From: Prochloron sp. SulCav_FS08_3_32_3330
GTDB taxonomy: Bacteria > Cyanobacteriota > Cyanobacteriia > Cyanobacteriales > DYNF01
Reading direction: 5' to 3'
NCBI GenBank assembly: GCA_020721205.1
Contig: DYNF01000027.1
Coordinates: 1-42,389, forward strand
Length of the DNA stretch: 42,389 bases
Numbering within the stretch: the stretch's first letter is position 1; each line of letters opens with the position of its first letter. Positions 1-42,389 of this stretch are shown piece by piece. Below the pieces are notes generated by a model. It made no database searches. It was not told the DNA's origin and was given only the letters and a program-made list of their open reading frames with translations. A program made the translations under genes and the position numbers.

Positions 1-38
1 AAGTCTGCTAAAGCGACTAAGAATTGTATTTTACCTCC

Positions 39-55
39 GAGAATGAAAACGCCCT
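39..55. repeat. End fragment of the four-hairpin dispersed element
   Basis: The bases GAGAATGAAAACGCCCT match the right terminal inverted repeat of the complete copy at 26451-26635. Nothing of the hairpin core is visible to the left, so this is an isolated or decayed end. It directly abuts the 60-bp repeat at 54-113. Confidence 0.55.
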
Positions 56-113
56 ACTGCCAATAGCAGTAGTAACTGGTAACTGGTAACTGGTAACTGG
101 TAACTGAAATGAC
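54..113. repeat. 60-bp repeat with TAACTGG heptamer array (copy 1)
   Basis: A small hairpin (CTACTGCCAATAGCAGTAG) is followed by four and a bit TAACTGG heptamers and AAATGAC. By eye the same 60 bases, with the same number of heptamers, recur at 33301-33360. Heptameric tandem repeats of this kind (STRR) are common in cyanobacterial intergenic DNA. Confidence 0.85.
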
Positions 114-161
114 ACATCTACCTAGTTATTTTATAATAATCACTTTAGGAGAAAATTTAAT

Positions 162-746
162 ATGATTACTGCTGTTAAAACTGAAACTAAAACTAATTAT
201 CTTTCCCCCGAAGAATACTTAATTTTAGAAGAAAAAAACACCTTTAAACATGAATATATTAACGGAGAAATTTACGCTATGGCTGGAGCAAGTGATCGTC
301 ATGTAACTATTGCTGGAAATCTCTATATGTTATTAAGAAATCATCTGAGAGGATCGGGCTGTAGAGTGTATATTTCAGATATGAAATTAAAATTAGAAAC
401 TAAAAATTGTTTCTATTATCCTGATCTTTTAGTAACTTGTGAAAATGAAGATCAAGAAACTGCTAATTATAAAAAATATCCTAAATTAATTGTGGAAGTT
501 TTATCTAATTCTACGGAAGCATTCGATCGAGGAGATAAATTTTCTGATTATCAATCTTTAGAAACTTTAGAAGAATATGTGTTAATTAATAGCAAAAAGC
601 AAAGAGTAGAATGTTTTAGAAGACAAGAAAATCAACTTTGGATATTACAAACTTATACAGATCAAGATCAAAATTTTGAGTTAATTAGTGTTAATTTTAC
701 AGGTAAAATAGCGGATCTTTATGAAGATGTAGATTTTTCGGTTTAA
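162..746 (+). CDS. Uma2 family endonuclease-like protein (copy 1)
   Basis: This 194-aa protein belongs to the Uma2/DUF820 family, a PD-(D/E)XK-fold family greatly expanded in cyanobacteria whose cellular role is mostly unknown. The nuclease-like residues are visible: PD at 87-88, the E-V-L strand with Glu112, and Lys126 in the FDRGDKFSDY stretch. A good ribosome site (AGGAG) precedes the ATG. It stands in tandem with a second copy about 100 bp downstream that is identical in DNA over about 470 bp, so the pair is a recent duplication or is being homogenised by gene conversion. The two differ only in the first 28 or so residues and at the last few. Family assignment is secure; nuclease activity is inferred. 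Confidence 0.9.
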   Translation: MITAVKTETKTNYLSPEEYLILEEKNTFKHEYINGEIYAMAGASDRHVTIAGNLYMLLRNHLRGSGCRVYISDMKLKLETKNCFYYPDLLVTCENEDQETANYKKYPKLIVEVLSNSTEAFDRGDKFSDYQSLETLEEYVLINSKKQRVECFRRQENQLWILQTYTDQDQNFELISVNFTGKIADLYEDVDFSV

Positions 747-851
747 TTATCATTAGAATGACAAAATTTTTCAATAATTTTCAATAATCCGTTATAATAT
801 TATTGTGGGAAAACAGAAGAAATTTTAATTTAAAAATGGAGAAAATTTAAT

Positions 852-1427
852 ATGATTACTGCTATTAAAACCAATTATTTTACGCCTGAAGAATATTTAA
901 TTTTAGAAGAAAAAAACACGCTTAAACATGAATATATTAACGGAGAAATTTACGCTATGGCTGGAGCAAGTGATCGTCATGTAACTATTGCTGGAAATCT
1001 CTATATGTTATTAAGAAATCATCTGAGAGGATCGGGCTGTAGAGTGTATATTTCAGATATGAAATTAAAATTAGAAACTAAAAATTGTTTCTATTATCCT
1101 GATCTTTTAGTAACTTGTGAAAATGAAGATCAAGAAACTGCTAATTATAAAAAATATCCTAAATTAATTGTGGAAGTTTTATCTAATTCTACGGAAGCAT
1201 TCGATCGAGGAGATAAATTTTCTGATTATCAATCTTTAGAAACTTTAGAAGAATATGTGTTAATTAATAGCAAAAAGCAAAGAGTAGAATGTTTTAGAAG
1301 ACAAGAAAATCAACTTTGGATATTACAAACTTATACAGATCAAGATCAAAATTTTGAGTTAATTAGTGTTAATTTTACAGGTAAAATAGCGGATATTTAT
1401 GAAGATGTAGATTTTTTGGATGTTTAA
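852..1427 (+). CDS. Uma2 family endonuclease-like protein (copy 2)
   Basis: This 191-aa Uma2/DUF820 protein is the tandem partner of the gene at 162-746. Positions 922-1394 appear base-for-base identical to 244-716. Its N-terminus is three residues shorter (MITAIKTNYFTPEEY against MITAVKTETKTNYLSPEEY) and its C-terminus ends YEDVDFLDV instead of YEDVDFSV. The leader just before the ATG (GGAGAAAATTTAATATG) is also shared, so both have the same ribosome site. The catalytic PD...EVL...K residues are retained. Two intact identical nuclease cores argue for a very recent event. The biological role is unknown. Confidence 0.9.
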   Translation: MITAIKTNYFTPEEYLILEEKNTLKHEYINGEIYAMAGASDRHVTIAGNLYMLLRNHLRGSGCRVYISDMKLKLETKNCFYYPDLLVTCENEDQETANYKKYPKLIVEVLSNSTEAFDRGDKFSDYQSLETLEEYVLINSKKQRVECFRRQENQLWILQTYTDQDQNFELISVNFTGKIADIYEDVDFLDV

Positions 1428-1449
1428 AAGTAGTTTTTATTCTTTTTTC

Positions 1450-1496
1450 CAACGGGTTAAAACCCGTTGCCTCTTTAACTTTTGGGGATTTTCACA
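1450..1496. repeat. Two-hairpin repeat downstream of the Uma2 pair
   Basis: The perfect palindrome CAACGGGTTAAAACCCGTTG (1450-1469) is followed by a pyrimidine-rich linker and a second hairpin built from GGGGATT and AATCCCC (about 1482-1498). The same two-part order (CAACGGG palindrome, TCTTTTTAAC-like linker, GGGGATT hairpin) recurs at 36312-36405 behind the porin gene. It may act as a transcription terminator for the Uma2 genes, though no clear T-run follows. Confidence 0.6.
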
Positions 1497-1565
1497 ATCC
1501 CCGACTATTGCAATCAATTTATCATTATTATATTATTGATCATCATTATTTAATTATTTAACTTT

Positions 1566-3092
1566 ATGCTAGAAAACTTCAACTTTCAAAAATTACAAAA
1601 TGGCTCGGATATTCGGGGTGTTGCGATGGAAGGAATACCTAATGAAACTGTTAATTTAACTCCCGAAATTATCGCTAAAATTGCTCAAGGTTTTGTACTT
1701 TGGTTAACAGAAAAACTTGAAAAAACTACATCTGATTTAACAATTTCTGTGGGTAGAGATAGCCGTTTATCGGGGGAAATATTAAGTCAATCTGTTACTA
1801 CTGCTATAACAGAAATGGGCTGTGATGTTTATGATTTTAAAATTGCTTCCACTCCCGCTATGTTTATGAGTACAATTACCGAAAATTTTAACTGTGATGG
1901 GGCAATTATGTTAACAGCAAGTCATTTACCTTTTAATCGTAATGGCTTAAAATTTTTTACTAATCAAGGGGGTTTAAATAAACCTGATATTACCGCAATT
2001 TTAAATTTTGCCCAAGCTAATAATTTTACTTATAGTAACATTAAAGGTACAATTTCTGAACATAATTTTATCTCCATTTATGCTCAAGGTTTAGTTAAGA
2101 AAATTCGAGAGGGTGTCAATCATCCTAATCATTATGAGCAACCTTTAAAGGGTTTAAAAATTATTGTGGATGCGGGAAATGGGGCAGGAGGATTTTATGC
2201 AGATCAGGTATTAAAACCCCTTGGTGCTGATACTAATGGCAGTCAATTTTTAGAGCCTGATGGCACATTTCCTAATCATATTCCTAACCCTGAAAATAAA
2301 GAAGCGATGGCTTCAATTTCTTCAGCAGTTATTAAGAATAAAGCTGATTTTGGTATTATTTTCGATACTGATGTGGATCGAGGGGCGGCGGTAGATAGTC
2401 AAGGTAAAGAATTAAATCGTAATCGTTTAATTGCTTTAATTTCTGCTATTGTATTACAAGAACATCCTAATTCAATTATTGTTACTGATTCCATAACTTC
2501 CGATGGTTTAACTAATTTTATTGAAATAGAATTACAAGGTATTCATCACCGTTTTAAAAGGGGTTATAAAAATGTAATTAATGAGGCGATTCGTTTAAAT
2601 AATGAAGGGCAAGAATCATGGTTGGCGATCGAAACTTCTGGGCATGGGGCAATGAAAGAAAATTATTTTCTTGATGATGGGGCTTATTTAATTACTAAAT
2701 TATTAATTGAATTAGCAAAATTAAAACAAGAAAATAAATCTTTAACGGATTTAATTATTAATTTACAAGAGCCTGAAGAAAGTGAGGAATTTCGCTTAAA
2801 TATTCAGATTGAAGAATTTAAAGAATATGGTAATCAAGTAATTGAAAAATTAACTCAATTTGCTTCTTCTAAATTTGATTGGAAAATTATTCCTAATAAT
2901 TATGAAGGGATCCGAGTTTCCTGCACTTCTGAGGATGAAAAAGGTTGGTTTTTATTACGTTTATCTCTCCATGATCCGGTAATTCCTTTAAATATTGAAT
3001 CTAATGTAAAAGGAGGAGTAAAGAAAATTTCTGACCGACTTTTAAGCTTTTTTCAAGATTTTGAAAATCTGGATCTTTCCCCTTTTAATTAA
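1566..3092 (+). CDS. Phosphomannomutase/phosphoglucomutase family protein
   Basis: This 508-aa alpha-D-phosphohexomutase interconverts hexose 1- and 6-phosphates through a phosphoserine. The active-site serine loop TASH lies at 117-120 (Ser119), the metal-binding loop DTDVDR at 267-272 and the sugar-binding ETSGH at 356-360, in the normal order for the four-domain family; length is also normal. Substrate preference (mannose or glucose phosphate) cannot be read from the sequence. A GDP-mannose pyrophosphorylase-like gene at 13893-15065 in the same window would use mannose 1-phosphate, which is compatible with a phosphomannomutase role. No convincing Shine-Dalgarno precedes the ATG. A long hairpin separates it from the J-like gene downstream. 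Confidence 0.88.
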   Translation: MLENFNFQKLQNGSDIRGVAMEGIPNETVNLTPEIIAKIAQGFVLWLTEKLEKTTSDLTISVGRDSRLSGEILSQSVTTAITEMGCDVYDFKIASTPAMFMSTITENFNCDGAIMLTASHLPFNRNGLKFFTNQGGLNKPDITAILNFAQANNFTYSNIKGTISEHNFISIYAQGLVKKIREGVNHPNHYEQPLKGLKIIVDAGNGAGGFYADQVLKPLGADTNGSQFLEPDGTFPNHIPNPENKEAMASISSAVIKNKADFGIIFDTDVDRGAAVDSQGKELNRNRLIALISAIVLQEHPNSIIVTDSITSDGLTNFIEIELQGIHHRFKRGYKNVINEAIRLNNEGQESWLAIETSGHGAMKENYFLDDGAYLITKLLIELAKLKQENKSLTDLIINLQEPEESEEFRLNIQIEEFKEYGNQVIEKLTQFASSKFDWKIIPNNYEGIRVSCTSEDEKGWFLLRLSLHDPVIPLNIESNVKGGVKKISDRLLSFFQDFENLDLSPFN

Positions 3093-3106
3093 TTAATATT
3101 AATCAA

Positions 3107-3161
3107 GGTTTGTTGTTGCGCTTCAGCACCACTTTTTAGCGCTAAAGTGCAACAACAAACC
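3107..3161. repeat. Long imperfect hairpin, GGTTTGTTGTTGC family
   Basis: GGTTTGTTGTTGC at 3107-3119 pairs perfectly with GCAACAACAAACC at 3149-3161. The inner arms (CTTCAGC.../...GCTAAAG) pair imperfectly. Half-copies of the same motif occur at 16145-16225 and 26639-26660, so this is a dispersed repeat. It lies between the phosphohexomutase and J-like genes and could attenuate read-through. Confidence 0.7.
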
Positions 3162-3177
3162 TGAATTTTAAATTATT

Positions 3178-3540
3178 ATGTTTTATCCTAATCCTTATGA
3201 TGTTTTAGAAGTATCAAAAGCGGCTTCTAAAACTGAAATTAATCAGGCTTTTAAACGAGCAATGAAAAAGAAAAAATATCCCATTGCTGTTATTTCTAAG
3301 GCTCATAAATGTTTATTAAATCCTCAACAGCGTTTAATCGCTGATTATTTACAGCCCTATTTACCCACTATTCAACGCTTTAAACGTCAAGATTTATCAG
3401 AATTAGAAAAACCTGAGCATAGTTTAGAAATTTTACCCGAATTTGATCAATTAGATCAATTAATTGCTATGGCTAAAACTATTTCTGAAGATGATAAAAT
3501 TTTAGCTAAAATTCGTTTTAATCACAGTAAAAATAACTAA
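3178..3540 (+). CDS. Degenerate J-domain-like protein
   Basis: The N-terminal 60 residues of this 120-aa protein follow the J-domain pattern: NPYDVLEVSKAASKTEINQAF (helix I and start of helix II), then a basic helix, then KAHKCLLNPQQRLIADYL (helix III and the usual 'DPxxRxxYD' end). The HPD loop that stimulates Hsp70 ATPase is absent: the basic run KKKKYPIAVISK goes straight into helix III. The last 50 residues have no recognisable fold. The gene stops 3 bp before a GrpE-like gene, so the two are almost certainly cotranscribed. A J-like protein without HPD cannot be a standard Hsp40; an adaptor or regulatory role is inference. Confidence 0.7.
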   Translation: MFYPNPYDVLEVSKAASKTEINQAFKRAMKKKKYPIAVISKAHKCLLNPQQRLIADYLQPYLPTIQRFKRQDLSELEKPEHSLEILPEFDQLDQLIAMAKTISEDDKILAKIRFNHSKNN

Positions 3541-3543
3541 TTT

Positions 3544-4023
3544 ATGAAGGATAATTTACCACAATTAATTATTACAGAAAAACAAAGGGATACCCTGATT
3601 AATAATCTAAGTAATTTGATTAATGAAAATAGTACATTAAAACAAAATCTTAATCAAAATATTCTGGAAAAACAAGTTAATGAAGAAAAATATTTGTTAG
3701 AAATCTTAGAAGTTTTTGATGCGATCGAATCTTTATTAACGGTTTTTCAAAATCAAAATCCGGGTATCAATAGAATCGGGAAAAATTTGTCCACTATTCA
3801 GAAAAAAATTCTCAATATTCTCAAAAAAAGGGGAGTTTTTCTGATTGATTTAAAAGAAAATTTCCCCGATCTAAATTTATGTCGAGTCGTTGATCAAGAA
3901 ATAAGAGATGATTTACCAGAAAAAACTATTACTAAAATTATTCGTCAAGGTTTTCAATATCAAGATAAAATTTTACGTCCGACGGAGGTAATTATTTCTC
4001 AAAAATCTCCACTAACTAATTGA
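3544..4023 (+). CDS. GrpE-like nucleotide exchange factor homologue
   Basis: This 159-aa protein has a predicted long N-terminal coiled coil (about 15-60) and a C-terminal block IIRQGFQYQDKILRPTEVII (about 131-150), which matches the GrpE beta-domain consensus (GY...R.LRPA.V.V). It is shorter and more divergent than housekeeping GrpE, so it is probably a second, specialised copy. It sits 3 bp behind the J-like gene, giving a paired co-chaperone operon without an adjacent dnaK. Its last 25 bp overlap the 3' end of the convergent response regulator gene. Homology to GrpE is a motif-level call; exchange-factor activity is inferred. Confidence 0.75.
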   Translation: MKDNLPQLIITEKQRDTLINNLSNLINENSTLKQNLNQNILEKQVNEEKYLLEILEVFDAIESLLTVFQNQNPGINRIGKNLSTIQKKILNILKKRGVFLIDLKENFPDLNLCRVVDQEIRDDLPEKTITKIIRQGFQYQDKILRPTEVIISQKSPLTN

Positions 4024-4658
4024 TTTTCTAAGGAAAAACGTAATAATTCTTTACGATTATTCATCTTTGTTTTTTTGAGAAGACTACTCACATATTTTTC
4101 CACTGTGCGAGGACTTAAAAATAGTTTTTCTCCAATTTCTATATTAGATAAACCTTGAGTTAATAAAATTAAAACTTCTTTTTCTCTATTCGTAAGATTT
4201 AATTTTTCTAATAATAATTTAGATTCGTCTAAAGCATAAATTTGATCTTTTTGGGATTTTAATAATCGCCATTCAGACTGAATTATTTGTAAACGATCTA
4301 ATAAACTGCGAATAATTGCCCCTAATTCTTCCATGGCAAAGGGTTTCGGTAAATATAAATCACAGCCGGAAGTATAACCTTTGATTCTGGCTTCGGTGGA
4401 ATTTCTTTGAGTTAAAAAAATTACTGGCACAATGCGAAATTCTGGTTTTTTGCGCATTTGTTTCACTAATTCATACCCATCCATCATGGGCATTCTAATA
4501 TCAGAAACCAATAAATGAGGACGATATTGATCTAAAAGTGATAAGGCTTCTTTTCCATTAGCGGCGGTAATCACACCATATCCACTCATCTCCAGATAAT
4601 GACTCACTGCGAGTCGAATACCGGGATCATCATCTGCAATTAGAATTAATAAAGCCAT
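3999..4658 (-). CDS. LuxR/NarL-type response regulator
   Basis: This 219-aa transcription regulator has an N-terminal receiver domain with acidic residues D9-D11, phosphoacceptor Asp53, Thr83 and Lys105, all in canonical places. A linker of about 35 residues leads to a C-terminal LuxR helix-turn-helix (LTNREKEVLILLTQGLSNIE... SPRTVEKYVSSLLKKTKMNN, about 155-206). The layout resembles the Ycf29-type regulators of cyanobacteria and red algal plastids, but I cannot name the orthologue firmly. No histidine kinase is adjacent, so it would be an orphan. It ends tail-to-tail with the GrpE-like gene with a 25-bp overlap. Confidence 0.88.
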   Translation of the reverse strand: MALLILIADDDPGIRLAVSHYLEMSGYGVITAANGKEALSLLDQYRPHLLVSDIRMPMMDGYELVKQMRKKPEFRIVPVIFLTQRNSTEARIKGYTSGCDLYLPKPFAMEELGAIIRSLLDRLQIIQSEWRLLKSQKDQIYALDESKLLLEKLNLTNREKEVLILLTQGLSNIEIGEKLFLSPRTVEKYVSSLLKKTKMNNRKELLRFSLENQLVSGDF

Positions 4659-4856
4659 AGAGAAAAAAGCCTAAAAAATGCTTTTGAATACAATTAATAT
4701 AAAAGAAGCCTTATTTTTTAGCTTATCATTAAATTTATCTATCTGATAGCATTTTGGATTTTTGATTTAAAATTTTGGATTTTAACTTAAATTTTACTGG
4801 ATTTGTTTAACTTATCTCCATTGATTGATCTCGTTTTTTTTGGGATTTGATATTAA

Positions 4857-5690
4857 TTAATTAACTGTGACATAATCATTTTGACTAGCTTTTTCGATTA
4901 ATTCGATCACGTCAGCACGAGTTAATTTTTCTTGACCAAGGGAAAGCACTTTTAATGTACCATGAGCTAAAGTTAAAGGTATACGACAAAAATCTAAAGC
5001 TGGTCCTTTTGGTAAAGAATTGGTATATAAATCCGCTAATTCTAGGTTTTGACGGGCATATTCTCTGATCATGGTAGCATTCCAGCCGTCGGGGAAAAAA
5101 TTAACTCCCCTTTGTAAATCTTCTTTATAATTTCGGGCAATATTTACTGCTTGTAAACCCCTACCAAAACCGATCGCCTGTAAACGATTAGTTTGAGTAT
5201 TATCATACCATGCCCAAAGATCCGATAATAATAAACCTACTGCCCCTGCTACACTAAAAGTATAGGTATCTAAATCGCTTTTTGTGTGAATTTCCCAATT
5301 TTTCGTAGCCCAGTAAGCCATGCGATCGGACATAGAAGCAGTGGCATCCCAAATGCGTGGGGCGATGGAAGGAGGGGCAAGTAAAGCCCATTCTATTACT
5401 CTTAAGCTGACTTCATCTAATTCTGATTCGTGATTATCCCAGTCAATTTTGACATTTTCAACGGTGGTTTTTTCTGTAATAGACTGTAAAGTGAGACTGA
5501 TCTTGTGTAAAAGTTTTGCCTTAGTTTTAACGGCGATCGTCGGATGATCTTCGATTTCGTCAATAGCCCTCATACATAGATAAGCAGAGGCTACCGCCTC
5601 CCTAAGTTGATCCGGTAAACGATGGATCGGAATATAAAATGTCCGACTGGTTTGTTTTAATACCTCTAAGGCATCTTTACGCAAATTCAT
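4857..5690 (-). CDS. Squalene/phytoene synthase family protein
   Basis: A head-to-head prenyl synthase family protein of 277 aa when started at the internal MNLRKDALEVLKQTSRTF. The frame is open for 16 more codons upstream (to 5738), but those residues look unlike the family. The first aspartate-rich motif DEIED is at 44-48 of the short form; the second region reads NIARNYKEDLQRGVNFFP. The family condenses two polyprenyl diphosphates on the membrane face. Cyanobacteria usually carry this clade in addition to the true phytoene synthase, so squalene synthesis or another product is possible and I do not assign crtB or sqs. It is divergent from the agmatinase-like gene. Confidence 0.8.
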   Translation of the reverse strand: MNLRKDALEVLKQTSRTFYIPIHRLPDQLREAVASAYLCMRAIDEIEDHPTIAVKTKAKLLHKISLTLQSITEKTTVENVKIDWDNHESELDEVSLRVIEWALLAPPSIAPRIWDATASMSDRMAYWATKNWEIHTKSDLDTYTFSVAGAVGLLLSDLWAWYDNTQTNRLQAIGFGRGLQAVNIARNYKEDLQRGVNFFPDGWNATMIREYARQNLELADLYTNSLPKGPALDFCRIPLTLAHGTLKVLSLGQEKLTRADVIELIEKASQNDYVTVN

Positions 5691-5822
5691 GCTGTGTTTT
5701 TCAATCAAGTAAATAGTTGAGTTACAATCATAAACCACTTCCGTTAATAAGTGAAGTAGTTTATTATTTATTTATCAATGGTAACTGCTTATTTCTTATT
5801 TTAATTTTTTCTGATAACTCAA

Positions 5823-6713
5823 ATGTATACTCAACCACAACCCTTTTTATATCCAGACGTATCTCCAGATTATGATCATGCCCCTGTGGTGATCTTGCCT
5901 ATTCCCTTCGAGGCTACTACTACCTACGGCAAAGGCACTCAACACGGTGCTTTTGCTATTTTAGACGCTTCTCATCAAGTGGAATATTATGATGAGGAAT
6001 TAAAAATAGAAACCGGATTAAAAATTCCTATTTATACCCACCCGGCGATCGCTAATACTCTTGAAAATCCTCAGTTTACGGCTGAAGAAATGATAAATAT
6101 TACCACTGAAACCGTCACTAAATTAATTAAAGATAATAAATTTGTGATTAGTTTAGGAGGAGAACATAGTATTACCACGGGCATAGTAAAAGCTTATCAG
6201 CAACATTTATCTGAGCCTTTTACTGTGGTACAAATAGATGCTCACGGGGATCTCCGTTATGATTATGAAGGCTCTATTTATAACCATGCCTGTGTTATGC
6301 ACCGTATTTTAGATATGAGTATTCCGAGTTTACCGATTGGGATTAGGGCAATTTCTCAAGCAGAAGCAGATTTAATCGAAAAAGAGCAAATTCCGGTAAT
6401 TTGGGGGCATGATCTTACGCCTCATTCCTCTTGGATTCAAACAGCGATCGCTAGTATTAAAACTCAGAAAGTCTTTTTAACGATTGATCTCGATGGATTA
6501 GATCCAGCAATTATGCCCGGAGTTGGTACACCTGTTCCGGGAGGTTTACAATGGTATCCATTGTTAACATTTTTAAAGACACTTTTCAGTAAATACGAAG
6601 TGATCGGTGCTGATGTGATGGAATTAGCGCCAATTAATGGTAATGTAGTGTCCGAGTTTGCCGCCGCTAAATTAGTGTATAAATTAATTGGCTACAAATT
6701 TTTTAATCGTTAA
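5823..6713 (+). CDS. speB: Agmatinase/ureohydrolase family protein
   Basis: This 296-aa binuclear manganese hydrolase has the complete metal-binding set: GGEHS at 112-116, DAHGD at 139-143, the NHACVMHR substrate loop near 154-161, and DLDGLDPA (Asp222, Asp224). Members hydrolyse agmatine, arginine, guanidinobutyrate or guanidine to urea plus an amine. The length and the DAHGD...NHACVM pattern fit the agmatinase (SpeB) branch, which leads to putrescine, but substrate cannot be settled by eye. No strong Shine-Dalgarno is seen. Its stop codon lies inside a 13-bp-armed inverted repeat (6710-6737). Confidence 0.82.
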   Translation: MYTQPQPFLYPDVSPDYDHAPVVILPIPFEATTTYGKGTQHGAFAILDASHQVEYYDEELKIETGLKIPIYTHPAIANTLENPQFTAEEMINITTETVTKLIKDNKFVISLGGEHSITTGIVKAYQQHLSEPFTVVQIDAHGDLRYDYEGSIYNHACVMHRILDMSIPSLPIGIRAISQAEADLIEKEQIPVIWGHDLTPHSSWIQTAIASIKTQKVFLTIDLDGLDPAIMPGVGTPVPGGLQWYPLLTFLKTLFSKYEVIGADVMELAPINGNVVSEFAAAKLVYKLIGYKFFNR

Positions 6714-6737
6714 TCGTTAATAACTATTAACGATTAA
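6710..6737 (+). repeat. Inverted repeat overlapping the speB stop codon
   Basis: TTAATCGTTAATA (6710-6722) is the exact reverse complement of TATTAACGATTAA (6725-6737). The hairpin includes the stop codon of the agmatinase gene and is followed by an AATAACA-type low-complexity array, not a T-run, so terminator function on the plus strand is doubtful. Confidence 0.6.
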
Positions 6738-6775
6738 AAAATAACAAATAACAAATAACGAATAACAAATAAAAT

Positions 6776-7327
6776 ATGATGGAAAAAATAATTTTAGTGG
6801 GCAAATATGCCCCAGATTTTGAAATTCCCGGCACCGATGGAGAAGTTCATCATTTTGCTAGTTATCTGGAAAAATATAAAGCTATTGCTGTAGTATTTAT
6901 GAGTAATAAATGCCCTCACGTTAATGCTTATTTAGAAAGATTAAAACAAATTCAAAACGATTTTTCAAACCAAGATTTTATGATGATTGGGATTAACTCT
7001 AATGATGCAAAACAAGTGCCTGAAGACAATTTTGAATTGATGAAAACCTTTGCTCAGGAAAAAAATCTCAACTTTCCTTACTTAAGAGATACCACAGAAG
7101 ATGTAGCCCGTTCTTTTAAAGCAACTAATACTCCCGAAGTATTTTTAATTAATCAAGATTGGACAATCGTTTATCAAGGACAAATTGATGATAATAGTCA
7201 AAATCCTGACCAAGTAAAAAATGCTTATTTAAGAGATAATATTAAAGCTTTATTAGCAGGAGAAGATATTACGATTAAATCTACCGATGGGATGGGCTGT
7301 GAAATTAAACTACGTCCTAGAAATTAA
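6776..7327 (+). CDS. Thioredoxin-fold (AhpC/TSA-redoxin type) protein
   Basis: This 183-aa protein has the layout of the single-domain redoxins: GKYAPDFEIPGTDG at the start, the active-site region VVFMSNKCPHVNAY (Cys at about 47), and a cis-proline region with NTPEVFLIN near 120. The active site has one cysteine (KCPHV) in place of CxxC, and a second cysteine appears only near the C-terminus (GMGCEIKLRP). It is therefore peroxiredoxin-like rather than a dithiol thioredoxin. The first two codons are both ATG; either could be used. The next gene, ftrV, also belongs to thioredoxin-linked redox metabolism, though the 62-bp gap has no clear operon mark. Confidence 0.82.
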   Translation: MMEKIILVGKYAPDFEIPGTDGEVHHFASYLEKYKAIAVVFMSNKCPHVNAYLERLKQIQNDFSNQDFMMIGINSNDAKQVPEDNFELMKTFAQEKNLNFPYLRDTTEDVARSFKATNTPEVFLINQDWTIVYQGQIDDNSQNPDQVKNAYLRDNIKALLAGEDITIKSTDGMGCEIKLRPRN

Positions 7328-7389
7328 TTGTTGATTGTTTTAATTATGTGTAAAAATAAGAAAGTTGTTTAAATTTTAGATAGAAAATT

Positions 7390-7602
7390 ATGAAAATCGG
7401 CGATCGTGTGGCGGTTTCTCAATCCGTTTTCGTTTATCATCATCCCCAAAACAGACAAAAACCTTTTGATCTTAAAGGTTTTGAGGGAGAAATTGTCAAT
7501 ATTATTGAAAAACCAGTTAGTGCAAATTTACCTGTTTTTGTGCAGTTTGACAAAAAATTTAAAGCACACTTTCAGGAAACTGAGTTAGAAGTGATCGCTT
7601 AA
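7390..7602 (+). CDS. ftrV: Ferredoxin:thioredoxin reductase, variable (alpha) chain
   Basis: This 70-aa protein matches the FTR variable subunit over its whole length: MKIGDRVAVSQSVFVYHHP, then the FDLKGFEGEIV turn and ISANLPV-like PVSANLPVFVQFDKKFKAHF. The SH3-like alpha chain packs against the catalytic FtrC, which carries the 4Fe-4S centre and passes electrons from ferredoxin to thioredoxin in the cytoplasm. The catalytic subunit is not in this window. A rho-independent terminator directly follows. Confidence 0.93.
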   Translation: MKIGDRVAVSQSVFVYHHPQNRQKPFDLKGFEGEIVNIIEKPVSANLPVFVQFDKKFKAHFQETELEVIA

Positions 7603-7608
7603 AGTTAT

Positions 7609-7647
7609 AAAAATTCCCTACTTTTCTAAAGAGTTGGGAATTTTTTT
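7609..7647 (+). terminator. Rho-independent terminator after ftrV
   Basis: AAATTCCC (7611-7618) pairs with GGGAATTT (7636-7643), with a 17-nt loop. The right arm runs into seven Ts. It lies 8 bp behind the ftrV stop. Confidence 0.8.
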
Positions 7648-7682
7648 ATGTGCTAGTTACATCAATAGGATAATATTTAAAA

Positions 7683-7940
7683 TCAATGTAAAATATTGTC
7701 ATATTGATCATGTTTACCAATCCAAAACCAATAATAATCATCTCCTTTTTTGATAGCTAATACTCTATAATCATTAGTTATACGCACTGACCAAAGATTT
7801 TTTCCTACTTTTTTAAAATGTAAAGATGGATGTGTAGAATTTTCTTGCCATAACTGATAAGCTTTTTTAACTTTTTCTTTGATCTGGGGAGATAAATTAG
7901 TATATGTTTTCCAAAAATCAGGAGTTGTAAAGGATTTCAT
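7683..7940 (-). CDS. RelE/ParE-superfamily toxin
   Basis: This 85-aa protein has the compact RelE/ParE build: two N-terminal helices (FWKTYTNLSPQIKEKVKKAY), then HFKKVGKNLWSVRITNDYRVLAIKKGDDYYWFWIGKHDQYD, where the Arg-rich strands and the final 'GKHDQYDNIL' are typical of RelE/HigB-type toxins. Family members either cleave ribosome-bound mRNA or poison gyrase; I cannot tell which. The start overlaps the upstream antitoxin gene by 23 bp, the usual toxin-antitoxin coupling. The pair looks intact. Confidence 0.85.
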   Translation of the reverse strand: MKSFTTPDFWKTYTNLSPQIKEKVKKAYQLWQENSTHPSLHFKKVGKNLWSVRITNDYRVLAIKKGDDYYWFWIGKHDQYDNILH

Positions 7941-8139
7941 TTATACTTTTTACCTTATTAGTCATAATATCAAATTCAGCTTTAGCAATTATTTGATCTA
8001 ACTTGCCTTGTGCTAAATCTGTTTGCATTTGTTGATCCCATAAATCATCTAAATAATTATTAAGCCATTGAGCTAATTGATGAATCTCATGGTTAGGTAA
8101 TTGCTTAATTTTTGTTTCAATTTCTTGTAATTTAGACAT
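7918..8139 (-). CDS. Antitoxin of the RelE/ParE-type pair
   Basis: This small acidic protein (73 aa from MSKLQEIETKIKQLP; an upstream ATG would add 11 residues unlike the family) pairs with the toxin that overlaps its 3' end. The N-terminal half is helical (IETKIKQLPNHEIHQLAQWLNNYLDDLWDQQM); the C-terminal half (AKAEFDIMTNKVKSINEIL) is the kind of extended tail that wraps the toxin. Cyanobacterial antitoxins with this 'LP..E...L..WL..Y' start are common partners of RelE/ParE toxins. No DNA-binding domain can be named. Confidence 0.75.
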   Translation of the reverse strand: MSKLQEIETKIKQLPNHEIHQLAQWLNNYLDDLWDQQMQTDLAQGKLDQIIAKAEFDIMTNKVKSINEILYNS

Positions 8140-8290
8140 CTTTTGATAATATTTAAGTTTAAGGCTGATCAATATTAATTATAACATAACATCAAAAAAT
8201 TAAATCATAAATAAAATTAATATAAGGTAAGCAATATCTAATATTTATTAATTAGAATCAAAGTTTAAACAGCAGAGCATACCCTACAAA

Positions 8291-9787
8291 CTAAATTTCT
8301 GGTAAATTCATTATTAATTGATCTGCTTTTGTTTCTGTAATTTTTTCCGCACTTTTTAAGACTTCTAATCCCAACTTCATATTTAATCTTTGTTTATTTT
8401 CAATAATATCTTTAACTGTAATAATTGAAATTAGATCATGAGTTTGACTATAATATTGATGTTTATAAACTCCTGCTTTTTTAGCGGTGGTAATCATATC
8501 TTTTGTGGGATTTTCTAAGGTAATAAATACAGCAATACTCGCATTTTCTAAGGTCATTGTTCCTAATAAATCTCTTATATCTTTTGCTTGTACTTTACCT
8601 GATTTTACTTGAAAAATTATCTTTTCTTGTTTACCTAAATCCCCGTTAAAATAGGCTACTCCATCAATACCTTGATCTGCTCCTTTTTTACTATTAATAA
8701 TCGCTCGATTGTTACTATAGGTTAAAATTGCCCATTTTTCAAATTCTTTTCTGATTCGATCATCTTCTTTATTTGCTAAGGCGATCGCACTCTCTAAATC
8801 TTGAGGAATCCCATGAAATTTTATCTGATTTAATACTTCTTTACCGAAGCTATCTTCTAATCTTTTTAACACTAAACTTATGCTTTGATAAGTAATATCA
8901 ATACCGATCCATTTTCTATTTAATTTTTGACTAACTGCGACAGTTGTACCACAGCCACAATAAGCATCTAAAATAACATCATTTTCGTTAGAACTTGCTT
9001 TAATTATTCTTTCTAATAATGCCTCCGGTTTTTGTGTAGGATAACCTAATCTTTCTTTAGATTGAGAGTTTAAATAAGAAATTTCCCAAACATCTCTCAT
9101 TGCTTTTTGTCTGCTAGTATCCTCAGTATATTGTTGTTCAATAACTTTTCCTTTTTCTGCTTTTGATATTCTTTTTGCTTTATGTTTTGATTTATCTGAA
9201 TAAGGTTCATATTGAATATTAAAAACAAATTCTTTTTTATCTTTTGTGTAAAATAAAATCACATCGTGCATACTCTGAAAATGTTTAGTAGCACCTGTCC
9301 ATCTTTGATAACTCCAAATAATTTCGTTTTGAAAATCTCCTCCTTGAGAGCAAAAAATCGCATCTAAAACTAATTTTAAATAATGACTAGCATTAGGATC
9401 ACAATGTAAATAAAAGCTACCTGTAGGTTTTAAAACTCGATAAATTTCTGTTATTCTTAAGGTCATACTTATTAAATAAGCGAGTAAACTTCCTTTACCC
9501 AAAACATCAGTTAAACCATTAATCAAACTAATACATTGACGGGTAAATTTTCCATTATAATTAGTAAGAATTTCCTCTAAACCATGATTAGCATGGTCAT
9601 CCCATGTCCAAGTATCAATAAATGCTTGAGCTTGTGCCTTATCTTCTTTACCAATATTATTATAAATTTGGTTATAATTTCGTTTAGAATTGAAGGGCGG
9701 ATCAATATAACATAAATCTACTGATTCATCTTTAATAAATCTTCTTAATACATCTAAATTATCACCATAATAAAGTTCATTAAACAT
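8291..9787 (-). CDS. DNA methyltransferase (beta class) fused to an Mrr-like nuclease domain
   Basis: From the ATG with AGGA 7 bp upstream this is a 498-aa protein (an in-frame ATG six codons earlier has no ribosome site). Methyltransferase motif IV DPPF is near residue 30 and motif I DAYCGCG near 275, with the GYPTQKP signature between; motif IV before motif I is the beta-class order used by many N6-adenine and N4-cytosine enzymes. The last 150 residues hold GADQGIDGVAYF...IIFQVKSGKVQAKDIRDLLG, a D...QVKS PD-(D/E)XK pattern of Mrr-type restriction domains. One polypeptide could therefore both methylate and cut. The same fusion occurs in other cyanobacteria. No separate specificity or restriction gene is adjacent. 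Target sequence is unknown. Confidence 0.85.
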   Translation of the reverse strand: MFNELYYGDNLDVLRRFIKDESVDLCYIDPPFNSKRNYNQIYNNIGKEDKAQAQAFIDTWTWDDHANHGLEEILTNYNGKFTRQCISLINGLTDVLGKGSLLAYLISMTLRITEIYRVLKPTGSFYLHCDPNASHYLKLVLDAIFCSQGGDFQNEIIWSYQRWTGATKHFQSMHDVILFYTKDKKEFVFNIQYEPYSDKSKHKAKRISKAEKGKVIEQQYTEDTSRQKAMRDVWEISYLNSQSKERLGYPTQKPEALLERIIKASSNENDVILDAYCGCGTTVAVSQKLNRKWIGIDITYQSISLVLKRLEDSFGKEVLNQIKFHGIPQDLESAIALANKEDDRIRKEFEKWAILTYSNNRAIINSKKGADQGIDGVAYFNGDLGKQEKIIFQVKSGKVQAKDIRDLLGTMTLENASIAVFITLENPTKDMITTAKKAGVYKHQYYSQTHDLISIITVKDIIENKQRLNMKLGLEVLKSAEKITETKADQLIMNLPEI

Positions 9788-9857
9788 GATTTTTCCTATT
9801 AGCAAAATAATATTTTATTACTAACATAAATTACTTTGGCAAATAAGGCTAAGGGGA

Positions 9858-9919
9858 AAATACCTGATTTTACCTGTTGTTTTGTAACGAAATATTACAA
9901 AAATACCTGATTTTACCTG
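9858..9919. repeat. Direct repeats of AAATACCTGATTTTACCTG
   Basis: The 19-mer occurs at about 9858-9876 and again at 9901-9919, each containing two ACCTG(A/T)T halves. It lies in the divergent spacer between the methyltransferase gene and the ParD-like gene. A binding site for a modification-linked regulator is conceivable but not shown. Confidence 0.55.
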
Positions 9920-9940
9920 ATTTTATGTTAAATAATATAA

Positions 9941-10000
9941 TGGGCGACTTTTTAAAATAATTATTAATAGTTAATTAAAGAATAAATTGCCCATCCTACA
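9941..10000. repeat. Dispersed hairpin of the TGGGC...GCCCA family
   Basis: ATGGGCGACTT and AAATTGCCCATCCTACAAA flank an AT-rich loop. The right half is related to TTTGCCCACCCCACAAA at 13853-13869, so both are copies of one dispersed inverted repeat. Confidence 0.5.
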
Positions 10001-10054
10001 AAATATAATTTTTTCTGCTATAATTTAATCATGAATTAAGGAGTATAATTAATT

Positions 10055-10384
10055 ATGAATATTACTTTAAATCCAGAATTAGAGCAATTAATTCAATCTC
10101 AATTAACAATGGGAGAATATAATACCATTGAGGATTTATTAAAAGAGGCTTTAATCAATTTATTAGAAAGAAAAAAACATCAATCTTTAAGTAAAAAAGT
10201 TAATAATTTATTTAATCAAACTCAATCTTTGGCTAATAAACAAGAAATTACAGAGGAGGATATTATCGCTGAAATTGAAGCTTATCGGAGGGGGGCGTTT
10301 TCATTCTTTTTTTTTCAACAGATTAAAATCTGTTGCTACCTAAACAAAACCACGGGCGACCCGGGTTTTATGATTAAATATTAA
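10055..10384 (+). CDS. ParD-like antitoxin with repeat-derived C-terminus
   Basis: Residues 1-80 form a ParD/CopG-type antitoxin: ribbon-helix-helix start MNITLNPELEQLIQSQLTMGEYNTIEDLLKEAL, then a helical toxin-binding tail ending EEDIIAEIEAYRRG, where such proteins normally stop. Here the frame runs on into the four-hairpin element at 10293, adding 29 foreign residues (AFSFFFFQQIKICCYLNKTTGDPGFMIKY) that are simply that repeat translated. The toxin gene expected directly downstream is missing; the repeat and then an NTPase gene follow. A ribosome site (AAGGAG) precedes the ATG. The antitoxin core may still fold, but this is a remnant of a broken module. Confidence 0.75.
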   Translation: MNITLNPELEQLIQSQLTMGEYNTIEDLLKEALINLLERKKHQSLSKKVNNLFNQTQSLANKQEITEEDIIAEIEAYRRGAFSFFFFQQIKICCYLNKTTGDPGFMIKY

Positions 10385-10452
10385 CTAATATTTAAAACAT
10401 TTAACCTGCGTAGGCAGGTTTTGTTTATGTAGCAACGGGTTTAAACCCGTTG
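10293..10452. repeat. Four-hairpin dispersed element, copy A
   Basis: The element begins GGGCGTTTTCATTC plus a T-run. It has hairpins at 10316-10335 (CAACAGATTAAAATCTGTTG), about 10351-10366 (CGGG/CCCGGG region), 10403-10420 (AACCTGC/GCAGGTT) and 10433-10452 (CAACGGGTTTAAACCCGTTG), with the AT-rich core TTATGATTAAATATTAACTAATATT between the second and third. Compared with copies B and C, bases in the first and third stems differ on both arms so that pairing is kept. The right terminal repeat seen in copy B is missing. It interrupts the ParD-like reading frame. Confidence 0.85.
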
Positions 10453-10497
10453 CTAATTAAAATTACAAACTACCAAACTTTAGCTAATCTGATTTAT

Positions 10498-11871
10498 ATG
10501 ACTGTTACAGAAATTTTGCAATTTGTGGATCATTTAGTCTTTACCAAAACGGATAAACATTTAGATGATCTACAAAAAAAGATTATTAAGGAGGTTTTTC
10601 AGGGCAAAACTTATAAGGAAATAGCGGATTTTTATGACTATGATGAAGGTTATATTGGCGATGAAAGTAGAAAAATGTTTAAGGTTTTATCAGAAAAAAT
10701 AGGGGAAGATGTTAATAAAAATAATTTTTGTTGGACAATAGAAAGGTTTATAAATTCTCCTGTTGCTTATTTTGGAAATAATCATGTTAATTATTGTCCT
10801 AATCATCAATTTTTAAATCAAGAAACTATTAATAAAAATCCAAGTAAAACTAATTATTCTGATTTAACTTTAGCCCCGAAAATTATTAAATTTTATGACA
10901 ATGAAACGGAACTAAAAAAACTTAATCAATGGCTATTTAAACAAAATATTAAATTAATTTCTGTGTTAGGATTATCAGGTATTGGTAAAACAACTTTAGT
11001 TAAAAGATTTGTGGATTTAAACTTAGAAAAATTTGAAGTAATTATGTGGAAAAGTTTTAAATTTCCTAAATCTTTAGATTTATTAGTTAATGATTTATTG
11101 AAAATTTCTAATGTAGAGACGTTTCATGAAACGTCTCTACAAAAAAATGAAGTTTCGCTACAAAAATCTTTCGATGATAAATTAATTCAATTATTTGCTA
11201 TTTTTAAAGAGAAACGATGTTTAATCATTTTTGATGATGTACAGGAATTATTTATTAAAGGAAATTTCGCTGGAAAATATCAAGATCAATATAAAAATTA
11301 TCAAACTTTATTTAATTTAATTAAAGAAATTGATCATCAAAGTCATGTCATATTAATTAGTGAAGAAAAATCAAATATGATGGTTTCTTTAGATGAAAAA
11401 TTACGATCAGTTAAATCTTTAGAATTAGAAGGTTTAACTAATCTTGAATTTTTAACTAATTTTCAGTTACAAGATCAAGAAAATTGGTTAAATTTAGTTA
11501 ATTTATATGAAGGAAATTATAATTATTTGAGAGATATTGCTTATTTAATTAATGATGTTTTTGGCGGTAAAGTTACAGACTTTTTAGCTGAAAATGAATT
11601 AATTTTAACGGTGGATATTAAAGCAAATTTAACGGAATTATTGAATAAATTATCTCCGATTGAGCGAGAAATTGTGTTAAAATTGAGGGAATATGATCAA
11701 CCAATTACGAAACAGGAATTAAAGCAAAATTTAAAGTTATCTTTTACAGATTTAATTAATGGTTTACAATCTTTAAATAGACGATTTTTAATTAAAAATC
11801 AAGGGGAAAATAAAAATTTATGTTCTTTAATTCCTGTGTTTAAGCAATATTTAAGAAATTTAGGTATTTAA
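10498..11871 (+). CDS. STAND-type NTPase with N-terminal helix-turn-helix
   Basis: This protein is 457 aa from MTVTEILQFVDHLVF; a TTG codon 16 positions earlier lies inside the repeat element and was rejected. Residues 1-75 resemble the helix-turn-helix that starts many cyanobacterial vWA-MoxR-associated and NB-ARC proteins (LQKKIIKEVFQGKTYKEIADFY...). The P-loop GLSGIGKT is near 158-165 and Walker B CLIIFDDV near 241-248, followed by a helical region. There is no WD40, TPR or effector domain after the ATPase, unlike longer relatives. A perfect 28-bp palindrome sits in frame between the two Walker motifs. Such NTPases often act in signalling or phage defence; that role here is inference. Confidence 0.75.
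   Translation: MTVTEILQFVDHLVFTKTDKHLDDLQKKIIKEVFQGKTYKEIADFYDYDEGYIGDESRKMFKVLSEKIGEDVNKNNFCWTIERFINSPVAYFGNNHVNYCPNHQFLNQETINKNPSKTNYSDLTLAPKIIKFYDNETELKKLNQWLFKQNIKLISVLGLSGIGKTTLVKRFVDLNLEKFEVIMWKSFKFPKSLDLLVNDLLKISNVETFHETSLQKNEVSLQKSFDDKLIQLFAIFKEKRCLIIFDDVQELFIKGNFAGKYQDQYKNYQTLFNLIKEIDHQSHVILISEEKSNMMVSLDEKLRSVKSLELEGLTNLEFLTNFQLQDQENWLNLVNLYEGNYNYLRDIAYLINDVFGGKVTDFLAENELILTVDIKANLTELLNKLSPIEREIVLKLREYDQPITKQELKQNLKLSFTDLINGLQSLNRRFLIKNQGENKNLCSLIPVFKQYLRNLGI
11113..11140. repeat. Perfect 28-bp palindrome inside the NTPase gene
   Basis: The sequence reads GTAGAGACGTTTCA then its own reverse complement. GTAGAGACGT...ACGTCTCTAC palindromes are a well-known abundant dispersed repeat of cyanobacterial genomes. 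Here it is translated in frame (VETFHETSL), and the next codons repeat part of it (HETSLQK followed by NEVSLQK). Confidence 0.85.
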
Positions 11872-11995
11872 TCATAATTTATTCTTATATTAACATTTAC
11901 GTCTTATGTAAATATTAATACAAGACATAGAAATTTTACCTATTTTACAATATATCCCTACCTATTTATAAGTAAAGAAGAAATGAAAGACTTAA

Positions 11996-12199
11996 TTATT
12001 CATCAATGGGAATAATCTCTAAGTTTAATTGGGTTTGTTGCCAATCTAAAATAGATTCACCTTCTTGTATCATTTTTTTTAGCAAAACTTCTTTTGCTGT
12101 AGTTTCAAATTTTTCCTGACCAAAATAACTGATTAAGTGTTCATCATCAATAAAAAATACTTCTTCTAATTGGGCTTTAGCTATAACTTTATAGTTCAT
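11996..12199 (-). CDS. Small hypothetical protein
   Basis: I do not recognise this 67-aa protein. It is acidic, with no membrane segment. The frame is preceded by a strong ribosome site (GAGAGGAAAATCATG), which makes it a convincing gene. It lies alone between the NTPase gene and purB in a region rich in toxin-antitoxin debris, and its size and charge would suit an antitoxin, but no partner toxin adjoins it. It has short strand-like segments (YKVIAKAQLEEVFFI, LNLEIIPID) around a helical middle. Confidence 0.6.
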   Translation of the reverse strand: MNYKVIAKAQLEEVFFIDDEHLISYFGQEKFETTAKEVLLKKMIQEGESILDWQQTQLNLEIIPIDE

Positions 12200-12448
12200 G
12201 ATTTTCCTCTCTAATTAACTATTTTATTTTTCACTTATTCAATGTTATTATATCAATAAAATTGTAAGTTAGATTGTACAAAGTAAAATCTAACAAAAAA
12301 TATAATAACAAGTTAAGGGTCTTTATTAAAAATAATACCATAGTACCTTAAATTTCGGAAGTTTTGAAGTTTGAATTAATAAGATTGTCATTTTGACCTC
12401 GTGGTGATAGAATGACCAAGTTGTTTTGATAAAATTTGCTCAATTACC

Positions 12449-13744
12449 GTGATAGAACGCTATACCCTGCCCGAAATGGGCAATCTCTGGACTGATTCTT
12501 ATAAACTGAAAACATGGCTGTTGGTGGAAATTGCCGTGTGTGAGGCACAAGCTGAGTTAGGTTATATTCCCAAGGAGGCGGTAGCGGAAATTAAGGCAAA
12601 GGCAAATTTTGACCCTCAAAGAGTTTTAGAAATTGAGGCGGAAGTGCGTCACGATGTGATTGCTTTTTTGACTAATGTTAATGAATATGTGGGCGACGCA
12701 GGGCGTTATATTCATTTGGGTTTGACCAGTTCTGATGTACTAGATACGGCGATCGCTCTCCAGTTAGTCGCTAGTTTAAATTTGATTTTAGAGGAGTTAC
12801 AAAAGTTAATCCAAGCGATCCGTTATCAGGCTCAACAACATCGTTATACGGTGATGGTGGGCAGATCTCACGGTATTCATGCCGAGCCGATTACTTTCGG
12901 TTTTAAACTGGCTGGATGGTTAGCGGAAGTTTTACGGGGGCGCGATCGCTTGGTACATTTAGCGAAAACTATCGCCGTTGGTAAAATTTCGGGGGCGGTA
13001 GGTACTTATGCTAATGTGGATCCACGCATTGAGGAGATCGCTTGTCAAAAATTAGGACTTGAGCCAGATACCGCTTCAACTCAGGTCATTTCGCGCGATC
13101 GCCATGCTGAATATGTACAACAATTAGCTTTATTAGGATCATCTTTAGAGCGTTTTGCGGTGGAAATTCGCAATTTACAGCGTACTGATGTATTAGAAGT
13201 GGAAGAATTTTTCTCGAAAGGACAAAAAGGATCCTCAGCAATGCCTCATAAACGTAATCCGATTCGTTCTGAGCGTTTAACAGGAATGGCGAGGATTGTG
13301 AGAGGTCATGCGACGGTGGCACTGGAAAACGTGGCATTATGGCATGAACGGGATATTTCCCATAGTTCAGCCGAGCGGGTAATTTTACCAGATGCCTGTA
13401 TTTTAACTCATTTTATGTTAAAAGAAATGACAGATTTAGTCAAAAATCTGTTAGTTTATCCCGAAAATATGAAGCGTAATATGAATGTTTACGGAGGGGT
13501 TATCTTTAGTCAAAAAGTATTATTGGCTTTAGTGGAAAAAGGAGCTTCAAGAGAGGATGCTTACCGCATTGTGCAAGGTTGCGCTCATAAAGCATGGAAT
13601 AAAGAGGACGGTAATTTTCATGATTTAATTGTTAATGATGGTGAAGTTACTAAATTTTTAACATTTCAAGAGATAGAAACTTGTTTCGATCCTCAACAAC
13701 ATTTGAAAAATTTAGATGAAATTTATCAGCGTTTAGGCATTTAA
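12449..13744 (+). CDS. purB: Adenylosuccinate lyase
   Basis: This 431-aa fumarase/aspartase-superfamily enzyme cleaves SAICAR to AICAR and adenylosuccinate to AMP in purine synthesis, as a cytoplasmic homotetramer. The superfamily signature GSSAMPHKRNP is at 261-271, with its catalytic serine loop; GRSHGIHAEP (138-147) and TSSDVLDT (93-100) are the other active-site blocks. The start is GTG, giving MIERYTLPEMGNLW as in relatives; no upstream ATG gives a family-like N-terminus. The 250-bp upstream spacer holds no gene. HIP1 octamers are frequent inside it, as expected for a core cyanobacterial gene. Confidence 0.96.
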   Translation: MIERYTLPEMGNLWTDSYKLKTWLLVEIAVCEAQAELGYIPKEAVAEIKAKANFDPQRVLEIEAEVRHDVIAFLTNVNEYVGDAGRYIHLGLTSSDVLDTAIALQLVASLNLILEELQKLIQAIRYQAQQHRYTVMVGRSHGIHAEPITFGFKLAGWLAEVLRGRDRLVHLAKTIAVGKISGAVGTYANVDPRIEEIACQKLGLEPDTASTQVISRDRHAEYVQQLALLGSSLERFAVEIRNLQRTDVLEVEEFFSKGQKGSSAMPHKRNPIRSERLTGMARIVRGHATVALENVALWHERDISHSSAERVILPDACILTHFMLKEMTDLVKNLLVYPENMKRNMNVYGGVIFSQKVLLALVEKGASREDAYRIVQGCAHKAWNKEDGNFHDLIVNDGEVTKFLTFQEIETCFDPQQHLKNLDEIYQRLGI

Positions 13745-13818
13745 TTTAATCAAAATTATTAAAGACAGCAGTTAAACAATGAGCAAAATTAATTAACATT
13801 AATTAACATAATTGTAAA

Positions 13819-13861
13819 GTGGGCAAATAAATTTAATATTAATTAATAACAATTTGCCCAC
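13819..13861. terminator. Hairpin between convergent purB and nucleotidyltransferase genes
   Basis: GTGGGCAAAT (13819-13828) is exactly complementary to ATTTGCCCAC (13852-13861), with an AT-rich loop of 23 nt. It lies between two converging genes, so it could stop transcription from both sides, although neither side has a strict T-run. The stem is also a dispersed repeat (see 9941-10000). Confidence 0.5.
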
Positions 13862-13892
13862 CCCACAAACTTAATCATAAATTAAAAAATTT

Positions 13893-15065
13893 TTAAGGAA
13901 AATCTGTATTTTGTTTAATAAATTCTTTAATCATTTCTTTTTCTTTGGGATCAATAGGTGAACTAATTTGACGAGTATCAGTAATTAACCAGTCTAAAGC
14001 CGCCGCTTGAAGATCAATCGTTGCCCCGGTTTTATCCACACAATAACGACCAAAAACAAGCTTATCTACTAAGCGAATACCCGGACCTAAACGAGAATAT
14101 TCAAAAATAACACTATTGTCCACAGTGGCATCTTTACAAATCCAACAATTAGGTCCAATCATCGCTGGACCAATAATCGTTGCACCGTCTTCAATTCTAG
14201 TCATTCCGCCAATATAAACAGGTCCAGTAATATTAACTTTATCCCAATTTACTGCTACATTTAAACCTGTATAAATGCCGGGAAAAATTTGTTTTCCGGG
14301 AATTTGTACATTTTTAATTGTACCTAAAAGTACCCCACGAATTGCGTCCCAATAGTCAGGAACTTTCCCAATATCTACCCATTCAAAATCCATTGATACA
14401 GCATAAAAAGGAGCGCCTTTTTCTACTAATTTAGGAAATAATTGACCGCCAATATCAAAATTTTGATTCGGAGGAATATAGTCAATAATTTCCGGTTCAA
14501 AAATATAAATTCCCGTATTAATTTGATTACTGAGGGCATCATCTACCGATGGTTTTTCTTGAAAGGTTTGAATCCTCCCATTTTCATCGGAAACTACCAC
14601 TCCGTAACTAGAGACTAATTCTTTGGGAATAGTTTTAGTAATTACCGTTGCGATCGCGCCTTTTTGACGATGTAATTCAAGGGCTTGAGTTAAATCAAGA
14701 TCAATTAAAGCATCACCACACAAAACGACGAAAGTTTCATCAAAAAAAGGATTAAAATCCTGTATTTTGCGAATACCTCCGGCTGATCCGAGGGCTTCTC
14801 CAATCAAGACTCCTTCTTCAATCCGCCCTTCAAAAGAATAGGCAATATTAACACCGAAGCGTTGTCCATCTCGAAAATAACTTTCGATTTCTTCGGCTAA
14901 ATGACTGACATTGACCATAATTTGATCAAAGCCATGTTTTCGCAAAAGTTCCAGTAAAAATTCCATTACTGGCTTTTGTAAAATAGGAATGAGGGGCTTA
15001 GGGATAGTATGCGTAATCGGACGCACACGAGTTCCCTTACCCGCCGCCAAAATCATGGCTTTCAT
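13893..15065 (-). CDS. Sugar-phosphate nucleotidyltransferase (GDP-mannose pyrophosphorylase-like)
   Basis: This 390-aa protein has an N-terminal NTP-transferase domain with the signature MILAAGKGTRVRPITHTIPK (4-23) and VVLCGDALIDLDL near 113-125. A C-terminal left-handed beta-helix follows, built from hexapeptide turns (ITGPVYIGGMTRIEDGATIIGPAMIG...). This is the two-domain plan of mannose-1-phosphate guanylyltransferases and related glucose-1-phosphate enzymes that supply activated sugars for polysaccharides and lipids. The exact sugar and nucleotide are not certain. It converges on purB with a hairpin between. Confidence 0.85.
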   Translation of the reverse strand: MKAMILAAGKGTRVRPITHTIPKPLIPILQKPVMEFLLELLRKHGFDQIMVNVSHLAEEIESYFRDGQRFGVNIAYSFEGRIEEGVLIGEALGSAGGIRKIQDFNPFFDETFVVLCGDALIDLDLTQALELHRQKGAIATVITKTIPKELVSSYGVVVSDENGRIQTFQEKPSVDDALSNQINTGIYIFEPEIIDYIPPNQNFDIGGQLFPKLVEKGAPFYAVSMDFEWVDIGKVPDYWDAIRGVLLGTIKNVQIPGKQIFPGIYTGLNVAVNWDKVNITGPVYIGGMTRIEDGATIIGPAMIGPNCWICKDATVDNSVIFEYSRLGPGIRLVDKLVFGRYCVDKTGATIDLQAAALDWLITDTRQISSPIDPKEKEMIKEFIKQNTDFP

Positions 15066-15211
15066 TAATTTTTTTCCTCAACCTTACACACCACAGATTA
15101 TTTTAATTTAGCTTAAAATGTGTTTAATTTCACTAAATTGCCTAAATTTTTATAATTAAGTTATAATTAAAATTTAAAATTCAAAATTTTTGAAGAAATG
15201 AGGTAAATTTT

Positions 15212-15658
15212 ATGATAGTAAAAACCAATTTAAAACAACTTTATGAAATTGATGATCATTTATGGTTATTAGAAACGATTGATTTATTAAAACAAAAAAA
15301 ATTAAATGAATTAGATTTAGAAAATTTAATTGAGGAGTTAGAAGCGTTGGGTAGAAGTGATAAAAATGCAGTAGAAAGTTTTTTAGAACAAATTATTAGA
15401 CATTTGTTATTATTACAATATTGGCAGGAAGAATATGAGAGAAATCATTATCATTGGACAGCAGAAATTAAAAGTTTTCGGAAACAATTAAATCGTAAAT
15501 TAACCACTAATTTGCGTAATTATTTACTAGATAAAATAGATTTTATTTATCAAGATGCTTTAGAGTATGTACAGGAAAAAACTGGTTATAAAGTTAATTT
15601 TCCAGATCAATTTCCTTATACTTTAGATCAGTTATTAGATCAAGATTATTTTAATTAA
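15212..15658 (+). CDS. DUF29 family protein (tandem copy 1 of 3)
   Basis: This 148-aa helical protein of the cyanobacterial DUF29 family has the family-typical DDHLWLLETIDLLKQKKLNELD and QIIRHLLLLQYWQEEYERN segments. No catalytic function is established for the family. The leader carries a GAGG ribosome site (ATGAGGTAAATTTTATG). It shares its first 46 residues and its last 14 with the two genes behind it, while the middle diverges. This points to tandem duplication with gene conversion at the ends. Copies 1 and 3 are closer to each other over residues 47-75 than either is to copy 2. Confidence 0.88.
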   Translation: MIVKTNLKQLYEIDDHLWLLETIDLLKQKKLNELDLENLIEELEALGRSDKNAVESFLEQIIRHLLLLQYWQEEYERNHYHWTAEIKSFRKQLNRKLTTNLRNYLLDKIDFIYQDALEYVQEKTGYKVNFPDQFPYTLDQLLDQDYFN

Positions 15659-15690
15659 CTAAATATAAATCATCAAAAAGAGGTAAAATT

Positions 15691-16137
15691 ATGATAGTAA
15701 AAACTAATTTAAAACAACTTTATGAAATTGATGACCATTTATGGTTATTAGAAACGATTGATTTATTAAAACAAAAAAAATTAAATGAATTAGACTTAGA
15801 AAATTTAATTGAGGAGTTAGAAGCTTTGAGTAGAACAGATAAAGCTAGAGTTAAAAGCCTTTTAGAACAAATTATTAGACATTTGTTATTATTACAATAT
15901 TGGCAAGAAGAATATGACAGAAATTCTTATCATTGGGAATGTGAAATTATTAATTTTAGAAACCAACTAAAAAGATATTTAACAGCAAATTTACGCAATC
16001 ATTTAGCAGAAGAAAAATTAAATCTTTATCAAGATGCGTTAAAATATGTTCAAAGAAAAACCAAATTTCAAGTTGATTTTCCTGAAAAATGTTCTTATAC
16101 TTTAGATCAGTTATTAGATCAAGATTATTTTAATTAA
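15691..16137 (+). CDS. DUF29 family protein (tandem copy 2 of 3)
   Basis: Another 148-aa DUF29 protein, 32 bp behind copy 1. Residues 1-46 are identical to copies 1 and 3; it then diverges (SRTDKARVKSLLEQ in place of GRSDKNAVESFLEQ, and NFRNQLKRYLTANLRNHLAEEKL in the next helix) before rejoining at YTLDQLLDQDYFN. The leader AAATATAAATCATCAAAAAG and AGAGGTAAAATTATG before it is the same as before copy 3. It is the most different of the three and may be the oldest divergence. Function unknown. Confidence 0.88.
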   Translation: MIVKTNLKQLYEIDDHLWLLETIDLLKQKKLNELDLENLIEELEALSRTDKARVKSLLEQIIRHLLLLQYWQEEYDRNSYHWECEIINFRNQLKRYLTANLRNHLAEEKLNLYQDALKYVQRKTKFQVDFPEKCSYTLDQLLDQDYFN

Positions 16138-16236
16138 AATAAATCTTGTTCGTTGTTGTGCTTCAGCACTACGAAAATATTTTAATTAAAATAAATCTTG
16201 TTCGTTGTTGTGCTTTAGCACTACAAAAATATTTTT
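16136..16236 (+). repeat. Tandem pair of 52-bp units with GTTGTTGTGCTT(C/T)AGCAC hairpin halves
   Basis: A unit starting AAAATAAATCTTGTTCGTTG occurs at 16136-16187 and again at 16188-16236, differing mainly at GCTTCAGCAC/GCTTTAGCAC. Each contains the small hairpin GTGCT(T)..AGCAC and belongs to the family of the 3107-3161 hairpin. The repeat includes the 3' tail of DUF29 copy 2, so it arose by local duplication after that gene was in place. Confidence 0.75.
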
Positions 16237-16285
16237 GTAATGTCTTCAATTAACTAAATATAAATCATCAAAAAGAGGTAAAATT

Positions 16286-16732
16286 ATGATAGTAAAAACT
16301 AATTTAAAACAACTTTATGAAATTGATGACCATTTATGGTTATTAGAAACGATTGATTTATTAAAACAAAAAAAATTAAATGAATTAGATTTAGAAAATT
16401 TAATTGAGGAGTTAGAAGCGTTGGGTAGAAGTGATAAAAATGCAGTAGAAAGTTTTTTAGAACAAATTATTAGACATTTGTTATTATTACAATATTGGCA
16501 GGAAGAATATGACAGAAATTCTAGTCATTGGGAAGCAGAAATTTTTAGTTTTCGTAAACAATTAAATCGAAAATTAACCACAAACTTGCGTAATTATTTA
16601 CTAGAAAAACTAGATTTTATTTATCAAGATGCTTTTGAATATGTCAAGAAAAAAACTAAAGATAAAGTTGATTTTCCTGAAAAATGTCCTTATACTTTAG
16701 ATCAGTTATTAGATCAAGATTATTTTAATTAA
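16286..16732 (+). CDS. DUF29 family protein (tandem copy 3 of 3)
   Basis: The third 148-aa DUF29 gene is separated from copy 2 by 148 bp of repeat. Residues 1-75 are identical to copy 1 (GRSDKNAVESFLEQIIRH...), while residues near 120-135 (KKKTKDKVDFPEKCPYTL) resemble copy 2 (RKTKFQVDFPEKCSYTL). It is therefore a mosaic of the other two, a good sign of gene conversion. The ribosome site AGAGG is the same as for copy 2. The next gene starts 17 bp after its stop, so they may be cotranscribed. Confidence 0.88.
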   Translation: MIVKTNLKQLYEIDDHLWLLETIDLLKQKKLNELDLENLIEELEALGRSDKNAVESFLEQIIRHLLLLQYWQEEYDRNSSHWEAEIFSFRKQLNRKLTTNLRNYLLEKLDFIYQDAFEYVKKKTKDKVDFPEKCPYTLDQLLDQDYFN

Positions 16733-16749
16733 TTTTTAGGAGTAAAAAA

Positions 16750-18204
16750 ATGTCAAATTCTCAACCCAATAAATCTAAATTTAATCGTATTATTGATACT
16801 TTAACCTATTTTGATATTATTCCCTTTCTTGGCTGTTTAAAACGTATTTTAAGCGGTGAAAAGTCCCAATCTAACTCAATAAATGTACAAAATAAAATGA
16901 ATACAATTTTAGTCGTCGGGGCAACGGGAGGAGTCGGTAAAAGAGTAGTAAAAACCCTCTTAGATAATCATTACCAAGTAAAAACTTTAGTCCAAAATAA
17001 AGTAAAAGCTTTAGAATTATTTAATAATAAAGTGACAATTTATGAGGCAGATATTACCGATCCTACGACCTTAAAACCTGAAATAATGGAAAATGTAACA
17101 GCCGTTATCTGTTGTACAGGGGTAAAAGTTCAGCCTGTAGAGGGGGATACCCCCGATCGCCAGAAATATTATCAAGGGGTTGAATTTTATCCGCCTCAAG
17201 TGATAGGCAGTCCCGAAAAAGTAGAATATGAAGGGATTAAAAATTTAGTCAATTTAGCCTCATCTTATTTAAAACCAGCCTCAGAAAGAATCATATTTGA
17301 CTTTAAAAATCCTACGCCGGAGGTAAGTGAAATGTGGGGGGCATTAGATGATATTGTGATGGGGGGAGTAAGTGAAAGTCGGATTGTCCTCGCCCCTCAA
17401 AAAGCTGTGTTTACCGGAAATGTCTCTACCGATAATTCTGGCGGATTTGCCTCTGTAAGAACTCGTAATTTTAATCCGCCTTGGGATTTATCAGATTATG
17501 AGGGTATAGAATTAAGAGTACAAGGAGACGGAAAAAGGTATAAATTTATTATGCGTTGTGAAGGAAAATGGGACGGATTAGCTTATTGTTATTCTTTTGA
17601 TACCCTTGATAAAATTTGGCAAACGATTCGTATTCCCTTTAAAGATTTAACTCCCGTTTTTCGTGCCAAAACTGTTCCTAGTGAAGGAAAATTTGATCCA
17701 AGTCGGGCATATTCGGTGCAATTAATGTTAAGTAAATTTGAATATGATGGAGACTTAAATCCTCATTTTAGTCCGGGTATTTTTGCTTTAGAAATTGAAA
17801 GTATTAAAGCATATAATGGACAACAAAAACCGCAATTTATTATGATTAGTTCTGCCGGAGTTACTCGTCCCGGACGACCCGGAATAGATTTAGAAAAAGA
17901 GCCTCCGGCGGTGAGAATGAATGATCAGTTAGGGGGGATTTTAACTTGGAAATTAAAAGGTGAAAATGCCCTTAAAGATAGCGGTTTAAATTATACAATT
18001 ATTCGCCCTTGTGCCTTGACAGAAAATCCAGCAGATAAGCCTTTAATTTTAGATCAAGGTGATAATATTACCGGACAAGTTAGCCGAGATAATATTGCAC
18101 AACTTTGCTTAAAAGTATTAGAAAATCCGAAGATGACTAATCAAACTTTTGAAGTCAAAGAAGGAGAAACTAAAGGAAAAACTGACTGGCAAAACTTACT
18201 ATGA
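16750..18204 (+). CDS. NAD(P)-binding protein with CIA30-like domain
   Basis: This 484-aa protein has an atypical-SDR Rossmann start (ILVVGATGGVGKRVV, GATGGVG at 57-63), interrupted at about 180-355 by a domain resembling complex I intermediate-associated protein 30 (CIA30: FDFKNPTPEVSEMWGALDDIVMGGVSES... and WDGLAYCYSFDT). The NAD(P)-binding fold resumes with FIMISSAGVTRPGRPG and YTIIRPCALTENP. This nested arrangement is known in cyanobacteria and plastids. A role in assembly of membrane complexes or photosynthetic tuning has been suggested for the family; nothing specific can be read here. The start has a strong AGGAG, favouring this ATG over the internal one at residue 50. Confidence 0.85.
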   Translation: MSNSQPNKSKFNRIIDTLTYFDIIPFLGCLKRILSGEKSQSNSINVQNKMNTILVVGATGGVGKRVVKTLLDNHYQVKTLVQNKVKALELFNNKVTIYEADITDPTTLKPEIMENVTAVICCTGVKVQPVEGDTPDRQKYYQGVEFYPPQVIGSPEKVEYEGIKNLVNLASSYLKPASERIIFDFKNPTPEVSEMWGALDDIVMGGVSESRIVLAPQKAVFTGNVSTDNSGGFASVRTRNFNPPWDLSDYEGIELRVQGDGKRYKFIMRCEGKWDGLAYCYSFDTLDKIWQTIRIPFKDLTPVFRAKTVPSEGKFDPSRAYSVQLMLSKFEYDGDLNPHFSPGIFALEIESIKAYNGQQKPQFIMISSAGVTRPGRPGIDLEKEPPAVRMNDQLGGILTWKLKGENALKDSGLNYTIIRPCALTENPADKPLILDQGDNITGQVSRDNIAQLCLKVLENPKMTNQTFEVKEGETKGKTDWQNLL

Positions 18205-18225
18205 TTATAGGATGATTTTTCTATG

Positions 18226-18286
18226 ATTATACTATGATTTTTCTATCATTTGATCCTGATCTATTTCATGATTATCATAGTATAAT
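18226..18286. terminator. Inverted repeat between convergent genes
   Basis: ATTATACTATGAT (18226-18238) is the exact complement of ATCATAGTATAAT (18274-18286). Left of and within the loop, ATGATTTTTCTAT repeats occur. It lies between the CIA30 gene and the convergent small membrane protein gene, so bidirectional termination is plausible. Confidence 0.5.
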
Positions 18287-18311
18287 TATACAATTATCTT
18301 ATTAGTTTAAA

Positions 18312-18602
18312 TTAGAATTTATGGTGTTTTTCCTTACTCAAAATAGGTAAAGCTTGAGAGGATGAACTAGGCGGTAAATAACGTCTAGGAGTTTTTTCAG
18401 CTAATGTTTGATCAGGAGTTTGTAAATGCCACCAACGAATACTAATCCCTAATAATAAAACCACCGTACTTAAAGAAAATAAACCCCATTTTCCCCCCAT
18501 ACTACCAATGAGGGCATCTACAACACCCATAGTTAAAAGAAAGCTAGAAATAGGCTCTTTACCATAAAAGCGAGTTAAAAATCGAGGTAAGATATTATAC
18601 AT
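18312..18602 (-). CDS. Small membrane protein of unknown function
   Basis: This 96-aa protein has hydrophobic stretches at about 20-36 (SFLLTMGVVDALIGSMG) and 39-55 (GLFSLSTVVLLLGISI), so probably two membrane passes. They are followed by a basic, Ser/Pro-rich cytoplasm-like tail (KTPRRYLPPSSSSQALP...KEKHHKF). I think it is a conserved cyanobacterial hypothetical, but I cannot name it. The start codon is followed by MYNILPRFLTRFYGKEP; no strong ribosome site is seen. No operon partner: the next upstream gene on this strand is more than 200 bp away. Confidence 0.65.
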   Translation of the reverse strand: MYNILPRFLTRFYGKEPISSFLLTMGVVDALIGSMGGKWGLFSLSTVVLLLGISIRWWHLQTPDQTLAEKTPRRYLPPSSSSQALPILSKEKHHKF

Positions 18603-18823
18603 AACAGTTTTAATTTATTTTTCAGTGAACAAGATAAGTTATAACATTATTTCTAATGATAGCTTATCTTCTTTCTTTTATTATAACTCTAAATTTATAA
18701 TTTTTGCTGTAGTAAATAGATCTAAATACAAGTTTTTTTGACAAAAAATCTAACCCAAATTTTTGAGTTAGAGAAACTAAATTTTTTTAATAAACCTAGT
18801 TTTTGAGAAATAAACCATAAAAT

Positions 18824-19159
18824 TTAAAGTTTGCCAAATGTTAATAATTTATAGCCACTTGTTAAAGAAACAAGGGATAGAAAAAATTGCCATAAACTGG
18901 TAGGTTGTAAAATTGCTCTACTACTAACAAAAATTAGTAAAATAGAAATACCAATTAAAATCCATCCTAGACTTTTTGAATTTTTAGGTAAGGCAAATAA
19001 ACTAATAACTCCAGAGGTAAGAAATAAAACAGAAGCATCCGCCGAAATTCCACGCCACCAATAAGGATAAACATCTGTGGTAAACAGAATATTTTTTCCT
19101 AAAAAATAAATTCCTAGAAGAATCAGGGCTAACCCGATTAAAGATGTAATTATTTTCAT
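18824..19159 (-). CDS. Four-helix membrane protein of unknown function
   Basis: This 111-aa, very hydrophobic protein has about four membrane segments: 1-20 (MKIITSLIGLALILLGIYFLG), about 42-58 (ADASVLFLTSGVISLFAL), about 64-82 (LGWILIGISILLIFVSS) and about 90-108 (LWQFFLSLVSLTSGYKLLTFG). No signature motif or known family was recognised. It stands between two other orphan genes on the same strand, with 220-240 bp on each side and no sign of an operon. Confidence 0.6.
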   Translation of the reverse strand: MKIITSLIGLALILLGIYFLGKNILFTTDVYPYWWRGISADASVLFLTSGVISLFALPKNSKSLGWILIGISILLIFVSSRAILQPTSLWQFFLSLVSLTSGYKLLTFGKL

Positions 19160-19403
19160 GATTATTTACTTAAATGTTCTTTTTATCATATATTATTTGG
19201 TTAATATATGTCAAATAAATATCATAATAATTTACAAATTAAACAATTTTAGCTCTACCCACATCTTGTGAAAAAATGTATAATTTACAATATATCGTCT
19301 TTAGCGGTGGGTTAAGGCACTGATTAAAAGTTATCGGTTTCTTCTCAAGATTATCTTATTTATTAAGAAATTAGGGTGATCACCGAATCTTTTTTGAAAA
19401 TAG

Positions 19404-19868
19404 TTAATTCAACGTAAAATTTTGAGTAAATTCTCTAATTTCTCCTCCCATATTTGTTTGAAAAAATGGTTGTACAGTCCCATTAACTTCCCATGAAAAT
19501 TGATTATTACCCCAAATATTTCCGTTTCGATCATGGGCATGAAAATAGATATAACGGTTTTGAATCCTGTTTTGTGTGCCACCTAAAATAAAAGATGTTT
19601 CCCCCGGATCTAATGCCCAATAACCATTAGTAATCCAAGAATTTTCTCTTTGATAGTGAACAGCTACCCAAATTTTTCTGTTAGTATTATTACGAATATT
19701 AACCTTATAATACTCCAAATTTGATTCGATAGTACCATCTTGACTACAATCATCTTCCACCGGAGGACAGAATACATCAGCTTGAGCTTTTTGAATATTA
19801 GTAGTAATTAGACCAACAGTAACAAAATTAATTGCTAACAGTAAAGCGAAAAAATTAAAGTTTTTCAT
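19404..19868 (-). CDS. Secreted DUF1036-like protein
   Basis: This 154-aa protein has an N-terminal signal peptide (KNFNFFALLLAINFVTVGLIT, likely cut after AQA at about 30) and a mature domain VNIRNNTNRKIWVAVHY...SWITNGYWALDPGETSFI...NRYIYFHAHDRNG. This pattern (adapted 'W...GWW.I.PG....' followed by 'YYYHA') resembles DUF1036, a family of small exported beta proteins. Two cysteines near the mature N-terminus (CPPVEDDC) could form a disulfide. Location would be periplasm or outside. Function unknown. A good ribosome site (GAGGAG) precedes the ATG. Confidence 0.7.
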   Translation of the reverse strand: MKNFNFFALLLAINFVTVGLITTNIQKAQADVFCPPVEDDCSQDGTIESNLEYYKVNIRNNTNRKIWVAVHYQRENSWITNGYWALDPGETSFILGGTQNRIQNRYIYFHAHDRNGNIWGNNQFSWEVNGTVQPFFQTNMGGEIREFTQNFTLN

Positions 19869-19957
19869 ATTGTTTAACTCCTCTTAACTTCTTTCTTTTA
19901 TTATAGCTCTTTTTTTTGATAATATAACATTAGATTGAGATAAATCAAATAAATATC

Positions 19958-22294
19958 ATGAAGATTAACAAATTAAAACGCTTACATTTTAAAATTACTG
20001 GTATAGTGCAAGGGGTTGGTTTCCGTCCTTTTGTCTATCGGATTGCGACGGAATTAAACTTAGTTGGTTGGGTAAATAATACCGCCGAAGGTGTATTAAT
20101 TGAGTTAGAAGGTACACCCGAAAAATTACAAATTTTTCAGCAAAAATTAAATCAAAAAAAACCAAAATTAGCTCAAATTTTCAAGATTTACATAACAGAA
20201 TTAACTCCTTTTGGTTATACAGAATTTACAATTATTCATAGTACAAAAGGCGAAAAAACTGCGATTATTTTACCCGAAATTGCTCCTTGTCAAGACTGTT
20301 TAGAAGAAATTTTTAACCCTTTAAATCGTCGTTTTCGTTATCCTTTTACAAATTGTACTAATTGCGGACCTCGTTATTCAATTATTGAGAGTTTACCCTA
20401 CGATCGAGAAAATACGACTATGAGAGGCTTTATTATGTGTCCTCAATGTCAGAGCGAATATACAAATCCTCTTAATCGTCGTTTTCATGCTCAACCTAAC
20501 GCCTGTCCTATTTGTGGACCTCATTTAGAGTTATGGGATAGACAAGGAGAGATTTTAGCAAGTCAGGATCAAGCTTTATTAGAGACAGCAACAGCTATTA
20601 AAGAGGGTAAAATTTTAGCAATCAAAGGATTAGGAGGCTTTCATTTAGTCGTAGATGCGAGAAATAAAATAGCGGTTAAACTCTTACGAGAGAGGAAACA
20701 ACGCCCAGATAAACCCTTTGCTTTGATGTATCCATCCTTAGAATTAATTGAAAATGATTGTAAAATTTCCGAAATTGAAAGGAAATTATTAACCTCTGTT
20801 GAAGCTCCCATTGTGTTATTAAAAGCCAAAAATAAGCTTAATATTTCCGATAATATATCTCCAAATAATCCCTATTTAGGAATAATGTTACCTTATACAC
20901 CTCTACATCATTTATTAATGAAAGAGTTAAATTTTCCCATTGTGGCGACCAGTGGTAATCTGGCTGATGAGCCTATTTGTATTGAAGAAAGAGAAGCATT
21001 ACAAAGATTACAAGGAATTGCCGATTTATTTTTAACTCATAATCGTCCGATTATGCGTCCCATAGATGACTCAATTGTCAGGGAGATTATGGGTAGGAAA
21101 ATGATTTTACGTCGTGCCAGAGGCTACGCACCCCTCCCGATTTTAGTTAATTTAAACCACAAAAATAAGGATAAAACTCATAATTATTTAGCGTTAGGCG
21201 GTCACTTAAAAAATACAATTGCTCTGTCAATTCAAGAACAAATATTTATTAGTCAACATATAGGTGATCTTTCAAATCAACAAGCTTTTGAGTCTTTTCA
21301 AAATACAATTGCCTCTTTAATAAATCTTTATGAATTAAAACCAGAGGAATTTATTTGTGATTTACATTCTGATTATATTTCTAGTCAATATGCTCAAGCA
21401 TTAACAAAAAATCCAATTAAAATACAGCATCATTATGCTCATATTTTAGCCTGTTTAGCAGATAATAATATTTTACATAAAAATGTCTTAGGAGTAGCGT
21501 GGGATGGCACAGGCTACGGCTTAGATGGCACAATTTGGGGCGGAGAATTTCTGAAGGTTATACCCTCACAAACATCGAACTTTCAAAGAGTAGCCTATTT
21601 TGAGCCTTTTTCGTTAGTGGGAGGGGATAAAGCGGTGAAAGAGCCAAGAAGAAGTGCTTTAGGATTATTATATAAAATATTTGGACAAGATATTTTTAAG
21701 AAAAATCATACTTATTATTATTTATTAAATCAATTATTTACAGAACAAGAATTATTAATTTTTTCAAAGATGTTAACTCAAAAATTAAATTGTCCTTTAA
21801 CATCAAGTGTAGGGAGATTATTTGATGGAGTTTCCGCTTTATTAAATCTCTATTCAAAAGTTAGTTTTGAAGGTCAAGGGGCAATGGATTTAGAATTTAG
21901 ATTAGACTCTAATCTAACAGATAGTTATAATTTTAATATTGCTTATTTACCTAATCAAAAAGACACTAAATTTTTAAAGATTTCTTTTATTTTAGTAATT
22001 GAATGGCAATCTATCATAGAAGAAATATTACAAGATTTGCAAAATAATCAACCTATCTCTAAAATTTCAGCAAAATTTCATAATACTTTAACAGAAATTA
22101 TTGTTAAAATTGCCAAGAAAATTAAGATTAATTCTATTATTTTAACCGGAGGATGTTTTCAGAATAAATATTTATTAGAACAGGCTATAATTAAATTAAG
22201 AAATGCTAATTTTACTCCCTATTGGCATCAAAATATACCTCCTAATGATGGAGGTATTTCCGTTGGTCAAATTATTAGTCAATTAATTAATTAG
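19958..22294 (+). CDS. hypF: Carbamoyltransferase HypF, [NiFe] hydrogenase maturation
   Basis: This 778-aa protein has the full HypF order: N-terminal acylphosphatase domain (GIVQGVGFRPFVYR, Arg23), a double zinc finger with four CxxC pairs (Cys111/114, 133/136, 161/164, 183/186), a YrdC-like domain (IKGLGGFHLVVDA... about 220-400), and a Kae1-like C-terminal domain with HHYAHILACL, GVAWDGTGYGLDGTIWGGEF and the final LTGGCFQN. HypF makes carbamoyl-AMP and moves carbamoyl to HypE, the source of the CN ligands of the Ni-Fe centre. It serves the HoxH subunit encoded at 34138. hypC follows 2 kb later after an inserted toxin-antitoxin island; hypA, B, D and E are not in the window. Confidence 0.96.
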   Translation: MKINKLKRLHFKITGIVQGVGFRPFVYRIATELNLVGWVNNTAEGVLIELEGTPEKLQIFQQKLNQKKPKLAQIFKIYITELTPFGYTEFTIIHSTKGEKTAIILPEIAPCQDCLEEIFNPLNRRFRYPFTNCTNCGPRYSIIESLPYDRENTTMRGFIMCPQCQSEYTNPLNRRFHAQPNACPICGPHLELWDRQGEILASQDQALLETATAIKEGKILAIKGLGGFHLVVDARNKIAVKLLRERKQRPDKPFALMYPSLELIENDCKISEIERKLLTSVEAPIVLLKAKNKLNISDNISPNNPYLGIMLPYTPLHHLLMKELNFPIVATSGNLADEPICIEEREALQRLQGIADLFLTHNRPIMRPIDDSIVREIMGRKMILRRARGYAPLPILVNLNHKNKDKTHNYLALGGHLKNTIALSIQEQIFISQHIGDLSNQQAFESFQNTIASLINLYELKPEEFICDLHSDYISSQYAQALTKNPIKIQHHYAHILACLADNNILHKNVLGVAWDGTGYGLDGTIWGGEFLKVIPSQTSNFQRVAYFEPFSLVGGDKAVKEPRRSALGLLYKIFGQDIFKKNHTYYYLLNQLFTEQELLIFSKMLTQKLNCPLTSSVGRLFDGVSALLNLYSKVSFEGQGAMDLEFRLDSNLTDSYNFNIAYLPNQKDTKFLKISFILVIEWQSIIEEILQDLQNNQPISKISAKFHNTLTEIIVKIAKKIKINSIILTGGCFQNKYLLEQAIIKLRNANFTPYWHQNIPPNDGGISVGQIISQLIN

Positions 22295-22313
22295 ACAGAA
22301 ATAATTAATTTTG

Positions 22314-22342
22314 TTGACAGAAACTTAAAAAATTGCTAAATT
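22314..22342 (+). promoter_or_regulatory. Candidate promoter for the small antitoxin-like gene
   Basis: A consensus -35 TTGACA (22314-22319) stands 17 bp before TAAATT (22337-22342), which is preceded by TG as in extended -10 elements. It lies 20 bp past the hypF stop and would drive the gene at 22424. Confidence 0.4.
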
Positions 22343-22423
22343 CTATTTATTTAAACATGGACATTTTAAGCAATCAGAATTATAATGATGTTATTAATTA
22401 AATAAAATAGGAAATCAATTATT

Positions 22424-22588
22424 ATGACTCAAGCTACTTATCAAATTAATCTTAACTTTGAACAAATTTTAACTTTAGTTAAACAACTCCCTTCTGCTGA
22501 GAAAATTCGTTTAAGTAAGGAATTAGAAAAAGAAACATTAAATAATCAACTAACTCAACTATTAGAATCATTTGCAACTGATTTTTAA
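22424..22588 (+). CDS. Orphan antitoxin-like small protein
   Basis: This 54-aa frame reads MTQATYQINLNFEQILTLVK, then QLPSAEKIRLSKELEKETLN and a short C-terminal helix. The 'I..LV.QLP..EK..L...LE.E' pattern is typical of small cyanobacterial antitoxins that precede PIN or RelE toxins. An AATAGGAAATC ribosome site is present. No toxin follows directly: the next gene is a different antitoxin. It is therefore an orphan, perhaps the remains of another module in the island between hypF and hypC. Confidence 0.6.
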   Translation: MTQATYQINLNFEQILTLVKQLPSAEKIRLSKELEKETLNNQLTQLLESFATDF

Positions 22589-22599
22589 GCTTATTGTGA

Positions 22600-22605
22600 T
22601 ATAAT
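22600..22605 (+). promoter_or_regulatory. Candidate -10 element of the VapBC-like operon
   Basis: TATAAT preceded by TG (TGTGATATAAT) lies 65 bp upstream of the antitoxin start. The same GATATAAT context recurs at 23617 and 24140 upstream of the related modules, which supports a shared promoter. Confidence 0.45.
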
Positions 22606-22606
22606 A

Positions 22607-22635
22607 AAGGTACGGACATAATAATATTATGTCCG
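22607..22635. repeat. Dispersed palindrome ACGGACATAAT...ATTATGTCCGT (copy 1)
   Basis: TACGGACATAATA and ATTATGTCCGTA form an almost perfect palindrome in the leader of the VapB-like gene. A three-base-longer, perfect copy lies at 31342-31375. Here it would form a stem-loop in the 5' leader. Confidence 0.75.
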
Positions 22636-22669
22636 TACAATTACCAAGAAATAGATTGAGGTAAAAAAA

Positions 22670-22888
22670 ATGGTTAATGCACTTGAATTTAAAACGAAAA
22701 TTAAACAAGGTATGATCGAAATTCCGCCGGAATATCAACAAAATATTCAAGAAGGAAGTGACGTTAAAGTTATTATTCTTTCAGAAGAAAAAACCAAACA
22801 AAGATTAATGGATCAATTAGCAGAAAATCCTATTAGTGTTAAAGGGTGGAATAAATTAACAAGAGATGAAATTCACGAAAGAAAATAA
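22670..22888 (+). CDS. VapB-like antitoxin
   Basis: This 72-aa protein's start VNALEFKTKIKQGMIEIPPEYQQNIQEGSDVKVIIL resembles the swapped-hairpin (AbrB-like) or related short beta DNA-binding antitoxins. The tail NPISVKGWNKLTRDEIHERK is the toxin-binding part. The stop overlaps the start of the PIN-domain toxin by one base (TAATG), so the two are translationally coupled. The ribosome site GAGGTAAA is good. The C-terminal pattern 'NPI.V....(L/M).R.EI..R' is shared with the antitoxin at 23692, showing that the two modules are related. Confidence 0.8.
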   Translation: MVNALEFKTKIKQGMIEIPPEYQQNIQEGSDVKVIILSEEKTKQRLMDQLAENPISVKGWNKLTRDEIHERK

Positions 22889-23325
22889 TGAGTAACCAAA
22901 CAATATTTATTGATTCTAATATCTGGTTATATCGCTTTTTAGCAGATCAAGATCCAGAGCCAAAAGAAGATACAAGAAAACGCAAAATTGCTATTTCATT
23001 AACTAATCTTAAAACCATTATAATTAGTACACAAGTAATTAATGAAGTTTGCTCTGTTTTAAAAAGGAAAGTCAATTTTTCCGAAGCTGATATATCTCAA
23101 CTTATTGAAGAATTTGAAAAACAGTGTTTAGTCATAGAGATAACAACTTCTATGCTGAAAAAAGCATCTGAATTAAGAACTAATTATAATTTATCATTTT
23201 GGGATGGGTTAATTGTAGCTACTGCTTTATTTTCTGGTGCAAATATTCTTTATTCAGAAGATATGCAAGATGGTTTAATTGTAGATAATCAGTTAACTAT
23301 TATTAATCCGTTTAAAACTAATTAA
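22888..23325 (+). CDS. vapC: PIN-domain toxin (VapC-like ribonuclease)
   Basis: This 145-aa protein has the acidic PIN-domain residues in order: Asp9 (IFIDSNIWLYR), Glu53 (VINEVCSVL), Asp106 (SFWDGLIVATAL) and Glu124/Asp125 (LYSEDMQDG). VapC toxins are magnesium-dependent ribonucleases, often cutting tRNA or rRNA, held off by the partner antitoxin. The gene overlaps its antitoxin by one base and looks intact. About 2 bp behind its stop begins a 46-codon open remnant and then the first structured repeat. Confidence 0.88.
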   Translation: MSNQTIFIDSNIWLYRFLADQDPEPKEDTRKRKIAISLTNLKTIIISTQVINEVCSVLKRKVNFSEADISQLIEEFEKQCLVIEITTSMLKKASELRTNYNLSFWDGLIVATALFSGANILYSEDMQDGLIVDNQLTIINPFKTN

Positions 23326-23326
23326 T

Positions 23327-23464
23327 CTTTGTGAAAAATTCCAAGATAATTGGCTACAAATTGCCTTTGTTACTAATAGGGAAATTACTACAAATTTGCG
23401 AACATTTAAAGTAGATCAAGTTAATTTATTAGGAGTAATTCAGAATTGGTTAGGGGAATTGTAG
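23327..23464 (+). pseudogene. Gene fragment behind the PIN toxin
   Basis: From 23327 a frame of 45 sense codons runs without its own start to a TAG at 23462: LCEKFQDNWLQIAFVTNREI, then a stretch ending NLLGVIQNWLGEL. It reads like the C-terminal end of a real protein, not random AT-rich sequence. I cannot name the family. It probably marks the deletion point of a lost gene. The second module shows a related short stretch (AATAATTGGTTAGAGGAG, about 23949-23966) at the same place. Confidence 0.45.
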
Positions 23465-23465
23465 T

Positions 23466-23612
23466 AAAAAAACCGCATCGAAATGAATTTCGATGCTAAT
23501 AAAAATCGTTCAATAAATTGAACTAAGTTTAAACTTAATCTGATCAATTATTTAGTTATCTTTAGATAACGATTACTATTAGCTTTGTCAATTTATTGCA
23601 AAGCGGTTTTTT
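23466..23612 (+). repeat. Multi-branched structured repeat R1, terminator-like end
   Basis: AAAAACCG at the left pairs with CGGTTTTT at the right end. Nested inside are a hairpin CATCGAAAT/ATTTCGATG (23476-23495), a stem GCTAATA (23495-23501) with TATTAGC (23577-23583), a stem AATCG/CGATT, hairpins GTTCAA/TTGAAC (23508-23523), TAAGTTT/AAACTTA (23524-23537) and GTTATC/GATAAC (23555-23570), and CTTTG/CAAAG near the end. The right arm runs into TTTTTT. It lies behind the VapBC-like genes and before the next promoter. It could be a 3' terminator, a small RNA or a mobile palindromic element. Confidence 0.75.
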
Positions 23613-23614
23613 AT

Positions 23615-23622
23615 GATATAAT
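23615..23622 (+). promoter_or_regulatory. Candidate extended -10 element for the second antitoxin
   Basis: TGATATAAT ends at 23622, 70 bp before the antitoxin ATG. TTGCAA stands 15-16 bp upstream, inside the end of R1, as a weak -35. The same arrangement follows R2. Confidence 0.45.
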
Positions 23623-23691
23623 GATAATTATAGGATCAATAATAATATTATAGCCTTCTCAATTTCTGAAAAATATTGAGGTAAAATTAAT

Positions 23692-23895
23692 ATGAATAAA
23701 ACTCTTGATGTTACTAAATTAAAACCCGAACAAATTGCCCAATTACAAGATATTATTGAGGAATTTAAACTAAAAAATCAATTACAGTCTAATAAACCTG
23801 AATTTGATATGATTGAATACTTACTAGGAAATCCGATTAAAGTTGATAATTTAGAATTTATGAAACGAGAGGAAATTTATGACAGAAATCAGTAA
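23692..23895 (+). CDS. Orphan VapB-like antitoxin
   Basis: This 67-aa protein starts MNKTLDVTKLKPEQIAQLQD with a helical N-terminal half and ends LLGNPIKVDNLEFMKREEIYDRNQ, closely matching the tail of the VapB-like protein at 22670 (NPISVKGWNKLTRDEIHER). The ribosome site GAGG (ATTGAGGTAAAATTAATATG) is good and identical in kind to the first module. The overlapping downstream frame, which should encode the toxin, is reduced to 17 codons, so the antitoxin is alone. It may still bind and neutralise the intact toxin next door. Confidence 0.75.
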   Translation: MNKTLDVTKLKPEQIAQLQDIIEEFKLKNQLQSNKPEFDMIEYLLGNPIKVDNLEFMKREEIYDRNQ

Positions 23896-23932
23896 TAATT
23901 TTTGTTTTAAACTTATTAACTTTAATTATTAA
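23879..23932 (+). pseudogene. Toxin gene remnant behind the orphan antitoxin
   Basis: An ATG overlapping the end of the antitoxin frame opens MTEISNNFCFKLINFNY and stops at 23932. The start and position are those of a PIN toxin (compare MSNQTIFIDSN), and the next bases (ATTATTAATCCTTTTAAATTT) echo the end of the intact toxin gene (ATTATTAATCCGTTTAAAAC). An internal deletion removed almost the whole toxin. Confidence 0.6.
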
Positions 23933-23992
23933 TCCTTTTAAATTTACAAAATAATTGGTTAGAGGAGATTAATTAGGGATCAAAAGTCGGAG

Positions 23993-24135
23993 AAACCGCA
24001 TCGAAATTCATTTCGATGCTAATAAAAATCGTTCAATAAATTGAACTAAATTTAAACTTAATCTGATCAATTATTTAGTTATCTTTAGATAACGATTACT
24101 ATTAGCTTTGTCAATTTATTGCAAAGCGGTTTTTT
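23993..24135 (+). repeat. Multi-branched structured repeat R2
   Basis: This is the second copy of R1 (23466-23612), nearly identical over its length and for about 55 bp beyond. Differences seen: the two central bases of the first hairpin (GA in R1, TC here), which leave the stem intact, and one base in the TAAGTTTAAACTTA hairpin (TAAATTT...). The outer AAACCG/CGGTTT stem and the T-run are retained. It stands behind the decayed module and before hypC. Confidence 0.75.
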
Positions 24136-24136
24136 A

Positions 24137-24145
24137 TGATATAAT
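24137..24145 (+). promoter_or_regulatory. Duplicated extended -10 element upstream of hypC
   Basis: TGATATAAT ends at 24145, copied together with R2. After the duplication this promoter-like element faces hypC at 24278 and may now drive it. Confidence 0.35.
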
Positions 24146-24277
24146 GATAATTATAGGATCAATAGTATTATTATATCCTTCCCAATTTCTGAAAAAAATT
24201 CAGCATTAATACTTAAAATATTTAAGCAAAAATCAACTATAATTAAATTTAATTAAATTAATCAACGATAAAATATT

Positions 24278-24505
24278 ATGTGTTTAGCAATACCCGGTCA
24301 AATTATTAATATTACTGGTGAAGATTTAAACCGCATTGGTAAAGTGTCTTTTGGCGGGGCAGTAAAACAAGTTAATTTAGCTTATGTGCCAGAGGCAAAA
24401 GTGCATGATTATGTTATAGTTCATGTGGGTTTTGCTTTAAGTATTTTAGATGAAGAAGAAGCAACTAAAACTTTAAATTATTTGCAAGAAATGGAAATAA
24501 TTTAA
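24278..24505 (+). CDS. hypC: Hydrogenase maturation chaperone HypC
   Basis: This 75-aa protein begins MCLAIPGQI, the invariant HypC start in which Cys2 binds the iron centre and the hydrogenase large subunit. VKVHDYVIVHVGFA-like VHDYVIVHVGFALSILDEEEA closes the OB fold, as in the family. HypC works with HypD to carry Fe(CN)2CO to the large subunit (HoxH here). It is separated from hypF by the toxin-antitoxin island. No Shine-Dalgarno is obvious. Confidence 0.96.
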   Translation: MCLAIPGQIINITGEDLNRIGKVSFGGAVKQVNLAYVPEAKVHDYVIVHVGFALSILDEEEATKTLNYLQEMEII

Positions 24506-24650
24506 AGTTTTTTACCTCAATTTTAGTTACTTTTTTAATAAAAAAAATAAACCAATTATTTTTTCCTGAAAACCTTGCGTAAATAATGTATTTTAACAAT
24601 TAAATAATAATTTTTTTAAATCCTTTAAGAAAAATCCACTTTTTAAAATT

Positions 24651-26435
24651 ATGTCAGACTTATTAAATCAATTTTGGCAATGGCTCAAAAAAATGTATCG
24701 GGAATATATTTGGTCTGCGAAAAAATGGCTAATAGAAGGTGATCAACAGCGTAAAGCTGGAAAATTAGAAGATGCTATTATTGCTTATGATAAAGCTATT
24801 AATAAACAAAATGATCTTTATTTTGCTTGGCGAAAAAAAGCTTATTTACTTCATGAATTGACGAAAGATAAAGAAGCTTTAGAATGTTATGATACGGCTT
24901 TAGCTTTACAAAATAATGATCCTGAAGTTTGGTATGAAAAAGCGACAATTTTAGAGAGTAAAAAAGAAACTTACTCGGCGATTGATTGCTATACTGAAGT
25001 TTTAAAATTAGAAGAAAATCATCTTTTATCTTTGATCAATAAAGGTAATTTATTATGGAATATTGAAGAATATAACGAAGCTCAAAAATGTTATGAAAAA
25101 GCTTTAAAAATTAAACCGGATCAGGCAGAAATTAAAGAAAAATTAAAGCTTGTTTTAGCACAGGAAAAATTAGAAAAAGAATTAGCTGAACTTTTCCCCG
25201 AAAATGTGAGAAATTCTTATCAAGAAGTGGTAACAAAGTATAAAGAAGCGATCAAAAAAAGAACGGGTATTAAAGAAGCTTTAATTAAAAAAGGTGAAGT
25301 ATTAGCTGATTTAATTAATTATCAAGATTTAGTTAAATCCATAGATCAAGAATTACAAGGAGAAAATATTACTCCTGAAATAAAACAAGAAAAAATGGCA
25401 ATTTTGCATAAATTAGCTGAGGAATTATTAGAGACAGGTATAGAAATTTATAAGGCACTTTTAGCTAATATAAAAGTGGCTGATCATCCGAATATTCTGG
25501 TGGTTAAAAAATTAATTAATAATAGCTTAATTCTTGAGCAAAAATCTCCTAAAGCTTGGTGGTATAAAGGCAGAATTTTAAAATATAATTCTAAGTTATC
25601 CCATTTAGAAATGGCTCAAAAAAGACTTTTTTGTTATTTTAAAGCTTTACATTATCTCAATAAAGGTGATCATGATTATGATCAGATTTATAATGAACAT
25701 TTAATCTTAAAAAATCATATTGTTTCTGATTTAAAAGATTCGGCTGAAGAACATATTAAACATCAAGAATTTAAGGAAGCAATCCACGATTTTCAAGAGT
25801 CTATTAATTTATTAAAACAAACAGATGATTCTCCAGAAGATTTGATTAATACTTATCGTATGAGAGGACATTTATATGCTCAATTGAAACTAAATGAAAG
25901 AGCGTTACATGATTATGATAAAGCTTTAAATATTCCTTCGGAAAATCACTATTTAACTTATTGTGAAAGAGGGGCTATTTATCATAGTTTAAAAAATACG
26001 GAAAAAGCGATTGAAGATTTTACTTTAGCTATTTCAATTCAACCTAGTTTTGATGCTTATGATCATCGGGGAATGGTATACTTAACCGCCGGAAATTATG
26101 AGAAAGCAATTGATGATTTTAACCTTGCTTTAGAATTGTCTCCTTCTGATGGAAATTGTGTTTATAGAAGGGGTTTTGCTCAATCTCGTTTAGGGAATAA
26201 TCAAGAGGCAATTGATGATTTTTTAGAAGCGGCAGAATTGTATCGTTATGATGGTAAAATTGAAAGTTATCGCATTGCTTTTCAAGCTATGTCTGCTTTG
26301 AAAAAATCCCATCCTGAAGATATAATTGATCCTGAAAATATGCCTGAAGAAATACCAGTTAGACCTGAATCTCATCCCGATGAAAATGAAAATGAAAATG
26401 AAAATGAGGATGAAAATAATAATAATAATGAATAA
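24651..26435 (+). CDS. TPR-repeat protein with acidic-polar tail
   Basis: This 594-aa protein is built mainly of tetratricopeptide repeats: five or so at about 25-155 (GDQQRKAGKLEDAIIAYDKAI..., AWRKKAYLLHELTKDKEALECYDTAL...), a helical middle, then a second block at about 365-545 (AIEDFTLAISIQPSFDAYDHRGMVYL...). The C-terminus is a low-complexity run of Asn/Glu encoded by a GAAAAT hexamer tandem (about 26385-26430). There is no signal peptide, so a cytoplasmic scaffold is likely. It lies behind hypC but 145 bp away; a role in hydrogenase maturation is possible but unsupported. Confidence 0.85.
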   Translation: MSDLLNQFWQWLKKMYREYIWSAKKWLIEGDQQRKAGKLEDAIIAYDKAINKQNDLYFAWRKKAYLLHELTKDKEALECYDTALALQNNDPEVWYEKATILESKKETYSAIDCYTEVLKLEENHLLSLINKGNLLWNIEEYNEAQKCYEKALKIKPDQAEIKEKLKLVLAQEKLEKELAELFPENVRNSYQEVVTKYKEAIKKRTGIKEALIKKGEVLADLINYQDLVKSIDQELQGENITPEIKQEKMAILHKLAEELLETGIEIYKALLANIKVADHPNILVVKKLINNSLILEQKSPKAWWYKGRILKYNSKLSHLEMAQKRLFCYFKALHYLNKGDHDYDQIYNEHLILKNHIVSDLKDSAEEHIKHQEFKEAIHDFQESINLLKQTDDSPEDLINTYRMRGHLYAQLKLNERALHDYDKALNIPSENHYLTYCERGAIYHSLKNTEKAIEDFTLAISIQPSFDAYDHRGMVYLTAGNYEKAIDDFNLALELSPSDGNCVYRRGFAQSRLGNNQEAIDDFLEAAELYRYDGKIESYRIAFQAMSALKKSHPEDIIDPENMPEEIPVRPESHPDENENENENEDENNNNNE

Positions 26436-26439
26436 CTGT

Positions 26440-26647
26440 GGTGCTAAAGCAGGGCGTTTTCATTCTCGGGAGGCAACGGGTTAAAACCCGTTGCTACATA
26501 AGCAAAACCACTGCCGACCCAGGGCTTAATTTTTTAATATTAGTTAATATTTAATTAGAAAACCCGTAAAGACGGGTTTTGTTTGGGTAGCAACGGGTTT
26601 TAACCCGTTGTAAAAAAAAAGAATGAAAACGCCCTGGGTGCTAAAGC
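26440..26647. repeat. 11-bp direct repeats flanking copy B
   Basis: GGTGCTAAAGC stands at 26440-26450 and again at 26637-26647, one base outside the right inverted repeat end. This is what a target-site duplication would look like; the target was a copy of the GTGCTAAAGCACAACAAC repeat. Confidence 0.6.
26451..26635. mobile_element. Four-hairpin dispersed element, copy B (complete)
   Basis: This 185-bp element has perfect 16-bp terminal inverted repeats (AGGGCGTTTTCATTCT at 26451-26466, AGAATGAAAACGCCCT at 26620-26635). Inside are CAACGGGTTAAAACCCGTTG (26474-26493), a decayed second hairpin (CACTGCCGACCCAGGG region), an AT-rich core, AACCCGT/ACGGGTT (about 26560-26577) and CAACGGGTTTTAACCCGTTG (26591-26610). 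No protein is encoded, so it would be a non-autonomous, MITE-like element. Confidence 0.75.
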
Positions 26648-26787
26648 ACAACAACAAACCTAAGTTAATAATAAATATTCTCAATATTCTTGGCATTGTT
26701 GACAAAAAAATGGATCAAAGACTGTTCAAAATGGTCATTTTATGTCAATTTAATGGATTAGTCATTATTTATAGGATTTTTTCAAAA

Positions 26788-27108
26788 ATGTCTCAAACAT
26801 ACACCGTAGAAATTTTACATCAGGGTAAAACTCACACTATTCAAGTGCCTGACGATAAAACTATTTTAAAAGCCGCTTTAGAACAAGGCTTAGAGTTGCC
26901 TTCTTCCTGTAACGCTGGAGTTTGTACCACTTGTGCGGCAAAACTTTCTTCGGGAGAAGTAGAACAAAGCGAGGGTATGGGTATCTCCCCTGATTTACAA
27001 GCTGAAGGTTATGCTTTATTGTGCGTATCCTATCCCCGTTCTGATATTAAACTGGAAACAGGAAAAGAAGATGAGGTATATGATCAACAATTTGGAATGC
27101 CTGAATAA
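26788..27108 (+). CDS. Plant-type [2Fe-2S] ferredoxin
   Basis: This 106-aa ferredoxin starts at MSQTYTVEILHQGKTHTIQV. The frame is open further upstream, but those 55 codons lie in repeat DNA and are not family-like. Cluster ligands are Cys41, Cys46, Cys49 (CNAGVCTTC) and Cys79 (ALLCVSYP). It differs from the main photosynthetic ferredoxin (CRAGACSTC type) and has a longer acidic tail (ETGKEDEVYDQQFGMPE), so it is one of the minor cyanobacterial ferredoxins. Cysteine desulfurase and hydrogenase genes nearby make an electron-carrier role for HoxEFU or Fe-S work thinkable but unproven. A terminator follows. Confidence 0.92.
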   Translation: MSQTYTVEILHQGKTHTIQVPDDKTILKAALEQGLELPSSCNAGVCTTCAAKLSSGEVEQSEGMGISPDLQAEGYALLCVSYPRSDIKLETGKEDEVYDQQFGMPE

Positions 27109-27129
27109 TTAAAAAGATTCTCATTAAGG

Positions 27130-27164
27130 AACTTCCGTTATTTTGATCATAGCGGAAGTTTTTT
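27130..27164 (+). terminator. Rho-independent terminator after the ferredoxin gene
   Basis: ACTTCCG (27131-27137) pairs with CGGAAGT (27153-27159), and the right arm continues into TTTTTT. It lies 22 bp behind the stop codon. Confidence 0.85.
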
Positions 27165-27178
27165 ATGATCAGAAAATA

Positions 27179-27631
27179 CTATAAAATTGTTAAATAAGTG
27201 TCCACTGATTCTGATGGTAATACTTTTAAAGTTTGATTTTTTAAATCGGGTTCTAATCCTAACATTTCTAAAGGAATTACTCCTAATAAAGTATCCCTTC
27301 CTCCGGGTAATTCTAAACATTCAAATGTGCCTTCTCTGCCAAATAAAGAGATTTTTGCATCTTGAAAAATTCGAGCTTTTCCGATACCTGTAGCAGTAGA
27401 TACATTAACTTCTTTTAGTAATTTTAAACCCAATTTTGTAATTATTTCCGGTGGTAAACAAAGAGTAGTAGCCCCGGTATCTACTAATACTTGATCTATC
27501 GTTATTGATCTGATTTCAGCTTCTGTAATTATATTATTTTCTGCTAAAATTTGATCAGCACGATTAATAATGGTTAATTTTGTGTGAACTTTGCCCATAA
27601 TTTTTTCTGATAAATTAAGAATAGAGGTCAT
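27179..27631 (-). CDS. Retropepsin-like aspartyl protease family protein
   Basis: This 150-aa protein has a single retropepsin-like motif VLVDTGATTLCLP (DTGAT at 51-55), the strand LLKEVNVSTATGIGKARIFQDAKISL, and the hydrophobic-hydrophobic-Gly close (DTLLGVIPLEMLGLEPDL) typical of one-lobed clan AA peptidases that act as dimers. The upstream ATG is supported by a strong AGGAGG seven bases before it, so the later MGKVHTKL start is less likely. Targets are unknown. It is next to the cysteine desulfurase gene on the same strand, separated by 94 bp. Confidence 0.8.
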   Translation of the reverse strand: MTSILNLSEKIMGKVHTKLTIINRADQILAENNIITEAEIRSITIDQVLVDTGATTLCLPPEIITKLGLKLLKEVNVSTATGIGKARIFQDAKISLFGREGTFECLELPGGRDTLLGVIPLEMLGLEPDLKNQTLKVLPSESVDTYLTIL

Positions 27632-27725
27632 AATTATACCCTCCTAACATTTTTTAATTAATATATTTATTATAATCTATTTAACATTTTTTTGACCATT
27701 AAATTAAGACTAACAATTAATTTCT

Positions 27726-28877
27726 TTAAATACTCCGTAAAGCTTTAATCGTGGCGATCGCTGTTTCTGCTACCCGATCAATTTCTGTTTCCGTATTAAA
27801 ACGTCCGATCCCGAAACGTAAAGAGGCATAAGCTAACTTTTCTGAGTGTCCCAAAGCTCTTAAAACATGGGAAGGAGCGGTGGAAGTGGAAGAACAAGCT
27901 GATCCCGAAGATAAAGCGACAACAGACTGTAAACCTAATAATAGTGCTGATCCGTCCACTCCTTCCACACTAATATTTAGATTTCCCCTTAAGCGTTGAG
28001 TCGGATGTCCATTGAGATGTATTCCTTGTAAATTGCTTATTTTATTCCATAAAATATCTTTTAATCCTTGTAAACGCTCATTTTCTTCTACTATATTCTC
28101 TAAACATAATTCTACAGCTTTACCAAAACCGACGATTTGAGGGGTTGATAAAGTACCCGATCGCAGACCTCTTTCTTGAGAACCTCCTTGAATTTGAGAG
28201 GCTAATGTTACCCGAGGATTGCGACGACGCACATATAAAACTCCGATGCCCTTGGGTCCATAAATTTTATGGGCAGTTAAAGACATTAAATCAATATTCA
28301 TTTCCTGTACATCTAAAGGAATTTTTCCTAAAGCTTGGGCGGCATCAGTATGAAATAAAATATTATGGTCATGACAAATTTTACCTATTACTTGAATTGG
28401 CTGTAATACCCCAATTTCATTATTAGCAGTCATTACAGAGATTAAAATAGTATCAGAACGGATCGCTTTTTCTAATAAGTTTAAATCTAAGATGCCATCA
28501 TTTTGGACAGGTAAAAATGTAATTTCAAAACCTAATTTTTCTAAATAAAGACAAGGATCTAAAATAGCATGATGTTCCGTTTGGACAGTAATAATATGTC
28601 TTCCTTTCTTAAAATAAGCTTCAGCAACTCCTTTAATTGCTAAATTATTTGCTTCTGTTGCCCCACTGGTAAAAATGATTTCCGTAGGGGTGGCATTAAT
28701 AGCTGTAGCAATAGTTTCCCTCGCTTTTTTAACCGCCGCTTCTGCTTCCCAACCATAAAAATGATTAATACTAGAAGGATTACCAAAATGTTCCGTAAAA
28801 TAGGGTAACATTGCCTCTAATACTTGGGGATCCACGGGCGTTGTAGCGTGATGATCAAGATAAATTGGACGGTGCAT
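27726..28877 (-). CDS. iscS: Cysteine desulfurase (IscS/NifS family)
   Basis: This 383-aa PLP enzyme of the class V aminotransferase fold has PLP-lysine Lys204 (SLTAHKIYGPKG), the His in TEHHAILD (about 102), and catalytic Cys328 in SSGSACSSTSTAPSHVL, with the long mobile loop that marks the NifS/IscS group rather than SufS. It takes sulfur from cysteine for Fe-S clusters and thiolated tRNA. Ferredoxin and Fe-S-rich hydrogenase genes lie close by. The initiator is MHRPIYLDHHATTPVD, as usual in the family. It is alone on its strand apart from the protease-like gene downstream. Confidence 0.93.
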   Translation of the reverse strand: MHRPIYLDHHATTPVDPQVLEAMLPYFTEHFGNPSSINHFYGWEAEAAVKKARETIATAINATPTEIIFTSGATEANNLAIKGVAEAYFKKGRHIITVQTEHHAILDPCLYLEKLGFEITFLPVQNDGILDLNLLEKAIRSDTILISVMTANNEIGVLQPIQVIGKICHDHNILFHTDAAQALGKIPLDVQEMNIDLMSLTAHKIYGPKGIGVLYVRRRNPRVTLASQIQGGSQERGLRSGTLSTPQIVGFGKAVELCLENIVEENERLQGLKDILWNKISNLQGIHLNGHPTQRLRGNLNISVEGVDGSALLLGLQSVVALSSGSACSSTSTAPSHVLRALGHSEKLAYASLRFGIGRFNTETEIDRVAETAIATIKALRSI

Positions 28878-28880
28878 AAA

Positions 28881-28964
28881 AAAAATTCAAAATTTAAAAT
28901 TTAAAATTCAAAAATAATAGCATTCAACTATTATTTTGATCGTTCATTGTTCATTGTTCATTGT
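28881..28964. repeat. STRR arrays (AAATTCA-type and TCATTGT heptamers)
   Basis: Upstream of the cysteine desulfurase start are AATTCAAAATTTAAAATTTA-type heptamers (about 28886-28914) and three TCATTGT heptamers (28944-28964). They occupy the space between two same-strand genes. Confidence 0.65.
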
Positions 28965-28980
28965 TTTTACATAACTAAGC

Positions 28981-29853
28981 TTAAAATTCTGGATCAGGAA
29001 TCGGTAACTCCTCTAATAAAGCTTGAATTTGAGGAGTTTCTAACAAAATTTTAGTATCTGCTAAGAGGCGATCGCCCCAAAGATTTTCCCTCAGAAATTC
29101 CAGATCAGCGTAACGAGGATCTAAGCTTAAAGCCGATTCAGCCAAGGCAAAAGCCTGATCTTTTTGACCTAAACTATACCATGCTACAGCGATCGCAAGA
29201 TTCGGTTCTGTTGCTTGATCATCAACGGCGGTAGCCTGTTGCCAATATTCAATCGCTTTTTGAGGATTCCCCTGTTCATAATGAATTAAACCAATATTAT
29301 TAATAGAGGGCCAAAACTGAGGTTCAATATTTACGGATTTTTGATAAACCTCGATCGCCTCTGAATAACGCTTTAAAAGAAAATAAGTATTACCCAGATC
29401 AAATAAACCATCAATGGCTTCTGGATTGAGGGCTAAAGCCGCTTCTAACTTTTGTGCCGCCATTTCATAATCCTTTTTTTGAAAATAGACTGATCCCAAA
29501 CTGAGTAAAATTCCAGCCTCATGAGGATTAAGATTATAAGCCCGTTGTAAAGCAATGATCGCCTCATCAAAATTTTCCTGTTGACTTAAAAGAGAACCGA
29601 GAACAAACCAACCTTCATAATTCTCAGAAGCTAACTGTGTAGAGAGTTTAGCGTAGGGAAGTGCTAAATCATATTGTTGAAATCTTACCAATTGGATCGC
29701 ATCTTCGATTAATTCTTGTCCTTGAGCCTCTAAATGTTCAGAATTTAAGTCTAAAGTATAAGGTAAAAGGGCTTGAGCAGAAACGCTACCAACGGCGATC
29801 GCCGTAAGATTGAGACAAGCAAAAAGAGAAATAAACCAATGATGTTTAGGCAT
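28981..29853 (-). CDS. Exported TPR-repeat protein
   Basis: This 290-aa protein has an N-terminal signal peptide (WFISLFACLNLTAIAVGSVSAQA, likely cut after VSA at about 26) and six or so consecutive TPR units from about 50 to 250 (AIIALQRAYNLNPHEAGILLSLGSVYFQKKDYEMAAQKLEAALALNPEA...). It is presumably periplasmic or thylakoid-lumenal and mediates protein contacts. It resembles a conserved cyanobacterial TPR lipoprotein-like family but has no lipobox. Transcribed away from the TonB-like gene, sharing a 257-bp divergent spacer in which I see no strong promoter. Confidence 0.82.
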   Translation of the reverse strand: MPKHHWFISLFACLNLTAIAVGSVSAQALLPYTLDLNSEHLEAQGQELIEDAIQLVRFQQYDLALPYAKLSTQLASENYEGWFVLGSLLSQQENFDEAIIALQRAYNLNPHEAGILLSLGSVYFQKKDYEMAAQKLEAALALNPEAIDGLFDLGNTYFLLKRYSEAIEVYQKSVNIEPQFWPSINNIGLIHYEQGNPQKAIEYWQQATAVDDQATEPNLAIAVAWYSLGQKDQAFALAESALSLDPRYADLEFLRENLWGDRLLADTKILLETPQIQALLEELPIPDPEF

Positions 29854-30110
29854 CGTCTGTCACAAAAATAATAATAATAAATAAAATCCTATTTTTTATT
29901 ATAGCGATAGCTTTTATAATCTAGCTTATGACAGTTTATAAACTAGATTTAGTCTCAAGACTGTGAATGAGAGGAAAACTTTGATTATCCTTGAAAATAA
30001 AGGAACAATAATAAGGTTAACAAAATCGTTAGAATTAAAAGATCAAAGAATTGTACTTGATTTTGTCATTTTTTATTTATAAAATTTTTGGATTAATAAA
30101 TTAACTTACT

Positions 30111-31310
30111 ATGTCTAAATTACCGATCTTAAAAGTCTTATCCAGTAACCTGACTTACCTTATTTCCTTTGGTTTACATGGAATAATTGCCGTATTTTTT
30201 CCTGTTTTAAGTAAACTAGCCCAAACTCCCCAAGCGAAAACTCCCCAAACCGTGCGCCTTGTTACTTTAAGTGAACAGGATCAAGCCCGTTTACCCAATT
30301 TAACAGCCAGTGCTAACGCTTCTGTACCAACGCTTTTACCCATTCCTAATCTTAATACCCCTTTATCTAGTCAAAATCCTCTTTTTCCTAATCAAAATCT
30401 CAATCCGGGTTTATCTTTACCCCTTCCTCCTCCTTCTTTACCTCAGCCCGTATCTCCTTCTTTTCCCCCCTTATCAAATAACAATTATGTCACAGTTCCC
30501 CAAACTTCTCGTTATAGCTATACTCCCGAAGTAAATCCTTCTACTTCCCCAACTTTACCCCCCCCGCCCCCAACTAATCAGGTGACACCCTCTCAAATCA
30601 GGATTCAACCTTCTCAAATCCCCTCCCCAAGAACCATTCCTAGTGATTTAACCGGGTTATTACCAACTTATAATCCAGTTCCTACTCAATCTCCCACCAT
30701 CCCTCAAAATGATAATCCTGAAAGTGGAGGTAGTGGAGATTATGCCCAAAGACTTTCCACTTCAGAAATTAGAAATATTAGGGGTAATTATCCTGAAAAT
30801 GCTTGTGCTGAAAAGTTAGAAGGCACAGTGTCTTATAGTGTGGAAGTGGATCCTCAAGGTATTATCCTTGGGATGAGAATAATGCCTAATACGGGAATTT
30901 TAGCCGCTCAAGCCCGTCAAGACCTTAATAATTATTCTTTTGGCAATAATATAGGGAAAAATAAAATTTATGTTGGTACAGTAGAATTTTCTTATAATGC
31001 TGATAATTGTTCTACCTCCACATCTACCCCTACACCTACATCTACACCCACATCTACATCTACACCCACATCTACACCCACATCTACACCCACATCTACA
31101 CCTACACCTACATCTACACCCACATCTACTCCTACACCCACACCCACATCTACACCCACACCCACATCTACACCCACATCTACACCTACATCTACACCTA
31201 CACCTACACCCACATCAGAAGAAACATCAGAAGAAACATCAGAAGAAACACCCGAAGAAACATCAGAAGAAACACCCGAAGAAACGCCTATTTCAGACCC
31301 CAACTCCTGA
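30111..31310 (+). CDS. TonB-like proline-rich protein with Thr/Pro microsatellite tail
   Basis: This 399-aa protein has one membrane anchor near the N-terminus (LTYLISFGLHGIIAVFFPVL, about 14-33), a long Pro/Ser/Gln-rich periplasmic spacer (about 60-205) and a small folded domain, ENACAEKLEGTVSYSVEVDPQGIILGMRIMPNTG...VEFSYNADNC. This domain has the shape of a TonB C-terminal domain ('G.V.....V...G.......'). It ends in a Thr-Pro/Thr-Ser run encoded by hexamer repeats and a Glu-rich tail (SEETSEETPEET). The cysteine pair could close the domain. TonB passes energy to outer-membrane transporters, but TonB partners ExbB/D are not nearby. The repeat tail can change length in multiples of two residues. 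Confidence 0.75.
   Translation: MSKLPILKVLSSNLTYLISFGLHGIIAVFFPVLSKLAQTPQAKTPQTVRLVTLSEQDQARLPNLTASANASVPTLLPIPNLNTPLSSQNPLFPNQNLNPGLSLPLPPPSLPQPVSPSFPPLSNNNYVTVPQTSRYSYTPEVNPSTSPTLPPPPPTNQVTPSQIRIQPSQIPSPRTIPSDLTGLLPTYNPVPTQSPTIPQNDNPESGGSGDYAQRLSTSEIRNIRGNYPENACAEKLEGTVSYSVEVDPQGIILGMRIMPNTGILAAQARQDLNNYSFGNNIGKNKIYVGTVEFSYNADNCSTSTSTPTPTSTPTSTSTPTSTPTSTPTSTPTPTSTPTSTPTPTPTSTPTPTSTPTSTPTSTPTPTPTSEETSEETSEETPEETSEETPEETPISDPNS
31014..31290 (+). repeat. Coding microsatellite, ACATCTACACCC-type units
   Basis: From 31014 to about 31215 the DNA consists of 6-bp and 12-bp units of (A/T)C(A/T)ACA(C/T)C type coding Thr-Pro/Thr-Ser. From 31216 to 31285 units of TCAGAAGAAACA/CCCGAAGAAACA code (S/P)EET. 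Units are multiples of three, so slippage alters length without a frameshift. Apparent frames on the opposite strand and in other phases are by-products of the repeat. Confidence 0.9.
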
Positions 31311-31341
31311 AAAAATAAGTAGTGAAAGTCGAATATTCATA

Positions 31342-31375
31342 ATTACGGACATAATAATATTATTATGTCCGTAAT
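31342..31375. repeat. Dispersed palindrome ACGGACATAAT...ATTATGTCCGT (copy 2)
   Basis: A perfect 34-bp palindrome (ATTACGGACATAATAAT and its reverse complement) lies 32 bp behind the TonB-like gene. A closely similar one is at 22607-22635 in the leader of the VapB-like gene. Here it could work as a hairpin terminator. Confidence 0.8.
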
Positions 31376-31635
31376 TTTAATAAACAACAAAAAAGCTGTT
31401 TATTAAAATTAGATTAAGAACTAAAATGTTAAGTAAAATAACTAATTTCATCCTAATAGAAAAGAACGTGGCAAAATGTAATTAAGTTAAGCCTGTAGTA
31501 AAATACTTAATTATTTTTGCTACATAAATCTTAATTAAAATTTAAAGGATTTATGACTAATTAATCCCTAAAATTAATTTAGTCGTAAATCCTCGACTCT
31601 AAACTTTAAATAATGATGAAATTTGGAGGAAGCCT

Positions 31636-32358
31636 GTGGCAGTCAAACGAATTAAAATTAATGGCAAAACAATCAGTGCAAGGGTTGACGAGTCTATTTT
31701 AGAAGCGGCTAAAGATGCGGATATTCATATTCCTACCCTCTGTCATCTTGAAGGAGTGAAAGATGTAGCCGCTTGTCGAGTTTGTTTAGTGGAGTTAGAA
31801 ACGCCCTCCGGCAATCGTCTTGTTCCCGCTTGTGTAACGCAGATCGAAGATGGTATGAGTATTAAAACCCATAGCCCTAAACTGAATGAATATCGTCGCA
31901 TGATAGTGGAATTATTATTTGCTGAGGGTAATCATGTTTGTGCCGTCTGTGTGGTTAATGGTAATTGTGAACTACAAAATTTGGCGATCGAAGTCGGCAT
32001 GGATCACTCTAGGTTTGAATATCGTTTCCCTGTAAGGGAAGTAGATTTATCTCATAACTCTTTTGGTAAAGATCAAAATCGTTGTATTTTCTGTACTCGT
32101 TGTGTGAGAGTCTGCGATGAGATTGAAGGCGCACACGTTTGGGATGTGGCTGGAAGGGGCTACAAGTCTAGTATTATTTCCGGTTTAAACCAACCTTGGG
32201 GAACTGTAGACGCTTGTACAGAATGCGGAAAATGTGTTCAGTCTTGTCCTACGGGCGCATTATTTAAAAAAGGATCGGCGGTTTCAGAAATGGAAAAAGA
32301 TCAATCTACGCTTGAGTTTTTAGTTAATGCTAGACAAAAACATGAATGGACAAGATAA
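31636..32358 (+). CDS. hoxU: Bidirectional [NiFe] hydrogenase, diaphorase-linked subunit HoxU
   Basis: This 240-aa Fe-S subunit resembles the N-terminal part of NuoG. An N-terminal [2Fe-2S] site (Cys36, Cys47, Cys50, Cys66), a His-Cys3 [4Fe-4S] site (GNHVCAVCVVNGNC), and two further [4Fe-4S] motifs (CIFCTRCVRVC and CTECGKCVQSCP) are all present. It carries electrons between HoxF and HoxY. The start is GTG with a GGAGG ribosome site, giving MAVKRIKINGK; no better ATG exists. The 261-bp region upstream has no hoxE or hoxF; a TonB-like gene is there instead, so the diaphorase genes must lie elsewhere. Confidence 0.96.
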   Translation: MAVKRIKINGKTISARVDESILEAAKDADIHIPTLCHLEGVKDVAACRVCLVELETPSGNRLVPACVTQIEDGMSIKTHSPKLNEYRRMIVELLFAEGNHVCAVCVVNGNCELQNLAIEVGMDHSRFEYRFPVREVDLSHNSFGKDQNRCIFCTRCVRVCDEIEGAHVWDVAGRGYKSSIISGLNQPWGTVDACTECGKCVQSCPTGALFKKGSAVSEMEKDQSTLEFLVNARQKHEWTR

Positions 32359-32525
32359 TTTGTTATTTGTTATTCGTTCTTTGTTATTCGTTATTCGTTA
32401 TTTGTAACAATACTTTAACCCTGTTTTACGAATACCCATTTTAACTGCTTAACTAATAACCAATAACTAATAACTGCTTAACTAATAACCAATCATCAAT
32501 AACCAACAACAAATAACGAATAATT
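32359..32525. repeat. STRR-filled hoxU-hoxY spacer with 15-bp inverted repeat
   Basis: The 167-bp spacer holds TTATTCG/TTATTTG heptamers on the left and AACTAATAACC-type units on the right. TTATTCGTTATTTGT (32391-32405) is exactly complementary to ACAAATAACGAATAA (32509-32523), whose right end stops two bases before the hoxY ATG. In RNA the two could pair and close the ribosome-binding region of hoxY. Confidence 0.7.
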
Positions 32526-33071
32526 ATGAGTAAAATTAAAGTCGCAACGGTATGGTTAGCAGGATGTTCGGGCTGTCACATGAGTTTTTTAGACTTAGAT
32601 GAATGGCTCTTTGAACTATCAAAATATGTAGATATTGTCTACAGTCCGATCGCTGATCTTAAAGAATTTCCAGACAATGTAGACGCAACTCTCGTTGAAG
32701 GGGCGATCGCTAATGAAGAAAATCTTGAACTTGCTTATAAAATCAGAGAAAGAAGCAAAGTTGTGATTTCTTTTGGAGATTGTGCCATTACCGCCAATGT
32801 TCCAGCAATGCGTAATATGTTAGGAAAATCTGACTCAGTATTAAAACGGGCTTATTTAGAACTGGGAACTATTACTCCTCAGTTACCAAATGAACCCGGA
32901 ATTGTACCACCTTTGCTTGAACAAGTACGTCCTTTACATGAAGTAATAGATGTGGATCTATTTATTCCCGGATGTCCCCCCCCAGCACCTCGCATTAAAG
33001 AAGTTTTAGAGGCTTTAGTCCAAGGAAAAAGTCCGGCTATGGAAGGGAGAGAAATGCTTAAATTTGGCTAA
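32526..33071 (+). CDS. hoxY: Bidirectional [NiFe] hydrogenase, small subunit HoxY
   Basis: This 181-aa subunit carries the proximal [4Fe-4S] cluster next to the Ni-Fe centre of HoxH. VWLAGCSGCHMSFLD (Cys14, Cys17), SFGDCAITANVPAMRN (about 80-95) and PGCPPPAPRI (about 148) give the four cysteines. There is no signal peptide or extended C-terminal cluster domain, as expected for the short soluble HoxY. It lies 167 bp after hoxU. Confidence 0.96.
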   Translation: MSKIKVATVWLAGCSGCHMSFLDLDEWLFELSKYVDIVYSPIADLKEFPDNVDATLVEGAIANEENLELAYKIRERSKVVISFGDCAITANVPAMRNMLGKSDSVLKRAYLELGTITPQLPNEPGIVPPLLEQVRPLHEVIDVDLFIPGCPPPAPRIKEVLEALVQGKSPAMEGREMLKFG

Positions 33072-33079
33072 TAATTCAA

Positions 33080-33235
33080 AATTTTATTTGTCACTGGTCA
33101 TTTGTCACTGGTCATTTGTCACTGGTCATTTGTCACTGGTCACTGGTCATTCGTATAAATATGATTTTAATTGTTTATAAATGACTAATAATTAATAATT
33201 AATGACTAATAATTAATGACTAATGACAAATGACC
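33080..33235. repeat. STRR array in the hoxY-CBS spacer
   Basis: TTTGTCACTGGTCA units repeat about four times between 33090 and 33150, followed by TAATAATTAATGACTAATGAC-like units to 33235. The array, the 60-bp repeat at 33301 and TAATGACT up to the next start codon together fill the 298-bp gap, and I see no gene or clear promoter in it. Confidence 0.75.
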
Positions 33236-33300
33236 AAGAAAAAAGGGTTTCAAGCCTCCTCTTTCAAGGGGATAAAAATAAAAATATTCCTTATTTCAAG

Positions 33301-33360
33301 CTACTGCCAATAGCAGTAGTAACTGGTAACTGGTAACTGGTAACTGGTAACTGAAATGAC
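33301..33360. repeat. 60-bp repeat with TAACTGG heptamer array (copy 2)
   Basis: By eye identical to 54-113, including the number of heptamers. It stands directly before the CBS-CP12 gene. Confidence 0.85.
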
Positions 33361-33369
33361 CAACGACTA

Positions 33370-34008
33370 ATGACTAAAAAAATGATTACAGCAATAGATA
33401 TTATGACCCCGGAGGTTATTACCATTCAAGGGGTAGCAAAAATTACCAAAGCCGTTAAATTAATGGAGGAAAAAAATGTTAATACTCTAATAATTGAACG
33501 TCGTAATCTTCATGATGCTTATGGTATTATCACTCGCACAGATATTATTAATAAAGTGATTGCTTATGGCTTAGATCCCTCTACCATAAGAGTTTATGAA
33601 ATCATGACAAAACCTTGTATTGTAATCAATCCAGATTTAGGATTAGAATATATTGCAAGATTATTTAAAAATACAGGAATTAGTGCCGCTCCTGTGATTA
33701 AAGATAAACTTTTGGGGATTATTTCTGAGGATGATTTATTGCGAAAAAGCAATTTTTTACACCAACCTCAAACCAAAATTTTTGAGGAAAAAATTGCCAA
33801 AGCGATTGAATATGCCAAGGAATTATGTACTCAAGAAAATTTCGATCCTCAAGATTGTTTAAAAGCATGGCAAAAAGTGGAAGCCTTACAAGCTGAAGCC
33901 GCTTTTCAACAAGGTCAAAAATTAGAAAAAACTGCCCTTGAAGAATACATTGAAGAATATCCAGAATTGATGGAATCTTTAATGTTAGATAATTGGTGCA
34001 GTGGCTAA
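33370..34008 (+). CDS. CBS-CP12 fusion protein within the hox cluster
   Basis: This 212-aa protein has two CBS motifs (about 8-60: DIMTPEVITIQ...GIITRTDIINKV; about 77-127: EIMTKPCIVIN...GIISEDDLLRK), a pair that usually binds adenyl nucleotides. A C-terminal CP12-like segment follows: CTQENFDPQDCLKAWQKVEALQAEAAFQ. The CP12 core AW..VE.LQAEAA is at 166-178 and the N-terminal cysteine pair is present (Cys153, Cys163). The C-terminal CP12 pair is not: only Cys210 is found (LDNWCSG). Such fusions are known in cyanobacteria, and I recall one between hoxY and hoxH in Anabaena. A redox/energy sensor for hydrogenase or the Calvin cycle is inference. The start may be this ATG or the one four codons later; neither has a ribosome site. 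Confidence 0.85.
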   Translation: MTKKMITAIDIMTPEVITIQGVAKITKAVKLMEEKNVNTLIIERRNLHDAYGIITRTDIINKVIAYGLDPSTIRVYEIMTKPCIVINPDLGLEYIARLFKNTGISAAPVIKDKLLGIISEDDLLRKSNFLHQPQTKIFEEKIAKAIEYAKELCTQENFDPQDCLKAWQKVEALQAEAAFQQGQKLEKTALEEYIEEYPELMESLMLDNWCSG

Positions 34009-34010
34009 TT

Positions 34011-34044
34011 AAAATTCAAAATTCAAAATTCAAAATTCAAAATT
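34011..34044. repeat. AAAATTC heptamer array before hoxH
   Basis: Nearly five AAAATTC heptamers fill the start of the 129-bp gap between the CBS-CP12 gene and hoxH. It is the reverse complement type of the array at the window end (42336-42389). Confidence 0.85.
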
Positions 34045-34137
34045 AATTTAAGAACAGGAAACTTAATTAATCATTGGTAATAATTAATTCCCAACAAGTA
34101 ATCACTAATTAAACTAACATAAATTACAGAAAAAATT

Positions 34138-35568
34138 ATGTCTAAAACCGTCGTTATTGATCCCGTAACTCGTATTGAAGGACACGCTAAAATCTCGATC
34201 TTTTTAGATGATCAAGGAGAAGTGTCCGACGCAAGATTTCACGTCGTCGAATTTCGTGGTTTTGAGCGTTTTTGTGAGGGTCGTCCCATGTACGAAATGG
34301 CAGGAATTACCTCCCGTATTTGTGGAATTTGTCCCGTTAGTCACCTTTTAGCATCAGCTAAAACCGGAGATAAATTATTAGGAGTAGAAATCCCGATCGC
34401 AGGGGAAAAACTGCGTCGCATGATGAATTTAGCTCAGATTACCCAATCTCATGCCCTCTCATTTTTCCATCTCAGTAGTCCTGATTTTTTATTAGGCTGG
34501 GATAGTGATCCCGCTACTCGTAATGTTTTTGGCTTAATGGCGGCAGATCCGGATTTAGCAAGAATGGGCATTCGGTTACGTCAATTTGGACAAACAATCT
34601 TAGAAATTCTTGGTACAAAGAAAATTCACTCAGCTTGGGCAGTACCCGGTGGAGTAAGAACTCCCTTATCTAATGAGGGTAAACAGTGGATTAAAGACCG
34701 TTTACCAGAATCAAGAGAGGCAATTAATACCGCTTTAAAACTATTTAAAGGATTATTACCAAAATTATCTGATGAAGTTGCGGTATTTGGAAAATTTCCC
34801 TCTTTATTTATGGGTTTAGTCGGTAAAAATGGCGAATGGGAACATTACGGTGGACATCTGCGTTTTGTGGATAGCAACGGTAAAATTATAGCGGATAATC
34901 TGAGCGAGGATGATTATCAAGATTTTATTGGGGAAGCAGTAGAGCCTTGGTCTTATTTGAAATTTCCCTATTATAAGCCTTTAGGTTATCCCGATGGTAT
35001 TTATCGGGTGGGTCCTTTAGCAAGGGTGAATATTTGTAATCAAATGGGAACAGAAGCGGCGGATAAAGAGTTATTTGAGTTTCGCTGTTTATCCGGCGGA
35101 GTTGCTACATCCTCATTTTTCTACCATTACGCTCGTTTAATCGAAATTTTAGCAGCGATCGAGCAAATTGAGCAGTTAGTAGATGATCCCGATGTGCAGT
35201 CTCCTATAACTCGTGCCAAAGCTGAAGTTAATCAATTGGAAGGAATAGGAGTTAGTGAAGCTCCCAGAGGGACATTATTTCATCATTATCAAGTAGATCG
35301 TCAAGGTTTAATTCAAAAAGTGAATTTAATTGTAGCAACGGGGAATAATAATTTAGCAATGAATAAAACTGTTAAACAAATTGCCCAATATTATATTCAT
35401 GGTGAAGAAATACCAGAAGGGTTTTTAAACCGTGTGGAAGCAGGAATCCGTTGTTATGATCCCTGTTTAAGTTGCTCCACCCATGCGGCAGGACAAATGC
35501 CTTTACAAATTCAATTATTTGATTCTCAAGGTACAATAATTGACGAAAAAATTAGGGATTCTATTTAA
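34138..35568 (+). CDS. hoxH: Bidirectional [NiFe] hydrogenase, large subunit HoxH
   Basis: This 476-aa catalytic subunit holds the Ni-Fe centre. The four nickel ligands are present in [10 protein letters not shown] (Cys62, Cys65) and DPCLSCSTH (Cys443, Cys446). The 27 residues after His449 ([10 protein letters not shown]...) are the extension that the protease HoxW would remove once the metal centre is inserted by the Hyp system. hypF and hypC of that system are in this window; hoxW is not. It is last in the row hoxU-hoxY-CBS-CP12-hoxH. A four-hairpin element lies directly behind and may end transcription. Confidence 0.97.
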
Positions 35569-35586
35569 TAGACTTCTTGTAGAAGC

Positions 35587-35745
35587 AGGGTGTTTTCATT
35601 CTTTTTTTTTACGACAGGTTAAAACCTGTCGCTACCCAAACAAAACCCGTCTTTACGGGTTTTATGATTAAATATTAACTAATATTAAAAAATTAAACCT
35701 GCGACGGCAGGTTTTGTTTATGTAGCAACGGGTTTTAACCCGTTG
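35587..35745. repeat. Four-hairpin dispersed element, copy C
   Basis: Begins AGGGTGTTTTCATTC plus a T-run. Hairpins: CGACAGGTTAAAACCTGTCG (35612-35631), AAAACCCGTCTTTACGGGTTTT (35642-35663, perfect), AACCTGC/GCAGGTT (35696-35713), CAACGGGTTTTAACCCGTTG (35726-35745). The core TTATGATTAAATATTAACTAATATT equals copy A. The right terminal inverted repeat is absent. It ends inside a truncated HEPN-like gene on the minus strand and follows hoxH on the plus strand. Confidence 0.85.
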
Positions 35746-35796
35746 CTACCTTCTTTCTTTGGCTTTTTCTAATAATTGTTGTTGTTCCTTAGTCAT
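35746..35796 (-). pseudogene. Truncated HEPN-domain toxin gene
   Basis: The frame MTKEQQQLLEKAKERR ends at a TAG created by the repeat element (copy C). Its ATG overlaps the stop of the MNT gene in ATGA, the usual coupling of MNT-HEPN pairs, and the residues match the start of typical HEPN partners (MT.EQ..LL.KA..S). Everything beyond codon 16 is missing, replaced by the repeat. Confidence 0.7.
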
Positions 35797-36143
35797 AGTT
35801 TAATTCCTTCTTTATGAATATTAATTAATAGGGGACTTTTTTCTGTTTTAAATTGGCTTTCATTGACATAAACACAGCTAATTAATAATTCATATTCTAA
35901 ACATAAATCAGAAATTAAATTAATTACTTGTTGATATTTTGTTTTATCTTTTATTGATGATTTTAGCACAATTAATACATCAATATCTGAATCTGGTTTT
36001 GCTGATCCTCTCGCTTGAGAACCAAATAAGATTAATTGACTTAAATTGTCTTGATAAATCTGATAAATTTCTTGTTTGAATTGATCAAGTATTCCTTGAA
36101 TTTTTTGATTATTGATTAATTTTGGATCTAATAAATAAGTCAT
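35793..36143 (-). CDS. MNT-type nucleotidyltransferase (antitoxin of an MNT-HEPN pair)
   Basis: This 116-aa protein of the minimal nucleotidyltransferase family has the signature LILFGSQARGSAKPDSDIDVLIVL (GSQARG then DSDID) at about 40-63, carrying the catalytic aspartates. In MNT-HEPN toxin-antitoxin modules the MNT protein AMPylates the HEPN ribonuclease to silence it. Here the HEPN gene that overlaps its stop codon is cut to 16 codons by a repeat, so it is an orphan antitoxin. The gene itself looks intact. Confidence 0.85.
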   Translation of the reverse strand: MTYLLDPKLINNQKIQGILDQFKQEIYQIYQDNLSQLILFGSQARGSAKPDSDIDVLIVLKSSIKDKTKYQQVINLISDLCLEYELLISCVYVNESQFKTEKSPLLINIHKEGIKL

Positions 36144-36311
36144 TGTTTAAATCTCCCTACATGAGTTTTAAAACTAATTGTTTTCATAAATTTAACCTCG
36201 AAAATATCTCATTATGATTTTCTTCTTTTGTTTGTGAAACATTCATTAACTAAATTACAGGATTATCTACTATTATTTTTAACATATTTTGATCACTTTT
36301 TGCTTATGTAG

Positions 36312-36405
36312 CAACGGGTTTAAACCCGTTGTCTTTTTAACTAAAAAGTCGGGGATTTCTCTTAAATCTGCCTAGTGACAGATCATGAGAAAATCCCCGA
36401 CTTTT
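36312..36405 (-). terminator. Strong hairpin terminator of the porin gene with CAACGGG palindrome
   Basis: On the minus strand, AAAAGTCGGGGATTTTCTC (36405-36387) pairs with GAGAAATCCCCGACTTTTT (36361-36343), with one bulge. An inner stem ATCTG/CAGAT lies in the loop, and the right arm ends in a T-run. It lies about 30 bp behind the porin stop. The palindrome CAACGGGTTTAAACCCGTTG follows at 36312-36331, as in the repeat at 1450. Confidence 0.75.
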
Positions 36406-36432
36406 CATATTTACATTCCTAAAAATTAGAAA

Positions 36433-38061
36433 TTAGAAAGTGAAAGTTGTTCTTAGAGTACCAATGATTGCATCATCAACAGTGTCACCAACAGTGTCAC
36501 CTTCAGGGTTTGTTAACCAGATTAAACCGGGAGTGATCGAAATATTATCGTTAACTTTATATTTGTAGAAAGCTTCGATATGGTAAGGTACATTTGATCC
36601 AGCGATAGGTAATCCTACATAAGGTTGAGCGCCTCCGAAGATACCTAAAACGTTTCCTTCTTTACCTAAGTCAGGGAAAGCAACACCCATGCCATAAGAC
36701 CAGATTTCTGCACCACCTGTTTTAAGCAGAATAGCATCTGTATAGTTGAAGAAACCACTAATAGATATTTTATCGCTAGGCATCCATGCTAAAGAAGTAC
36801 CGTAGGAATTAGAAACAGTACCAGAAGGAGTTCCGGCTAAGTTAGCTCCAGTTGTACCAACAATTCCATTAGAAAGTCCGGTAGCAGGGTTAATACCAGC
36901 ACCTGCATCAAAGATCGCACTAGCAGAATCATTGTAAGCATTAACGTAGGTTAAGCCAACACCGAAGTTATCGCCTAATTCAAAGTCAACTTGACCTAAC
37001 ATGGCATAGTTACCGTTGAATAAACCATTACCATCAGCAGGATTAGAAGCTTCATCAGCTAAGTAACCTAAACGGATATTGGCTGTATCTCCTAAAGGCA
37101 CGGTAGCACCAACCCCTGCTCCACCACCAACCCGATAGATGGGGTTTTCAGAAGCGAAGGTAGATAATGCACCATTTCCACCGTCATAATCTTCAAAGTA
37201 GGGATTATTTGTTTGATGAACGTAGTCACTGTGAATACCACCAGTAGCCGCAATATAAAGTTCACTTTCCCCTACGGGTAAGTAATAAGCCGCCCAATCA
37301 ATGACGATATCATTACCATTGTTGCCAAGATTAAAGGTTTGAGTGGTTTCAGGGTGAGTTCCGAAAACGGTAGAGAAAGGACTCAAGTTACCTGCCGCTA
37401 AACGAGTAACTAATAAGTCATCTCCAGAGAAGCTAGATTCAAGGGTTAAACGAACACGATCACCGAAGATGGTGTGATTATCATCACCAAGACTAGCAAC
37501 AGTACCTGCACCAAAATTAACATCTCCGCCGAAGACATCAGTTAAAGCGAAGATTGCTTCACCTTTTAGTTTAGTAGTAGTAGAGAATTGATTATCTTCT
37601 AACACATCAACACGAGCTTCTAAGCTATCCACACGAGCGCCTAAAGCTTCTAACTCAGGTTGGAATTGATCCACTAAGCGTTTGAGTTGGTCAAATTCTT
37701 CTTGAGTGACATAATCACCATCTAAAGAACCAATTTTTTCTAAACAAGCGTTTAAACCAGCCGCAAACTCATAACGAGTTAAAGCCCGATCGCCTCGGAA
37801 AGTACGATTAGGATAACCTTCAATACAATCGTATTCTTCCACAAGATTACGAAGTGCTTGGTAAGCCCAATCTGTAGGGGATACATCTCTCAATTCCGTA
37901 ATACTACGAATTTGACCTTGATCAGTAACACCTTCTTGGTTATATTGATTAATTTGATCTAAAATTTCAGTATTAGAAGTTTGAGCAAAAACAGAAGTTA
38001 CATTTGCCCCTACAACTAAAGCTGTGCTTAAAAGTAAAGATTTCCAGAGTAATTTAGACAT
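36433..38061 (-). CDS. SLH-domain outer-membrane porin (OprB/iron-uptake porin type)
   Basis: This 542-aa cyanobacterial porin has a signal peptide (about 1-26, cut in VFA-QTS) and an SLH domain (about 55-110: LRDVSPTDWAYQALRNLVEEYDCIEGYPNRTFRGDRALTRYEFAAGLNACLEKI) that anchors to the peptidoglycan-linked polysaccharide. A coiled-coil (LEALGARVDSLEARVDVLEDN) leads into a long beta-barrel ending in the aromatic residue F (TLRTTFTF). Such porins are abundant channels for ions and small solutes; an iron-uptake label is family usage, not shown here. AGGA precedes the ATG. The long AT-rich upstream region suggests a strong, regulated promoter, though none is certain. Confidence 0.92.
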   Translation of the reverse strand: MSKLLWKSLLLSTALVVGANVTSVFAQTSNTEILDQINQYNQEGVTDQGQIRSITELRDVSPTDWAYQALRNLVEEYDCIEGYPNRTFRGDRALTRYEFAAGLNACLEKIGSLDGDYVTQEEFDQLKRLVDQFQPELEALGARVDSLEARVDVLEDNQFSTTTKLKGEAIFALTDVFGGDVNFGAGTVASLGDDNHTIFGDRVRLTLESSFSGDDLLVTRLAAGNLSPFSTVFGTHPETTQTFNLGNNGNDIVIDWAAYYLPVGESELYIAATGGIHSDYVHQTNNPYFEDYDGGNGALSTFASENPIYRVGGGAGVGATVPLGDTANIRLGYLADEASNPADGNGLFNGNYAMLGQVDFELGDNFGVGLTYVNAYNDSASAIFDAGAGINPATGLSNGIVGTTGANLAGTPSGTVSNSYGTSLAWMPSDKISISGFFNYTDAILLKTGGAEIWSYGMGVAFPDLGKEGNVLGIFGGAQPYVGLPIAGSNVPYHIEAFYKYKVNDNISITPGLIWLTNPEGDTVGDTVDDAIIGTLRTTFTF

Positions 38062-38406
38062 TTTTTTAGTTCCTCACACCTGAATGTGTACTATTTTATA
38101 AAAATTTTATGTACTTTTGTTTGGTGTCTTTTTTTTGTTAAGTGTAATTAAATTTAACACTTTGATTAATTAGTTTGAAGGGCTTTCTTTTTGCTTGTAG
38201 TCTCATTAATTTGAGAAATCAAGATAGATTGCACTTCTAATTACCTTTAATATACATGAGGAATTAAGGTTTAAACTGCAATTATACCACATTTTTAACT
38301 GTCACAGGTTTGTCAAGAGGGGGATAAAACCCTAGTATTACAGGGAAATTTAGCCCTTTCCCCTTGACTAAAATTGAGTTAATTTTAATTTGTGCTTGAA
38401 AGGGCT
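38062..38406. other. Intergenic region between porin and GlcD-type genes
   Basis: No gene is seen in these 345 bp. The minus-strand porin leader holds a near-palindrome (AAGTGTTAAATTTAATTACACTT, 38162-38140), a possible operator or stem-loop. At the far end, AGCCCTTTC (38352-38360) pairs with GAAAGGGCT (38398-38406), directly against the stop codon of the GlcD-type gene; this could be its terminator. Confidence 0.5.
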
Positions 38407-39879
38407 TTAAAATAGTTCCATGTCCTTAAATTGCTCTTTCTTAAAGGTATTAGAAGTTTCGCCACAAGTGCGCGGAGTCGGAAAAATTTTACTAGGATTT
38501 GCTAATTGTTTCGGATTAAAAATCGAACGAATATATTGCATTGTTTCTAAATCCGTTTCCGTAAACATATCGCTCATATAACATTTTTTATCCGAGCCTA
38601 TACCATGTTCCCCAGAAATACTCCCCCCTGCTTTCACGCAAAGTTTAAGAATTTCTCCTCCTAATGCCTCTACTTTTTCTAAATCTCCGGGAATATTATT
38701 ATCAAATAATATTACAGGGTGTAAATTTCCATCTCCTGCATGAAAAACATTGACGATTTTATAGCCATATTCTACACCTAAACGGTTAATTTGTTTTAAC
38801 ACAGGAGCGAGTTGAGTACGGGGTATTACTCCATCTTGTACAAAATAATCAGGACTCATTTTTCCCGCCGCTCCGAAAGTAGCTTTTCTCCCTTTCCAGA
38901 GTTTTAAACGAGTATCGGGATCATTAGCAAATGTGAGGTTTCTCGCCCCATTTTTGTTACAAATTTCCGCTACTTTTTCTTTATTTTTCTCCACTTCAAT
39001 GGGCATTCCATCTAATTCTATTAATAATATGGCTTCTGCATCCCTTGGATAACAACCTATATTCATAACTTCCTCTACAATATTAATTGCTAAATTATCC
39101 ATTATTTCTAATCCGGCGGGAATAATTCCGGCTTGTATAATATCTGTAACAGTGCTTCCAGCGTTTTCAATATTAGTAAAATCCGCTAAAACGACACAAA
39201 TTTTTTCAGGAGTTTTCAGAATTTTTAGGGTTATTTCTGTAGCGAGTCCTAAAGTGCCTTCTGAGCCTACAAATAATCCGGTTAAATCATAACCCGGCAT
39301 TTCAGGAATACCGCCCGTATCTATAATTGAACCATCAGGAAGCACAATTTTTAAACCTAAAACGTGATTTGTGGTGGCACCATATTTCAAACAATGTACA
39401 CCGCCGGAGTTTTCAGCAATATTACCGCCGATCGAGCAGACAGTTTGACTAGAGGGATCCGGGGCATAAAAAAATCCTGAGCCACTAACGGCTTGTGTTA
39501 CCCAGTTATTAATGACTCCGGGCTGTACCACAATTCTTTGATTATCGTAGTCTATACTTAAAATGCGATTCATCCTTGCTGTCACGATTAAGATACAGTT
39601 TTCCACAGGTAAAGCTCCTCCTGATAAACCTGTACCAGCGCCCCTTGCTACCCAAGGAATTTCTTGGCGATCGCATAATTTGATTATTTCTGACACTTCT
39701 TCCGTAGTGCGGGGAAGGACGACAATAGCAGGTTTTTGACGATAAACGGGCAAACCATCGCATTCGTAGGTTAATAATTCCTCTTTACGACGAATTACGC
39801 CATTTTTACCGAGGATTTGCTCCAATTCTTGAATAATCGGTTTCCAGTTACGAGTTTCGGGTTTAATTTGAGTAAACAT
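38407..39879 (-). CDS. glcD: GlcD-type FAD-linked oxidase (glycolate/lactate dehydrogenase subunit)
   Basis: This 490-aa protein of the vanillyl-alcohol-oxidase fold has an FAD-binding domain in the first half (VPWVARGAGTGLSGGALP about 81-98; NSGGVHCLKYG about 155-165; GSEGTLGLATEITL about 208-221) and a C-terminal substrate domain ending GGSISGEHGIGSDKK (about 440-455). In cyanobacteria this family includes the glycolate dehydrogenase used in photorespiration and D-lactate dehydrogenases; which one cannot be told here. No GlcE or GlcF gene is adjacent. No ribosome site is seen. Confidence 0.87.
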   Translation of the reverse strand: MFTQIKPETRNWKPIIQELEQILGKNGVIRRKEELLTYECDGLPVYRQKPAIVVLPRTTEEVSEIIKLCDRQEIPWVARGAGTGLSGGALPVENCILIVTARMNRILSIDYDNQRIVVQPGVINNWVTQAVSGSGFFYAPDPSSQTVCSIGGNIAENSGGVHCLKYGATTNHVLGLKIVLPDGSIIDTGGIPEMPGYDLTGLFVGSEGTLGLATEITLKILKTPEKICVVLADFTNIENAGSTVTDIIQAGIIPAGLEIMDNLAINIVEEVMNIGCYPRDAEAILLIELDGMPIEVEKNKEKVAEICNKNGARNLTFANDPDTRLKLWKGRKATFGAAGKMSPDYFVQDGVIPRTQLAPVLKQINRLGVEYGYKIVNVFHAGDGNLHPVILFDNNIPGDLEKVEALGGEILKLCVKAGGSISGEHGIGSDKKCYMSDMFTETDLETMQYIRSIFNPKQLANPSKIFPTPRTCGETSNTFKKEQFKDMELF

Positions 39880-39945
39880 AAAAGATAGTTTTTGGTTAAA
39901 GTGTTAGTATAAATTTGATAATTATTAATTTTTGAATTTAAAACT

Positions 39946-40563
39946 ATGGTAGCAACTCTTGTAAAATTAACTTTTGAAGAATATCTTAGACAATATCCTC
40001 ATGGGGATGGTAAATTTGAATTGATTAATGGAGATTTTGTTAAAGTGGAACCAATCAGAGCGCATAAAAATATTTCTCGGTTTTTAGTGAAAACTTTTGA
40101 TCGAGAAAGTGAAAGATTAAACTTAGATTATATTATAGATAAGGATATTATTATTAAAACGCTCACCAAAAAAGGACAAGAAAGAGGACGTATTCCTGAT
40201 GTAAGTGTGGTAATATCTTCAATCTGGAATAGTAATGTTACTTCTTATGGTGCGATTACTGATCCATTAGAATTAGGGGTAGAAATAGTATCTAATAATT
40301 GGGATGATGATTATATTGATAAGTTAGATGAATATGAAAGATTAGGGATTAAGGAATATTGGATTATAGATTATTTAGCGATCGCTTCTAGGGAATATTT
40401 AGGTAATCCTAAACTACCTACGGTTTTTGTTTATAATTTAATTAATGGTAAATATCAACAACAATCTTTTCAAGAAAAAGATGTAATTATTTCTCAGATT
40501 TTCCCTGAATTGAAGTTGACTTTAGAACAACTAATTAGTATAGCAGGTTTGGGTAAATTTTAA
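39946..40563 (+). CDS. Uma2 family endonuclease-like protein (divergent member)
   Basis: This 205-aa Uma2/DUF820 protein is unlike the twin copies at 162 and 852. The nuclease-like residues are present: Asp85 (IPDVSVV), Glu113 (GVEIVS) and Lys126 (YIDKLDEYERLGIKEYWIID). It has a long insertion before the C-terminal strand (ASREYLGNPKLPTVFVY). It is divergent from the GlcD-type gene with a 66-bp spacer. A CAACGGG palindrome lies behind it. Function unknown. Confidence 0.88.
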   Translation: MVATLVKLTFEEYLRQYPHGDGKFELINGDFVKVEPIRAHKNISRFLVKTFDRESERLNLDYIIDKDIIIKTLTKKGQERGRIPDVSVVISSIWNSNVTSYGAITDPLELGVEIVSNNWDDDYIDKLDEYERLGIKEYWIIDYLAIASREYLGNPKLPTVFVYNLINGKYQQQSFQEKDVIISQIFPELKLTLEQLISIAGLGKF

Positions 40564-40587
40564 CTAAATAAAGAAGATTAAGTTAAG

Positions 40588-40607
40588 CAACGGGTTTTAA
40601 CCCGTTG
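40588..40607. repeat. Solitary CAACGGGTTTTAACCCGTTG palindrome
   Basis: A perfect 20-bp palindrome of the family that also forms hairpin 4 of the dispersed elements, here alone and followed by an A-run. It lies between the Uma2 and FAD monooxygenase genes. Confidence 0.85.
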
Positions 40608-40707
40608 AAAAAAAAGAATTTTACTTGATTTTTGATCAGATTTTAGGCAAAATAAATATAGACTTAAAATTTCTGACAAATAATTTAACGATCAAGATCA
40701 ATTAAAT

Positions 40708-41925
40708 ATGAAACATAATACTAATTTAGATGCGGATTTAATTATTATTGGTGGCGGTGTGGCGGGAACTGCTCTTGCTTGTGCTTTAAAAGATTCGGGT
40801 TTAAATATTATCATGATTGAAGCTCAATCTTTAGAGAATGTCACTAAGAAAAAATTAGCTTATGCTTTATCTTTGCTTTCGGGGGCAATTTTTAAAGGTA
40901 TAGGGGTATGGGATCAAATCTTTCCTAATGTGGGCAAATTTGAGCATATTAGGCTATCTGATGCGGATCATGGTAATATTATTCATTTTGAAAAAGAAGA
41001 CTTAAATACGCAATTTTTGGGCTATGTGGGGGAACATCAATATGTGTTAAAACCTTTGCAAGAATTGTCTCAAAAATGTAAAAATATTACTTGGTTTCCT
41101 TCTAGTAAATTGATTGATATTATAGAAGAAAAGGATAGTATTACTGTTACAATTGAACGGGAAAATCAAACTCAAAAATTAACGGCTAAGTTATTAGTAG
41201 GGGCTGATGGGGCTAAATCAAAAGTGCGTCAATGGGCGAAAATTGAAACTAAAGGCTGGAAATATTGGCAGTCTTGTGTGGCTTTTAAGATCAAACATAC
41301 TGCGCCTGTTAATAATATTGCTTTTGAAAGGTTTTGGTATAATGGTCCGATGGGTATTTTACCTTTACCCGATCATTGTTGTCAAATTGTTTGGACTAAT
41401 CCTCATGAGGAGTCTAAAAATTTAGTAGAAATGCCAGAAAAGGACTTTTTAGAAAGGTTAAAAATCCGTACGGGGGGCGTATTAGGGGATTTAACTTTAG
41501 TGGGTGAAAGGGGTTTATTTCCGGTACAATTAATGCAGAGCGATCGCTATATTCAATCCCGTTTAGCTTTAGTGGGAGATGCGGCACACGGTTGTCATCC
41601 GGTGGGAGGACAAGGTTTAAATTTAGGAATCAGAGATATTGCGGCTTTGGCTCAAGTTTTACAAGATGCGATCGCAAGGGGAGAGGATATTGGTACAATT
41701 TCTGTATTAAAAAGGTATCAAAATTGGCGAAAAAAGGAAAATTGGCTAATTTTAGGGTTTACTGATTTTTTAGATCGGATATTTTCTACAGATTTTTTAC
41801 CCGTTGTCTTAATCCGACGTTTTGGTTTATGGTTAATGAAAAATTTACCGCCATTTAAGCTATTTGCCTTAAAATTAATGACAGGTTTAAAAGGACAGCG
41901 CCCAAATTTGGCAAAAGTTATTTAA
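40708..41925 (+). CDS. UbiH/Coq6-type FAD-dependent monooxygenase
   Basis: This 405-aa flavoprotein has an N-terminal ADP-binding fold (DADLIIIGGGVAGTALACAL, GGGVAG at 15-20), the DG motif LLVGADGAKSKVRQWA (about 165-180), and the second FAD motif LALVGDAAHGCHPVGGQGLNLGIRD (about 285-310), the normal order for aromatic-ring hydroxylases. Related cyanobacterial proteins act on quinones, carotenoids or other lipids; substrate unknown. A C-terminal hydrophobic region (LPVVLIRRFGLWLMKNLPPFKLFALKLM) could bind membranes. Confidence 0.85.
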   Translation: MKHNTNLDADLIIIGGGVAGTALACALKDSGLNIIMIEAQSLENVTKKKLAYALSLLSGAIFKGIGVWDQIFPNVGKFEHIRLSDADHGNIIHFEKEDLNTQFLGYVGEHQYVLKPLQELSQKCKNITWFPSSKLIDIIEEKDSITVTIERENQTQKLTAKLLVGADGAKSKVRQWAKIETKGWKYWQSCVAFKIKHTAPVNNIAFERFWYNGPMGILPLPDHCCQIVWTNPHEESKNLVEMPEKDFLERLKIRTGGVLGDLTLVGERGLFPVQLMQSDRYIQSRLALVGDAAHGCHPVGGQGLNLGIRDIAALAQVLQDAIARGEDIGTISVLKRYQNWRKKENWLILGFTDFLDRIFSTDFLPVVLIRRFGLWLMKNLPPFKLFALKLMTGLKGQRPNLAKVI

Positions 41926-41981
41926 GCAAAAATCTTGAATTAGTTTATCATGTTAAAGTTAGATTTTAAGGATTTATTTCT

Positions 41982-42245
41982 ATGGCAAGAACACCCGATG
42001 AATATGCAGTTTTTCTACTTCTTTCTGGCGGTCACAGGGAGGAGGTGAGATTTGCGAATATTAAAGACTTTCAAAAATGGTACAGTGGTGACTTAGTACC
42101 TAAATCTGATTCTAACGATTTTATTAATGTGCCGATTAAAAATCTTCAAGGGGAATATATGGTTATTCGTCCCTCTAGTGTCATGGGAATCAGAGTTGAA
42201 CCTATTTTCCTTGGTAGTGTAGATAGATCTTACGCTGAAGAATAA
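41982..42245 (+). CDS. Small conserved cyanobacterial protein
   Basis: This 87-aa protein begins MARTPDEYAVFLLLSGGHREEVRF and continues FQKWYSGDLVPKSDSNDFINVPIKNLQGEYMVIRPSSVMGIRVEPIF. I recognise the pattern as a conserved cyanobacterial hypothetical of beta-rich character, but no function is known to me. AAGGA lies about 9 bp before the ATG. It is on the same strand as the UbiH-type gene, 56 bp behind it. Confidence 0.75.
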   Translation: MARTPDEYAVFLLLSGGHREEVRFANIKDFQKWYSGDLVPKSDSNDFINVPIKNLQGEYMVIRPSSVMGIRVEPIFLGSVDRSYAEE

Positions 42246-42335
42246 GGATTAAATGATGAAATAGGAACGATCAACGATGAATGATGAACAAAAATCCTCA
42301 TCGTTTGTTCCTTTATTTTGAATTTGGATTAAATA

Positions 42336-42389
42336 TTTTGAATTTTGAATTTTGAATTTTGAATTTTGAATTTTGAATTTTGAATTTTG
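42336..42389. repeat. AATTTTG heptamer array at the window end
   Basis: More than seven AATTTTG heptamers run to the last base and probably continue beyond. This STRR type also appears, in the opposite orientation, at 34011-34044. Confidence 0.9.

Follow-up and report, generated by a model that had tools for sequence, protein, structure and literature searches.

Double-hairpin DNA repeats of cyanobacteria and the class-1-like Y1 transposase genes that they flank

Introduction

What is the duplicated, multiply palindromic sequence found between hypF (19958–22294) and hypC (24278–24505) in the window, that is, the whole 42,389-nucleotide stretch of DNA analysed here? Its two copies, R1 (23467–23613) and R2 (23990–24135), neither assigned to a strand, lie within a small toxin–antitoxin array, and the first-pass annotation had proposed a small RNA behind VapBC-like modules, whether derived from a 3′ untranslated region or acting as an antitoxin RNA, or else a mobile palindrome. 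The last option is supported by 137 repeat units in this genome, by units in 121 of the 196 genomes of the order and by a cognate HUH transposase in relatives. R1 and R2 are very probably REPIN-like, non-autonomous single-stranded DNA (ssDNA) mobile elements, built of REPs that lack the usual GTAG and serve a clade-1 transposase of TnpA_Y1 subclass 1.2. Their units are members of a large family of double-hairpin DNA repeats, hereafter family 1, which is dispersed over the genomes of cyanobacteria and had not been labelled before.

R1, R2 and their surroundings

R1 is a REPIN-like element made of two inverted 55-nt units with their 3′ ends facing. Unit a (plus strand, 23472–23526), the genome's top match to covariance model R1 (80.2 bits), contains hairpin 1 at 23475–23496 and hairpin 2 at 23508–23523. 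In unit b (minus strand, 23552–23607), hairpin 1 (23582–23604) carries a C/GA internal loop and hairpin 2 spans 23555–23570. R2, likewise REPIN-like, is a copy of R1 in which hairpin 1 of unit a is inverted in place; it comprises unit a at 23995–24049 (plus strand, 76.7 bits) and unit b at 24075–24130 (minus strand, 75.5 bits). The duplication noticed at first pass is genuine, with 96% identity over 211 nt at a spacing of 523 bp, the plus-strand segment 23470–23680 (the element and the TGATATAAT region) corresponding to 23993–24203. The proposed folding also stands: R1 and R2 contain five local hairpins as well as the outer pairings AAAACCG/CGGTTTT, TAATA/TATTA and ATCG/CGAT, and the minimum free energies of −39.5 (R1) and −39.8 kcal/mol (R2), against −18.6 and −18.8 kcal/mol for shuffled sequences, are far beyond chance (z −6.6 and −6.5), none of 200 shuffles matching the native fold. 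Folding is just as strong on the minus strand (z −6.3), so that the fold by itself is no pointer to RNA.

Other features read at the locus are not those of a repeat family. The promoter-like box TGATATAAT does stand directly after both R1 and R2, because the duplication spans this region; it occurs within 80 nt of merely 3 of the 66 unit clusters in this genome, R1 and R2 being among these three, and is therefore part of the local duplication and not of the repeat. The terminator-like end is weak, since a scan returns a single site of this kind, located in R1 on its minus strand. As for the T-run, GCGG followed by at least five T is found at 3 of 69 unit ends in the genome, which makes it no family feature.

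The toxin–antitoxin array contains an antitoxin-like open reading frame (ORF; 22670–22888), an intact 145-aa PIN/VapC-like ORF (22888–23325; Pfam E 2e-13) and a second antitoxin-like ORF (23692–23895). A decayed toxin gene was claimed ahead of each copy, which is true of R2 only; R1 is preceded by the intact PIN/VapC-like ORF, and the ∼145 bp between this ORF and R1 resemble a gene fragment. The second antitoxin-like ORF is followed by a toxin remnant only. Both antitoxin-like ORFs (in the regions 22670–23325 and 23692–23990) have a common C-terminal pattern, NPIxV...RxEIxxR, and unlike N termini. A 54-aa ORF at 22424–22588, upstream of the VapBC pair, resembles the VapB15 antitoxin (NCBIfam NF047401, E 6.5e-18, below cut-off) and is a truncated antitoxin.

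In-place inversion of a hairpin

The centre of hairpin 1 in unit a reads GA in R1 (23485–23486, plus strand) and TC in R2, while the stem is kept, as the first-pass annotation had noticed. The difference is real, but it does not consist of two random changes: the whole hairpin has been replaced, in place, by its exact reverse complement. Outside hairpin 1, the two ∼145-nt elements differ by a single base. The same flip distinguishes copies standing in tandem on contigs 11 and 174, as well as one further pair of loci, and among near-identical unit pairs, which are not independent of one another, eight differ by a flip and five otherwise. Such a flip would be the expected outcome for a hairpin that is transiently single-stranded or cruciform, and inversion may proceed via a single-strand or template-switch intermediate. 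A single-strand intermediate may have left its trace in these inversions between near-identical copies.

Architecture of the unit and its copies in the genome

A BLAST search with R1 against its own genome gives 68 matches, from which R1 was read as an inverted pair of the 55-nt unit CCGC-hairpin 1-GCTAATA-linker-hairpin 2-TAA. Its conserved unpaired letters are CCGC before hairpin 1, GCTAATA(GCNAAA) between the hairpins, the TNAA loop of hairpin 2 and the final TAA; in relatives, the consensus is CCCGCC-stem-AATNNATT-stem-GGCTAATAGCNAAA-GTCNNNTNAANNNGAC-TAA. A search with a covariance model (A1/R1) built from the unit alignment brings the count to 137 units in the 4.73-Mb genome, arranged singly, in tandem or as inverted pairs of either polarity (‘+-’ or ‘-+’). 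Like REPs, these are short palindromes in high copy number and intergenic position (62 of the 66 clusters examined), and R1, R2 and many other pairs are inverted doublets of the REPIN type. The GT[AG]G tag was sought at the four hairpin feet and found at none of them in 80 family 1 units.

Stems conserved in shape and not in letters

Pairing is maintained while the paired letters change. Alignment A1, the earliest one of the units, was picked in part for pairing, and its covariation is biased accordingly; the unbiased test is provided by named genomes retrieved with a pattern that fixed the linker and a portion of hairpin 2 and left hairpin 1 outside the selection. In this set, 50 of the 59 distinct forms of hairpin 1 have at least seven of their eight outer pairs in Watson–Crick register, against 9% after swapping the 5′ arms among units, and hairpin 2 is perfectly paired at its free positions in ∼29 of 33 distinct sequences. 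In a pan-cyanobacterial alignment of 39 sequences, 97.8% of cells are paired and covariation reaches 0.775, compared with 0.188 after shuffling and at most 0.144 after sliding. Pair changes in the same alignment amount to 173 two-sided Watson–Crick cells against 3 one-sided G-U cells. The near absence of G-U steps, together with the equal folding of both strands, suggests DNA hairpins, and strong covariation is what is expected of a hairpin DNA element. As replication can correct imperfect palindromes, covariation alone is no proof of selection by a protein, and part of it could stem from such replication-driven correction.

A clade of HUH/Y1 transposases flanked by family 1 units

In a relative (G045, locus L112), a 153-aa ORF at 1627–2085 has units on both sides. 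It encodes a Y1/HUH transposase (Pfam PF01797 Y1_Tnp, E 3e-30; NCBIfam IS200/IS605 family transposase), the nearest solved structures being those of ISHp608 (IS608) TnpA (PDB 2a6m/2vhg, E 2e-12). Genes of this clade, called clade 1 (∼150 aa), occur in 40 of the 196 genomes of the order, mostly as one copy each. HUH, WQ and Y---Q--HH are present in all the clade-1 proteins compared; the signature Y---Q--HH is found in 35 of 35 and the class 2 signature Y---NP in none of the 35.

Scanning with the pan-cyanobacterial covariance model R2 reveals units at 29 of 30 clade-1 tnpA loci of a first set (153 matches in 98 kb, against 133 with the earlier model) and at 15 of 16 of a further set. As L333 and L389 are one and the same negative locus of G147, 44 of 45 distinct clade-1 loci are positive. 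The median distance from the gene to its closest unit is 78 bp in the 5′ direction and 39 bp in the 3′ direction, and 20 of 29 loci have units on both sides. Family 1 units are absent from all 20 loci scanned in a sister clade (clade 2, ∼35% identity) and from all 20 loci of the IS200/IS605 type, all taken from the same order and some from the same genomes as the clade-1 loci. Thus, as in REPtrons, the repeats specifically flank one type of HUH/Y1 gene (44/45 against 0/40 control Y1 loci). All 40 genomes with a clade-1 gene carry units; the hypergeometric P of 2e-10 ignores, and is inflated by, the shared ancestry of the genomes.

In G013, a genome with units like those of the window, the hairpins on either side of the clade-1 gene read CGTTCAATGAATTGAAC and differ by one letter from those of R1. 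Stems of tnpA-flanking units match those of dispersed units of the same genome in 3 of 7 genomes, a small sample, against 9–17% between genomes. In L383 (G173, 1183–3213), a transposase pseudogene with one in-frame TAA sits amid a long tandem array of units, which suggests amplification around a decaying gene. A plasmid search with the transposase returned IS200-like proteins only (best ∼30% identity).

The 209-contig assembly of the window's genome yielded no clade-1 transposase gene. Its sole two Y1 genes (L061 and L062), considered as partners, were rejected, being of the IS200/IS605 type by tree and having no units nearby. The copies in the window are accordingly orphans, or the gene lies in an assembly gap; we infer that it was once present in this genome.

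A sister clade with its own two-hairpin family

Clade-2 loci are associated with a different repeat, family 2, consisting of a stem with the loop GNAG, a linker such as TTTGTTTGTGTAG and a second hairpin preceded by GTAG. Family 2 is found at 19 of 20 clade-2 loci, including 10 of 10 outside its definition set, and at only 3 of 45 clade-1 and none of 20 IS200 loci. Families and clades therefore show a double dissociation, family 1 going with clade 1 and family 2 with clade 2. In the tree, clade 1 (support 90/90), clade 2 (98/96) and the IS200/IS605 proteins separate; Y---Q--HH and WQ are common to both clades, whereas W[TS] is found in the IS200/IS605 proteins, which are devoid of Y---Q--HH. 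The genome studied here holds ∼253 copies of family 2. In the window, they are seen (AACCTGCGTAGGCAGGTT + TTGTTTATGTAG + CAACGGGTTTAAACCCGTTG) at 10402–10450, 26485–26620, 35690–35750 and 36308–36330.

Distribution and alternative readings

Family 1 units are also matched in many named cyanobacteria. Two elements are shared by two species of one genus and absent in a third, at rearranged sites; two loci compared among three congeners gave no clean empty site with target. Units, including an inverted pair, also occur in two contigs titled ‘Chloroflexi bacterium’ from a metagenome-assembled genome, JAJRXB010000251.1 (L140, 7658–7790) and JAJRXB010000391.1 (L150, 3087–3141), as a result either of transfer beyond cyanobacteria or of mis-binning. 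Phage carriage was rejected, as none of 2.9 million viral contigs matches the pan-cyanobacterial pattern. A literature search by sequence string returned only noise. In L275 (G059, ∼1060–1200), a MITE-like insert with ends GACCTCTTGCAAAA/TTTTGCAAGAGGTC lies inside the repeat region; it is absent in L281 (G036) and is apparently a recent insertion.

Might another transposase, of the DDE type, disperse the units as MITEs, with the HUH gene as a mere passenger or preferred target site? Units do exist in 81 of the 156 genomes devoid of a clade-1 gene, no such gene is seen in the window's genome, and certain copies are contained in larger inverted repeats beginning with TACAGCGGTTTT: in L278 (G059, 1123–1426) and L283 (G036, 1078–1381), they are nested in an element bounded by TACAGCGGTTTT...AAAACCGCTGTA, which may be a MITE in its own right with a TA target. 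However, the flanking is two-sided and clade-specific, and the sister clade has a different two-hairpin family of its own. Furthermore, no other gene family recurs beside the units, the neighbours at 80 named and other unit loci belonging to large generic families only, and REPs are known to persist after loss of their transposase (PMC3733652). Dispersal by a DDE enzyme is therefore improbable. Still less probable are bidirectional terminators or stabilisers of mRNA 3′ ends, kept by the host and found next to the transposase gene by chance. Known REPs affect mRNA ends (PMC3733652, PMC6006769), and convergent gene pairs around units outnumber divergent ones (16 against 6); the scarcity of T-runs and the single terminator-like site in the region argue against termination, and the exclusive flanking of one transposase clade is left unexplained.

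The least credible reading, and a very improbable one, is a structured RNA (small RNA, 3′ UTR element or antitoxin RNA) associated with VapBC modules, for, despite the strong fold and covariation and the position of R1 and R2 in a toxin–antitoxin array, Rfam gave no credible match to the repeat at gathering or permissive thresholds, both strands fold alike, pair changes are two-sided and Watson–Crick with hardly any G-U intermediate, units stand singly, in tandem or inverted either way and also flank a transposase gene, and only 4 unit loci are within 1 kb of a PIN gene where 2.1 are expected (49 PIN matches in the genome, P 0.16). The proposed co-occurrence with VapBC genes is thus not observed. 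Against an RNA, the first-pass annotation would have counted database copies unlinked to toxin–antitoxin genes and devoid of covariation; unlinked copies there are, but their covariation is strong.

Proposed mechanism and significance

Dispersal by the flanking ssDNA transposase is the reading retained, and this enzyme probably spreads the family. Homology and genomic association suggest that the clade-1 protein recognises, cleaves and mobilises the units. Once the DNA of the region is in single-stranded form, the transposase would read the folded hairpins and their conserved unpaired feet and then nick, so that units are copied or moved to intergenic sites elsewhere. If shape is what is read, stem letters would be free to drift in compensated pairs and whole hairpins could be inverted. 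It is tempting to generalise, and we lean, with less assurance, towards viewing subclass 1.2 as a pan-cyanobacterial REP-type system that reads two-hairpin DNA mainly by shape, clade 1 using the untagged family 1 and clade 2 the family 2 with its GTAG linker, each strictly its own, with hairpins inverting in place during spread.

A transposase subclass described without a repeat partner would so acquire one, and hence a testable substrate, and REP systems would include class-1-type proteins besides the GTAG-tagged class 2. With a distinct two-hairpin family for each, the two clades constitute a natural specificity swap. The association also accounts for a large part of the hairpin repeats that lie unlabelled between the genes of cyanobacteria and are otherwise open to misreading as small RNAs, terminators or toxin-linked elements.

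Comparison with known systems

Small dispersed repeats of cyanobacteria, the subject of work by Elhai et al. in 2008, are reportedly very short and mobile. Family 1 most resembles the REP/REPIN repeats and their TnpA_REP (RAYT) proteins, the ‘REPtrons’ of TnpA_Y1 class 2: short, intergenic, high-copy hairpins, single or in inverted pairs, flank a low-copy HUH/Y1 gene that is often lost while the repeats stay. A cognate gene in the genome itself, a REPtron feature that is not strictly defining, was not found for R1 and R2 in the 209-contig assembly, and REP genomes lacking the transposase gene are reported by Di Nocera et al. 2013 (PMC3733652). Unlike in REPtrons, the unit has two hairpins and a conserved linker, its hairpin feet carry no GT[AG]G and the clade-1 protein is class-1-like (Y---Q--HH). 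Family 1 is thus a REP/REPIN-like system by behaviour that lacks both hallmarks of canonical GTAG-tagged REPs, the tag and the Y---NP signature of class 2.

Likeness to IS200/IS605 elements lies in a homologous transposase (PF01797) and subterminal hairpins; their proteins differ in signature and their loci are here free of such units. Tyrosine transposase genes flanked by repeats, some of them doubly palindromic, recall the TIRYT systems or ‘TIRtrons’ of other bacteria, as presented in the available text of Di Nocera et al. 2013 (PMC3733652). The cyanobacterial families of that same text (GTAG-12/15/16) are GTAG-tagged, unlike family 1, which corresponds to none of those given there; family 2 may be one of them. 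Bertels and Rainey 2011 mention REPINs in Nostoc punctiforme, with no sequences in the text (PMC3116915).

The protein agrees with subclass 1.2 of TnpA_Y1 as described by Quentin et al. 2018, with the same signature, length and low copy number, in Cyanobacteria and Bacteroidetes (PMC6006769); by this description, the gene of the relatives fits (∼148 aa, HUH, WQ, Y---Q--HH, low copy, Cyanobacteria). The same authors list the subclass as ‘REP: no’, with terminal secondary structures generally absent, and their automatic REP search demanded a GT[AG]G tag (PMC6006769). Unlike the subclass as published, its members here are flanked by two-hairpin units at 44 of 45 clade-1 and 19 of 20 clade-2 loci.
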